Positions 1-49,556 of a stretch of 49,556 nt of DNA are shown piece by piece. Under the pieces are notes generated by a model that was given only the letters and a program-made list of their open reading frames with translations, ran no database searches and was not told where the DNA came from. Source of the stretch: a bacterium. Lineage in GTDB: Bacteria > UBP4 > UBA4092 > JAOAEQ01. Made by a program: the position numbers and the translations under genes. How positions within the stretch are numbered: the first letter of the stretch is position 1; each line of letters begins with the position of its first letter. The stretch lies in the NCBI GenBank assembly GCA_026416715.1, contig JAOAEQ010000024.1:1-49556 (forward strand). The letters run 5' to 3'.

Positions 1-1
1 T

Positions 2-580
2 GGGGTATTTCGGTTGATTCATATCAGTGCCCTTGGTGCAAGTTCCGACCAACGGTTTCGCTATACCTATTCAAAATGGCTCGGAGAACAAGAAGTTAAA
101 AATAGCGGAATTGATTGGACGATATTCCAACCGTCAATTATGTTCGGAACAGGCGATGAGTTCATCAATAAACTTGCCCGAATCATTCGACTATCGCCGA
201 TTATCCCGATTCTCGGTTCTGGGAAAACCCGATTCCAACCGATTTGGGTTGAAGATATCTGTACCTGCATCCTGAAAGTTTTAGATGATAATACAACTGT
301 CGGAAAAACTTATCAACTTGGCGGTCCGGAACAGCTGACGTATGAACAGCTCATAGATATCCTTATGGCGAAACTCAATAAACGGAAATTCAAAGTGCAT
401 GTTCCGATACCGCTGATACAACCGTTCGTTAACATGATGGAGATGGTTATCCCAAACCCGCCGATTACTACCGACCAACTCGCTTTATTAGCCGTAGATA
501 ATATTACCGCACTGGATGCAGTCAATCACCATTTCGGTTTTCAACCGAAACGGTTACAAGATGTCCTAGACTATATCTAA
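2..580 (+). CDS. NAD(P)-dependent epimerase/dehydratase-like protein (5' truncated)
   Basis: The reading frame is open from the first bases of the window, so this is the C-terminal part of a larger gene; a TTG at 14 is only an internal codon. The text GVFRLIHISALGAS followed by YSKWLGEQ (Y and K four residues apart) is the catalytic strand and helix of an extended or atypical short-chain dehydrogenase. The later QPSIMFG, F-Q-P-I-WVEDI and YQLGGPE segments match the NDUFA9/NmrA-like complex-I-assembly type of NAD-binding protein. The N-terminal GxxGxxG nucleotide-binding motif lies outside the window. An MFS transporter follows 46 bases downstream on the same strand. The substrate cannot be told. 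Confidence 0.8.
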   Translation, partial: GVFRLIHISALGASSDQRFRYTYSKWLGEQEVKNSGIDWTIFQPSIMFGTGDEFINKLARIIRLSPIIPILGSGKTRFQPIWVEDICTCILKVLDDNTTVGKTYQLGGPEQLTYEQLIDILMAKLNKRKFKVHVPIPLIQPFVNMMEMVIPNPPITTDQLALLAVDNITALDAVNHHFGFQPKRLQDVLDYI

Positions 581-626
581 TGTCAAATCAGTGTATTTAA
601 ATTTCGATTTCTAATATCCCTTCATT

Positions 627-1958
627 ATGCCGAGTTACGAAACTTATCAGGAACTAACCCAAACGATGGTCGCGTTCATTGCCGAGCGACCACGAAAAAT
701 GCGATTGATGCTGCGCGATTTGGTTGGAAATGCGCGTGTTCTGGTTATCACCGAACCGTGCTGGAGTATCCCAATCGGGTGGTTTTCAACCTATACGGTG
801 CTATATATGCAAGCGTTGAATCTAACCAAACTCGATATCGGTTGGGTCACTTTCCTATTTGTTGCCGCGCAAATCCCTGCAACGTTAATTGGCGGTTATA
901 TTGCCGACCATTGGGGACGGAAAAGAACTGTAATGTGGTTCGATTTAATCTGCTGGGGTATCCCGTTACTCATCTGGTTATTCGCGAAAACAAAAACGGA
1001 TTTTATTCTTGCAGCGGTGTTTAACGGATTCGCCTGGATCGTTCTGCCGGCATGGTTATGTTTATTTGCTGAAGATATTCCGCCGGAGAAAACCGCAAAT
1101 AATTTCGGATTTTTATATGTCGTGTTCTTTCTTTCCGGCATGTTTGTTCCGGTCGGAGGATATTTCGTAGCTCAATTTGGCACGGAACTTGGCTGCCGCT
1201 TGATGTATGGGCTTGCGCTTATCTTGGTAGCTAGCGGTTTAACGATTCGCTGGATTCATTTAAAAGAACCGAAAAGAAATGTTACGGTTGCCCTGAACCA
1301 ACAGTTCGTATGCAATATGAAAAATAGTTTTTCAGAGTATCTTGCCGCAATGAAATATGGCTGGAATAATTTGACCTTACGCATCCTTTTTTTCGCCGGA
1401 TGTATTGGTGGACTCCAATATACGATCTGGACAACCTTCCAACCATTATACTTAACTGATACGAACGGGCTTCAATTTAACCAAGCGATTATCTCCTGGC
1501 TTCCGCCGGTAAGCGCAATAACGATGATCTTGATTATTTTATTAATCATTCCGCAGGTGCGCGCGAACCAAATAAAATTTTATCTCCGGATAAGCTATGG
1601 GCTTATCGTCTTATCCTCAATTATTTTTCTGCTCATACCAGCAGGTCAATTTCTTCTTCTCTTATTATTTGCTTCTATTTCAGCAGGAGGATTGGGACTT
1701 TTATCTCCCTTACGGGATAGTCTGGTTATGAACAGTTTGACGGAAGACCGATATCGGGCGAAAGTATTGGCAGTGAGCGGACTCGGGGCAATGCTCTTCA
1801 GTCTTCCCGGCGGACCGCTCGGCGCCTCTCTCTATACGTTCCATCCAAAACTACCGTTTATCACGGCATTAGGCCTGCAATGTATCAATTTTGGACTACT
1901 CTGCTATTTACAAAAAGTAAACGCGTGCGGAGTAACGGAGATAGATAATCTGCGCTAA
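627..1958 (+). CDS. MFS transporter
   Basis: This 443-residue integral membrane protein of the inner membrane has about twelve hydrophobic segments. MFS motif A is visible at about residues 89-100 (GGYIADHWGRKR), in the loop between the second and third helices. A longer hydrophilic stretch around residues 215-245 fits the usual central loop between the two six-helix halves. The protein starts at ATG 627 after a roughly 35-residue cytoplasmic N-terminus. The upstream epimerase-like gene is close and co-directional, so the two may be co-transcribed. It converges on the pseudopilin gene with only 33 bases between the stops. Neither substrate nor direction of transport can be read from the sequence. 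Confidence 0.85.
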   Translation: MPSYETYQELTQTMVAFIAERPRKMRLMLRDLVGNARVLVITEPCWSIPIGWFSTYTVLYMQALNLTKLDIGWVTFLFVAAQIPATLIGGYIADHWGRKRTVMWFDLICWGIPLLIWLFAKTKTDFILAAVFNGFAWIVLPAWLCLFAEDIPPEKTANNFGFLYVVFFLSGMFVPVGGYFVAQFGTELGCRLMYGLALILVASGLTIRWIHLKEPKRNVTVALNQQFVCNMKNSFSEYLAAMKYGWNNLTLRILFFAGCIGGLQYTIWTTFQPLYLTDTNGLQFNQAIISWLPPVSAITMILIILLIIPQVRANQIKFYLRISYGLIVLSSIIFLLIPAGQFLLLLLFASISAGGLGLLSPLRDSLVMNSLTEDRYRAKVLAVSGLGAMLFSLPGGPLGASLYTFHPKLPFITALGLQCINFGLLCYLQKVNACGVTEIDNLR

Positions 1959-1991
1959 CGTAAACTCAGGATTTATATCCTCGTTCGAAGG

Positions 1992-2315
1992 TCATGGAAG
2001 GTAAATATCTCCCCGACTTTTCACGCCATTCGTCGGGTCGTAAAGCACCAATCCGGCATCATCTTGTTCATCGGGTCCGTAACTATAATCTATGCCGGTC
2101 TGCGGATTATATTGATATGGATTTCCCCACGGGTCAGCATCGGGGATTTTCGTCAACGATAACGGAGATGTTTTGATCAATCGCAGTTCTGCCATTGCTC
2201 GGGATACTTTCGACCGGGTTATCCCCTGAGAATAGTTGTATATCGCAACCGTGGCAATCAAAGCAATGATAGCGATTACCATTAAAAGCTCAATTAAAGA
2301 AAATCCGCGTTTCAT
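1992..2315 (-). CDS. GspG-like type II/IV pseudopilin, short and solitary
   Basis: The N-terminus MKRGFSLIELLMVIAIIALIA is a textbook prepilin peptidase site: cleavage after Gly4, N-methylated Phe5 and Glu at mature position 5, followed by the hydrophobic assembly helix. The DPWGNPYQYNPQTGIDYSYGPDEQDD segment at about 60-85 matches the C-terminal signature of the major pseudopilin GspG, including the acidic calcium-binding loop. At 107 residues it is shorter than a typical GspG of about 140. No other secretion or pilus gene is in the window, so its partners must be elsewhere. The only usable start is ATG 2315, since an in-frame stop lies a few codons upstream. A terminator-like U-tract directly precedes that ATG and no ribosome binding site is visible. 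Confidence 0.85.
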   Translation of the reverse strand: MKRGFSLIELLMVIAIIALIATVAIYNYSQGITRSKVSRAMAELRLIKTSPLSLTKIPDADPWGNPYQYNPQTGIDYSYGPDEQDDAGLVLYDPTNGVKSRGDIYLP

Positions 2316-2351
2316 AAAAAAGGGCGCAATCGATTCCGTCTAATTGCGCCC
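2316..2351 (-). terminator. Intrinsic terminator-like hairpin after the slipin gene, touching the pseudopilin ATG
   Basis: Read on the minus strand, GGGCGCAAT and ATTGCGCCC form a perfect 9-bp stem with a 12-base loop, followed by six U residues. The next base is the A of the pseudopilin start codon. The slipin gene stop is 35 bases upstream, so the hairpin is placed to end that transcript, or to attenuate read-through into the pseudopilin gene. Confidence 0.8.
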
Positions 2352-2385
2352 GAATATTTATTTTCGAATATGTTCAATCAAACAT

Positions 2386-3252
2386 TTACTTCATTGATTC
2401 GCTCGCATGTTCGATAAACGGTTTCAGTAAGTTGGTAAATTCCATTGGAAGAACGAATTTCGTTGAAGCACTTGCTCCCAACGATTTCAAGGTTTCTAGA
2501 TACTGTAAACTCATCGTTTTCGCATCAATAATTTTTGCTGAATCGTAAATCGTCTTCAATGCTAACGCATATCCTTCTGCGCGCAGGATCGCCGCTTGTC
2601 GGTCGCCTTCCGCCCGTAAAATAGCCGATTGTTTATCTCCTTCAGCGATAGTAATCGTTGCTTGTTTCTTCCCTTCCGCTTCCGTAACGATAGCACGCCG
2701 ATTCCGTTCTGCGGTCATCTGTTTCACCATCGCTTCACTAACATCTTTCGGCGGTAGAATTTCCCGAATTTCAACGGTGGTAACTTTCACGCCCCATCGT
2801 TCTGTAACTTCATCAAGTTTGGTGCGCAGAACGACATTAATCTGTTCTCGTTTCGCAAGTACATCGTCGAGTAGAATATCTCCAACCACCGCACGTAACG
2901 TCGTCGTTGCTATCCCTTGGGAAGCGCCAGCGAAATTCGATACCTGAATAACGCTCCGTTCCGGATCCATAACTTTCCAATAGATTAAGAAGTCGATTGA
3001 AATCGGAGCGTTATCTTTCGTAATACAGGTCTGCGACGGAACTTCGAGGAATAGTTCCCGTAAATCTACCCAAACCGGCTGGTCTATAAACGGAATAAGA
3101 ATAACTAAACCTGGTCCCTTCTGTCCAATACATTTTCCTAAACGAAACACTACCAGTCGTTGGTAATCTCGCACGATCTTGATTGCCATCGACCCGAGCA
3201 TCAACAGAAATAAAAGAACGACAAACCCGATGATAACCGTGATTTGTTGCAT
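2386..3252 (-). CDS. Slipin / stomatin-like SPFH (band 7) protein
   Basis: This 288-residue protein has one N-terminal membrane helix (about 4-25) followed by the SPFH fold, recognisable from RLGKCIGQKGPGLVILIPFID and VDLRE. A C-terminal helical region holds three EG(D/K)(R/K)QA-type repeats (AEGKKQATITIAEGDKQ and onward), typical of slipins. Such proteins oligomerise on the inner membrane and organise membrane microdomains. The gene lies 69 bases downstream of an NfeD-type protease gene on the same strand. This is the conserved slipin/NfeD pairing in which the protease acts on or with the slipin. The start at 3252 is supported by a near-perfect Shine-Dalgarno sequence, AAGGAGGTGA, about ten bases upstream. 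Confidence 0.93.
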   Translation of the reverse strand: MQQITVIIGFVVLLFLLMLGSMAIKIVRDYQRLVVFRLGKCIGQKGPGLVILIPFIDQPVWVDLRELFLEVPSQTCITKDNAPISIDFLIYWKVMDPERSVIQVSNFAGASQGIATTTLRAVVGDILLDDVLAKREQINVVLRTKLDEVTERWGVKVTTVEIREILPPKDVSEAMVKQMTAERNRRAIVTEAEGKKQATITIAEGDKQSAILRAEGDRQAAILRAEGYALALKTIYDSAKIIDAKTMSLQYLETLKSLGASASTKFVLPMEFTNLLKPFIEHASESMK

Positions 3253-3321
3253 ATTCTCAATTCACCTCCTTTATGCAAAAGTTCAATGAAAAATGTACAA
3301 TACTAAATTGGCTATGAAGGA

Positions 3322-4626
3322 TTATACTCTTTCAACCTTAACCCGAAGTCCGTCTAAATCGATAACTCGGATTTTTTCACCACGCGCAATCGGTCCTTGC
3401 TCGGTAAACGCGCTCCATCGTTCACCTAACACCTGCACTTCACCAGCTGGATTCAAATCAACGGTAACTTCGCCGATTGCGCCTATGATACCTTCCTTTC
3501 CGCTGATAGTCTTTCGTCGTTGCGCAAGGAGTCCTTTCGTAATCGCAAACACGAAAAATGCCGTGGTTAAAATAACCATCGTGATAATAACACTTAATGA
3601 TACGCCCATAGAGATATACGGTGCCTCCTTTGTCCCGGCAGGTGAAAAGATTAATAACGAGCCAATAAACAATGAGACAATTCCACCGACCGTAAGCACG
3701 CCATGTGTTGGCGCTTTAATATCCGCAATGAATAACGCTATCCCAAAGAGAATAAGCAGTAATCCCGCTAAGTTAAATGGTAAACTTTCAAATGCGACTA
3801 ATGCGAGAATAATACATATTCCGCCTAGAATACCGGATAAGCCGAATCCCGGACTCGCCAGTTCATAAATTAATCCGTAGATGCCTAAAATAAATAATAC
3901 ATAGGCAACATTTGGATTGCCGAGCGCATGCAAAAATTGTTCGCGAAGTGTCATGGGCACTTCTTTAACCGTAGCATTTTTCGTTGCCAAAGTAATTTGT
4001 TTTCCGAGAACAGTAACCGAGACCCCGTCTAGTTTCGCTAATAGTTCCTGCCGGTCTTTCGCAATAAAATCTACCATCTTTAAGGTAGTCGCTTCTGATG
4101 CCGTGGCGGATACACTCCGTTTAACCGCCGCTTCTGCCCATTGGACATTTCGACCCCGCTGTTCCGCAATACTCCGAATATACGCCGCTGCATCTTCCGT
4201 AATTTTATCCGAAGCTCCTTTTCCGGTCATATCAACCGGATGCGCAGCACCGAGATTAGTTCCCGGCGCCATTGCCACCAGATGCGATGCTACCGCAAGG
4301 AACAACCCCGCTGATGCCGCTCGGCTTCCTGCTGGAGAAACATAGGTTATAACTGGAACTTTACTTGCCAACATTTTCTGGATGATACTCCGCATCGAAC
4401 TATCTAATCCGCCAGGCGTATTCAGCTCCAACACGATACAAACCGCATTCTCTTTTTCCGCAAGTTCAATCCCACGAACGATATATTCCGCAGCAACTGG
4501 ATTAATTATCCCATCTAACCGAATCCAATGTACCACCCCATTACTATCCGAAAAAGCAATCCCACTACATCCGATAATCAATATAGCACCAAATAATACT
4601 CGAAAAAGATATGTATTTTTTTTCAT
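3322..4626 (-). CDS. NfeD-family ClpP-class membrane serine protease
   Basis: The 434-residue protein starts with a signal peptide or anchor (about 7-24). A ClpP/SppA-like protease domain follows, with the ELNTPGG oxyanion region at about 67-73, catalytic Ser105 in RAASAG and a probable base Lys141. Several membrane segments follow (about 235-350), and a C-terminal OB-fold NfeD domain occupies about 370-434. The family forms a Ser-Lys dyad protease that cleaves the hydrophobic C-terminus of its slipin partner, encoded just downstream. The soluble protease half faces the periplasm. The start at 4626 has a modest AGGTGA site. A TATAAT on the minus strand at 4669-4674 could be the -10 of the pair, but no good -35 is visible. 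The length is normal for the long NfeD1b form. Confidence 0.93.
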   Translation of the reverse strand: MKKNTYLFRVLFGAILIIGCSGIAFSDSNGVVHWIRLDGIINPVAAEYIVRGIELAEKENAVCIVLELNTPGGLDSSMRSIIQKMLASKVPVITYVSPAGSRAASAGLFLAVASHLVAMAPGTNLGAAHPVDMTGKGASDKITEDAAAYIRSIAEQRGRNVQWAEAAVKRSVSATASEATTLKMVDFIAKDRQELLAKLDGVSVTVLGKQITLATKNATVKEVPMTLREQFLHALGNPNVAYVLFILGIYGLIYELASPGFGLSGILGGICIILALVAFESLPFNLAGLLLILFGIALFIADIKAPTHGVLTVGGIVSLFIGSLLIFSPAGTKEAPYISMGVSLSVIITMVILTTAFFVFAITKGLLAQRRKTISGKEGIIGAIGEVTVDLNPAGEVQVLGERWSAFTEQGPIARGEKIRVIDLDGLRVKVERV

Positions 4627-4786
4627 AGACTCACCTAAGAATTTATTTCTCAGTATTTACTAGCTGATATTATATGTAGCTAAAAAACTTTAACCTAAGC
4701 GCTAACGGTTGCGCTATTCCCTAACGAGGATAGATCAAAACAATCCGCCCAAAAGTTCGTTTCTACCCAACGTTAGTCGAAAATTA

Positions 4787-4810
4787 TTAAGGATTTATCC
4801 TTATCCTTAA
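4787..4810 (-). terminator. Weak terminator candidate downstream of the hybrid kinase
   Basis: TTAAGGAT and ATCCTTAA form an 8-bp AT-rich stem with an 8-base loop. On the minus strand it is followed by TAATAATTTT, a poor U-tract. It lies about 85 bases after the kinase stop. Position supports a terminator; the hairpin itself is weak. Confidence 0.35.
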
Positions 4811-4893
4811 AATTATTCTTTTCAACTTCTAAACAACCGCTGTTCAGAATTTTTTGCAAGATTTTGGCGTTTCTGCCCTCGAGAACAATATTC

Positions 4894-6978
4894 TTATCTT
4901 CCTGCTAGAATGCGGCGTATCACCTCGCGAACCATTTGGATAGTAAACGGCTTCTCCAGAAATGCGGCCTGCGTTTGCGCTAGGAACTGTTTCGTTTGCG
5001 GATTAATGATATCTCCGGTCATAAACACCAGCTGAGTCACTAGTTCTGGTTTCACCTGCTTAATCTGTTGATATAATGTTTCACCATCTAACCCTGGCAT
5101 TTTTATGTCACTTAACACAATATCATATTCCGTCGCAATAATTTTCCGCAAAGCATCACTACCGTTAGTTGCAATATCAACCTGATGCTGTTCATCGCGC
5201 AACGCTTCCTGCAAGAACATACCGATACTTTCTTCGTCGTCAATAACCAAAATCTTTTTCGGCTGCTGCTGACTTATATCCTTTTCGCTTCTAGTCAACG
5301 TCAACCTCGGTTTCGGTATTCCGTTCTCTTCTAATATTGGTAACTCAATGATAAACTTTGCGCCGTGACCAGGTTCACTCTGAGCAAATATCGTGCCTTG
5401 ATGCTCTTGAATTATTCCATACGCTATCGATAGACCGAGTCCTGTTCCATGACCAGCTTCCTTCGTAGTAAAAAACGGGTCGAAAATTTTCGATAAATGC
5501 TCTGGCGCTATCCCCGGTCCGTTATCAATAAATTCAATTCGCAGCCGATTTTCTTCCGAAACCGCAAATTTGGTGCTAATGGTTAGTTTCCGCTCTACGG
5601 TTATCGGAAGCTGGCTCAACGCCGATTCGGCATTCATAATAATATTCAGGAACACTTGCTGCATCTGATGCGGGTCGAGCATTGTTTTCGGTAAATGTGG
5701 TGTATAGTCGCGTTCTATCGTAATACGATTGACCCGCAATTCGTATTCCCGTAATGCAAGAGTATCTTCGAGCACTTGATGAATATGCGTATAGATTTTT
5801 TCCGGCTTATATGGTCGAGCGAATCCAAGGAGATTCTGAATGATTTTCACTGCCCGTTGCGATTCACGATAGATTTTTTCTATTGCCGGCTTTACACTCG
5901 GGTCAAGTTCTTTCCGCATTAACAGTTCCGCATAACCGAATACGCCGGTTAACGGGTTATTCAACTCATGCGCTACTCCCGACATCAACTGACCTAGCGC
6001 AGCGAGTTTTTCTGATTGTATTAGTTGCTGTTGCATTTGTTTCCATTTCGTAATATCGCGGTTGATATGTACTGCTCCCGTAATTTCGTTCCGGTCATTC
6101 TTTATTGGTATAATGTTGATTTGCAGGGTTTCTCCCCGTTGGATATCATCAAATTCGTTGGTAACCGGTTCTTTGAGCAACATCATTTTATGTTGCTGAC
6201 AATATTCTGGTGGGCGGTTCATTCGTTCAACAATTTCATAACATTTTTTGCCAATAATCTGATGGAACGGAAGACCGAGTTTATCCGCAAACGCACGGTT
6301 CGCCCGACGAATCGTGTAGTTCGTATCCGTAATAAAAACCTCGTCGGGGATAGCATCAAATGTTTCAACCCAATCCTGTTTCGTTTGTTGCATAGATTCA
6401 AAGGTACGCGCATTTTCAATAGCAATTGCAGCATGATTCGCTACCACGACTAAATGCTCTAATTCAGTATCAGTAAATTGTCGTGGTTCTTTGGTATAGA
6501 CTCCGATAATGCCGATTAGGGTATCTCGAACCACTAATGGAGCACCTAGAAAAGAAGAAAAATCAAATCGTGCTCCGTGTCGGAAATAATATTCCCGAGT
6601 AATCGGATGGGTTTTAATATCATTAATTCGCAGGGGTTGTTTCTCGCGAGTGACGTATCCAGCAATACCTTCATTTGCTGGCAATCGTTCAAACACCATA
6701 TCTTGCGGAATCCCAACTTGCGCACCTAATACCAATTCATCTCCTTCAAGTAACCGCAATACACAGATTTCGGTTCGTAATAGTTCTGCGGTAAAAAAAA
6801 CGAGCTGGCTTAATATCTCTTTCAGCGAAAAAGTTGAGGTTAATGTCCAACTTATTTGCGATAAAAACGATAGCCAGATATGGTCTGCTTCCAATTCTTC
6901 AACGCGCGCTTGTAATTGGGCAAGCGTTTTCTGCAAATCAGATTCCGTGATTGTTTTCTTGTTATTTATATCTAGCAT
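4894..6978 (-). CDS. Hybrid sensor histidine kinase (GAF-PAS-HisKA-HATPase-REC)
   Basis: This is a soluble, cytoplasmic hybrid kinase of about 694 residues with no membrane helix. Numbering here counts from an upstream TTG at 6990. The order is a short coiled coil (about 15-36), a GAF domain (about 55-195), a PAS domain (about 205-315) and HisKA with phospho-acceptor His341 in GVAHELNNP. The ATPase domain has an N-box Asn453, G1 DNGPG (489-493), F-box FDPFF and G2 GHGTGLGL (513-520). A C-terminal receiver has Asp584/Asp585, phospho-acceptor Asp628, Thr658 and Lys680, all intact. ATG 6978 is preferred over TTG 6990, though neither has a clear ribosome binding site. No response-regulator gene is adjacent, so it probably feeds an unlinked partner. 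The signal is unknown. Confidence 0.93.
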   Translation of the reverse strand: MLDINNKKTITESDLQKTLAQLQARVEELEADHIWLSFLSQISWTLTSTFSLKEILSQLVFFTAELLRTEICVLRLLEGDELVLGAQVGIPQDMVFERLPANEGIAGYVTREKQPLRINDIKTHPITREYYFRHGARFDFSSFLGAPLVVRDTLIGIIGVYTKEPRQFTDTELEHLVVVANHAAIAIENARTFESMQQTKQDWVETFDAIPDEVFITDTNYTIRRANRAFADKLGLPFHQIIGKKCYEIVERMNRPPEYCQQHKMMLLKEPVTNEFDDIQRGETLQINIIPIKNDRNEITGAVHINRDITKWKQMQQQLIQSEKLAALGQLMSGVAHELNNPLTGVFGYAELLMRKELDPSVKPAIEKIYRESQRAVKIIQNLLGFARPYKPEKIYTHIHQVLEDTLALREYELRVNRITIERDYTPHLPKTMLDPHQMQQVFLNIIMNAESALSQLPITVERKLTISTKFAVSEENRLRIEFIDNGPGIAPEHLSKIFDPFFTTKEAGHGTGLGLSIAYGIIQEHQGTIFAQSEPGHGAKFIIELPILEENGIPKPRLTLTRSEKDISQQQPKKILVIDDEESIGMFLQEALRDEQHQVDIATNGSDALRKIIATEYDIVLSDIKMPGLDGETLYQQIKQVKPELVTQLVFMTGDIINPQTKQFLAQTQAAFLEKPFTIQMVREVIRRILAGR

Positions 6979-7419
6979 AAAACTGGTCAATAAACAAAAC
7001 TATATATGTTTAAGTATCGCATTCAGTCCCGAAGTTGTCAAGTGAAATCGAACGAAAAAGTCAATTTTCTTCTCGGTTTTTATCAAGGAAGTAAATATAT
7101 TTTTTTGGGTCTGCACTTAACTGATGAAGGTGAGAACTGCTATGTATTCTCAATTTTCATAACACCTAATCAAAACCAACAATAAACATTAGACCTGATT
7201 GCGCGTAGCTGAAGTATCATTATTCTTTCAGCAGGTACACCATCCGTTACATCAACGGGTAATTCGAACTCGCGTTTATTTGTCGAGAGAAAAGCATGAA
7301 GATTTCTATATTTCTTAAGAATATTCGTTCTGGTGGTTACCCCGACACAAGACTTGACAAATTTATAGCTATATATTATTATATATATAAAAATTATTGC
7401 ATTTTTATTTGGTGGTTAT
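6979..7419. other. Intergenic region between the divergent kinase and helicase genes
   Basis: About 440 bases without a convincing gene. It holds the helicase promoter at its right end (listed separately). Two small hairpins lie in the middle: GCTGAA/TTCAGC at 7208-7232 and CCGTT/AACGG near 7243-7257. Around these is a tRNA-like impression (a TTCGAA box near 7263) that does not fold into a proper tRNA. The rest is AT-rich and featureless to me. Confidence 0.5.
7354..7382 (+). promoter_or_regulatory. Near-consensus sigma-70 promoter of the helicase gene
   Basis: TTGACA at 7354-7359, a 17-base spacer and TATTAT at 7377-7382. Transcription would start near 7389, leaving a leader of about 30 bases with GGTGG just before ATG 7420. 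This is among the strongest promoters in the window by match to consensus. Confidence 0.75.
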
Positions 7420-10245
7420 ATGAAATTACGGTATCTAGAAGCTTTCAACATTCCACAGGAAATTATTTCATTATGGGAGCAGAAGTATAGTGATAAATTA
7501 TTGCCAATACAAGAGTTGGCAGTTAAACAATATCACGTTCTTGACGGCGAAAGTCTACTGGTTTTTTCACCAACTTCTTCTGGAAAAACGTTTATTGCTG
7601 AACTTGCTGCAGTTAAACAAGCGCTGGAAAAAAAGAAGGTTATCTTTGCGGTTCCATTGAAATCGCTTGCAGAAGAAAAATTTCGGCAGTTTCAGAATGT
7701 TTATACCCTATTCGGTTTGCGAACAGTTATCGCGACTCGCGACCGCATTGAATTTGACCGCAGTATTGAAGAATATCATTTCGAAATAGCTGTTATGGTG
7801 TATGAAAAAGTTAATTCGTTATTAATAAAACATCCTAAATTTCTAGACCATATCGGATTGCTAGTGATTGATGAACTGCAGATGCTGGGCGATGAATCTC
7901 GGGGAGTTGAACTCGATTTATTACTCACTAAAATTATTTTCGATAGGCAAAAGAACCGAAAAAATCTTCAATTGCTTGGATTATCCGCAGTTCTCGGTGA
8001 TATAGAACAACTTGCGCGATGGTTAGCTATTCCGGTATTAACTCATGCCGAGCGACCGGTAGAACTACGGAAAGGAATCCTGTATAACGGCATATTCGAA
8101 TATCAGGAACATAACTCGAAACAAAACGGAGAAGAAATATTTTTCGCACCTGAGACAGGAAATCAAAGAGCGATTCTTCGCACCAAACAATCCGTACATA
8201 ATGGTTTGATACATCATACGCCTACTTCACCATCAATTGATGGTGATCCATATAATACTGACCAGATATTATCGCTGGTTCAATACCTTGCGGAAGTTAA
8301 ACATGAATCCAGCGTCGTTTTCGTTCCCAAAAAATCGTTAACTCGGCTTTGGGCGAACATCTTAGCTGATAGAGTTAAACTTGACCCAGCACTCACTGCA
8401 TTATCTGCAATGAATGAATTTGAAGATAGTCTGGTGAAAGAAGAGTTGTGTCGATTATTGAATCGAGCGATTGCCTATCATAATGCAGATTTAGATATCG
8501 AATTCCGTCAGATTATCGAAACCTATTTTCGCTCTGGGGAAATCCGAATTGTTATCGCGACTAGCACGCTCGGGCAAGGAGTGAATTTAAAGGCGAAAAA
8601 TGCTATTATCGTTCCGCATACTCTCTGCTATCATCGCCAAGAAAAAACTGTTACCCCAACGATGATGAGCAAATCCCAGTTCGAAAATTTCGCTGGTCGC
8701 GTTGGTCGGTTCGGGATAGAATCGGAGTTCGGTCGGGCGATTCTCGTTGCGGGAAATGAACATCAACGGTTATCCTATTGGTTATGGTATATCGAGAGAC
8801 CGTTCGAAAAACTTGCACCGCACTTCCTGCAGGAGAATCTAGAAATGCTCTGTCTGAATTTGATATGTTCCGGTTGGTGTAAAACGGTGAGGGAATTAAC
8901 CGATTTTATCTGTCGGATGTATCGAAGTTTTGGAATCATTGAACGGAGAGACAGGGTTTTCCTGTCTGATCATTCAGATAATATAACCGCATTTCAACCT
9001 GGGACTACTGTCGAATTGAATTCAGATGTTCCTTTGGGCAATAGTATCACTCAATCGATTGACGTTGCACAACAATGGGGATTAATTACCACCTCTGCAC
9101 GAAATGAATTAGAAGCTACTGCAATCGGCCAAGCAACAGCATCTGCTGGAATAACTTTTGATACTACCCGGCATTTTCTGAACTGGTTGCAACAAGTTGA
9201 TTCCTGGCATATTTCAGAACTTGAAATACTGCTCGTCAGCGCATTGACTCCGGATGCAAGTCATCTCCTTTTTCCGATAACGAAAAACGAAATCAGAACC
9301 GGAATGTATCAAACTGAATTGATGAAACTCATCTTCGAATTGGGGACAGAACCTCGATTGTTTCTTAAGCACATTTTGAACCAGAGTCTACTCCCGATGC
9401 AAACGAAATTGCTCGCGATGAAAAAAACCCTGGTTCTCTATCACTGGATCAATGAAATCCCGACGCCAGACCTTGAACGCAGATATCGGGTATATTTCGG
9501 TGCGATTAAAAATCTTGCGGAAGAATTCGCTTGGTTAGTTCAAGCGGTATCCGGATTAGCGCAATCGCTCGGTTTACCCAATGAATCTATCGCAATCATG
9601 CACCCATTGATTTTGCGGTTACGCTATGGGGTTAAAACAGAATCACTTCCATTGATTCAACTCAATATACCCGGATTAGGTCGGATGCGAGTCGCCTGTT
9701 TGGTTCGAGAAGGATATTCAACTCCGGAAGCGATTGCTGAACTTACGCTCGACCAATTATCGAATCTCGTGACCCAACCAGTTGCGGAACGACTACAGCG
9801 GCGGATAGCTGACCTTTTACCACCTCGAGTAACGGTTCCATCTGCAGATACTCACGTTCAGCATACTTTAGAGTACGATACGCTCGAACTGCTCGGGATA
9901 CCAGAGAGAAAACGAACCTTACTTCGCATCAATAACCAAGCAGTCGGGTTACGGAACCGCGATTATTTGATTCTCTTAAAATTAGCGCTAGCAGGCCAAA
10001 AGGGAATTAAATGGACGCATAAAGATGAACTTGATAATCCGGATAATGTTTCTCGATATTTATCTCGGTTGCGATGTGCGTTGCGGAGGTTCCAAAAACA
10101 TAAAAAATATAAACTGATTGATAACGATTTACAGGGATATTATCGTCTCAATCTTCCGCCGGAAAATGTGGTTATCCACTTTGATAATTTCAGCCAGCAT
10201 TGGCATCATGAGTTTCGAGAAATCATCCAACAGTGGCAACGTTAG
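7420..10245 (+). CDS. Ski2-like superfamily 2 helicase with HhH and C-terminal winged helix
   Basis: The 941-residue protein has a Q-motif Gln31, Walker A SPTSSGKT (50-57), motif Ia (77-87), motif II DELQ (151-154), motif III SAV (189-191), motif V ATSTLGQGVNL (380-390) and motif VI QFENFAGRVGR (420-430). After the two RecA-like domains comes a helical region with a helix-hairpin-helix segment at about 748-785 (IPGLGRMRVACLVREGYSTPEAIAEL), as in Hel308/Ski2 helicases. The last 80 residues (about 833-912) look like an OmpR-type winged helix: GLRNRDYLILLKLAL, then VSRYLSRLRCALRR, then the DNDLQGYYRL wing. Motif II is DELQ, where Hel308-like enzymes usually have DExH. The gene stands alone between its own promoter and a strong terminator. 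ATP-dependent DNA or RNA remodelling is expected; the exact role is unknown. Confidence 0.88.
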   Translation: MKLRYLEAFNIPQEIISLWEQKYSDKLLPIQELAVKQYHVLDGESLLVFSPTSSGKTFIAELAAVKQALEKKKVIFAVPLKSLAEEKFRQFQNVYTLFGLRTVIATRDRIEFDRSIEEYHFEIAVMVYEKVNSLLIKHPKFLDHIGLLVIDELQMLGDESRGVELDLLLTKIIFDRQKNRKNLQLLGLSAVLGDIEQLARWLAIPVLTHAERPVELRKGILYNGIFEYQEHNSKQNGEEIFFAPETGNQRAILRTKQSVHNGLIHHTPTSPSIDGDPYNTDQILSLVQYLAEVKHESSVVFVPKKSLTRLWANILADRVKLDPALTALSAMNEFEDSLVKEELCRLLNRAIAYHNADLDIEFRQIIETYFRSGEIRIVIATSTLGQGVNLKAKNAIIVPHTLCYHRQEKTVTPTMMSKSQFENFAGRVGRFGIESEFGRAILVAGNEHQRLSYWLWYIERPFEKLAPHFLQENLEMLCLNLICSGWCKTVRELTDFICRMYRSFGIIERRDRVFLSDHSDNITAFQPGTTVELNSDVPLGNSITQSIDVAQQWGLITTSARNELEATAIGQATASAGITFDTTRHFLNWLQQVDSWHISELEILLVSALTPDASHLLFPITKNEIRTGMYQTELMKLIFELGTEPRLFLKHILNQSLLPMQTKLLAMKKTLVLYHWINEIPTPDLERRYRVYFGAIKNLAEEFAWLVQAVSGLAQSLGLPNESIAIMHPLILRLRYGVKTESLPLIQLNIPGLGRMRVACLVREGYSTPEAIAELTLDQLSNLVTQPVAERLQRRIADLLPPRVTVPSADTHVQHTLEYDTLELLGIPERKRTLLRINNQAVGLRNRDYLILLKLALAGQKGIKWTHKDELDNPDNVSRYLSRLRCALRRFQKHKKYKLIDNDLQGYYRLNLPPENVVIHFDNFSQHWHHEFREIIQQWQR

Positions 10246-10337
10246 GAACGGCATCTTCTCAATTCTACTAAAACTGGATTCGAACCGATTGAAATATAAC
10301 AGGTTAAGATAAGATTTATTGTCATCTACCCGGAAGG

Positions 10338-10395
10338 TTAATTGAGCAAACTCCAGACTCTGGAGTTTGCTCAATTAAACTTTGATTTTTTTTTT
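10338..10395 (+). terminator. Strong intrinsic terminator, 20-bp perfect stem with U10
   Basis: Arms 10338-10357 (TTAATTGAGCAAACTCCAGA) and 10359-10378 are exact reverse complements around a single central base. A run of ten T follows at 10386-10395. It sits 92 bases after the helicase stop. The stem is much longer than a usual terminator, so it may also be a structured RNA or a DNA palindrome. Confidence 0.85.
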
Positions 10396-10417
10396 ACTAT
10401 CAATTTTCTTATTTTAA

Positions 10418-10426
10418 TGCTACAAT
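10418..10426 (+). promoter_or_regulatory. Extended -10 promoter of the small membrane-protein gene
   Basis: TG-C-TACAAT at 10418-10426 is an extended -10 element; no convincing -35 is visible. Transcription would begin near 10433, right at the start of the leader hairpin at 10431-10481. The upstream terminator isolates it from the helicase gene. Confidence 0.5.
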
Positions 10427-10430
10427 AAAG

Positions 10431-10481
10431 CACCGAGATAATTCATTTTGTGTCTATACTATTGGGGTAATTCTCTCGGTG
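10431..10481 (+). promoter_or_regulatory. Leader stem-loop before the small membrane-protein gene
   Basis: CACCGAGATAATT (10431-10443) and AATTCTCTCGGTG (10469-10481) form a 13-position stem with one mismatch and a 25-base loop. It would fill the first part of the 5' leader and end 23 bases before ATG 10505. It could protect the RNA or control translation; no known riboswitch class is recognised. Confidence 0.45.
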
Positions 10482-10504
10482 ATTATGAGAATAGAGAAAT
10501 ATCT

Positions 10505-10852
10505 ATGCCACAGAAATCGCCTTATAAATCGGTATTGTTAGCTGTGCTATTGAGCGTTTTATATCCCGGATTGGGACATTACTATGTTGGCAGTTATCTA
10601 CCTGCAATACTTTGGGCAATTATTGGATTTATTACCCAATGGTTTATTTATAGTTGTTATAGTAGCCCGTTAGGATTTAATGAGGCGGGTGGTTGGTCTT
10701 ATGTTATCATATATCTTGCGATTATCGTTGCAAGTTCTATCCGGGCATATATTGTTGCGGTTAAAAAAAATCAGCATATCGAACATTTGGAAAAAACGAA
10801 AAAAGAAGCTAGCCAACGCGACCGCAGCTACGATTTATTACCTAGACGATGA
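10505..10852 (+). CDS. Small membrane protein (TM2/DUF5683-like), unknown function
   Basis: A 115-residue protein from ATG 10505; an upstream in-frame TTG at 10448 lies inside the leader hairpin and is unlikely. The segment SVLLAVLLSVLYPGLGHYYVGSY resembles the small-membrane-protein motif in which a hydrophobic helix ends with PGLGxxYxG. Two or three further hydrophobic stretches follow (about 35-50 and 65-85). The tail is highly charged, rich in Lys, Arg and Glu. The gene has its own promoter and no functionally linked neighbour. Inner-membrane location is likely; the role is unknown. Confidence 0.65.
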   Translation: MPQKSPYKSVLLAVLLSVLYPGLGHYYVGSYLPAILWAIIGFITQWFIYSCYSSPLGFNEAGGWSYVIIYLAIIVASSIRAYIVAVKKNQHIEHLEKTKKEASQRDRSYDLLPRR

Positions 10853-10997
10853 CGATTCAATCCTCAACTCTAATCTCTCGATAATGCCTTTATAATGAAC
10901 CAACCCAGTTTTTATGCGGAAACCACTATCCGAGCGATAGAAATCGTAGTGTGCAAAAGCTCATCTTTAGTGTAGCATCCGCGAGTAAACAGGAAAA

Positions 10998-11270
10998 TTA
11001 ACCATTATTAGCTGTCGGTTTATAATCTTTTCTATCAGCAATCTTTTTTTCCTGGAGAATCCGATTAAACCGTGGACGGTAGATTAATTCAAACTGGAAC
11101 TCTTTATCGGGGAATAACTCGAGAACTTTTCGTTTCGTTTCCTCAATTAACTGCTGGGCATGCTCGGTATCAAAATTTCCTACTCGCAACTGTTGAGCAA
11201 CTAAATCAACCAGCGATTTCAGTTTCCGCATACGCTGTTCTTCTTCATAGATTTCATGCAGTGTTGTCAT
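10998..11270 (-). CDS. Conserved-looking hypothetical protein, 90 residues
   Basis: I do not recognise this protein. It is charged and predicted largely helical: MTTLHEIYEEEQRMRKLKSLVDLVAQQL, then a stretch rich in Gln, Glu and Lys, then ELIYRPRFNRIL. ATG 11270 is preferred over the GTG at 11285 because GGTGGGAA lies about ten bases upstream. It is 60 bases downstream of the RAM-domain gene on the same strand and is probably co-transcribed with it. No membrane segment or metal-binding motif is visible. Confidence 0.6.
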   Translation of the reverse strand: MTTLHEIYEEEQRMRKLKSLVDLVAQQLRVGNFDTEHAQQLIEETKRKVLELFPDKEFQFELIYRPRFNRILQEKKIADRKDYKPTANNG

Positions 11271-11329
11271 AACGGAAGTTCCCACCGTTGACGCCGAAAT
11301 ATTCTCGACGCTTACCAGGGGTTATTAGC

Positions 11330-11563
11330 TCAAATTTCTACGACTAAGCAGGTGATTGTTTTACTCACCCCGCTTACCGCCCGAACCTTCGAGACCACCA
11401 TATCCCCAAGCTCGTTGATATCTTTCGCTTCTGCATAGGCAATCGCATCATACGGTCCGGTTACCGCTGAAACACATTCTATCCCGTTAATTGCTTTAAT
11501 CTTCTTTAACGCTTCTTTCGCTTTCCCACCAGTTAACTCGATGAGAATATACGCTGCTGCCAT
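11330..11563 (-). CDS. Stand-alone Lrp/AsnC ligand-binding (RAM) domain protein
   Basis: All 77 residues form one RAM domain, an alpha-beta sandwich of the ACT-like class: AAAYILIELTGGKAKEALKKI, then GIECVSAVTGPYDAIAYAEA, then SGVSKTITCLVV. The helix-turn-helix of full Lrp/AsnC regulators is absent, so it cannot bind DNA by that route. Family members of this size bind amino acids as oligomers or modulate full-length Lrp proteins. A strong GAGGAGGTGA site precedes ATG 11563. It is divergent from leuS with a 288-base shared upstream region, so a link to amino-acid sensing is attractive but unproven. Confidence 0.88.
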   Translation of the reverse strand: MAAAYILIELTGGKAKEALKKIKAINGIECVSAVTGPYDAIAYAEAKDINELGDMVVSKVRAVSGVSKTITCLVVEI

Positions 11564-11721
11564 AAAGGTTCACCTCCTCTCTTCTCACAAACGAAAAGGT
11601 AAATATATCTCCAGTTAACATTATGTATCAGAGAGCGATCTTTTTCAAGTCGTAGTGTTAACGGTTAACCAAATTATTATTTCAGAATTTGGTATATAGC
11701 TACGGACATTGAGCGTCTCTT

Positions 11722-11750
11722 TTGCGAAATAAACCAAAACAGCTTATAAT
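11722..11750 (+). promoter_or_regulatory. leuS promoter
   Basis: TTGCGA at 11722-11727, a 17-base spacer and a perfect TATAAT at 11745-11750. Transcription would start near 11757, giving a leader of about 95 bases before leuS. Confidence 0.7.
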
Positions 11751-11789
11751 AATATGACTCAAATAAGATTTTAGAGAGATTATAAAATT

Positions 11790-11826
11790 GATTACATTGC
11801 TTGATAATCGTTGTAATCGTTTTTTT
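11790..11826 (+). promoter_or_regulatory. Candidate attenuator hairpin in the leuS leader
   Basis: GATTACA (11790-11796) and TGTAATC (11812-11818) form a 7-bp stem with a 15-base loop, followed by G and seven T. The stem is weak, but it lies between the promoter and ATG 11852, which is an attenuator position. A 20-codon open frame from TTG 11788 to TAG 11850 spans it and contains several Leu codons. No T-box consensus is present. Confidence 0.35.
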
Positions 11827-11851
11827 ATACTCTGGATAATTAGGTTTTAGT

Positions 11852-14335
11852 ATGGAAGAAAAATATCCATTCCACCAGATCGAAGCGAAATGGCAGAACC
11901 TCTGGCAAGAACAACAGGTTGACCGTGCGGAATCACAGTCTAATAAACCAAAATATTATGTGTTAGAAATGTATCCGTATCCTTCCGGAGATATCCATAT
12001 GGGACATGTCCGGAACTATGCGATTGGCGATGTTATTGCGCGATATAAACGGTTACGAGGGTATAATGTTCTGCATCCGATGGGATTCGACTCGTTCGGT
12101 ATGCCGTCCGAAACCGCAGCGATTAAACGGAATATGCATCCGCGCACATGGACGTATCAATGTATTGAACGAATGAAAACTCAACTGAAACGGCTCGGAT
12201 TCTCTTATGATTGGTCTCGGGAAATCCGAACCTGTGATGCAGAATACTATCACTGGAACCAATGGATATTTTTAAAACTCTTTGAAAGAGGATTGGCGTA
12301 TAAGAAATATGCTGCGGTAAACTGGTGTCCAACTTGCCAGACTGTTCTGGCGAACGAGCAGGTTGAATCTGGGAAATGCTGGCGTTGTGAAAGCACGGTA
12401 ACCCAAAAAGAATTAGAACAATGGTTCTTGAAAATAACGGAGTATGCAGAACAACTACTCGCTGATTTAGAGAAACTTCCCGGCTGGTCAGACCGAGCGA
12501 AATCGTTGCAACGGAATTGGATTGGAAAAAGTTATGGTGTTGAAATAGATTTTCCAGTTCCGGATAAAAACGAAAATATTCGCGTGTTTACCACCCGATG
12601 CGATACGATTTTCGGGGCGACGTATGTCGTCTTATCTCCGGAACATCCGTTAGTCGAAAAATTAATTGTTGATTCCCCGGAACGACAAAAGGTTGAAGCG
12701 TTTATCCAGAAAGCGAAACAACAAGACCGAACGGTTGAAACTCTGCTTCTTCTAGAAAAAGAAGGGGTATTTACTGGGGTCTATGCAATCAATCCGACGA
12801 CAAATGAACGTATTCCGATCTGGGTAGCGAATTATGTGTTAATGGAATATGGTACCGGAGCAATTATGGCCGTACCGACCCATGACCAGCGAGATTTCGA
12901 GTTTGCGAAACGATATCATCTTCCGCTGCGCGTGGTTATCCAGAATAAAGAACACAATCTTAACGAAGCGACGATGACCTGTGCGTATGAATCTCCGGGG
13001 ATTATGGTGAACTCCGCCCAGTTCAATGGGTTACCAAGTGAAGAAGCATGGATGCAGATTGCTGATTGGATGGAACAGACCGGTATCGGCAGGAAAACCG
13101 TGAATTATCGGATTCGGGATTGGGGAATTTCTCGCCAGCGATATTGGGGTACACCGATTCCTATCATCTATTGTTCAGATTGCGGAACGGTTCCCGTTCC
13201 GGAAACAGACCTACCCGTTCTGCTCCCAGAAAAGGTTACTATCACCGGACAAAGCGGTTCACCTTTAGCGCATGTACCGGAATTTGTTAATACCACCTGC
13301 CCGAAATGCAAAAAGAAAGCTATACGAGAAACGGACACAATGGATGGATTTGTGGATTCATCTTGGTATTTCCTGCGATTCTGTGGATGGAAAGACGACA
13401 ACCAACCGTTCGATGTAGCTGAAGCGAAATATTGGATGCCTACCGACCAATATATCGGTGGGATCGACCACGCAACGAAACATTTGATTTACGCCCGGTT
13501 TTTTACCAAATTCTTACGTGATATCGGTTATGTTACCGTGGATGAACCGTTTACGAACTTGTTGAATCAAGGGTGGGTACTCGGTCGTGATGGGCAGAAA
13601 ATGTCTAAGTCGAAAGGAAATGTAGTTGACCCGATGGAAATGCTAGAGAAATATGGAGCGGATGCAACCCGGATTTTTATCCTTTTTGCTGCACCGCCGG
13701 AACCGGATATAGCGTGGTCGGATGAAGGTATAGAAGGTGCATCACGGTTCGTTAATCGCGTATGGAGAATCGCAAATCAGTATCTCGAGCTGATTAAAGA
13801 TAGTCCGAGCGGAACCATTGCATCCGTTCAACCTGCAAGTAAACAACTACGGCGCATAACCCATGTAACGATTAAAAAGGTTACCGCTGATATTGAAGAA
13901 CGATTTCATTTTAATACTGCGATCTCTGCGATTATGGAATTAGTGAATGAATTATATCGCTATGATGTTGGTTCTGTCCCTAAAGCGGAAGCGGCATCAG
14001 TGGTAAAAGAAGCAATTTCCGCAATGACTATTCTCATCTCCCCGTTTGCCCCGCATCTCGCGGAAGAACTCTGGCATCGGCTCGGGAATAAAACTAGTGT
14101 TTTCGCGCAACCATGGATAACCGCAGATGAATCTGCGTTAGTTGAAGAGAAGATGACTATTGTCGTCCAGATAAATGGAAAAGTTCGTTCGCGAATTGAA
14201 ATATCCGCTGATGCAAATGAAGATGAAATAAAACATGCTGCGTTAGCGGACGAAAAGGTTAAATCTTGGCTTGCAGGTAAACCGATTAAAAATATTGTTG
14301 TAGTACCTAAAAAACTAGTTAGTATCGTACAATAA
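11852..14335 (+). CDS. leuS: Leucyl-tRNA synthetase
   Basis: This class I aminoacyl-tRNA synthetase charges tRNA-Leu in the cytoplasm. The 827-residue protein has the HIGH-type motif HMGH at 49-52 in YPYPSGDIHMGHVRNY. A Cys4 zinc-like site (CPTC and CWRC) lies near 165-190. The long CP1 editing insertion includes a GTGAIMAVPTHDQRDFEFA segment around 330-350. KMSKS is at 583-587, followed by an anticodon-binding domain. Length is somewhat under the E. coli enzyme's 860 but normal for the family. The start at 11852 has only a weak AGG site. The gene appears monocistronic with its own promoter and a possible leader attenuator. Confidence 0.98.
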   Translation: MEEKYPFHQIEAKWQNLWQEQQVDRAESQSNKPKYYVLEMYPYPSGDIHMGHVRNYAIGDVIARYKRLRGYNVLHPMGFDSFGMPSETAAIKRNMHPRTWTYQCIERMKTQLKRLGFSYDWSREIRTCDAEYYHWNQWIFLKLFERGLAYKKYAAVNWCPTCQTVLANEQVESGKCWRCESTVTQKELEQWFLKITEYAEQLLADLEKLPGWSDRAKSLQRNWIGKSYGVEIDFPVPDKNENIRVFTTRCDTIFGATYVVLSPEHPLVEKLIVDSPERQKVEAFIQKAKQQDRTVETLLLLEKEGVFTGVYAINPTTNERIPIWVANYVLMEYGTGAIMAVPTHDQRDFEFAKRYHLPLRVVIQNKEHNLNEATMTCAYESPGIMVNSAQFNGLPSEEAWMQIADWMEQTGIGRKTVNYRIRDWGISRQRYWGTPIPIIYCSDCGTVPVPETDLPVLLPEKVTITGQSGSPLAHVPEFVNTTCPKCKKKAIRETDTMDGFVDSSWYFLRFCGWKDDNQPFDVAEAKYWMPTDQYIGGIDHATKHLIYARFFTKFLRDIGYVTVDEPFTNLLNQGWVLGRDGQKMSKSKGNVVDPMEMLEKYGADATRIFILFAAPPEPDIAWSDEGIEGASRFVNRVWRIANQYLELIKDSPSGTIASVQPASKQLRRITHVTIKKVTADIEERFHFNTAISAIMELVNELYRYDVGSVPKAEAASVVKEAISAMTILISPFAPHLAEELWHRLGNKTSVFAQPWITADESALVEEKMTIVVQINGKVRSRIEISADANEDEIKHAALADEKVKSWLAGKPIKNIVVVPKKLVSIVQ

Positions 14336-14348
14336 AACTATGAGGAGC

Positions 14349-14435
14349 TAACCGCGGTAGTCGCAAAGAATAACAAAACACGCAATAATAACCAATGGCG
14401 TTCTTAATCGATATTTCTTTGCACCGCTGCGGTTA
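14349..14435. repeat. Intergenic inverted-repeat element, copy A
   Basis: The left arm 14349-14370 starts TAACCGC and ends GCAAAGAA. The right arm 14415-14435 is its imperfect reverse complement, starting TTCTTTGC and ending GCGGTTA. It fills most of the leuS to dehydrogenase gap. The same end sequence recurs at 16401-16496 and as a half copy at 34771-34800. No open frame lies inside. Confidence 0.65.
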
Positions 14436-14454
14436 TGTTTATTATTAAAATTCT

Positions 14455-15489
14455 ATGAGTAAAAAACGAAGCATGAAAGTTAAGGTTGGTATTATCGGAT
14501 GCGGTGCAATTGTTCAGCGGGTACAATTACCGAAGTTTAAAGCGTGTAAAGAAGCTGAAGTGGTTGCCGTAGCGGATTCGAATGAAAAAGTAGCGAAACA
14601 GGTTGCGGCTGAATTCGGTGTTCCGCATTATTATACAGACTGGAAAGAGCTTATTGCCCGAGGTGATATTGATGCGGTTAGTATCGCTACTCCGAACTAT
14701 CTCCATGCGCCAATGACCATTGCGGCAGCGAATGCGAAAAAACATGTTCTCGTTGAAAAACCGATAACAGTATCGATGCGAGATGCACATGCGATGATAT
14801 CCGCTGCAAAAAAGAATAATGTATATCTGATGGTTGAACAGGTACACCGGTTTCGACCGCACCATGAAGTAGCTAAAGAATTAATTGAATCTGGAATTAT
14901 AGGAAAAATAACATCAATTCGAGGTTATTTTGGGCATATGGGTCCGGAGTTCTGGAGTCCAACCGGAAAATGGTTTTTCAGCAAAACAGAAGCGGTAGGT
15001 GGTGCAATGGCAGACCTAGGTATCCATGCGATTGATACTATCCGCTATATTTTAGGAAAAGAGGTTAAACAAGTCGCAGCGTTTATCGGCACGTTAGAGA
15101 AAAAAATCGAAATTGAAGACAATGGGGTATGTATTCTTCAGTTTACTGACGAAACCTTTGGCACGCTTGCTGCCAGCTGGACTTATAAACCTGGCAGTAT
15201 GCAGTATACGTTCTATGGAACGAAAGGAACGATGTGGGTTGGTGCAGGACTAAAATATGATAAACCAATCGTAATCGAGACGATTGCGCCGAGTGGAATT
15301 CTTTTACCCGACATTCCTGCGGAGAGTAAATTTGGGAATCCATATCAGTATTTCGTGAATTGTATTCTTAAACAAGAAGAACCGTTTGTTAACGGTGAAG
15401 AGGGGGCGAAAAGTCTGGAAGTGATTCTAGCTGCATATAAATCGAGTAGAGAAAAACGGTTCGTGGAGTTGCCATTACCAAGAAAGTAA
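14455..15489 (+). CDS. Gfo/Idh/MocA-family oxidoreductase
   Basis: The 344-residue protein has the N-terminal Rossmann motif GIIGCGAI (about 12-19) and ends its nucleotide-binding half with VEKP at 100-103, holding the family lysine. The C-terminal half has GGAMADLGIHAID (182-194), whose Asp187 and His191 occupy the usual catalytic positions. Enzymes of this family are NAD(P)-dependent sugar or cyclitol dehydrogenases. A sugar isomerase-like gene follows 136 bases downstream, and a sugar kinase and epimerase-like gene follow further on, suggesting one catabolic route. The start could be ATG 14455 or the internal ATG 14473; neither has a clear ribosome binding site. The substrate is unknown. 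Confidence 0.92.
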   Translation: MSKKRSMKVKVGIIGCGAIVQRVQLPKFKACKEAEVVAVADSNEKVAKQVAAEFGVPHYYTDWKELIARGDIDAVSIATPNYLHAPMTIAAANAKKHVLVEKPITVSMRDAHAMISAAKKNNVYLMVEQVHRFRPHHEVAKELIESGIIGKITSIRGYFGHMGPEFWSPTGKWFFSKTEAVGGAMADLGIHAIDTIRYILGKEVKQVAAFIGTLEKKIEIEDNGVCILQFTDETFGTLAASWTYKPGSMQYTFYGTKGTMWVGAGLKYDKPIVIETIAPSGILLPDIPAESKFGNPYQYFVNCILKQEEPFVNGEEGAKSLEVILAAYKSSREKRFVELPLPRK

Positions 15490-15625
15490 ACTAAATCTAA
15501 AATCTCAAACCCTAAATCCAAATAATTCGGTTTGATTATTTAATCGTTAAATGGGTAAATTTAGGGTGATGATGTATTTACCATTTGGATTTTGTTATTA
15601 GGATTTATCAGGAGAAGGAGGAATT

Positions 15626-16384
15626 ATGTTTATCTGTAATAGCAGTTGGAGTTTTCATCGGATGATTCCACAACGGATGAAATTGCTTGAGTTTCCAGCA
15701 AAGTGCGCTTCCCTGGGGATAGAGGCGGTTGAATTATTAGAATATCATTTCGAATCGAAAGAAGAAAAATATCTCGATAGCCTGAAATCCGCATGTCAGA
15801 AAGCAGGAGTTAAAATCGCATGTTTAGCTATTGGGAATGATTTCACTATCGTTGATGATAAAGAGCGCGCGAAAGAGATAAAAAATGTTATCGAATCACT
15901 CAACATTGCAAATTATCTCGGTGCGCCGGTTATGCGAGTGTTTTGCGGGACGCGGAGTGTAACCGATGCGGCGGTGCATCGGGTCATCGAGTCGTATAAA
16001 GAAGTGGTGCCGATAGCAAAAAAACTCAACATCAAACTAGGGATGGAAAACCATTGGGGCGCCAGCGTTAATCCGGATAATGTCGTTCGGATAATTGAAG
16101 GGGTCGATTCGCCATATTTTGGCAGTTGTCCAGATTTTGGGAACTGGCAGCCGGATGACCGATATACCGCTATGGCTGCCGTTGCGCCGTATGCGGTACA
16201 TGTTCATGCGAAATCGCATGCGTTCCTGCCGAATGGTGAAGAGAAAGATTTAGATTACCGCCGTCTCCTTGACATTCTGCGTGATGCCGGATATGACGGA
16301 GCGTTATCCATTGAGTTCGAAGGGAAAGGGAACGAAATTACCGGCGTTAAAAAGACTGTCGCATTACTGAAGAAATACCTATAA
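15626..16384 (+). CDS. Sugar phosphate isomerase/epimerase-type TIM barrel protein
   Basis: The 252-residue protein belongs to the AP-endonuclease-2/xylose-isomerase-like fold. Predicted metal ligands are Glu141 in MENHWG, Asp170 in CPDFGNW, His194 in HVHAKSH and Glu230 in SIEFEG, all present at the expected strand ends. GFFGs of this class interconvert keto- and aldo-sugars or inosose derivatives and often pair with Gfo/Idh/MocA dehydrogenases, as here. A strong GGAGAAGGAGGAATT ribosome site precedes ATG 15626. The gap upstream contains only AT-rich text with a loose inverted repeat. The repeat element at 16401 follows its stop directly. Confidence 0.9.
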   Translation: MFICNSSWSFHRMIPQRMKLLEFPAKCASLGIEAVELLEYHFESKEEKYLDSLKSACQKAGVKIACLAIGNDFTIVDDKERAKEIKNVIESLNIANYLGAPVMRVFCGTRSVTDAAVHRVIESYKEVVPIAKKLNIKLGMENHWGASVNPDNVVRIIEGVDSPYFGSCPDFGNWQPDDRYTAMAAVAPYAVHVHAKSHAFLPNGEEKDLDYRRLLDILRDAGYDGALSIEFEGKGNEITGVKKTVALLKKYL

Positions 16385-16400
16385 GATAAATCCGAAAAAA

Positions 16401-16496
16401 GCTAACCGCAGGGTTCGCGAAGAACATCGTAAAGAATGCTAACAACAGAAATAATCATAGCGTTCTTTGTTCATCTTAGCGACTTTGCGGTTAAGC
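16401..16496. repeat. Intergenic inverted-repeat element, copy B
   Basis: The left end GCTAACCGCA (16401-16410) faces the right end TGCGGTTAAGC (16486-16496). Inner arms of about 35 bases also align imperfectly, as AAGAAC...AAAGAATGCT against the reverse of AGCGTTCTTTG. The right end supplies the TAA stop codon of the DUF4416 gene at 16491. Two convergent genes flank it, so it may act as a bidirectional stem-loop. Confidence 0.7.
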
Positions 16497-17018
16497 TTGT
16501 TTTAGTTGTTCACGATAAATAGCTCGAATCCGGTTGAAGATATTCAGATATTCCGGAGTTCGATAATCTGGATACGTCCATTCATACGGTTCAAATTTGC
16601 CTTGGCGGAATCGGAGTGTTACTTCTGCATATATCCCTTGCCCGAGATAAATCCGATGCTGATAATCTTTCGTCGTTGCAAGAACTAATTTCGCATTCGA
16701 GACATACCCAGGGTCGAGGTTGATGAGTCGATTGGGAGCACCAAACGCTAACTCAATCTGATTCGTTGCGAGTTTTATTCCTATAATATCTGATGGATCA
16801 ATCAGCTTTTCAAAACTGATAAACTGCCGCTGTAAATCTTTCCCCATTTCCTGCTCATAATAATCAGTATAGCAACTAAACGGCATCAGCGGACTGAGGT
16901 AATCTATCGCACCATAGCGTTCTTGTAATTTTTCTCGTGCTTGCTCAAATAATTCCAATCGCCCTGAAATCATCCCGCAAATCAGTTTGACTGGAATTGG
17001 AATTTTGATTATCCCCAT
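16491..17018 (-). CDS. DUF4416 family protein
   Basis: The 175-residue protein matches the DUF4416 pattern along its whole length: PVKLICGMISG at the start, F-x-CYTDYYEQEMG (about 47-58), the FISFEKLIDP and IKLATNQIE blocks, INLDPGYVSNAKLVLATTKD, HRIYLGQGIYAEVTL and a closing WTYPDYRT. The family has no established function. Several invariant Tyr, Asp and His residues suggest an enzyme or a ligand-binding fold. The racemase gene is 24 bases upstream on the same strand, so they are likely co-transcribed. Its stop codon is embedded in the repeat element. Confidence 0.9.
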   Translation of the reverse strand: MGIIKIPIPVKLICGMISGRLELFEQAREKLQERYGAIDYLSPLMPFSCYTDYYEQEMGKDLQRQFISFEKLIDPSDIIGIKLATNQIELAFGAPNRLINLDPGYVSNAKLVLATTKDYQHRIYLGQGIYAEVTLRFRQGKFEPYEWTYPDYRTPEYLNIFNRIRAIYREQLKQA

Positions 17019-17042
17019 AATTTTAATTTGTAAGATAGAAGT

Positions 17043-17747
17043 TTATTTTCTAGCCAATTGAACCAGAGCTTGTGCAGCTAGCCGGAGTGGATCTATAAAT
17101 ATATGACCTAGTCGGTTGCGCAGTTCAGTATGAACAATAGATAATTCCGTGCAACCGAGAAGTATTTTTACGCAACCTGCTTGGCGCAGATGGATAACTA
17201 TCTTTTCCAGCCGATCAATAATACTCCTATCTTTAATGCCTTTCTTAATATCATATATCACCTCCATAACAATACGCTGGAACTTTGGTTCCGGTATAAC
17301 TGTTTTCTCCGGCTGGTCGGGTAGCATAAAAAGCTGACTGTTAATTGTTCCGTCGGTAGCTAGGATTCCTACTTTACCATCCGAAACGATGATGTGCTGT
17401 TTAGCTAATTCTACGATGTTTAAGAGTGGTGTATTCAAGCTATTTTGGATTTCTTCAAATCGAGCATGCGCGGTTATACATGAAATTACCAAAATATCGA
17501 TTCCTGTCTTCTCCAGTAGGAGCAACGATTCCGCAATCGCTTTTAGATACGACTCGCCATCATCTATTGTAAGTGATGCGGTACGGTCAGGGATATGCGG
17601 ATTGGTATAGGTAATCACCTCGATATGGTCCTGGTCTATTTGCGCTGGAGTATGTTCGATAATCAACTGCTGTAATAATACCCCCGATTCCGGACCCATT
17701 CCACCGAGAATTCCTATTCGGAAATGTTTGCACAGCGAATGTTCCAT
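17043..17747 (-). CDS. Aspartate/glutamate racemase family protein
   Basis: The 234-residue protein has the family start GILGGMGPES (12-21) and the two catalytic cysteines Cys90 (VISCITAH) and Cys198 (LLGCTELS). Such enzymes invert the alpha-carbon of Asp or related acids without cofactor, often for D-amino acids in the cell wall. The first motif normally reads CNTAH; here Asn is replaced by Ile91, which may shift substrate or activity. It starts at ATG 17747 with no clear ribosome site and runs into DUF4416 24 bases later. It is divergent from the DUF4432 gene with 194 bases between them. Confidence 0.88.
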   Translation of the reverse strand: MEHSLCKHFRIGILGGMGPESGVLLQQLIIEHTPAQIDQDHIEVITYTNPHIPDRTASLTIDDGESYLKAIAESLLLLEKTGIDILVISCITAHARFEEIQNSLNTPLLNIVELAKQHIIVSDGKVGILATDGTINSQLFMLPDQPEKTVIPEPKFQRIVMEVIYDIKKGIKDRSIIDRLEKIVIHLRQAGCVKILLGCTELSIVHTELRNRLGHIFIDPLRLAAQALVQLARK

Positions 17748-17873
17748 TTGCTCGAACTTAACTTGAAGATTTTGTGTATTGTATTTAAATATTGTACCAT
17801 TTTTCTTTTTGTTTGGGTATCGAACAATGTTTCCTAAATAAAATATACTCGCTTAAATCATTTTTAATCACAC

Positions 17874-17902
17874 TTGCCCGATTGAAACTTTCAAGATACA
17901 AT
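17874..17902 (+). promoter_or_regulatory. Promoter with palindromic operator-like spacer before the DUF4432 gene
   Basis: TTGCCC at 17874-17879, a 17-base spacer and TACAAT at 17897-17902. The spacer contains the perfect palindrome TTGAAA-C-TTTCAA (17882-17894). A repressor bound there would block RNA polymerase. It probably controls the DUF4432 and kinase genes. Confidence 0.6.
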
Positions 17903-17941
17903 AACAAGAGAAAATACTCATTACACTAATAATTAAAAGAA

Positions 17942-19021
17942 ATGATTATGCCCAATCTTTTTGGAAAAAAATACACTTACCGGCAATTGATACAATACAT
18001 CGGCGATATATCACAACTTGGTGGATTGAAACATTATGAACTAGCTTCTGGAGTAGGAAAAGGAGTTGGAGCAGTAGATTTTAACACCGGGACAGGATTT
18101 GAGTTCACGGTTCTACTCGACCGTGGTATGGATATCTCTGAAGCACGATATAACGGTCAATCGTTATGCTGGCGGTCGAGTACCGGCGATGTAGCCCCTG
18201 CATTTTTCGACCCAAACGGAATCGGATGGCTCCGGTCATTTTTCGGCGGATTAGTTTTAACCTGCGGGTTAGATAATGTCGGTCCTCCCTGTGAAGATGG
18301 ACAAAAACAATTCGGTCTCCATGGACGATATACCAGTATCCCGGCAAGTAATATCGAAATTGAGCAGAAATGGGATTGCGATGAATTCGTTATGTCGGTT
18401 GAAGGGCAGATGCGCGAAACCTCGGTTTTCGGAATGAACCTGTTGCTAACTCGGGAAATTAGTGCGAAACTCGGCGAAAGTCGTTTGGTTATCCACGATA
18501 CAATCGAAAATCAGGGATATGAAAAGACACCGGTTATGATTCTGTATCATTGCAATTTCGGATTCCCGCTAGTAGATGAGCATGCTGAATTGATTTCTCC
18601 AAGCATAAAAGTTATCCCGCGAGATGCAGCCGCTGAGCAGGGAAAAGACGATTATGATAAATTCCAGCAACCAACTCAAGGATATCAAGAGAAAGTATAT
18701 TTCCATCAATTGCAGCCGGATAAAGCAGGGTATGTTAAGGTAGCATTAATAAATAAAAAGCGGGATTTAGGCGTCTATCTGAAATATCAGAAAAAGCAAT
18801 TGCCGCGGTTTACCCAATGGAAAATGCTTGGACAAGGGATATACGTTTGCGGATTAGAACCTGGTAACTGCGGCGTTCTCGGTCGGGCGAAAGAACGTGA
18901 AGCTGGAACATTAGAATTCTTGAATCCGGGGGAGAAAAAGGAAATTCAACTTGAAATAGGAGTACTTACCAATCAACAGGATGTAAGAAAATTTACCAAT
19001 AATATAAAAAAAATAAAATAA
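17942..19021 (+). CDS. DUF4432 family aldose-1-epimerase-like protein
   Basis: The 359-residue protein has the galactose-mutarotase-like beta-sandwich pattern of the DUF4432 family. Visible parts are GTGFEFTVLLDRGMDIS (about 49-65), LTCGLDNVGPP, the FGLHGRYTSIPAS segment with a likely catalytic His near 129, ILYHCNFGFPL near 200, and a GLEPGNCG region near 310. Members are predicted to epimerise or bind sugars. The start is ATG 17942, or ATG 17948 two codons in; neither has a good ribosome site. An FGGY sugar kinase follows 118 bases downstream on the same strand. The pair plus the upstream dehydrogenase and isomerase suggests a sugar-use pathway. Confidence 0.88.
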   Translation: MIMPNLFGKKYTYRQLIQYIGDISQLGGLKHYELASGVGKGVGAVDFNTGTGFEFTVLLDRGMDISEARYNGQSLCWRSSTGDVAPAFFDPNGIGWLRSFFGGLVLTCGLDNVGPPCEDGQKQFGLHGRYTSIPASNIEIEQKWDCDEFVMSVEGQMRETSVFGMNLLLTREISAKLGESRLVIHDTIENQGYEKTPVMILYHCNFGFPLVDEHAELISPSIKVIPRDAAAEQGKDDYDKFQQPTQGYQEKVYFHQLQPDKAGYVKVALINKKRDLGVYLKYQKKQLPRFTQWKMLGQGIYVCGLEPGNCGVLGRAKEREAGTLEFLNPGEKKEIQLEIGVLTNQQDVRKFTNNIKKIK

Positions 19022-19139
19022 TGACAAATGTCTAGGATAAATGTTAGTTTTATTTCAAAATGGTCAACGGTTCTAATGCCAAAAATAAAAAATGTATTAT
19101 TACCTTTTAATCTTTGGTATTTGACATTAAAATGGAATT

Positions 19140-20660
19140 ATGTCGCTCCTAGGAATTGATGTCGGGACAACCGGCTGTAAAGTAGTTGCATTTAATCCGG
19201 ATGGAAAAATCATCGCTTCTGCATATCGAGAGTATCCGTTGCGGTTCCCAGGACAACCCGGCTGGGTTGAACTAGATGCGGATGAAGTATGGCAAAGAGT
19301 CAAACATTGTATTCAAAACGTAGCTGCACAAACCAAGTCCGACCCGATTGAAGCGTTAGCTGTCTCTTCGCAAGGTGAAGGGGTAACGCCGATAGATAAA
19401 GCTGGACGAGTTCTCTATCATAGCATCGTTTCGTTCGATTCGCGAACCGTAGAATTTATTTCATGGTGGTTGAAACGGATGAGTGCATATCAGCTGTTCG
19501 CTGAAACCGGAATGACTCCGGAACCGTTCTATACCATCAATAAAATTTTATGGTTTAAAAAATATCGACCTAACATAGACCGGCGAACGTGGAAATATCT
19601 CTGTTATGAAGATTTAGTGAATTATCGGTTAACTGGAATACCGGCAATAGATTATTCATTAGCGGCGCGAATGATGTGTTTTGATTTGAAACATAACCGG
19701 TGGTCCTCGAAAATGCTTAACCTAGCTGGAATCGAAGAAGACCGATTAGCGTTTCTATATCCGCCCGGAAAAATTGTTGGAAATGTTCTCCCCAAAATCG
19801 CACAGGAATTGGGGTTACCGAAAGACACGCTAGTAGTCACTGGAGGACACGACCAACCATGCGGTGCACTCGGTGCCGGCGTAATTAAACCGGGGATCAC
19901 TATGGATGCTATTGGAACAGTAGAATGTATTACTCCCGCATTTCCAAACCCGGTGATTAATCGAAAAATGTTAGCGAACCGGTTCTGCTGTTATCCGCAT
20001 GTTGTGCCAAATCAATATGTTACGGTCGCGTTCAATTTCACTGGCGGGTCATTACTTCGCTGGTATCGTGACCAATTCGGACAGAAAGAAATTGAATTGG
20101 CTCGAAAATCAGGGAAAGACGTTTATGAAATATTAGTTCAGCAGATACCGAGCCAACCGAGTTCGCTATTTATCTTACCCCATTTTACTACTACCGGTAC
20201 GCCTTATTTCGACCATCATTCCCGGGGTGCAATACTCGGGTTAACCTTAGCTACGCAAAAACCGGAAATAACGCGAGCGATTCTTGAAGGAATAAGTTAT
20301 GAGATTCGATTGAATATCGAATTATTAGCGCAAGCTGGAATTCCGGTTAGAGAAATTCGAGCGATTGGAGGCGGTGCGAAATCCGCGCAGTGGCTGCAGT
20401 TAAAAGCGGATTTGTTCGGCAGAAAAATAGTTACCTTGAACGTCTCCGAAGCAGCATCGTTAGGGGTAGCAATGTTAGCTGGGTGTGCAATTGGCGAGTA
20501 TTCATCGGTATCAGAAGCGGTAGCGCAAACGGTTAAAATCAAACAGACCTTTATTCCGAACCCGACGAATAAAAAAATCTATAACCGAAAGTTTGAAATA
20601 TATCGACAAATATATCCACGGTTGAAAGAACTTAACCATACCATCGCTACGGAATTGTAA
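19140..20660 (+). CDS. FGGY-family carbohydrate kinase (xylulokinase-like)
   Basis: The 506-residue protein has the ATP-phosphate motif GIDVGTTGCKVVAF (5-18) of the FGGY fold. Catalytic Asp238 lies in GGHDQPCGALG, and IGGGAKSAQWLQLKADLFG near 415 forms the C-terminal adenosine-binding part. These enzymes phosphorylate sugars such as xylulose, fuculose, ribulose or glycerol in the cytoplasm. The active-site context is nearest to xylulokinase-like members, but the substrate cannot be assigned. It follows the DUF4432 gene and probably shares its promoter. Length and motifs look intact. Confidence 0.93.
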   Translation: MSLLGIDVGTTGCKVVAFNPDGKIIASAYREYPLRFPGQPGWVELDADEVWQRVKHCIQNVAAQTKSDPIEALAVSSQGEGVTPIDKAGRVLYHSIVSFDSRTVEFISWWLKRMSAYQLFAETGMTPEPFYTINKILWFKKYRPNIDRRTWKYLCYEDLVNYRLTGIPAIDYSLAARMMCFDLKHNRWSSKMLNLAGIEEDRLAFLYPPGKIVGNVLPKIAQELGLPKDTLVVTGGHDQPCGALGAGVIKPGITMDAIGTVECITPAFPNPVINRKMLANRFCCYPHVVPNQYVTVAFNFTGGSLLRWYRDQFGQKEIELARKSGKDVYEILVQQIPSQPSSLFILPHFTTTGTPYFDHHSRGAILGLTLATQKPEITRAILEGISYEIRLNIELLAQAGIPVREIRAIGGGAKSAQWLQLKADLFGRKIVTLNVSEAASLGVAMLAGCAIGEYSSVSEAVAQTVKIKQTFIPNPTNKKIYNRKFEIYRQIYPRLKELNHTIATEL

Positions 20661-20713
20661 TAAGTTATGTATATTCTAACACTAACCATAGCGTTCGCTG
20701 CGGAAAACTTGTG

Positions 20714-21571
20714 ATGAATAATCTTGCTTCTTTAAAACAACAGTTACACCGATACGGAATCCATTTATCAAAACGGCGAGGACAATCGCTGTTGATTGAT
20801 AGGACGGTATTAGCTGATATTGTTTCCGCAGCTGGAATATGCTCCGATGATATCGTCATTGAAATTGGAGCAGGAACCGGGATATTAACCGCAGAATTAG
20901 CGAAACTGGCGAAACAGGTTTATGCACTTGAAATAGATAAGCGGATGGTTCAAGTCGCTTCTAATACCTTACGGGGATATTCGAATATAACGTTGATTGA
21001 AGATGACGTACTCGCATATAATTTCCGAGAAATACGACGAACCTATCCCGATGAACCGGTTAAGGTTATCGGAAATCTTCCATATTCAATTACCAGTCCG
21101 GTTCTATTTAAGGTGGTTGAAAATCGAGAACTATTTACGGTAGCGGTGTTTATGATTCAAAAAGAAGTTGCGGAACGATTAGTTGCAAATCCGGGAACTA
21201 AAGCGTATGGTGTGCTAACGATTTCGATTACGTACCGCTATCAACCGGAAATAATCAGATATGTTCCCGCGCAATCGTTTTTCCCGAAACCGGAAGTGGA
21301 TTCTGCGATAATCAAATTGATACCGCATCAGACCCGACCAGTTCAAGTAGATGATGAACTGTTCTTTTTTCGAATTGTTAAAGTAGCATTCAGCCAGCGA
21401 CGAAAAACGTTGCTCAACACTTTAAACACGATATCACATCAGTTGAAATTAGATAAACCGAAATTGGAAGCGAGGTTAACTGAATTACATATCGACCCGA
21501 GTCGTAGAGGGGAAACTCTATCCATCGCAGAATTTGCAAAACTGGCGAACTTGTTAAAACCGCAGGCGTAA
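20714..21571 (+). CDS. rsmA: 16S rRNA (adenine1518-N6/1519-N6)-dimethyltransferase
   Basis: RsmA (KsgA) dimethylates two adjacent adenines in helix 45 of 16S rRNA late in 30S assembly, using S-adenosylmethionine. The 285-residue protein shows EIGAGTGILTAEL (motif I), ALEIDKRM, DDVLAYNF and the catalytic NLPYSITSPV (motif IV). The C-terminal domain has the FFPKPEVDSA segment. The usual N-terminal GQNFL/GQHFL box reads RRGQSLLID here, a mild deviation. GTG 20711 directly before ATG 20714 could also be used. It follows the kinase by about 50 bases and precedes an orphan iron-sulfur gene. Confidence 0.96.
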   Translation: MNNLASLKQQLHRYGIHLSKRRGQSLLIDRTVLADIVSAAGICSDDIVIEIGAGTGILTAELAKLAKQVYALEIDKRMVQVASNTLRGYSNITLIEDDVLAYNFREIRRTYPDEPVKVIGNLPYSITSPVLFKVVENRELFTVAVFMIQKEVAERLVANPGTKAYGVLTISITYRYQPEIIRYVPAQSFFPKPEVDSAIIKLIPHQTRPVQVDDELFFFRIVKVAFSQRRKTLLNTLNTISHQLKLDKPKLEARLTELHIDPSRRGETLSIAEFAKLANLLKPQA

Positions 21572-21613
21572 TCGATAATATAATGCAATAACTTTAGGTT
21601 AAAAATTTCATGT

Positions 21614-22066
21614 ATGCAAATTTCTTTTACTATTAATAGTCAATCCGTTACGCTTGATGTTGAACCGACTGAAACTTTACTGCAGGTTATTCGGGAACGA
21701 CTACATCTTACCGGAACGAAAGAAGGATGTGGTCGTGGAGATTGCGGCGCATGTACTGTTCTCATGGACGGTTATGCCGTCAATTCATGTTTAATTTTAG
21801 CTCCACAAACTGATGGACATACGATTACGACGATTGAAGGGTTGGCTCGGGATAAACAACTCGACGCAATCCAGCAAGCGTTCATCAGTTCCGGCGCAGT
21901 TCAATGCGGATTTTGTACCCCGGGAATGATTCTTTCCACAAAAGCGTTACTTACCCGAAATCCGAATCCTACCGACGAAGAAATTCGTATCGCGATTTCT
22001 GGTAATCTCTGCCGATGTACCGGTTATATCAAAATCGTTAATGCAATTCGTTCCTTAAGAAAATAA
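21614..22066 (+). CDS. CoxS/XdhC-type small subunit, two [2Fe-2S] clusters, orphan
   Basis: The 150-residue protein is the complete iron-sulfur subunit of molybdenum hydroxylases. Cys39, Cys44, Cys47 and Cys59 form the plant-ferredoxin-type cluster. Cys98, Cys101, Cys133 and Cys135 (QCGFCTPG and NLCRCTGY) form the second cluster in the four-helix domain. In the xanthine dehydrogenase/CO dehydrogenase family it passes electrons from the molybdenum site to FAD. No molybdenum-binding or FAD-binding subunit gene is in the window: rsmA is upstream, and acpS converges downstream. It therefore either serves unlinked subunits or acts as a free electron carrier. Confidence 0.93.
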   Translation: MQISFTINSQSVTLDVEPTETLLQVIRERLHLTGTKEGCGRGDCGACTVLMDGYAVNSCLILAPQTDGHTITTIEGLARDKQLDAIQQAFISSGAVQCGFCTPGMILSTKALLTRNPNPTDEEIRIAISGNLCRCTGYIKIVNAIRSLRK

Positions 22067-22140
22067 ATCACTAAAACCCCATTGTATCCGCTAAGAATAT
22101 AAGTTATTTTTTATTTGTGTTTTTGTATTTTTGGGGTTAA

Positions 22141-22551
22141 TCAAATACGGAGAGAAGTGGTTTGTGCAGGTGGATTCGCTTCTGCGATAACAATCGCAGT
22201 CGCTTGTTCATCGTTATGGGATAAACTTAGCGATAAACGAGTAATCCCTTTTTGTCGAGATATAGCCGCAGCCGTATCGTGGAGCAGGATATCAGGTTTC
22301 CCGAGCTCGTTTATGATAGTTTCAATTTCAGTATGTTTTATACTAAATCGAAATCCGGTACCGAACGCTTTAACGACGGCTTCTTTTGCCGCAAATCGTG
22401 CTGCATAATGCAAATGCGGTTCTTTTCGAGACCCGCAGTACGCAATTTCGCCCGGACAATATATACGGTTCAGAAATCTATCGCCATACCGGGCTATAGC
22501 TTGTTTTATCCGTTCCGTAGAAACAATATCGATGCCTACCCCAATTACCAT
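22141..22551 (-). CDS. acpS: Holo-[acyl-carrier-protein] synthase
   Basis: AcpS transfers 4'-phosphopantetheine from CoA to the acyl carrier protein serine in fatty-acid synthesis. From ATG 22551 the protein is 136 residues and begins MVIGVGIDIVSTERI, with metal ligand Asp8. The second motif ARFAAKEAVVKAFGTGF carries Glu57 and Lys61. The TTG at 22569 is a less likely start. A Cys-containing insert YCPGEIAYCGSRKEP precedes the second motif. It is the last gene of the ftsH-to-acpS minus-strand series, 66 bases after pdxJ; the pdxJ-acpS order is the one seen in many Gram-negative bacteria. Confidence 0.95.
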   Translation of the reverse strand: MVIGVGIDIVSTERIKQAIARYGDRFLNRIYCPGEIAYCGSRKEPHLHYAARFAAKEAVVKAFGTGFRFSIKHTEIETIINELGKPDILLHDTAAAISRQKGITRLSLSLSHNDEQATAIVIAEANPPAQTTSLRI

Positions 22552-22617
22552 AGTGAATATAAATCCCAATGTGAAAATCTAAACCCTTATATTTTACCAG
22601 TTTTATTCATTGTGAGT

Positions 22618-23331
22618 TCATCGTAATAATTCAAGCATCTCTCGCACTGCACGGTCTAACCCTACCAGAACAGCTCGCGCTACAATACTATGTCCAATAC
22701 TAAATTCTTGAATCTCCTGGATTGCCGCAATCCGAGAGATATTCTGATAGTTAAGTCCGTGACCAGCATTAACCTTTAATCCGATATCCCGTGCGTGAAT
22801 CGCAGCGTCAGCGATGAACTGGTATTGTTCATGTTCTTCATCCGTGCCGAATACTTCACAATATTTCCCAGTATGGAGTTCGATATAATCTGCACCGATG
22901 CTTTTCGCTGCATCTACTTGCGATTGTATTGGGTCAATAAAAAGACTGACGGGAATATTCTGCTGATGCAATTCTGTTATTGCTGACCGCAATGGCTGGA
23001 TAAGGCGCACCACATCAAGGCCGCCTTCTGTAGTCAACTCCGCACGTTTTTCGGGAACGAGCGTAACCAAATCCGGTTTTATTGTCCTTGCGATGTCGAG
23101 CATCTCACTGGTTGCTGCCATTTCAAGATTTAAATTGATATGCAGGATTTCCCGGAGTAGTTTAACATCTCGGTCTTGAATATGGCGACGATCTTCCCGA
23201 AGATGAACCGTTATCCCGTGTGCGCCAGCTAGTTCAACTAACACCGCAGCATAAATCGGGTCAGGTTCTTTGGCTAGCCGTGCCTGTCTGAGCGTTGCAA
23301 TATGGTCAATATTAACACTTAATTTAGCCAT
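22618..23331 (-). CDS. pdxJ: Pyridoxine 5'-phosphate synthase
   Basis: PdxJ condenses 1-deoxy-D-xylulose 5-phosphate with 3-amino-2-oxopropyl phosphate to make pyridoxine 5'-phosphate. The 237-residue TIM-barrel protein has NIDHIATLRQAR at 7-18, the active-site HLREDRRHI (His43, Arg45, His50), Glu70 in NLNLEMA, ELHTGKY and NAGHGLNYQN near the C-terminus. All catalytic positions are intact. Its presence indicates the DXP-dependent B6 pathway typical of Gram-negative lineages. It lies between the ybbR-domain gene (76 bases upstream) and acpS. Confidence 0.97.
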   Translation of the reverse strand: MAKLSVNIDHIATLRQARLAKEPDPIYAAVLVELAGAHGITVHLREDRRHIQDRDVKLLREILHINLNLEMAATSEMLDIARTIKPDLVTLVPEKRAELTTEGGLDVVRLIQPLRSAITELHQQNIPVSLFIDPIQSQVDAAKSIGADYIELHTGKYCEVFGTDEEHEQYQFIADAAIHARDIGLKVNAGHGLNYQNISRIAAIQEIQEFSIGHSIVARAVLVGLDRAVREMLELLR

Positions 23332-23407
23332 ACTCTACCACCTTTGCAAATAGTTAGTTAGTCGGTTGCCTAGAAACAGTATATAGGAAAAATCTTTTAT
23401 CCACCAG

Positions 23408-23827
23408 TTACTTTCTACCGTTCACGGTATTATCAATCAATTCTGTTTCAATTTCTAAAGTTTCTGGAATAATACGAACCACTTCAACTCGATTCTGAAA
23501 TACTTTTGGTAAAACAACATTTCGGGCGATAGATAATCGAAATGTTTTTTTACCCGGGCTTAACCCGGATACATCTACACTTACACTAATTAAATCTGGC
23601 TGAATTCTATCTAAAATAGTTGCTTGTCCTTGAATCACAACATCAAGATTTTTTGGATACTGGGATTTAATCGCCAGATTCGCCGGTTTATTTTTTAGCT
23701 CGATAAAGGGATAATAATGCCGCGTTTCAATTCGCTCATTTTTAACGTTTAACCATAACGCGAGCGCAACTAACAAAGATATAATGAGTAATCCAAAATC
23801 AATTTGGCGTAGCCAATCCCGAATCAT
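23408..23827 (-). CDS. Short YbbR-domain protein, CdaA regulator-like (CdaR-like)
   Basis: The 139-residue protein has one N-terminal membrane helix (about 11-27) and a single YbbR repeat (FIELKNKPANLAIKSQYPKNLDVVIQG, then ISVSVDVSGLSPGKKTF). In Bacillus the homologous CdaR carries four YbbR repeats and binds the diadenylate cyclase CdaA. Here the gene overlaps the cdaA stop by four bases, so the proteins are translationally coupled and probably interact. The C-terminus, VVRIIPETLEIETE, looks like the strand at the end of a YbbR unit. This is a minimal, anchored version of the regulator. Confidence 0.88.
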   Translation of the reverse strand: MIRDWLRQIDFGLLIISLLVALALWLNVKNERIETRHYYPFIELKNKPANLAIKSQYPKNLDVVIQGQATILDRIQPDLISVSVDVSGLSPGKKTFRLSIARNVVLPKVFQNRVEVVRIIPETLEIETELIDNTVNGRK

Positions 23828-24621
23828 AATCCTTGTTCCGTTTTCTCTTCTTCCGGATAACCAAAAAGTGTGCGGAGTAATCTCCGTAACGATTGCGGGT
23901 CAAGATCACGGGTTAATTTACCGCCACGTGCTACCGATATTGACCCAGTTTCTTCAGAAACAACGATAACCAACGCATCAGTTTCTTCAGTCAATCCGAT
24001 TGCAGCACGATGCCGCATCCCAAGTTCCCGGCTTAAATTCGTCTCCTGGGTTAACGGAAGTAAACATCCCGCAGCCGCAATTCGGTTTCCTTGCAGTATC
24101 ACCGCACCATCGTGTAACGGAGAATACGGCGTGAAAATAGACAAAATTAATTCTGAAACTATACTACTATCAAGTTTAACCCCGGATTCCATATATTCCT
24201 GTAAACCCGTATCCCGTTCAAAAACAATGAGCGCGCCATGTTTCTTTTTTGCTAACGTACTTACCGCTTGTACAATTTCAATAATAAACTGTTCTTCCGG
24301 TCGGAAAAACCGACGGAAAAATCGCTGCTGTCCAAGTTGAGCAAATGTTCGACGGATATCCGGAGCGAAAATGACTATCAACGCGACCAACCATACCGTC
24401 CAGAATTTATTGATTATCCAAGCGATAGTGGTTAATTCTAACCTCTGCGCTATAAACGAGATCAGCAGAGTTGCAATAACCAAAATAATCAGCCCTTGGA
24501 TAACCTGCACCGACCGTGTCCCGCGAAGAAACTTAATGATTCCATAAAATAATGCGGTTACCAACAGAATATCCAATATATCCCGCCAATGGCTAACTAT
24601 ATTTTGAATGAGTGATACCAT
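23824..24621 (-). CDS. cdaA: Diadenylate cyclase, CdaA-type
   Basis: CdaA makes cyclic di-AMP from two ATP at the inner membrane. The 265-residue protein has three N-terminal membrane helices (about 14-30, 37-57 and 65-85) and a DAC domain. The catalytic DGA motif is at 171-173 (LHDGAVI) and the RHR motif at 203-205 (MRHRAAIGL). All of the family's key residues are present. The gene is 14 bases after folP and overlaps the ybbR-domain gene. The arrangement with ftsH, folP and pdxJ links c-di-AMP signalling to envelope and cofactor housekeeping genes. Confidence 0.96.
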   Translation of the reverse strand: MVSLIQNIVSHWRDILDILLVTALFYGIIKFLRGTRSVQVIQGLIILVIATLLISFIAQRLELTTIAWIINKFWTVWLVALIVIFAPDIRRTFAQLGQQRFFRRFFRPEEQFIIEIVQAVSTLAKKKHGALIVFERDTGLQEYMESGVKLDSSIVSELILSIFTPYSPLHDGAVILQGNRIAAAGCLLPLTQETNLSRELGMRHRAAIGLTEETDALVIVVSEETGSISVARGGKLTRDLDPQSLRRLLRTLFGYPEEEKTEQGL

Positions 24622-24635
24622 ATAGTTCCTTAAAT

Positions 24636-25526
24636 TTACGAGCTTACCCGAATCGCATCCGCTATTTTCACTACTCGAACCATTGCTTTAACATCATGAA
24701 CTCGAACGATTTTCGCACCATGTATTACCGCTATCGCTACCGCAGCTGCTGTTCCTTCAAGTCGCTCATCAACCGGTAAATCGAGAATTTTCCCGATAAA
24801 CGATTTCCGAGAAACCCCGATGAGGATTGGCCGACCTAATCGCAGAAATTCCGATAAATGATGTAAGATGCTCAAATTATGTTCGAGCGTTTTCCCGAAA
24901 CCTATTCCCGGATCAATAATTATCTGTTCCTCATTAATTCCCGCTTGTTTCGCAATTTGTATAGCATTATTTAGATACTCTATTATATCAGAAACAACAT
25001 TGGTATACTGGGGATTAAGTTGCATGGTTTGCGGTGTACCCTGCATATGCATTAAAACCACTGGGACACCGGTTCGTGCAGCTAACGGTAACATTGCTGG
25101 GTCATAGGTCATTGCGGTAATATCATTAATCATTTGTGCGCCAGCATTAATGGCAGATTCAGCGACCTGCGCTTTATAGGTATCAACTGAAATAGGGATA
25201 TTCGTTGCGGTAGCTAATCGTTCTATTACCGGGACAATTCGGGCTATTTCTTCTTCTGCAGAAACCGGTTGTGCACCCGGTCGAGATGATTCTCCACCAA
25301 CATCAATAATATCTGCTCCTTCTTCTATCATCCGCATCGCATGCAGATATGCTTGGTCTGGAGTATAATATTTTCCGCCATCAGAAAATGAATCGGGGGT
25401 AATATTTAATATCCCCATAACGAATGTTCGGTTAGCGGATACATCAAGTATACATCGCGGGCATTGGATAGGCGGATAGGTTCGATGAACAATATCGTTA
25501 GATTGAGATTGTGAATTGCAGGACAT
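24636..25526 (-). CDS. folP: Dihydropteroate synthase
   Basis: FolP joins para-aminobenzoate to dihydropterin pyrophosphate in folate synthesis. The 296-residue protein has the first signature GILNITPDSFSDGG (38-51) with Asn41, and the second signature DIIDVGGESSRPGA near 73-86. SVDTYKAQVAE, the MINDITA strand, the HMQGTPQTMQ loop and a GVSRKSFIG segment near 238 are also present. It carries an N-terminal extension of about 30 residues with a CPRC motif that is not part of the catalytic barrel. It follows ftsH by 31 bases; the ftsH-folP order is conserved in several phyla. Confidence 0.97.
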   Translation of the reverse strand: MSCNSQSQSNDIVHRTYPPIQCPRCILDVSANRTFVMGILNITPDSFSDGGKYYTPDQAYLHAMRMIEEGADIIDVGGESSRPGAQPVSAEEEIARIVPVIERLATATNIPISVDTYKAQVAESAINAGAQMINDITAMTYDPAMLPLAARTGVPVVLMHMQGTPQTMQLNPQYTNVVSDIIEYLNNAIQIAKQAGINEEQIIIDPGIGFGKTLEHNLSILHHLSEFLRLGRPILIGVSRKSFIGKILDLPVDERLEGTAAAVAIAVIHGAKIVRVHDVKAMVRVVKIADAIRVSS

Positions 25527-25557
25527 CGGTTACGTTTTATCGTTGGTTATTAAACAG

Positions 25558-27519
25558 TTACGCTGGGGTAGTATCATGTTTCGTTGCTTGAGCCGGTTCC
25601 GACGAACTAGACGATTCAACCGCACTCCCAGATTGCGGAGCTGATTTTTGCTGCATCTGATTCTTTATTGGCGGCAATGGTTCCCCACGCATAAGTTTTT
25701 CAACATCATCATGGTCTAACGTTTCACGTTCGAGTAGTGCTTCAGCGATCGTGTGTAATTTATCCATATTTTCGCGAATCAGCTGTTTCGCCCGCTGATA
25801 GCACTGGTCAATTATTGACCGAACTTCATTATCAATAGCGATTGCTGTCTGTTCGCTATAATCTTTCGACCGGGTAATTTCTCGACCGAGGAAAATATGT
25901 TCTTCACGGCGACCGAACGTCATCGGTCCTAACTTCTCGCTCATACCCCATTCGCAGACCATATTATGGGCGATTTGCGTTGCGGTTTTGATATCGCTCG
26001 ATGCACCACCGGTAATATCCCCGAACACTTCTTCTTCCGCAACTCGACCACCCATTAAAACTGTAATATCATTTAAATATTCAGTTTTATTCCGTAAATG
26101 ACGGTCTTCTTGCGGTAACGCTTGGGTTAATCCCAATGCTAAACCCCGTGGGATAATCGTAACTTTATGTACCGGGTCAGTTCCCGGAATCAACCGATTG
26201 ACTAACGCATGGCCAGCTTCATGATACGCAGTGATTTTTTTCTCCCGTTCCGAAATAACCCGACTTTTTCGTTCCGGTCCCATCATAACTTTATCCCGCG
26301 CTTCTTCCATATCAATCATTTCGACTTTTTTCTTATTCCGTCGTGCTGCAAGTAACGCCGCTTCATTCACCAAATTCGCTAAATCCGCTCCGGAAAAATA
26401 TGGGGTTCCTCGTGCGACAACATTCAAATCTACATCATCACTCAACGGGATTTTTCGCGTATGCACTTTTAGGATCCCTTCTCGTCCTTTCAAATCCGGT
26501 AAATCGACAACTACGGTTCGGTCAAATCGTCCCGGACGAAGTAATGCCGGGTCAAGCACATCCGGTCGGTTCGTTGCAGCTATTAAGATAACTCCTTCAT
26601 TCGTATTGAATCCATCCATTTCAACCAGAAGCGCGTTTAACGTTTGTTCACGTTCATCATGTCCGCCACCGAGCCCAGCACCACGTTGGCGACCAACCGC
26701 ATCTATTTCATCAATAAAAATAATACATGGCGCATGTTTTTTTCCGGTATCGAATAAATCACGGACTCGCGAGGCACCTACTCCAACAAACATCTCAACG
26801 AAATCCGACCCACTAATCGAAAAAAACGGAACATTCGCTTCTCCAGCAACCGCTCGCGCTAATAAGGTTTTCCCGGTTCCAGGGGGACCGACAAGGAGCA
26901 CTCCTTTCGGAATCCGTCCGCCGAGTTTCTGAAATTTCTGTGGGTCACGCAAAAATTCAATTATTTCTTGCAATTCTTCTTTCGCTTCATCTGCACCAGC
27001 AACATCGTTGAACGTTACTTTCGGTTGCCCTTCCCCAATCACTTTCGCACGACTGCGCCCGAACGCTAACGCGCGATTACTTCCAATCTGCATCTGTCGC
27101 ATGATGAAGAACCAGATGGCAACAAAGAATACTACGGGGAGAATCCAGCTCATTATCTGATACCAAATCCGTGGTTGCAGTTGCATTTTAAATTTAACTT
27201 GTTTATCCGGTGGAACCGTCTGATTATACGCAACCAATGCTTTTACCACTTCTTGTCCAACAGTTTCAAGAATTGGCGAGTTAAATCTAACTTCTTTATA
27301 GTTAGTGACTGAACCCGTGGTCACAGGTAATAATAGTTTCCCAGCGATTTTATTATCATAAATTGCAACTTCTTTAACCTGACCATTTTGCAGGAATGTG
27401 AGGAATTCGCTATAATCGATAGTCCGCTCGAGTTCTTTCGTAGGCAAAAAAATCGCTGAAATTACCAGTACAACCAGAATCGCTAGCCAAAATGTCAGTT
27501 GTTTAATCAAGTTTTTCAA
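25558..27519 (-). CDS. ftsH: ATP-dependent zinc metalloprotease FtsH
   Basis: FtsH is a membrane-anchored AAA+ protease that degrades misfolded membrane and regulatory proteins. Counting from GTG 27528, it has two membrane helices (about 10-28 and 123-143) around a periplasmic domain. Walker A GPPGTGKT is at 214-221, Walker B FIDEID near 271-276, the pore FVG motif at 247-249, arginine finger region RPGRFDR near 331-337 and zinc site HEAGH at 436-440. The acidic tail is rich in Ser, Gln and Glu. AAGGTGA touches the GTG at 27528 but is nine bases from the in-frame TTG at 27519, so TTG is my preferred start. It heads the folP-cdaA-ybbR-pdxJ-acpS series. Confidence 0.96.
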
Positions 27520-27581
27520 AGAAATCACTCACCTTATCACGGTTAGTTAATCCTACCTCCAACAACCTGTCGATATCAAAT

Positions 27582-27610
27582 ATTGTATCCTATGCAGATA
27601 CGTTTTGTAA
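27582..27610 (-). promoter_or_regulatory. Candidate ftsH promoter
   Basis: On the minus strand, TTACAA (27610-27605), a 17-base spacer and TACAAT (27587-27582). The start site would be near 27575, about 50 bases before the ftsH start. Confidence 0.5.
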
Positions 27611-27946
27611 ACCGCAGGAGGTAGGAGCGTAAGCGTATTAGACACTATATTATTTATAGTTGTGGTATATGTATATAACCGATATACAATTCAGTAAGAT
27701 TATCGAAATCCAGGAACTCGGTCGATTATTTTGCTTTTGACATTATATACCGTCGTGGTCACCTTTTCTCGGCAATATCTATCGACCTTTACAAACGATA
27801 CTCAGAAATCAGATGTACTTCAGTAAAAATGTATTGTTTGCGCTCATCGTTTATCTTTGATAAGGTCAAATTTCAAAATTGCCCGCTCTTTCCTTGTAAT
27901 ATTTTACCATAAAACCATAGGGAATTGAGATGATTTATCTATCCGC

Positions 27947-27976
27947 TTGACAAACCTTATCGAAGTTACATACAAT
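27947..27976 (+). promoter_or_regulatory. Promoter of the orphan sugar ABC ATPase
   Basis: A perfect TTGACA at 27947-27952, an 18-base spacer and TACAAT at 27971-27976. It gives a leader of about 108 bases before ATG 28092. Confidence 0.65.
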
Positions 27977-28091
27977 TACTTGATTAAATACTTCGGTAAA
28001 AATATAAATCTATTTAAGTATTGAAATTAGGGTTTGAAGTTGTATAGGAATTTGATTATTAAGCATTTTTCTTTTGGAGGGTAAATTATAT

Positions 28092-29195
28092 ATGGCGAAG
28101 GTGACGTTGAAAAATGTTACAAAGATTTTCCCGCCGGATGTTAAAGCGGTACAGAATGTTAACCTCGAAGTCGCAGATAAAGAGTTTGTGGTGCTAGTCG
28201 GTCCGTCCGGCTGTGGAAAATCTACCACACTCCGGATGATTGCTGGTCTGGAAGAAATCACTTCGGGTGAAATTTATATTGATGATAAATTAGTTAATGA
28301 TGTTCCGCCGAAAGATCGCGATATTGCTATGGTGTTCCAGAACTATGCGTTATATCCACATATGACCGTCTATAAAAACATGGCGTTCGGATTGATGTTA
28401 CGGAAATATCCGAAAGCTGAAATTGAACAGCGAGTTAAAGAAGCGGCAGAAATTCTTGGGATAACCGAACTGCTTGACCGAAAACCAAAAGCGCTTTCCG
28501 GTGGGCAACGGCAACGAGTTGCGGTCGGTCGAGCGATTGTTCGAAAACCGAAAGTATTCCTCTTCGACGAACCGTTAAGCAACTTAGATGCGAAAATGCG
28601 CGTCCAGATGCGCACGGAATTAACCAAACTGCATCAGCGGTTACAATCTACGATGATTTATGTTACCCATGATCAAGTAGAAGCAATGACCATGGGCGAC
28701 CGCATCGTAGTTATGAAAGATGGGATCGTTCATCAGGTTGCTGACCCTATTACTCTTTACGATAAACCGGTCAACAAGTTTGTTGCCGGATTTATCGGTA
28801 GTCCACCGATGAATTTTATCGACGGTACCTTAATTCAGAAAAACGGCGCTATCTATTTTAACGAAGGGAAATTTGAAGTTAAACTCCCAGAAAAATTTTA
28901 TCCTGCGCTAACCAACTATGTTGGTAAAGAGGTTACGTTCGGGGTTCGGCCGGAAGATATTGCGGATACCTCCTACGCTTCATTTGCGAAACCGGAAAAT
29001 ACAATCACCGCTAAAGTTGAAGTGGTAGAACCGATGGGATCAGAACTCTATGTATATCTGACGACCGGAAAAACACCGTTTATCGCTCGGGTTGAACCGC
29101 ATCTGAAGGTTGAAGTTGATGAGATGCGAAGTCTCGCGTTGAATATGGATAAAACCCATATTTTCGATAAACAGACAGAACAAACTATCGTATAG
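28092..29195 (+). CDS. MalK/UgpC/MsmX-type ABC transporter ATPase, orphan
   Basis: The 367-residue ATPase energises an ABC importer, usually for oligosaccharides or glycerol phosphate. Walker A GPSGCGKS is at 37-44, the Q-loop is MVFQNYALYPHMTVYKN, the signature is LSGGQRQRVAVGRA, Walker B is FLFDEPLSNLD and the switch is THD. The C-terminal third holds the regulatory TOBE/OB domains of the CUT1 class (SPPMNFIDG and FGVRPEDI). ATG 28092 has GGAGG eleven bases upstream. A TTG at 28074 overlaps that site and is not the start. No permease or binding-protein gene is nearby, and the gene has its own promoter and terminator. It may therefore be a shared ATPase serving several importers. Confidence 0.94.
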   Translation: MAKVTLKNVTKIFPPDVKAVQNVNLEVADKEFVVLVGPSGCGKSTTLRMIAGLEEITSGEIYIDDKLVNDVPPKDRDIAMVFQNYALYPHMTVYKNMAFGLMLRKYPKAEIEQRVKEAAEILGITELLDRKPKALSGGQRQRVAVGRAIVRKPKVFLFDEPLSNLDAKMRVQMRTELTKLHQRLQSTMIYVTHDQVEAMTMGDRIVVMKDGIVHQVADPITLYDKPVNKFVAGFIGSPPMNFIDGTLIQKNGAIYFNEGKFEVKLPEKFYPALTNYVGKEVTFGVRPEDIADTSYASFAKPENTITAKVEVVEPMGSELYVYLTTGKTPFIARVEPHLKVEVDEMRSLALNMDKTHIFDKQTEQTIV

Positions 29196-29216
29196 TAATA
29201 TTAAACCAGGATTGTC

Positions 29217-29269
29217 ACGGATGTAGACGGATTCAAACTAATGTTTAAATCCGTCTACATCCGTTTTTT
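29217..29269 (+). terminator. Intrinsic terminator-like hairpin after the ABC ATPase, 8 bases before thpR
   Basis: ACGGATGTAGACGGATT (29217-29233) and its exact complement (29248-29264) form a 17-bp stem with a 14-base loop, and the stem runs straight into six T (29264-29269). The thpR ATG is at 29278, leaving no room for a separate promoter or a ribosome binding site after it. Confidence 0.85.
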
Positions 29270-29277
29270 ATATCCGG

Positions 29278-29868
29278 ATGAATCCAGTTCAACGTATTCG
29301 TTCATTCATCGCTATCCCCCTACCGGAAGAGATTCATCATCGTCTCGCTGAATTCCAAACTTCACTAAAAAAATATCATGCGGATATCAGCTGGGTTAAA
29401 CCTGAAAACATCCATCTCACGTTGCAATTCCTGGGAGAAATCGAACCGAATCTGGTTGAAAAGGTTGAACGATGTTTAGCAGAAATTGTTCCAACACAAT
29501 CCGTCTTTCCTTTTGAAATTGCGGGAACTGGCGTTTTCCCGAATCCGCAAAAAGCGCGAGTTCTCTGGGTCGGGGTTACCCAAGGGAAAGAACAAATCGT
29601 TCAGCTCCAATCAGCAATTGAAAAATCATTGCGGAAATTAGATATCCGAGCTGAAGAACGGAAATTTCACCCGCATTTAACCCTAGGTCGAGTTCGTTCT
29701 TCTAAAAATCTTGATGCGGTAGTAACTGAACTATTGAACCACAACAATGTCTCTTTTGGAACCGTTGCGGTTACGGAAGTTATCTTGTTCTCTAGCCAAC
29801 TCTCTCCCTCTGGTGCAATATATACACCGTTAAAAAATGTCCAATGTCATAGTTCAAACGCTAAATGA
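29278..29868 (+). CDS. thpR: RNA 2',3'-cyclic phosphodiesterase (LigT family)
   Basis: ThpR opens RNA 2',3'-cyclic phosphates to 2'-phosphates and can join tRNA halves in vitro. The 196-residue 2H-phosphoesterase has the two HxTx motifs HLTL at 46-49 and 133-136, spaced as expected. It begins RSFIAIPLPEE like other members. ATG 29278 is the only in-frame start between the terminator and the first conserved strand. No Shine-Dalgarno is visible; the upstream bases are the U-tract of a terminator-like hairpin. It lies before recA, a neighbourhood seen in other bacteria. Confidence 0.93.
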   Translation: MNPVQRIRSFIAIPLPEEIHHRLAEFQTSLKKYHADISWVKPENIHLTLQFLGEIEPNLVEKVERCLAEIVPTQSVFPFEIAGTGVFPNPQKARVLWVGVTQGKEQIVQLQSAIEKSLRKLDIRAEERKFHPHLTLGRVRSSKNLDAVVTELLNHNNVSFGTVAVTEVILFSSQLSPSGAIYTPLKNVQCHSSNAK

Positions 29869-30026
29869 ATGTTACAACAATATAATTAATCGTATAGGAT
29901 TATTTTCTCTGCGTATGTTGCGTCTGCTTTCCGTTCTCTGGAATTAGGTTTTTACTCTCTAATGTTTGCAGGGTTACGATATACATTTTATTTCGGATTT
30001 CGATATTCGGATTTGTATTGATTTCG

Positions 30027-30035
30027 TGGTATAAT
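30027..30035 (+). promoter_or_regulatory. recA promoter, extended -10
   Basis: TG-G-TATAAT at 30027-30035, a perfect extended -10. TTCGGA at 30006-30011 is a weak -35 with an 18-base spacer. The leader would be about 33 bases. I found no LexA box of the CTGT-N8-ACAG or GAAC-N4-GTTC kind. Confidence 0.6.
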
Positions 30036-30074
30036 TCGTTATTAAAAAATAAATTTTTTAAGGAGAAAATGGGT

Positions 30075-31121
30075 ATGGCACTGCAAGATGTAAAAGATAC
30101 GAAAGTTAAATCGAATCGCGAGAAAGCGCTCGAATTAGCGGTCTCCCAGATAGAAAAAGATTTCGGTAAAGGAGCGATTATGCGACTGGGAGAAGCGATG
30201 CCTCGACTTGAAGTCCCGGCGATTCCAACCGGGTCGTTATCACTCGATTACGCGCTCGGTATCGGCGGAGTCCCCCGCGGGCGAATCGTTGAAATTTTCG
30301 GTCCGGAATCTAGTGGGAAAACTACGCTCGCGTTACAAATCATTGCGCAGGCGCAAAAGCTTGGCGGTATCGCAGCGTTCGTTGATACCGAACATGCGCT
30401 CGATTCCGGTTATGCCAAACTATTAGGGGTAGATTTAGATAATTTATGGCTTTCGCAACCGGATTTTGGTGAACAAGCGCTGGAAATTGTTGAAACGCTG
30501 GTTCGGTCGAATGCGATTGATGTGATTGTCGTTGATTCGGTTGCGGCGTTAGTTCCGCGCGCTGAACTCGAAGGAGAAATGGGTGAATCGTTTATGGGCG
30601 TGCAAGCGCGGTTGATGAGTCAAGCGATGCGGAAACTCGCTGGAGCGATTAGTAAATCGAAAACCTGCGCGATATTTACGAACCAGATTCGGGAAAAAAT
30701 CGGCGTGATGTTCGGAAGTCCGGAAACCACGCCGGGCGGTCGCGCGTTAAAATTTTATGCTTCTGTGCGGATAGATATTCGGCGGATTGGCGGGATTAAA
30801 TCCGGGGAAGAGAATATCGGAAACGAAACCAAAGTTAAAATTGTTAAAAACAAACTCGCACCACCGTTCCGAGAAGCGAAATTCGATATTCTATTCGGGC
30901 AAGGAATATCCAAAGAAGCGGATTTACTAGAACTCGGGCTAACCCATAAACTGATTGAAAAAAGCGGTACCTGGTTCTCGTTCGGTTCTGAGCGACTCGG
31001 GCAAGGCCGAGAAACCGCAGTTAAATTCTTACGTGATAATCCGGATATTGCCGCGAAACTCGAATCCCAGCTTCGGGAAAAACTCGGGTTGAAACCGCCT
31101 ACCGCTAAAGTAGAAGAATAA
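30075..31121 (+). CDS. recA: Recombinase RecA
   Basis: RecA forms filaments on single-stranded DNA, promotes strand exchange and triggers the SOS response. From ATG 30075 the protein is 348 residues. Walker A GPESSGKT is at 76-83. [17 protein letters not shown], loop 1 [10 protein letters not shown], loop 2 [24 protein letters not shown] and the KLAPPFREA region are all intact. The start was chosen because AAGGAG lies nine bases upstream; ATG 30069 is too close, and the frame above it overlaps the promoter. The C-terminus is charged but short. A terminator separates it from recX. Confidence 0.98.
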
Positions 31122-31197
31122 ACCTAGATAGTTCCCGACGGATTATTGTAGATTCAATCCAGACAAAAGTAGAATTCATTGTAAAATGTTAAATTAG

Positions 31198-31241
31198 CAT
31201 TGCAAAATTTAGAATACTAAATTTGCAATGGTTGTTTTTTT
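31198..31241 (+). terminator. Intrinsic terminator between recA and recX
   Basis: CATTGCAAAATTTAG (31198-31212) pairs with CTAAATTTGCAATG (31217-31230) with one bulged A and a 4-base loop. Seven T follow at 31235-31241. The recX ATG is at 31249, seven bases later. The hairpin probably limits how much recA transcription enters recX. Confidence 0.85.
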
Positions 31242-31248
31242 GCCAACC

Positions 31249-31938
31249 ATGCCTACCATAACGGCTATCTCACCGCAGAAGAAGCATCGGAACCGCTATT
31301 CGATTTTCGTTGATAATCAATTCTATGCCGGCGTTGATACTGCAGTGGTTGAAAATCTCGGTTTACGGAAAGGACTTGAAGTTGATACGAAAAAACTTGC
31401 TACTATCCTCGAGCAGGAAGAATATCAACGGGCGAAAAATTATCTATTCCGGCTTTTATCCCGAAGATTATATTCCTGTGCTGAAGTCAGAAAGAAACTC
31501 AACGAACATGGGTTCGGCCTTGAGATAAAAGACAAAAGAACGGTAGGACGAAAGGACGAAGGAACCGAAAAACAAGATACAAACCCAGATTTAATCGAAC
31601 AGCTGATTACTGAATTTACCGAGCGAGGCTGGCTTGATGATACCCAATTTGCGCTCCAATGGACTGAAAGCCGACTTCGGTTAAAACCGTGCGGGCTCGG
31701 ATTAATCCGACGCGAATTATTGCAGAAAGGGATTGAAAAAGAGTTGATTGATGAAGTACTGGCGAAATATACCGATTCGGAAGCAGAATTCGACCGAGCA
31801 CTCGCTGCATTGAACAAGAAAAAGAATTATACGAACGAACCAGACCCGATTAAACGCAAACGGAAAATCTATTCTTATCTCGCCCGACGCGGGTTTAGTT
31901 CGGACATAATAGAAAAACTGATGAATCAGCTTACATAA
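31249..31938 (+). CDS. recX: Regulatory protein RecX
   Basis: RecX binds RecA filaments and damps recombinase activity. From ATG 31249 the 229-residue protein begins MPTITAISPQKKHRNRYSIFVDNQF, matching the usual N-terminus of long RecX forms. Three-helix repeats follow: YLFRLLSRRLYSCAEVRKKL, then RGWLDDTQFALQWTESRL with GLGLIRRELLQKGI, then IYSYLARRGFSSDIIEKLM. A charged insert of about 25 residues (KDKRTVGRKDEGTEKQ) separates repeats one and two. ATG 31228 would be in the terminator stem and is rejected. There is no ribosome site, so coupling or weak translation is likely. Confidence 0.93.
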   Translation: MPTITAISPQKKHRNRYSIFVDNQFYAGVDTAVVENLGLRKGLEVDTKKLATILEQEEYQRAKNYLFRLLSRRLYSCAEVRKKLNEHGFGLEIKDKRTVGRKDEGTEKQDTNPDLIEQLITEFTERGWLDDTQFALQWTESRLRLKPCGLGLIRRELLQKGIEKELIDEVLAKYTDSEAEFDRALAALNKKKNYTNEPDPIKRKRKIYSYLARRGFSSDIIEKLMNQLT

Positions 31939-32120
31939 TATTTAATCGGCTGATTAACGCCGATGATTTCGTTCCCACAGATGAAGTAGCGTTCAATCTA
32001 AATTATACATCTACTGGTTAAATTGGATTACACGAAAATAATTTTGCAATAAAAGTTTTTGTATCTTGTCTATCAACGATGAAGCTAACTCGACTCTTGC
32101 GACGTCTTACCGCTTACCCT

Positions 32121-33620
32121 TTACTTCTGACTTTCTGATTTGTTAGAAATTAGATTATTTAGCGCAATTAAGATGCCCATCAGCCCTTCCGTATCCTGGT
32201 TACAATAGCGGGCTAGCGCAGTTCGAACGCGAGTTTGTTCCTCCGGAGTAACTTCGGTGTAGGTAACTCGCAAAAATTCACGACCCGCTTCTTCACCATC
32301 GCTAATTTCCATATCGTCATATCCTTTTCCGATAAGCGCTGGCATAACCGATTTTAAAGAAGCGCTACCATTTTGGTTCGGATGATAGTAAGCAAACGAC
32401 TGAAATGGTTTCAATAAATCTACAAACCGGGGAATAATACTTTCAACCCACGGTTGATATTCCGGGAACCGTTTCGCGCAATTGGTCAATATTTGGGATT
32501 CAAACGAAACGTTATAGACTAGAATCGAACCGTAGTCTCCGAGTTCTTGTTTCAGTCGAGCTAATATTTCCGGTCGTGGGTCAGCTCTTCCATCAGCGAG
32601 ATAACTGAAATGTTCCGGATTTCCTCCAGGATGACTAACCAGATGTAATGAATATTGAAATGGTATTTTTTCATAGGGACTAGAGTTATCATGTAACGGG
32701 ATTGCCGGATTATAGGTTTCAAAATCCAGGAAGTATAAGGGATAAACCAATTGGTCTATAAAATCCTGAATCGATTTCGGTTCGATATGCGGTTGGCCGG
32801 ATTTTTCGGATTTAACCTGTATCTGCTGATTATGATTAAGCGGAAAATCTGCCGGGATATCTTTTATTGCTAAAATGTTTCTATTAAACAGTTCTGGTAT
32901 CTTATTTCCGCCACGATATAAACAAAAAACATTTCTTTCCGGCAGGAACGACCAGCATCGTTCTTGCAATGGACATGGATTTGGTTTACTACACTGGCTA
33001 CCGATTTTGATATCAGGTTCCTGCGGTAAATGGATAATCGCAAGCATCATGGTAAGAGTATCGCTGATTTGGGGTAATATCGTATCGACTTTTTCGGTTA
33101 TCTCAACCTTTTTGAATAGTTTTTGCGGTTCAATTTCACCGTAACGCGTATAGCTAGTATCAATTAATAAGAGATAACATTGGTTGATGGTAATCCCAGC
33201 ATTCTGGCAGACATATTTCTGGAAAGCTACATCAACAATATGCTCATCTTTACAACTCGTACTCGATTTGACTTCAATAATATCCCATTGATCGCTTGAT
33301 ACCGGTTCTAGAATATCGACTCGCGCATAGCCATTCTGATATAAGAATCCCGCTTCAAATAACGGCTTACGCTCTTGCAATTTCTCTTGCGTTCGTTCGA
33401 CAACTTCTTCCAGTTGAATATCCCAACCAATCTCTATTCCATTTGGATAAAGTCGTTTCGCATATTCACCAACCAGATGCCCTTGGTCGAACAACGCTTG
33501 CGTCGCCGCATCGGTCTCCGGGAACACAGAGTTATCATTATAATAATACCAGAGCAGTTTATGGCATTGCATCCCGGCAAGATATTTGCTTTTTGAGATT
33601 GAAACATTAGTGTTGTTCAT
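32121..33620 (-). CDS. DUF2779 protein: Cas4-like PD-(D/E)XK nuclease plus DEDD exonuclease
   Basis: The 499-residue protein has an N-terminal PD-(D/E)XK domain with Asp102 (RVDIL) and Glu116-Val-Lys118 (DIIEVKSS). Four cysteines, Cys19 (MQCHKLLWY) and Cys210, Cys216 and Cys222, are placed like the iron-sulfur ligands of Cas4/AddB-type nucleases. The C-terminal half (about 290-499) looks like a DEDD 3'-5' exonuclease: FLDFETYNP with Asp299 and Glu301, YNVSFESQIL and NQDTEGLM. This is the DUF2779 layout. Its function has not been established to my knowledge, but nucleic-acid processing is expected. The start overlaps the upstream PD-(D/E)XK-type gene by 14 bases, so the two are translationally coupled. 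Confidence 0.87.
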   Translation of the reverse strand: MNNTNVSISKSKYLAGMQCHKLLWYYYNDNSVFPETDAATQALFDQGHLVGEYAKRLYPNGIEIGWDIQLEEVVERTQEKLQERKPLFEAGFLYQNGYARVDILEPVSSDQWDIIEVKSSTSCKDEHIVDVAFQKYVCQNAGITINQCYLLLIDTSYTRYGEIEPQKLFKKVEITEKVDTILPQISDTLTMMLAIIHLPQEPDIKIGSQCSKPNPCPLQERCWSFLPERNVFCLYRGGNKIPELFNRNILAIKDIPADFPLNHNQQIQVKSEKSGQPHIEPKSIQDFIDQLVYPLYFLDFETYNPAIPLHDNSSPYEKIPFQYSLHLVSHPGGNPEHFSYLADGRADPRPEILARLKQELGDYGSILVYNVSFESQILTNCAKRFPEYQPWVESIIPRFVDLLKPFQSFAYYHPNQNGSASLKSVMPALIGKGYDDMEISDGEEAGREFLRVTYTEVTPEEQTRVRTALARYCNQDTEGLMGILIALNNLISNKSESQK

Positions 33621-34599
33621 TTAAATACTTTTTTGCTTCTTCTAAAACCAACTCGGCCTTTTTAAATATTTCCTTAGTCCAATTCCAATCGATTTTATCT
33701 GTATTCTCACTTCGATAATCTTTGTCAAAAACAGCTACTGTCATCGTTTTTCCGAGACCAAATCGAGATGGCTTTTTTGCTCCAAGATTTAGTTTTATTG
33801 CTGTTTCTATTACTGCGGTAGAAAAATTATTCCTGAGTTTGGATTGCATATTTTTTTCGCTAACAAATATTTTCCAGCATAGCTTGTCGTGTTCTAATTG
33901 TAAGTATCCATAAAAATTTTTTTCAGCAATTTCTTTGGGAATTTTCCACCAAAAACCCATAAAACCACCGCTTCGGTTAGGAACATAATCCCAATCGCCT
34001 CCTAAATCAAATTTATCATTTAAAGTTGAAAAATAACCTATCCAATCATACCGATTCCATTCGGCTAATTTTTTGTCCGTAAATGCATTTGTATAATCTT
34101 CGATTTTGTTTAATAGTGTTCCGTATGCTGCAGCTAAATCTCTGAGATCATTATCAATCGAATTGGTTGTAAGCGAATTAACAGCTTCCCTTAGTTCTTG
34201 AAGGCCAATTGTTTCAATAGATTCCTTAACATTTTCTTTATCTTGTTTTTTGCATATCGATAATATCTTTTCTTTATCCCATTTTAAACGAGTAGTTCCT
34301 ATTAGAAAATATAATAACATTTCTTCATTTTTTAAATTTTTTATTTGTTTAATAATTTGGTTTTCTTCTAACGGTGCATCAATTTTTAATTCAATATGAA
34401 CATGCTTTTTGTTATCAACTATGATTGTAAAATCATATAACCGATTTTGTGTTTCTATATTTAGTTTTATATCATTACATTTTATACCTATATCAAGCTT
34501 ATCCAATAATTTTGTTTTTTCTAATAAACAAGCAAGAACAACTTGGTGCATCCTTTCAGAAGTAGCCGCCCAATCAAATAATAAATCAATTGCTGCCAT
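33607..34599 (-). CDS. PD-(D/E)XK nuclease-like protein, low-GC, possibly acquired
   Basis: The 330-residue protein has a compact nuclease core: YDFTIIVDNKKHVHIELKI, with Asp56 and Glu70-Leu-Lys72, then ENQIIKQIKNL with two glutamines four residues apart. This is the layout of PD-(D/E)XK enzymes. The rest is helical with aromatic patches (GFMGFWWKIPKE, GYLQLEHDKLCWKIFV), which may bind a target or partner. Lys, Asn and Ile codons are clearly more AT-rich than in neighbouring genes, suggesting recent transfer. A strong GGAGG site precedes ATG 34599. It overlaps the DUF2779 gene downstream. I do not recognise a named family. Confidence 0.7.
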   Translation of the reverse strand: MAAIDLLFDWAATSERMHQVVLACLLEKTKLLDKLDIGIKCNDIKLNIETQNRLYDFTIIVDNKKHVHIELKIDAPLEENQIIKQIKNLKNEEMLLYFLIGTTRLKWDKEKILSICKKQDKENVKESIETIGLQELREAVNSLTTNSIDNDLRDLAAAYGTLLNKIEDYTNAFTDKKLAEWNRYDWIGYFSTLNDKFDLGGDWDYVPNRSGGFMGFWWKIPKEIAEKNFYGYLQLEHDKLCWKIFVSEKNMQSKLRNNFSTAVIETAIKLNLGAKKPSRFGLGKTMTVAVFDKDYRSENTDKIDWNWTKEIFKKAELVLEEAKKYLNEQH

Positions 34600-34770
34600 A
34601 TTATACCTCCAATTTAATTGTGCAATTCGTTTTATTAGGCGTAATTCTATATTAAAATCTAAAATTTTACAATTTTTATGATTTTAATACATTTATTATT
34701 ATGCGGAATCAAAAATTTATTATTTCATCATTACAATCTTTCGCAATCCACATGTTGAATTTTCTGCGGC

Positions 34771-34800
34771 CTTTGCATCCTTTGCGTCTTTGCGGTTAGC
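34771..34800. repeat. Half copy of the GCGGTTA intergenic repeat
   Basis: CTTTGCATCC-TTTGCGTCTT-TGCGGTTAGC matches the right arm of the elements at 14415-14435 and 16481-16496. No matching left arm lies nearby. It abuts the stop of the AAA ATPase gene. Confidence 0.5.
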
Positions 34801-34802
34801 TT

Positions 34803-36185
34803 TTATAAAATATAGAATCCTAACGCTTTTTCCTTCTTTTTCTGTACCTGATTTAACGCTAACTCGAAATGCGTATCCGTTAATTTAACGATATTCGATT
34901 CATCATAATCTTTCTGTTCAATTGCGACTTTGGTCGCCAGGATAACCAGTTCATGCAGATGCGCACCGGTGAACCCTTCCGTCTTTTCCGCAATCCGGTC
35001 GATATTAATCCCATTTGCGGTTTTCCCACGTAACGCTTGCATAATGATTTGTTTCCGCAATTCAACGTCCGGGAGTTTGAACTCAAGCACGCGATCGAAT
35101 CGGCTCGGTCGGTCTTTCAACGCCGGTTCGATTACCTGTAAATCGTTAGTCGTTGCGATAACGATTACCCCTTCATTTTCAACGATTCCATCCATCTGGT
35201 TCAGGAGTTCTCCGAGAATCGGAGTGAAATGGATATGCCGGTCAATCGCGAAACAATCTAAATCTTCAATGAAAACGATACTCGGCTGCAGTTCTCGAGC
35301 AAACTGGAATAATTGCGTGACTGATTCCGCATTTTTGATTTTCGCTGCAGTAACCCAAATAAACGTACTATCTACCTGACTGGCAAGAACTTTCCCTACT
35401 AGCGTTTTCCCGACACCAGGTTTCCCATAGAAAATCAACCCGCGTTTTGTCGGGATTCGGTTCGCTTGATAGATAGGAATATACTTAATAAAATCAACCA
35501 CGTTCTCGATAATCTCTTGTTTAATTGCCGGGTCGAGAATAATATCATCCCAAGTATATTTTCGTTCGATAGATAAAAATTCTCCTTCAGCGGTTATCTT
35601 TTTTCGGCGATAATAATTATGGTCTTTCATCCATTGGATAAGCTGTTTCATAATCTGCTCCGCTAACCGAATCTGGTCAGGAAGCGCAAAGATTGATAGA
35701 ATTGGATTAATCGTATAATTATTAATAACATCCCAGCGTCTTTCTGTGATATATCGGGTTAAAATTCGATGTCCGTCGGCGGTTATCCAGCCATCAATCG
35801 CCATCTGGAGCGCTAACTGCGTTGTATTCCAATCTGTTTTGATGGCTATATACCCTTGCTCAATCGGGTCGGAACTAGGGTCGAATTCGATATGAAATGC
35901 ATGCGTATAATCCTTGAGCACGGATTCCAGCGCCGGCTGTATCATTCCCAAACGATACGGCTGTAAGGTTTCACGGATACAAATTACTTCTCCACGAGAA
36001 CGACCGAGAAATTCGTTCATGGTTTTGTATAACGTTTCCGTCTTGAACCGATCACGGGCGATTTGATTCGTAATAACGCCAAATTTTATCAATTCCCGAA
36101 TCCAGGCATGATTCCCCTGTGAATTCGATAGTTCTGCTGTATCAAATAGTCTCGTTTGGTCAATGATAGTTTCATGAACTGGCAT
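34803..36185 (-). CDS. AAA+ ATPase with a unique N-terminal domain
   Basis: From ATG 36185 the 460-residue protein has an N-terminal region of about 210 residues that I do not recognise. An AAA+ core follows: Walker A GKPGVGKT (254-261), Walker B IVFIEDLD (303-310), sensor-1 IATTND, arginine-finger region DRPSRFDR (358-365) and a C-terminal lid (EGFTGAHLHELV). Walker B reads E-D where most AAA+ proteins have D-E, as in some Bcs1-like members. AAGGAG lies nine bases before ATG 36185; ATG 36191 is two codons upstream. It stands between the WYL regulator and the nuclease pair on the same strand. Oligomeric remodelling activity is expected, with unknown substrate. Confidence 0.85.
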   Translation of the reverse strand: MPVHETIIDQTRLFDTAELSNSQGNHAWIRELIKFGVITNQIARDRFKTETLYKTMNEFLGRSRGEVICIRETLQPYRLGMIQPALESVLKDYTHAFHIEFDPSSDPIEQGYIAIKTDWNTTQLALQMAIDGWITADGHRILTRYITERRWDVINNYTINPILSIFALPDQIRLAEQIMKQLIQWMKDHNYYRRKKITAEGEFLSIERKYTWDDIILDPAIKQEIIENVVDFIKYIPIYQANRIPTKRGLIFYGKPGVGKTLVGKVLASQVDSTFIWVTAAKIKNAESVTQLFQFARELQPSIVFIEDLDCFAIDRHIHFTPILGELLNQMDGIVENEGVIVIATTNDLQVIEPALKDRPSRFDRVLEFKLPDVELRKQIIMQALRGKTANGINIDRIAEKTEGFTGAHLHELVILATKVAIEQKDYDESNIVKLTDTHFELALNQVQKKKEKALGFYIL

Positions 36186-36206
36186 AAACATATTCTCCTT
36201 TCTCGT

Positions 36207-36252
36207 TTCTTGCAATGGATGCGACCACTATTTTTGTCACTCATTGCAAGAA
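36207..36252 (-). promoter_or_regulatory. Inverted repeat in the AAA ATPase leader
   Basis: TTCTTGCAATG (36207-36217) and CATTGCAAGAA (36242-36252) are exact complements 24 bases apart, 22 bases upstream of ATG 36185. It is either a regulator site or an RNA stem in the leader. The WYL protein encoded upstream is a candidate ligand. Confidence 0.4.
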
Positions 36253-36492
36253 CAGATTTTATGTTCTGTAATTATTCTAAAATAGAGATACGACAAGATA
36301 GGTCGCACTGTAACAAATATTAAGTATAAAATAAATGGGAAAACGAAGGAGGGAAATAAGCGCCTAGTATTAAGGAAAAAACGCTGGGAATATACCGATT
36401 TTCAACTCAACATAGGTACCTAAGCTATATAACCGAGGTCAATTTTGCCTTTTCCATTTGACATTGATATGGTTATATAGGGTAACGATACT

Positions 36493-36535
36493 GGAGTATA
36501 ACCAGTGTGGGTCTAACCCACACTGGTTATACTCC
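36493..36535. repeat. 20-bp perfect hairpin with 3-base loop
   Basis: GGAGTATAACCAGTGTGGGT (36493-36512), loop CTA, then its exact reverse complement (36516-36535). No U-tract follows on the minus strand and only a poor one on the plus strand, so terminator function is doubtful. It has the same arm length as the hairpin at 10338-10378 but unrelated sequence. Confidence 0.8.
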
Positions 36536-36730
36536 ATTCTTTCTTGCTATTGGACGGAGATATTTTTGAGAATTTTAGTAATAAAGGTTACGCTTGGAGT
36601 AATTAACTTTTCTAAACCAATTGACTATCCATGGGTATCAATGAAAAATTTTTGGGGTTAAAATAATTCTGCCAATTGGGATTCAGCTCTTCCGCATCGA
36701 GATATAAGTTTAGTAAATTCAGGAGATGAA

Positions 36731-37708
36731 TTATTGTGAATACTTTTTAAGCGTGGTTTTAAGGGTAGTTATAATTTCATTGCGTAGTTGTTTCGGTTCG
36801 ATAACCTCGGCATTTTCACCGAAGGAAAGTATCCACCATTTAATTTCGTCCCAGCCGGAGGCGCATAACGTTAAAATCATATCGCCATTCGGTAATTCTT
36901 TGCAGGTATGGTTCATATGTTGACATCGCGACTTAACTACTGATACAACCGGTTGATTGAACCGGACAACAAAATTCTGCGGTTCTCCTCGCATAATCCC
37001 GAACGCATCCCGCATAAATTCGGAAACCTTAAACTCTTTTGGTTTCTTAAACGAGATATTTGTCGGTGTGATTTTTCTAATTCGCGATATGGTAAATAAT
37101 AATATTTCCCGATGTTTCGGCAGGAACGCAGCGAGATATAATCGGTCATAGGTTGGGAATATCGCATACGGTTCAATATGATAAGTTCGCCATTTTTCTT
37201 TACTTGCGGAATAATACTCTATCGTAACCGCTTTCTCATCCAGAATCGCTTGCTCTAGTTCCGGCATTACCTTCGCTAAATATGGATATTGTTCCTGCGC
37301 AACATATCGCGATTGAAATACTGTAGGGAATCGGTCGAAATAGCGTAACGTTTTTTCCGGCAGGAACGTTTCAATTTTTTTAACCAGTGTTTCTAAATCC
37401 TGTCTAAATAACGTGGTGCCGAACATCGCTAAAATATTCCGACTTAAATAGAGGCTTAATATTTCAGAAATCGTGAACGGCATCGGAATGTTCGACTTAT
37501 ATCCGTCAACAAATTTCCATCGTTTTTGCCCGTTAACCAGGTCATCGTATATCGGGAATCCGGCATCGCTCAAGGTCGCTAAATCGCGTTCGATGGTTCT
37601 GCGCGATACCCCGAATATTCTAACTAAATCCGGAATTGTTACCCCGTATTTGCTGTCTAAATATCGGATAATATTTAAATGACGGAGTAGTTGTTTATTC
37701 CGAGCCAT
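36731..37708 (-). CDS. WYL-domain transcriptional regulator
   Basis: From ATG 37708 the 325-residue protein has an N-terminal helix-turn-helix of the HTH_11/DeoR type (LNIIRYLDSKYGVTIPDLVRIFGVSRRTIERDLATLSDAGFPI). A WYL domain sits in the middle (VTIEYYSASKEKWRTYHIEPYAIFPTYDRLYLAAFL) and a WCX C-terminal extension follows (FVVRFNQPVVSVVKSRC onward). WYL domains sense nucleic-acid or nucleotide ligands, and such proteins often repress neighbouring defence genes. It is the first gene of a minus-strand series with the AAA ATPase and nuclease genes, and is divergent from the exopolysaccharide locus. The TTG at 37717 is a less likely start. Confidence 0.92.
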   Translation of the reverse strand: MARNKQLLRHLNIIRYLDSKYGVTIPDLVRIFGVSRRTIERDLATLSDAGFPIYDDLVNGQKRWKFVDGYKSNIPMPFTISEILSLYLSRNILAMFGTTLFRQDLETLVKKIETFLPEKTLRYFDRFPTVFQSRYVAQEQYPYLAKVMPELEQAILDEKAVTIEYYSASKEKWRTYHIEPYAIFPTYDRLYLAAFLPKHREILLFTISRIRKITPTNISFKKPKEFKVSEFMRDAFGIMRGEPQNFVVRFNQPVVSVVKSRCQHMNHTCKELPNGDMILTLCASGWDEIKWWILSFGENAEVIEPKQLRNEIITTLKTTLKKYSQ

Positions 37709-37810
37709 ATAAATCAATCTACCTTACTCGAATGATTGCGAATGCCTTGAATAACCCTTATATTATTTAATTCATCCTGCTTTTTCAATTCGCGTTACTC
37801 GCGTTATCTC

Positions 37811-37858
37811 TTGACAATTCTCCTATTTTCACTGACAATTTTACATATATTTTATAAT
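37811..37858 (+). promoter_or_regulatory. Candidate promoter region of the exopolysaccharide locus
   Basis: TTGACA at 37811-37816 with GACAAT 17 bases later (37834-37839), and a better TATAAT at 37853-37858 whose -35 (CTGACA, 37832-37837) is only 15 bases away. One of these pairs probably starts the SLBB gene transcript. Confidence 0.4.
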
Positions 37859-37876
37859 ATTGGAGAAATAAATTCT

Positions 37877-40444
37877 ATGGGAAAAATAAGAATGTATTAT
37901 ATTTTATCCATTATTTTCATCCTAGGATTAAGTGCTCGTTCAGTTTCTGAACAAGCCTATCCGTTCGGACTCCAGCCGACTCCGGTGTTTCCGGTTCCGC
38001 AATTTTCTCCGTATAGCATAAGCACCGGTATGCCTTTATCCGGATATCAATATGGAATCTCTACTGGGATGCCAGCGGTACCGCCCGGATATCCGTTTCC
38101 GAAATATCTATACGGTATCGAGACTTCACTCTTACCCGGATTCGGACTCGAAACCCTGCTCCCACCGGTAACCGTATCTACGGCAACTGCGGTTCCGCTC
38201 TATGAAAAATCTGAAATCGAAAAGATTTATGCCGGCGAATTCCCAACGGAAATCTCCACGGAAATTCAACAGTTCGGATATACTACGTTTCAGCAGACGG
38301 TATCGACTTTTGCGCCGGTTCTCGACGTCCCGGTTAGTGAAGATTATGTTATCGGACCGGGAGATAGTTTCCGGATAACCATCTGGGGTCGAGTGAATGT
38401 AACCTATCCGGTAGCGGTTGATCGTAACGGAGAAATTTCGGTTCCGGAAATAGGTGTATTAAATGTCTGGGGGTTAACCTTTGGCGAATTAAAAAAATAT
38501 CTGAATCGAGAAATCGCAAAATATTATACTGATTTTGAAATGACGGTTACCATGGACCGGATTAAAACGATTCGGGTCTATGTTGTCGGAGAAGCGCGAT
38601 TCCCTGGCAGTTATACAGTGAGTGCGTTAGCAACATTATTCAATGCGTTATATGCTGCGGGTGGACCGAGCAAACAGGGAACAATGCGGAATATTCAACT
38701 GATTCGAAATGGTAAAGTAGTTCAAGTAGTAGATTTATATGATTTCTTGCTGAAGGGCGACCGCACCGCTGATGTTCGACTGGAAAATCAAGATACCATA
38801 TTTATCCCGATAATCGGAAAAGTTGCGGGGATCGCTGGGCATGTAAAACGACCAGCGATTTATGAATTTAAAGAGACGATGAATTTATCGGAACTGATTG
38901 CGCTTGCTGGCGGTGTTTCTGCGGTTGGGTATCTCGAACGAGTACAGGTTGAACGAATGGAAGCGAATCGAAGACGGATAGTCGCGGATTTTAATCTAAC
39001 CGGTATCGAAACGACCGCAGTAAAGCCGGAACTGAACCTTCTGCTTCAAGATGGTGACTTGGTGAAAATATATCCGATACTGCCAGAAAAAATGAATGTA
39101 GTTTATCTTGAAGGACATGTTGCTCGACCGGGAGAATATGAATTGAAACCGAATATGCGACTTCGTGATTTAATTCCCAGTTATGATGTGCTCTTACCAC
39201 AGCCATCATTGGAATATGGCCAGATTATCCGATTACAGGAGCCGGATTTGCATCCGGTCGGGATTCAGTTCCATCTCGGGAAATTACTCGCCGGCGATGC
39301 AACACAGAATATTGAATTAAAACGATGGGACCGTGTACAGATATTCCCATGGTCAGCGCGGTTGAAGAAAAGTGTGCGCGTTAGCGGGTTAGTGTTTCAG
39401 CCGGGAGAATATAGTTTGCATGAAGGGATGCGCGTGAAAGATTTAATCACCGCTGCTGGCGGGTTCACGAAAAACGCTTATCTGCGTAACGCTGAAATAA
39501 CCCGTCGTATCATTACCCAAGATGGTATGGAAACACAAAAGTTAGAAGTGGATCTGGAAGAAGCGATGCGCGATAATCCAGAACATAATATTGTATTGCA
39601 GGATTATGATAATCTCGTCGTACGCCCGATACCGGAACTTGAGTTCGACCGATATGTAACCATCACCGGGGAAGTACGGTTTCCGGGAAATTATCCGGTT
39701 AAAAAGGGAGAACGATTAAGTTCATTGATTGAACGTGCGGGCGGATATACCGAGAAAGCATATTTAAAAGGAGCGGTGTTTACTCGAGAAAGTGCGCAGG
39801 TTGAACAGCGGAAACGATTGAATAATCTGATTCGCGAGCAGGAAGAACGGCTGTTATCTATGTCTGCGTTAGCGGTTAGCGGTGCGCTGGATAAAGAAGA
39901 AGCAGCAGCGCAACAGCGATCACTCGCATTGCAACAGCAATTATTAGCAAAACTTCGAACGGTTCCTATTGAAGGGCGAATGGTGGTTAAACTCGATACC
40001 CTCGAAAAATTGAGAGGCTCGGAAAATGATATTGAATTAGAAAAAAATGATGCTCTATATATCCCGGAAACTCCGGGACATGTGAATATCATGGGAGAAG
40101 TATATAATCCGACTTCGGTCATTTATGAACCAAATCGAACTGTGCAATATTATCTAACCAAAGTCGGTGGCATGACACGGGATGCGGACGAACGGCAGAT
40201 ATATATTATCGGAGCTGATGGTACTGTACATAGCCGGGAACAAAAAGGATTTGGTCGGATTACCTGGGATAAAGACCAGCATCGGTGGATAGCTGGTGGA
40301 TTTTATAATATAAAACTAGACCCCGGTGATACCATTTTAGTTCCGCGCCGTCTCGACCGAACCGAATGGGTTCGAAACACGAAAGATATTACGCAGATAC
40401 TGTACCAGATAGCTGTCAGTATCGGCGTTTTAGTTAAAATATAA
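37877..40444 (+). CDS. Polysaccharide export protein with about six SLBB domains (Wza-like)
   Basis: From ATG 37877 the 855-residue protein has a signal peptide (MGKIRMYYILSIIFILGLSA). A Pro/Gly/Tyr-rich stretch with a repeated Y-x-ISTGMP unit follows (about 45-70). The Poly_export domain spans about 155-235 (YVIGPGDSFRITIWG). Six SLBB-type repeats are marked by VVGEARFPGSY, IAGHVKRPAIY, LEGHVARPGEY, VSGLVFQPGEY, ITGEVRFPGNY and IMGEVYNPTSV. The last two are separated by a coiled-coil insert rich in Gln, Glu and Ala. No lipobox Cys is seen. It probably forms the outer-membrane or periplasmic channel for exopolysaccharide. GGAG lies a little far upstream of ATG. It heads the locus, followed by the Wzz-like gene. 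Confidence 0.93.
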   Translation: MGKIRMYYILSIIFILGLSARSVSEQAYPFGLQPTPVFPVPQFSPYSISTGMPLSGYQYGISTGMPAVPPGYPFPKYLYGIETSLLPGFGLETLLPPVTVSTATAVPLYEKSEIEKIYAGEFPTEISTEIQQFGYTTFQQTVSTFAPVLDVPVSEDYVIGPGDSFRITIWGRVNVTYPVAVDRNGEISVPEIGVLNVWGLTFGELKKYLNREIAKYYTDFEMTVTMDRIKTIRVYVVGEARFPGSYTVSALATLFNALYAAGGPSKQGTMRNIQLIRNGKVVQVVDLYDFLLKGDRTADVRLENQDTIFIPIIGKVAGIAGHVKRPAIYEFKETMNLSELIALAGGVSAVGYLERVQVERMEANRRRIVADFNLTGIETTAVKPELNLLLQDGDLVKIYPILPEKMNVVYLEGHVARPGEYELKPNMRLRDLIPSYDVLLPQPSLEYGQIIRLQEPDLHPVGIQFHLGKLLAGDATQNIELKRWDRVQIFPWSARLKKSVRVSGLVFQPGEYSLHEGMRVKDLITAAGGFTKNAYLRNAEITRRIITQDGMETQKLEVDLEEAMRDNPEHNIVLQDYDNLVVRPIPELEFDRYVTITGEVRFPGNYPVKKGERLSSLIERAGGYTEKAYLKGAVFTRESAQVEQRKRLNNLIREQEERLLSMSALAVSGALDKEEAAAQQRSLALQQQLLAKLRTVPIEGRMVVKLDTLEKLRGSENDIELEKNDALYIPETPGHVNIMGEVYNPTSVIYEPNRTVQYYLTKVGGMTRDADERQIYIIGADGTVHSREQKGFGRITWDKDQHRWIAGGFYNIKLDPGDTILVPRRLDRTEWVRNTKDITQILYQIAVSIGVLVKI

Positions 40445-40539
40445 AATATTCCGAATAGTCCGAATAGTTGCGAATACACCGCATCAAGGGTTGTTCGTGA
40501 TAGTTGCTGTTTTCATTCGCTGCTTTCGGAAGCAAGTGT

Positions 40540-41784
40540 ATGGAAGAAAAAGATTTAACTATAGTTGATTATCTTCGTCCGTTGATACGATACCGTCGGT
40601 TTATTGTTTGGTTCTGGCTGATAGCGGTGATTACCTCAATAATTATTAGTTTACTGTTACCAAAAATATATTCTGCAACCGCATTAATCGCCCCGCCGAA
40701 TACCGCAGAAAATACCGCGGGAATATTGAGTAGTTTAGGTGTTTCCGGACAGATGGGCGCATTTGCCGCATCGTTTCTCGGTATTCCGAGTTCAGCAGAT
40801 TTTTATATTGATATATTGAACAGCCGAATTATCGCTGAAACCTTGATTGACCGATTTAATCTGATGCAGGTATATAAAACACGATATCGTGAAGATACGA
40901 TTATCAGCCTAGCTGACCATACACTCATCAAGAAAACAAAAGGGGAGCTGATTCAAATCACCGTTGAAGATAAAGACCCGAACCGAGCTGCAGCGTTAGC
41001 GAATGCTTATGTCGACGAGCTCGATAAACTTACCCGTCAGCTTGGGATGGATAACGCTGGACGAATGCGCGTGTTTTTAGAAAAGAGAATCGCAGAAACC
41101 AAACGGGAACTACAAACTGCGGAGGAAAAGTTGAAAAATTTCCAAGCGGAACATAAAATGATTGCGCTCGATGAGCAGACGAAAGCGATGGTCGTTGGTG
41201 CAGCTGAACTAGAAGGGCAGCTGATTGCCGCAGAAACTGAACTGGGGATATTGCGTAGTTTCGCTACCGAAGATAATGTTCGGGTTAAGCTGGTTAAAGC
41301 AAAAATAGCGGAACTTAAACGACAGCTCGATAAAATTGAAGGAACGGTTCCGCCCCGAACAAATCAGCAGAAGATACAAGCAACCAACCGCAAAATCCAG
41401 AATTCGTTTTATATTCCGCTTACGCAGATTCCCGATTTAGGGTTAGAACTAGCGCGATTACTCCGTGAAGTTAAAATTCAAGAGACGGTGTTCGAATTAT
41501 TAACCCAGCAATATGAACTTGCCCGCGTAAGCGAAGCGAAAGATACGCAATCGATTCAAATTGTTGCTCCGGCAAAAGTGCCGGATAAAAAAGCGAAACC
41601 GAAACGAATTCTGATTGTCATAACCACTGCCGTGCTGGCGTTAGGGATAGCGATATTTATCAGTTATTTTCGTGAGTATTTAGCAACCTTGGATACCGAA
41701 AACAAACAACAGTTGTTTACGCTCATCCAGGAACTTAAAGGAAAATCAGGAACCGCTAACGGTAGCCGGGAGATTAACAATTAG
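40540..41784 (+). CDS. Wzz/chain-length determinant family inner-membrane protein
   Basis: From ATG 40540 (GGAAG eight bases upstream) the 414-residue protein has the Wzz N-terminus YLRPLIRYRRFIVWFWLIAVITSIIISLLLPKIYSATALIAPP. This includes the first membrane helix (about 24-44). A long periplasmic coiled coil follows (about 165-265). The second membrane helix lies near 360-380, preceded by the proline-rich PAKVPDKKAKPKR segment. It has no tyrosine-kinase domain, so any BY-kinase partner would be separate and is not in this window. It sets polymer length and bridges to the SLBB exporter encoded 95 bases upstream. Confidence 0.93.
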   Translation: MEEKDLTIVDYLRPLIRYRRFIVWFWLIAVITSIIISLLLPKIYSATALIAPPNTAENTAGILSSLGVSGQMGAFAASFLGIPSSADFYIDILNSRIIAETLIDRFNLMQVYKTRYREDTIISLADHTLIKKTKGELIQITVEDKDPNRAAALANAYVDELDKLTRQLGMDNAGRMRVFLEKRIAETKRELQTAEEKLKNFQAEHKMIALDEQTKAMVVGAAELEGQLIAAETELGILRSFATEDNVRVKLVKAKIAELKRQLDKIEGTVPPRTNQQKIQATNRKIQNSFYIPLTQIPDLGLELARLLREVKIQETVFELLTQQYELARVSEAKDTQSIQIVAPAKVPDKKAKPKRILIVITTAVLALGIAIFISYFREYLATLDTENKQQLFTLIQELKGKSGTANGSREINN

Positions 41785-41909
41785 TATCATCAATCGCTTA
41801 CGGACTAAATGTTGCAGCGAGATTTCATTGCCTGACAATCAATAATAATTTGTTACGAATACATAAGGTAGTTCCATCATCTCCTGCCTAAGCCATGCAC
41901 ACATAAATA

Positions 41910-43259
41910 ATGTTTCAAAACATAAAAAATTGTATCATCCGAATTCAGGAAAATTCGATTGTTCGCGACACCCTAGTTACCACCTTTTTTGCTACCGGTG
42001 GAAAAGCGGTAGGGTTTCTTATTCCCTTTTTTATTGCTGCCTGGTATGGAGTTGGAACAGATACCGATGCCTTTTTCTTTGCCTATAGTTTAATTATCTA
42101 TTTAGCGACCATCTTTGCCCCAGTTCTTGAAAGCATTATCGTTCCATTTATTGCGGAAAAAAAAGCAAATGATGAAGATATCAGCGTTTTTGTCGGACGG
42201 ATTCTCGGGTTAAGCGCAATCGGGTTACTCGCGATATCCGGTATATTTCTGGTGGTTATCAAACCGTTGTTATCGGTACTAACCCGGTTTTCGAGTGATG
42301 GATTAACCTTAATCTATGAGCTTTTGTTAGAAACCATTCCTTTAATTGTTCTGCTAGTCTGGACGAGCATTTTATCCGGTGCGTTGAATGCATATAAAGT
42401 TTTTGTTATCCCGGCAATATCCCCAGCATTGCGTGCGGTTATAACGCTCGGATTTATTTTTCTATTTAAAGAATCACTGGGAGTGCATGCAATCGCTTTA
42501 GGGTATGTGATAGGAGAAGTCTTCCGATTAGGACTTCTTTTCTTATTGATTCGACAGTTACAGTTATTTCGAATTCGGATTGTGTTCAATTGGGAACCGA
42601 CTTTCGCTAAATTTCTAAACATCGCTGGATACCAACTTGTCGGAATGGCAATTATGGCGTTTACTCCGATCATTAATAAAGCGATGGCGTCTTGGCTTGG
42701 TAGCGGTAGCGTTTCTATTCTAGAATATGCTGACCGATTATATATGATTCCGGTAACTTTTTTTACGAGCGGGTTCACTGTAACATTGCTTGCCCATTGG
42801 AGTGAACGATACCAGAATACTTCGGCAAAATGGTTAGAACAAGCGGTAATTCAGGCGGTAAAAATTATTGGTGGGATTGGATTGGTGTTAACCTTAATCT
42901 TATACTTTGGTCGCGGTATTTTTGTTTCATTAGTTTATGGGTACGGAAAATTTCAACCTCAGCTGGTTAACGAGGTGGCGCAAGTATTCGGGATTTTTGT
43001 GTTAAGTTTAACCCCCTATTTTTTATCCCAGATTTATGTGCGAGCGATTTTAGTCAGAAAACAGACCCAATTCCTATTATATCTCTCACTATTTCGCACC
43101 GTAGCGACTATTGTTTTAAATTGGTTCTTTATGCAACGGTTTGGTGTTACCGGAATCGCAGCATCAACAACGATAGTTTCCGCCTGTGCTTTAGGTTTGC
43201 TGATTTTCTTCTTACATTTCTTTTCCGGAAATCAAGAGAACACTCAATGTAGAGTTTAA
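41910..43259 (+). CDS. MurJ/MviN-like polysaccharide flippase
   Basis: The 449-residue integral membrane protein has about twelve to fourteen hydrophobic helices and begins with VRDTLVTTFFATGGKAVGFLIPFFIAAWYGVGTDTDAFFFAY, the MurJ/MviN-like start. It belongs to the MOP flippase superfamily, which moves undecaprenyl-linked oligosaccharides across the inner membrane. Because it sits among exopolysaccharide genes, it is more likely a repeat-unit flippase than the housekeeping lipid II flippase. It is one base from the methyltransferase gene, so they are co-translated. Confidence 0.88.
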   Translation: MFQNIKNCIIRIQENSIVRDTLVTTFFATGGKAVGFLIPFFIAAWYGVGTDTDAFFFAYSLIIYLATIFAPVLESIIVPFIAEKKANDEDISVFVGRILGLSAIGLLAISGIFLVVIKPLLSVLTRFSSDGLTLIYELLLETIPLIVLLVWTSILSGALNAYKVFVIPAISPALRAVITLGFIFLFKESLGVHAIALGYVIGEVFRLGLLFLLIRQLQLFRIRIVFNWEPTFAKFLNIAGYQLVGMAIMAFTPIINKAMASWLGSGSVSILEYADRLYMIPVTFFTSGFTVTLLAHWSERYQNTSAKWLEQAVIQAVKIIGGIGLVLTLILYFGRGIFVSLVYGYGKFQPQLVNEVAQVFGIFVLSLTPYFLSQIYVRAILVRKQTQFLLYLSLFRTVATIVLNWFFMQRFGVTGIAASTTIVSACALGLLIFFLHFFSGNQENTQCRV

Positions 43260-43260
43260 T

Positions 43261-44154
43261 ATGCTCAATATCTATTGGAACCGTAACCGAACGAATCGTC
43301 TCGAACCACCACCTTGGATACAACACCATTATGAAGTAGAACGGACGTTTGCTCAACAAATTAGACAAACCGAGAAAAACTCCGCTGCGCGAAGGAAATT
43401 ATTGCAAGAAGCATATGCGCAAGTTACTGAAATCCAGATGAATTATCCAGGCGGATTCCCGGCTGAAACCAAAGAGGCACAATATCTCTGTTCGATTATT
43501 GAATCAATCCCTACAAAGGGACGTAAGGTTCTTGAAGTCGGTTGTGGCACTGGAAATCTCGCTATTGCTTTAGCAGAAAAAGGATTTGAGATTGTCGGAC
43601 TAGACCTTGACCAGCAACGGATTCAACGCGCGCTAGCTAAAACGAACTTGTTTACCAATCGTGTTACGCTGTACATGTCGGATATTATGACAGTTGACTC
43701 TAACTTGGTTCCGGATAATAGTTTCGATATAGTCGTGAATGATAATGTTCTGGAACATATTGTACCAGATGAAGCTGATGATTTTATTGTTCGATGTAAA
43801 TCTAAACTTAAACCAGGCGGATGGTTGGTTACCGTAACGCCGAACCGTTTTATCGGTCCGTATGATGTTAGCCGCCATTTTCTTCCTAAAGGAACTCCGG
43901 CTCAAGGACTACATTTAAAAGAATATAGTTTTCAGGAGTTAATCGAATTAATCAGTCGAAATGAATTCAACAAGATTATAACACTTCCCGCTGCCGCAAG
44001 TATTTCTGTGAAATTGGGGTGCAAAAAAGGGGCTCGTATCTGGATGTATAAATCTAAATTATTTGAAACCATTTTAGGTTATGTACCGGCCGGGATACGT
44101 GGTGAAAAGATTTTTCGGCTTCTGGTAAGCGACATTATTCTCGCACAAAAATGA
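43261..44154 (+). CDS. Class I SAM-dependent methyltransferase
   Basis: The 297-residue cytoplasmic protein has SAM motif I KVLEVGCGTGNLAIALAEKGFEIVGLDLD (about 87-115) and motif II around NSFDIVVNDNVLEHI, followed by KPGGWLVTVTPNRFIGPYDVSRHF. Such enzymes in polysaccharide loci methylate sugar hydroxyls or quinovosamine-type residues. The first 60 residues form a charged extension not typical of the minimal fold. It starts directly after the flippase stop and ends three bases before the glycosyltransferase gene, so it is embedded in the operon. The substrate is unknown. Confidence 0.9.
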   Translation: MLNIYWNRNRTNRLEPPPWIQHHYEVERTFAQQIRQTEKNSAARRKLLQEAYAQVTEIQMNYPGGFPAETKEAQYLCSIIESIPTKGRKVLEVGCGTGNLAIALAEKGFEIVGLDLDQQRIQRALAKTNLFTNRVTLYMSDIMTVDSNLVPDNSFDIVVNDNVLEHIVPDEADDFIVRCKSKLKPGGWLVTVTPNRFIGPYDVSRHFLPKGTPAQGLHLKEYSFQELIELISRNEFNKIITLPAAASISVKLGCKKGARIWMYKSKLFETILGYVPAGIRGEKIFRLLVSDIILAQK

Positions 44155-44157
44155 ACT

Positions 44158-45300
44158 ATGTCGAACCATAGAACGAAAAAAAAGATATTATTTATTATTC
44201 CGTCATTAGTCGGTGGTGGCGCGGAAAAAGTTATGCTTTTACTCCTAGAGCATCTCAATCGAGACCGGTTTCAACCGCAGTTACTAGTTTTTGAAAATAG
44301 AACCGATTACCGAACGGAACTCCCCGCTGATATTAACCTGACTTCGCTGAATAAACGAACACGATGGGGTAATTTGCGAATTCCTATTGCATTAGCCCAA
44401 GCGTTCAAATCAATAGCACCAGATTTGATTTGTAGTTTTCTAACGACAACGAACTGGATGTGTTTGCTTGCGAGAAAAATTGCTAATGTATCGACCCCGC
44501 TCGTTATTTCAGAGCGGAACTATCTAAGTGAAAACCTAACGCAACAGAACTGGCAATCGGTGCATCGTTGGTTCATTCGTCGATTGTATCCGGAAGCGGA
44601 CAGCATTGTTTGTATTTCTGAAGGTATAAAGGTTGATTTAGTGAATAATTTTCGAGCTCGACCAGAACAATGCACTGTCATCTATAATCCGATTGATATA
44701 AAACGGGTTCAGACATTAAGTCGGGAACCGGTTGTTTTCCCTTGGTTTCAAGAGGATATTCCGATATTGATTTCCTGCGGTCGATTAACGCGACAGAAAA
44801 ATTTTCAACTTCTTTTAACCGCATTTGCTCTTTTACTTAAAACGATGCCGGCTAGGTTAATTATCTTTGGGAAAGGCGAGCTAGAAGCTGAACTCAAACA
44901 AACTGCGGTATCGTTGAATATCAACGACCGAATAGCGTTTCTCGGGTTTCAACAAAATCCATTTAAATATATGGCGCGGGCGCAATTGTTCATCCTCTCA
45001 TCTTCCTGGGAAGGATTAGGGAATGTTATTATTGAAGCGATGGCGTGCGGTGTGCCGGTAATTGCGACTCGATGTCCTTCAGGTCCGGACGAAATTATCA
45101 CCGATGGAATCAACGGGCGCTTGGTTCCGAAAGGCAATCCAGACCAGCTTGCAGAAGCAATGAAACAACTACTGCTCGATGATGGGTTACGTCGCCGAAT
45201 CGCTAAACAGGGGTTGCGCCGGGCGAACGATTTTGATATCTCGCAACAAGTGAGGAACTATGAAATGTTATTTGAAACTATTCTCGAAGGTAAATTATAA
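44158..45300 (+). CDS. GT4-type glycosyltransferase
   Basis: The 380-residue GT-B fold protein begins KKILFIIPSLVGGGAEKVMLLL, the GGAE donor-side motif of GT4. The C-terminal Rossmann half has ISCGRLTRQKNFQLLLTAFALL, the GxGEL motif (FGKGELEAEL) and the EX7E box SSSWEGLGNVIIEAMACGVPVI. These enzymes retain the anomeric configuration of a nucleotide-sugar donor. It is likely to add one residue to the repeat unit on the lipid carrier in the cytoplasm. It is tightly packed between methyltransferase and ligase genes. Confidence 0.95.
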   Translation: MSNHRTKKKILFIIPSLVGGGAEKVMLLLLEHLNRDRFQPQLLVFENRTDYRTELPADINLTSLNKRTRWGNLRIPIALAQAFKSIAPDLICSFLTTTNWMCLLARKIANVSTPLVISERNYLSENLTQQNWQSVHRWFIRRLYPEADSIVCISEGIKVDLVNNFRARPEQCTVIYNPIDIKRVQTLSREPVVFPWFQEDIPILISCGRLTRQKNFQLLLTAFALLLKTMPARLIIFGKGELEAELKQTAVSLNINDRIAFLGFQQNPFKYMARAQLFILSSSWEGLGNVIIEAMACGVPVIATRCPSGPDEIITDGINGRLVPKGNPDQLAEAMKQLLLDDGLRRRIAKQGLRRANDFDISQQVRNYEMLFETILEGKL

Positions 45301-45326
45301 GAAACGATCCATGTTGAGGCGGTCTT

Positions 45327-46589
45327 ATGCCACAGTATCTCATTAATCCATTTTTAGTGCTCCTGTTTTTTCTATATCCATTTGTATCATTACAGCTGGT
45401 TTATGGCGACCTGAATATACCTTTATCGGATATTGTTGCTTTAGGATTAGGTTTCATTTTTCTCTGGTATATTTTGGGAAAAATATTCTTGCAACAAACC
45501 TTTTCACAATTACGAATTAAAGGAATTTCCGCATATCTTATCTTTCTCTTGATTGCGCTGGTGTCAATATCAAATTCTCTTGCTGCAGATTTAAGTCTGA
45601 AATATTTTTTCCGATTCCCATTATTTTATTTTGTTACCTATTATCTCGCTGCTGGAACTTTATTAATTCAGGTTTCGAAAACTAAACCTACGTTCTTGCA
45701 ATGGAATCATCTGTTTTGTATCAGTATATTTCTTGTTTCCTTAATAAGCATTATAAGTTCAGTATATCGAATCTGGCTAGGAAACTTTTGGGGAATCTTC
45801 GAAATCCCATATTTAACCGGAAATCATAAAACAATTGCGATAACGTTAGTAGTAGGTTTACCGCTTCTTATTGGAATGATAAAAAATATCAAGGGTTTAC
45901 CACGACTATTTTATTTGATAACTATAGTAAGTTGCATCGTTGGTATTTTTCTTTCTGCATCAAAAGCGGCTTGGCTAACAGGGTTGGTAGTATTCATTTT
46001 ATGGGGAATAAAACTCTTTGATCGATTCAACCTGGTAAAATCTGCGGTCATGATATTTGCGCTTCTCATTCTATTTGGAATAGGGATTGTGGGGTATTTG
46101 ATGTCATCAAACCAGCCGGAGGTGATTCGTGCGGAAGTTAGTAGGACGGTTTTAGGCATCCATGCGATTCAACTATTTGCAAGCCATCCATTTATCGGGA
46201 GTGGAATCGGGAATTTTGCAATCAGCTTGGAAACATATTCAGAATTTTTGTTAAAATTAGGTTATCCCGGATTGATTACTCGCGATGCACACGGGTTAGT
46301 GTTTAAACTATTATCCGAAACCGGTCTTCTTGGATTGTCAGCTTTCGCGACATTTTATTTTGTAAACCTTTATTGGCTTTATCAGAATTATAAGAATCAT
46401 AAACAAACTGGAAATATTTTTGCGGAAAACATGTTATACGGAGCTATATCGGGATTAATAGCATTACTCGTAGTAAACTCGTTTTTTGGCACCGACACCT
46501 ATACCCCGCGATTTTGGTTTCCTTTAATGTTTATCATTATGCAGGGAGCATTTGCAGAAAGGCAAGAACTTGATGCAACTCGGAATTAA
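45327..46589 (+). CDS. O-antigen ligase/polymerase (WaaL/Wzy-like)
   Basis: The 420-residue membrane protein has about ten hydrophobic helices and a long periplasmic loop near 255-305 with ASHPFIGSGIGNFAISLETYS and a DAHGLVFKLLSETGLLG segment. This is the Wzy_C/WaaL signature with His near 316. The family polymerises or ligates undecaprenyl-linked glycans on the periplasmic face. In this locus it is more likely the polymerase, because there are no core or lipid A genes. Its stop lies 17 bases inside the next gene, so the two are coupled. Confidence 0.9.
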   Translation: MPQYLINPFLVLLFFLYPFVSLQLVYGDLNIPLSDIVALGLGFIFLWYILGKIFLQQTFSQLRIKGISAYLIFLLIALVSISNSLAADLSLKYFFRFPLFYFVTYYLAAGTLLIQVSKTKPTFLQWNHLFCISIFLVSLISIISSVYRIWLGNFWGIFEIPYLTGNHKTIAITLVVGLPLLIGMIKNIKGLPRLFYLITIVSCIVGIFLSASKAAWLTGLVVFILWGIKLFDRFNLVKSAVMIFALLILFGIGIVGYLMSSNQPEVIRAEVSRTVLGIHAIQLFASHPFIGSGIGNFAISLETYSEFLLKLGYPGLITRDAHGLVFKLLSETGLLGLSAFATFYFVNLYWLYQNYKNHKQTGNIFAENMLYGAISGLIALLVVNSFFGTDTYTPRFWFPLMFIIMQGAFAERQELDATRN

Positions 46590-48312
46590 TTGGAAAAAAG
46601 ATACTACACTGGGTAAATACCGCGACTTGTTTACGTTGCCAGCGATTCGACAAGCCCTAGGGAAAAAGCTGCAGCAAATATTGTCGAGTACTGGCTATAT
46701 TCGGTATCCGGGCGGTACCTACGTTCAGGAATTACTCCTGGATGAAGCTGAAGCGGAATCGGATTATACTATCCCGGGGTATCCAAACTTCTACCAATTT
46801 TGTAAAGAATATAACCTGCGAATACTCCAGCAGTTACCGACTACGAAATTAGCGTTTGCGGGAAAACTCCGAACGATAAAATCTTCGGTTAAGGAACCAA
46901 TTGATTGGTATATCGTCGACCAAATTATTCAACAAACCAAGGGTATGATACAATGGCTTAACCGTAATAAATTAACTAACCTGGTAGCTTATTGGGAATT
47001 CGGAAATGAAGATTATCATGACCGGGAAGGACGGTTACGTCCAGAGGAATATGTAGAACTTATTGCGCGATATATTAGTTCGCTAGACGATTTGATTCCT
47101 CCGGACAAACTATTAATTGTTGCCCGGTTAGGGCAACGCGCTGGTGTTACTAACTGGGGCGCTGATGTGTTAACCCTGTTAAAAAAACGAGGGTTTGCTG
47201 AATCTATCGGCGGAATAACCACCCATTTATACCCCTATTTTTTAGAACAGGATTACGTAGATTCGGCTCAATTTGATTTTAATGAATATTGTCTAAGTGA
47301 TCGGTTAATTCAGTCGGTTCGAGCTGAATATCAGCAGTATGTTGATATCTTATCAGCGTTAGAGTATCCCGAGAACATAAAAATTCATATTACTGAATTT
47401 AGTATTGATATTCCTGGTCCGATTCGACGTGTTGATAATTCGCATACGTTTGGACACAATCAGAAGACTTATGCTGGAGCGGTTGGAACAGCTCGGATCG
47501 TATCAGAACTAGCTACCAATGTCCGGTTTGGTAGCGCAGCATACTACTGTCTATTCCATAAATATTTACTCGCTCCTGAATCGCAGAATCCAACTCCCTG
47601 GAAACAATATACTACGGTTAATGATTGGGGTTGGGGTCAGTGTTGGTATGTTCCCCAAGAACCAAGAGCACCATTTATTATCACTCCGGTGTTAGAAGTC
47701 TGGAGTATCCTTACCCGTCTCCTAGAGAATGCAACAAATATCAAGAAAATAGATACCCAAATGTATCTCGCAGTTGCAAATACTCCGCAAACCCTGGTTC
47801 GGCTCTTGTGGTTAAACCTATCAAATAATACAAAAACCCTACCAGCTCGTGGATCAATACCGGGTCTGCTAATTGGAAACGGAAACTTGGACCAGCGTGC
47901 GGTTCGATTAGGGAGCGAAGGGAAGATAACCGACCGAACTATGGTGACTCCGCAACTAGTTAAATTAACTGGAAACGTTCAGCTTCCGCCGTATAGTATT
48001 TTTTTCGCGCAAGGAACCGATATAACGTTAAATAATGTTCCGATTGTACCTGAGTTTATCCGAACGCGGGCTAGGTTAAATGGTAAGCCCGTTCCGTTAG
48101 GTGAATATTCAATTCAATATCGTAACGGGAACTTTATTTTATCACCTGAAGGGGTAGTGCTTGAGAATTATCCGTTATCTGCAATTATTAACGATAATGG
48201 GTTGACCGCAGCAGATTTTGCTCATATTCTATTTGGAACCAGTCCAGGCAATATATCGGAATGGCAAATATACTTGAATAAGGAATCAGAAACAGAAATA
48301 TTTCCTGGATAA
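46573..48312 (+). CDS. Clan GH-A glycoside hydrolase-like protein, no signal peptide
   Basis: The 579-residue protein looks like a clan-A TIM-barrel hydrolase with a C-terminal beta-sandwich (about 420-579), nearest in layout to GH51/GH39. Signs are RYPGG (44-48), acid/base Glu146 in WEFGNED, HLYPYF near 218 and nucleophile Glu275 in HITEFSID. ATG 46573 is preferred, with AAGG nine bases upstream; TTG 46552 adds seven residues. No signal peptide or membrane helix is visible, so it is predicted cytoplasmic, which is odd for a polymer-trimming enzyme. It overlaps the ligase gene. Exact specificity, or whether it is active, is unknown. Confidence 0.72.
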   Translation: MQLGINWKKDTTLGKYRDLFTLPAIRQALGKKLQQILSSTGYIRYPGGTYVQELLLDEAEAESDYTIPGYPNFYQFCKEYNLRILQQLPTTKLAFAGKLRTIKSSVKEPIDWYIVDQIIQQTKGMIQWLNRNKLTNLVAYWEFGNEDYHDREGRLRPEEYVELIARYISSLDDLIPPDKLLIVARLGQRAGVTNWGADVLTLLKKRGFAESIGGITTHLYPYFLEQDYVDSAQFDFNEYCLSDRLIQSVRAEYQQYVDILSALEYPENIKIHITEFSIDIPGPIRRVDNSHTFGHNQKTYAGAVGTARIVSELATNVRFGSAAYYCLFHKYLLAPESQNPTPWKQYTTVNDWGWGQCWYVPQEPRAPFIITPVLEVWSILTRLLENATNIKKIDTQMYLAVANTPQTLVRLLWLNLSNNTKTLPARGSIPGLLIGNGNLDQRAVRLGSEGKITDRTMVTPQLVKLTGNVQLPPYSIFFAQGTDITLNNVPIVPEFIRTRARLNGKPVPLGEYSIQYRNGNFILSPEGVVLENYPLSAIINDNGLTAADFAHILFGTSPGNISEWQIYLNKESETEIFPG

Positions 48313-48379
48313 GTGATCGGCGTATTGGTTAACATGAACACAATTGACCCGCTTTAGGCGGGAAAATAACATAGATACT

Positions 48380-48562
48380 ATGGAACCACAAACGGATTTA
48401 CACAAAACACTGACTCGGAGAAAGTTTATGTGCTGGCTTGGTATGATTATGGTCTCGCCATTTATCCCAGTAATTCGAATATTCCGACCGAACCGCACTA
48501 AACTTTTTCTGCAATGGAAAACAATTGACGGAATCCAACATAGCCGAACCCTCTCAGTATAG
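48380..48562 (+). CDS. Tiny twin-arginine-signal-like protein, 60 residues
   Basis: From ATG 48380 the frame encodes a protein with TRRKFMCWLGMIMVSPFIPVI, a twin-arginine followed by a hydrophobic stretch, then a short basic and polar tail. The RRKF plus hydrophobic core resembles a Tat signal, but there is almost no mature domain. An upstream TTG at 48344 would add 12 residues. It fills most of an otherwise empty 297-base gap inside a tight operon. It could be a small membrane peptide or a gene remnant. No ribosome site is clear. Confidence 0.45.
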   Translation: MEPQTDLHKTLTRRKFMCWLGMIMVSPFIPVIRIFRPNRTKLFLQWKTIDGIQHSRTLSV

Positions 48563-48609
48563 AACTCGCTGTTCATAAAAGAATAGCGAAAAAACAATAG
48601 AACCTGAAT

Positions 48610-49556
48610 ATGAAAATCCTGTTGGTAAACAAATTTTTCTATCCTAAAGGAGGCGCAGAGATATCATTTTTTTCTACTGCTGAGTTATTAGAAAAACACG
48701 GACATACGCTGGTCTTTTTTGCCATGCAGCATCCGCAGAATCTACCGTCATCATCCAGTGCTTATTTTATCTCTCCGGTAGATTACACCACTGTTCCCGG
48801 GGTATTGCAGAATCTTAAAACCACTTGCCGGATATTCTATTCTTTTGAAGCTAAACAGAAAATTCTGCAATTAATAAATTTGGAAAGACCAGATATCGCT
48901 CATCTCAATAATATCTATCATCAAATTTCACCGTCAATTATTGATGTTTTAAAAAAAGCACAGATTCCGATAGTGATGACCCTGCGGGATTATAAACTCA
49001 CCTGTCCGGTATATACCCATTTATCAGGTAATCGTGTCTGCGAAGAATGTCGCGGTCAGCGATTCTATCGAGTTGTCGTTAACCGCTGTACAAAAAATTC
49101 AGTGATGAAAAGTATAATCAATATGCTTGAAATGTATCTCCATCATACGATATTGCATATCTACAACAAAATTGATTGTTTCATTGCACCCAGCAAATTT
49201 CTGCTGGAAAAAACGATACAACTTGGGTTTCAAGGGCGACTTGTTCATCTACCAAACTTTATTGACTCCAGCAGATATACCCCGGAATATCAGGCAACAG
49301 GAAACCGACTGGTGTATTTTGGCAGATTATCTGAAGAAAAAGGTTTAACAACGTTGCTTGATGCTATTAAAGGTCTCGAAATTCAATTAAAAATTATTGG
49401 CGAAGGACAGCAGAAAGAACAACTATTAAATAAAGTCAAACAAGAGAATATTTCGAATGTAACTTTTTTAGGATATAAAACCGGTAATGAATTACAGGAT
49501 GAGATTAGGCAGGCAATAGCGGTGGTGTTGCCGTCAGAGTGGTATGAGAATAACCC
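48610..49556 (+). CDS. GT4-type glycosyltransferase (3' truncated)
   Basis: The frame opens at ATG 48610 and is still open at the window end, so only the first 315 residues are seen. It begins MKILLVNKFFYPKGGAEISFF, the GT4 N-terminal GGAE motif. LRDYKLTCPVYTHLSGNRVCEEC has a CxxC-type loop typical of one GT4 subgroup. The donor half starts RLVYFGRLSEEKGLTTLLDAI, then IIGEGQQKEQL and VVLPSEWYENN, where the EX7E box should follow outside the window. It is the second glycosyltransferase of the exopolysaccharide locus. Confidence 0.93.
   Translation, partial: MKILLVNKFFYPKGGAEISFFSTAELLEKHGHTLVFFAMQHPQNLPSSSSAYFISPVDYTTVPGVLQNLKTTCRIFYSFEAKQKILQLINLERPDIAHLNNIYHQISPSIIDVLKKAQIPIVMTLRDYKLTCPVYTHLSGNRVCEECRGQRFYRVVVNRCTKNSVMKSIINMLEMYLHHTILHIYNKIDCFIAPSKFLLEKTIQLGFQGRLVHLPNFIDSSRYTPEYQATGNRLVYFGRLSEEKGLTTLLDAIKGLEIQLKIIGEGQQKEQLLNKVKQENISNVTFLGYKTGNELQDEIRQAIAVVLPSEWYENN

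What the first reader, a model, noticed from the sequence alone, without database searches (positions are those of the whole stretch)
32121..37708. Candidate defence or repair module: WYL regulator, AAA+ ATPase, PD-(D/E)XK protein and DUF2779 nuclease
Four consecutive minus-strand genes combine a WYL regulator of a type often linked to defence, a remodelling ATPase with an unknown N-terminal domain, a probable nuclease of different base composition and a two-nuclease DUF2779 protein. I do not know a described system with this set. The large gaps (203 and about 545 bases) mean that the regulator and ATPase may be independent of the nuclease pair.
Basis: inference. Interest (0 to 1): 0.65.

Follow-up and report, generated by a model that had tools for sequence, protein, structure and literature searches.

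The report
Two coupled nucleases beside unrelated genes
Two bacterial genes for different DNA-cutting enzymes overlap and may work together, perhaps against foreign DNA, but the two genes next to them that were read as part of the same system look like ordinary neighbours.

Summary
The four minus-strand genes are real and correctly named. They are probably not one module.

The WYL regulator pairs in a tree with its counterpart in the only same-class genome held (98/97), where it has housekeeping-type neighbours, outside the WYL clades linked to nucleases. The AAA+ ATPase is a loner: relatives match only its AAA domain. A copy of a dispersed genomic hairpin lies between the two.

What remains is a nuclease pair overlapping by 14 bp. 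One is an AT-rich, probably acquired, divergent PDDEXK_4 protein (GC3 3.6 SD below its neighbours; profile-profile E 7.5e-8). The other is a host-composition DUF2779 protein: a Cas4-like domain plus a DnaQ-like exonuclease (pLDDT 95.7).

Elsewhere DUF2779 mostly stands alone. But DUF2779, PDDEXK_4 and WYL genes lie together far more often than chance, and a tandem AAA+/WYL/nuclease set recurs in other genomes; one Sphingobium plasmid carries all four types.

Best reading: a locally assembled two-nuclease DNA-degrading unit, probably defensive, with WYL and AAA+ as bystanders. Untested by experiment.

The parts
32121..33620 (-). DUF2779 protein, 499 aa: Cas4-like PD-(D/E)XK domain with four conserved Cys, then a DnaQ/DEDD-like exonuclease domain
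   Evidence: PF11074 2e-40; invariant D102, E116, K118, D299, E301, D401, D476; AlphaFold2 pLDDT 95.7; Foldseek Cas4, AdnA, DnaQ, RNase T
33607..34599 (-). Divergent PDDEXK_4-type nuclease, 330 aa, AT-rich; motif D56...E71-x-K73; C-terminal domain of unknown function
   Evidence: PF14281 sub-threshold; hhalign E 7.5e-8 to clear PDDEXK_4 proteins; GC3 z -3.6; GGAGG 8 nt before the ATG
33607..33620 (-). 14-bp overlap of the two nuclease genes; DUF2779 has no strong Shine-Dalgarno of its own
   Evidence: ORF coordinates and start-site sequence
34803..36191 (-). Single-domain AAA+ ATPase with an N-terminal region (about 200 aa) without detected relatives; judged a bystander
   Evidence: PF00004 5e-25; relatives match only residues 202-462
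36492..36536 (.). Perfect 21-bp inverted repeat, 3-nt loop; one copy of a dispersed hairpin family, terminator-like
36731..37708 (-). HTH-WYL-WCX transcription regulator; judged a bystander
   Evidence: PF13280 1.2e-14, PF25583 6e-16; tree places it with the same-class orthologue

Best explanation
The locus is a pair of nucleases, probably translationally coupled, plus two unrelated neighbours. A foreign-looking, AT-rich PDDEXK_4-type gene lies directly upstream of a host-composition DUF2779 gene, and the two are made together. Shown: gene structure, overlap, composition, catalytic motifs, the DUF2779 fold. Inferred: the PDDEXK_4 protein cuts or nicks DNA, and the DUF2779 protein (Cas4-like nuclease and DnaQ-like 3'-5' exonuclease in one chain) degrades from the ends. 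The combined effect would be destruction of incoming or damaged DNA, more likely defence than routine repair. The WYL regulator and the AAA+ ATPase are bystanders.
For: 14-bp overlap. Catalytic residues kept in both proteins. DUF2779 model and fold matches. PDDEXK_4 directly upstream of DUF2779 on two kinds of Arcobacteraceae plasmid, those proteins matching PADLOC candidate PDC-S26. PDDEXK_4 enriched near genomic DUF2779 genes, 3 against 0.033 expected. DUF2779 beside Qat, type I restriction and other defence-type genes elsewhere. WYL grouped with its same-class orthologue, not with the nuclease-linked WYLs; the AAA+ unlike the recurring tandem AAA+.
Against: Tight spacing is common for DUF2779 behind arbitrary genes (56 of 118 within 60 bp on the same strand), so the overlap alone proves little. 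The close DUF2779 clade is mostly without PDDEXK_4 or WYL. The closest homologues of the window's PDDEXK protein have no DUF2779 beside them. In one A. butzleri plasmid the PDDEXK_4 gene is interrupted by a transposase gene while DUF2779 stays intact. No activity has been measured.
Confidence: 0.45

Rival explanations
1. DUF2779 is a self-standing accessory DNA-repair or genome-maintenance exonuclease, like solo Cas4, and the PDDEXK gene is a passing acquisition that happens to overlap its start. The two do not work together.
For: DUF2779 is spread over many phyla and DPANN archaea with no fixed partner; it occurs in 35 of 386 genomes; solo-cas4 genes show mainly vertical inheritance and a suggested repair or defence role (PMC5704561); the PDDEXK gene alone has foreign composition.
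Against: PDDEXK_4 and WYL genes are enriched near DUF2779 well above background, and the association has arisen repeatedly on the tree.
Confidence: 0.33
2. All four genes form one defence module: WYL senses and controls, AAA+ remodels or loads, the two nucleases destroy DNA. It would be a variant of the AAA+/WYL/nuclease sets found on plasmids.
For: A Sphingobium plasmid carries PDDEXK_4, tandem AAA+, WYL and DUF2779 within 5.6 kb; AAA+-DUF2779-WYL in Diaphorobacter, Rhodoferax, Azospirillum and G150; AAA+-WYL-PDDEXK_4 in G138. All four window genes share a strand.
Against: The window's WYL groups with a same-class orthologue in a housekeeping context; its AAA+ is not of the tandem family; the gaps are 203 and over 500 bp with a terminator-like dispersed hairpin between WYL and AAA+; AAA+ and PDDEXK differ in composition.
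Confidence: 0.15
3. The PDDEXK gene is a decaying or non-functional insert and nothing here is a system.
For: Low GC and an isolated sequence; sub-threshold Pfam match; the single-sequence fold was uninformative (pLDDT 40).
Against: Intact 330-codon frame with a clear Shine-Dalgarno, catalytic motif kept, C-terminal domain conserved with plasmid homologues at about 31%.
Confidence: 0.05

Closest known systems
DUF2779 family (PF11074; RNase H-like family F.17 of PMC3985635)
   Same: Same two-domain architecture, DUF83/Cas4-like plus presumed 3'-5' exonuclease
   Different: Nothing in the domain; the window adds a PDDEXK_4-type gene overlapping its start
Solo Cas4 (PMC5704561)
   Same: Cas4-like domain outside CRISPR, patchy in bacteria and present in DPANN archaea
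   Different: DUF2779 carries an additional DEDD exonuclease domain and just misses the Cas4 Pfam cut-off (21.8 against 22.7 bits)
PDC-S26 (PADLOC single-gene candidate; PDDEXK_4 proteins)
   Same: PDDEXK_4-type core; members stand directly upstream of DUF2779 on Arcobacteraceae plasmids
   Different: The window protein gives no PDC-S26 match and has a different C-terminal domain
Tandem AAA+/WYL/nuclease sets on plasmids (no name found)
   Same: Same four kinds of gene occur together
   Different: The window's AAA+ has one AAA domain and its WYL belongs to another clade
IetAS
   Same: AAA+ ATPase resembling IetA (81.5 bits)
   Different: Far below the IteA equivalog cut-off (77 against 510 bits) and no protease gene beside it

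Membership tests
DUF2779 (PF11074) | Passes the Pfam gathering score over the full domain | tested here: met
   138.3 against 23.3 bits, positions 1-126 of 126
DUF2779 (PF11074) | Catalytic residues of both nuclease domains present | tested here: met
   D102, E116, K118, D299, E301, D401, D476 invariant
Cas4 (PF01930) | Passes the Pfam cut-off | tested here: not met
   21.8 against 22.7 bits, although the fold matches Cas4
PDDEXK_4 (PF14281) | Passes the Pfam cut-off | tested here: not met
   17.6 against 22.3 bits
PDDEXK_4 (PF14281) | D...E-x-K core aligned by profile comparison | tested here: met
   hhalign probability 94.5%, E 7.5e-8
PDC-S26 (PADLOC) | Match to any PDC-S26 model | tested here: not met
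   No PDC-S26 match for the window protein at E up to 1
IetAS | IetA above its family cut-off, with an adjacent IetS protease | tested here: not met
   77 against 510 bits; no protease among the neighbouring genes
Tandem AAA+/WYL/nuclease set | AAA+ of the tandem family | tested here: not met
   One AAA domain; 21-28% identity over AAA domains only
Tandem AAA+/WYL/nuclease set | WYL of a nuclease-linked clade | tested here: not met
   Groups with the same-class orthologue, 98/97
Anti-phage defence system | Protects a host against phage or plasmid | not testable with these tools
   Needs phage-challenge experiments

The most novel reading that the evidence does not exclude
The pair is one form of an undescribed modular family of DNA-degrading defence systems in which DUF2779 and PDDEXK_4 nucleases are interchangeable or stacked effectors, elsewhere run by a tandem AAA+ ATPase and a WYL regulator; here they have been recombined with a different AAA+ and WYL.
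Probability: 0.2. Interest if true: 0.62.

Novelty: new variant of a known kind. Interest (0 to 1): 0.4.

Why it matters
DUF2779 has no known function although it joins two different nuclease folds in one chain and occurs in 35 of 386 genomes sampled. The enrichment of PDDEXK_4 and WYL genes near it, and the recurring tandem AAA+/WYL/nuclease sets, give a concrete, testable link to defence for a family that the defence library searched does not name: PADLOC reads it only as a weak Cas4. For the window itself the value is mostly in separating the likely pair from its bystanders.

Tried and rejected
1) One four-gene operon: rejected as most likely, on the WYL tree, the unrelated AAA+ family, the gaps and the composition. 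2) The 21-bp inverted repeat before the AAA+ gene as a WYL operator: rejected, because related hairpins (core AACCAGTGTG...CACACTGGTT) occur at six further places examined in the genome. 3) The CGCAAAGACGCAAAGG tract between the AAA+ and PD-(D/E)XK genes as a mobile-element repeat: only one copy in this genome. 4) Close homologues of the PDDEXK protein: none in 97 other genomes, none in the GTDB contigs or IMG/VR with the single sequence, none in IMG/VR with a three-sequence alignment, none in phages; only two plasmids. 5) PDDEXK structure: single-sequence AlphaFold2 failed (pLDDT 40) and was not used for a fold search. 6) Tight gene overlap as proof of function: rejected, since about half of the DUF2779 genes sit close behind an arbitrary gene. 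7) A 22-sequence DUF2779 alignment was too diverse for the contig scans; a closer set was used. 8) IetAS: rejected on score and missing protease.

Full report
Observation. The window holds, on the minus strand, a WYL regulator (36731-37717), an AAA+ ATPase (34803-36215), a PD-(D/E)XK-type protein (33607-34599) and a DUF2779 protein (32121-33620). Pfam confirms WYL, WCX, AAA and DUF2779 strongly; PDDEXK_4 is a sub-threshold match, 17.6 against 22.3 bits. Better starts are ATG 36191 for AAA+ and ATG 37708 for WYL. The flanks are recA (30018-31121) and a gene resembling recX (31228-31938) on one side, and a gene resembling a polysaccharide-export protein on the other; these three names come from reading the sequences, not from a search. 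The PD-(D/E)XK and DUF2779 genes overlap by 14 bp. Composition sets the PD-(D/E)XK gene apart (30.0% GC, GC3 z = -3.6); the other three match the window.

What DUF2779 is. In alignments of 22 and 56 sequences the residues D102, E116, K118 and Q134 (PD-(D/E)XK), C19, C210, C216 and C222 (a Cas4/AddB-like Fe-S pattern, from established knowledge of those families) and D299, E301, D401 and D476 (DEDD) are invariant or nearly so. The AlphaFold2 model is confident (pLDDT 95.7). Foldseek matches Cas4 of the type I-C Cas4-Cas1-Cas2 complex (E 2.3e-5), AdnA, SSO0001, a DnaQ domain, EXO5 and RNase T, each over one part of the protein. Published classification places the family among presumed 3'-5' exonucleases joined to DUF83 (PMC3985635).

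What the PD-(D/E)XK protein is. No close relative was found in 97 other genomes, GTDB contigs, IMG/VR or phages. Two Burkholderiaceae plasmid proteins share its C-terminal domain at about 31% and themselves pass the PDDEXK_4 cut-off. A profile of the three compared with ten clear PDDEXK_4 proteins gives 94.5% probability, E 7.5e-8, with the D...E-x-K block and the following Q aligned. It is therefore a divergent relative of PDDEXK_4, not a scored member.

Neighbourhoods of DUF2779. Among the 80 closest loci in named genomes and 17 from the sampled genomes, neighbours are mostly ordinary genes and no family recurs as a fixed partner. Plasmid copies differ. PDDEXK_4 stands directly upstream in Aliarcobacter butzleri (1 bp) and Arcobacter (61 bp) plasmids, and these proteins match PADLOC candidate PDC-S26. 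DUF2779 also follows a Qat system and a DUF6602 gene; a chromosomal copy follows a type I restriction subunit. Tandem AAA+ ATPases sit with DUF2779 and WYL in Diaphorobacter, Rhodoferax, Azospirillum and G150. A Sphingobium yanoikuyae plasmid carries PDDEXK_4, tandem AAA+, WYL and DUF2779 within 5.6 kb.

Reciprocal test. From the PDDEXK_4 side, 25 loci in 386 genomes were examined. One is a compact tandem AAA+-WYL-PDDEXK_4 set (L241); one is WYL, a DUF2779 N-terminal fragment and PDDEXK_4 (L244); seven carry a WYL gene. Two of the seven are from one genus, so six count as independent. Background densities are 142 WYL hits in 192 genomes (my sum of the match column, about 560 Mb, sizes estimated) and 25 PDDEXK_4 hits in 386 genomes (about 1,130 Mb, estimated). 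WYL near PDDEXK_4: 6 against 0.10 expected, p about 1e-9. WYL near genomic DUF2779, window excluded: 4 against 0.38, p 6.5e-4. PDDEXK_4 near genomic DUF2779: 3 against 0.033, p 6e-6. The neighbourhoods were scored with profiles built here and the background with Pfam models, so the comparison is approximate. The Poisson model ignores clustering into defence islands, so these values show co-location, not a working complex. L096 and L254 are the same locus and were counted once.

Is the window's set such a module? On a tree of 150 DUF2779 proteins the label 'associated' needs 16 changes, about as many as shuffled labels, so association arises again and again, and the window's gene sits among mostly unassociated ones. 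On a tree of 37 WYL proteins the window's WYL pairs with the same-class genome's WYL (98/97), which has housekeeping-type neighbours; many of the module-linked WYLs fall into separate supported clades. The window's AAA+ has one AAA domain and matches the tandem family at only 21-28% over those domains; in 191 other genomes its matches cover residues 202-462 only. A terminator-like dispersed hairpin lies between the WYL and AAA+ genes. WYL and AAA+ are therefore best read as bystanders, though this is not proven.

Mechanism. The best-supported reading is a coupled pair. The PDDEXK_4-type enzyme would make the break and the DUF2779 enzyme would degrade from the ends with its two nuclease domains. 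Shown here are gene order, overlap, catalytic residues, the DUF2779 fold and statistical co-location of the families. Inferred are activity, joint action and a defensive purpose. The chief rival is that DUF2779 acts alone, as solo Cas4 may (PMC5704561), and the PDDEXK gene is a passenger.

Novelty and limits. No paper found in the library describes a DUF2779 defence or repair system: six papers mention the domain, and the three that were opened give a classification, a transposon-mutant table and a plasmid gene list. PADLOC 2023 has no such system. Later or unheld work may describe one. No function has been measured, the host genome belongs to a thinly sampled class, and its organism was not identified.

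Noticed in passing
L241:4991-8788 (G138:C1); L044, L184, L185, L199, L200, L024: A recurring set of a tandem AAA+ ATPase, a WYL regulator and a nuclease (PDDEXK_4, DUF2779 or both), partly as tight operons, on plasmids and chromosomes; no name for it was found.
   Followed up: partly
window 36492-36536 and six other places in G000 (L191-L196): Dispersed intergenic hairpin family with core AACCAGTGTG...CACACTGGTT and outer arms that vary but stay largely complementary.
   Followed up: partly
L042:3961-7515 (Aliarcobacter cryaerophilus plasmid): DUF2779 directly follows the QatC and TatD-type genes of a Qat anti-phage system, between an SbcC-like ATPase and a dGTPase; the same plasmid slot holds other genes in related plasmids (L040, L041, L043, L181).
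   Followed up: partly
L179:3427-7479 against L039:4914-7479: The same A. butzleri plasmid locus in two strains: in one the PDDEXK_4 gene is split by a transposase gene while DUF2779 and WYL are unchanged.
   Followed up: no
L244:5418-6889 (G183): A DUF2779 N-terminal (Cas4-like) fragment without the exonuclease domain, between a WYL gene and a PDDEXK_4 gene.
   Followed up: no
L137:6469-9518 (IMG/VR contig): A 510-aa WYL protein 2 bp upstream of DUF2779 on a contig classed as viral; ten other viral contigs carry DUF2779.
   Followed up: no
G244:C1:535054-535485 and G371:C1:523728-524156: DUF2779 domains with one in-frame TGA in two 0.8-0.9 Mb genomes, suggesting that TGA is read as an amino acid there.
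   Followed up: no
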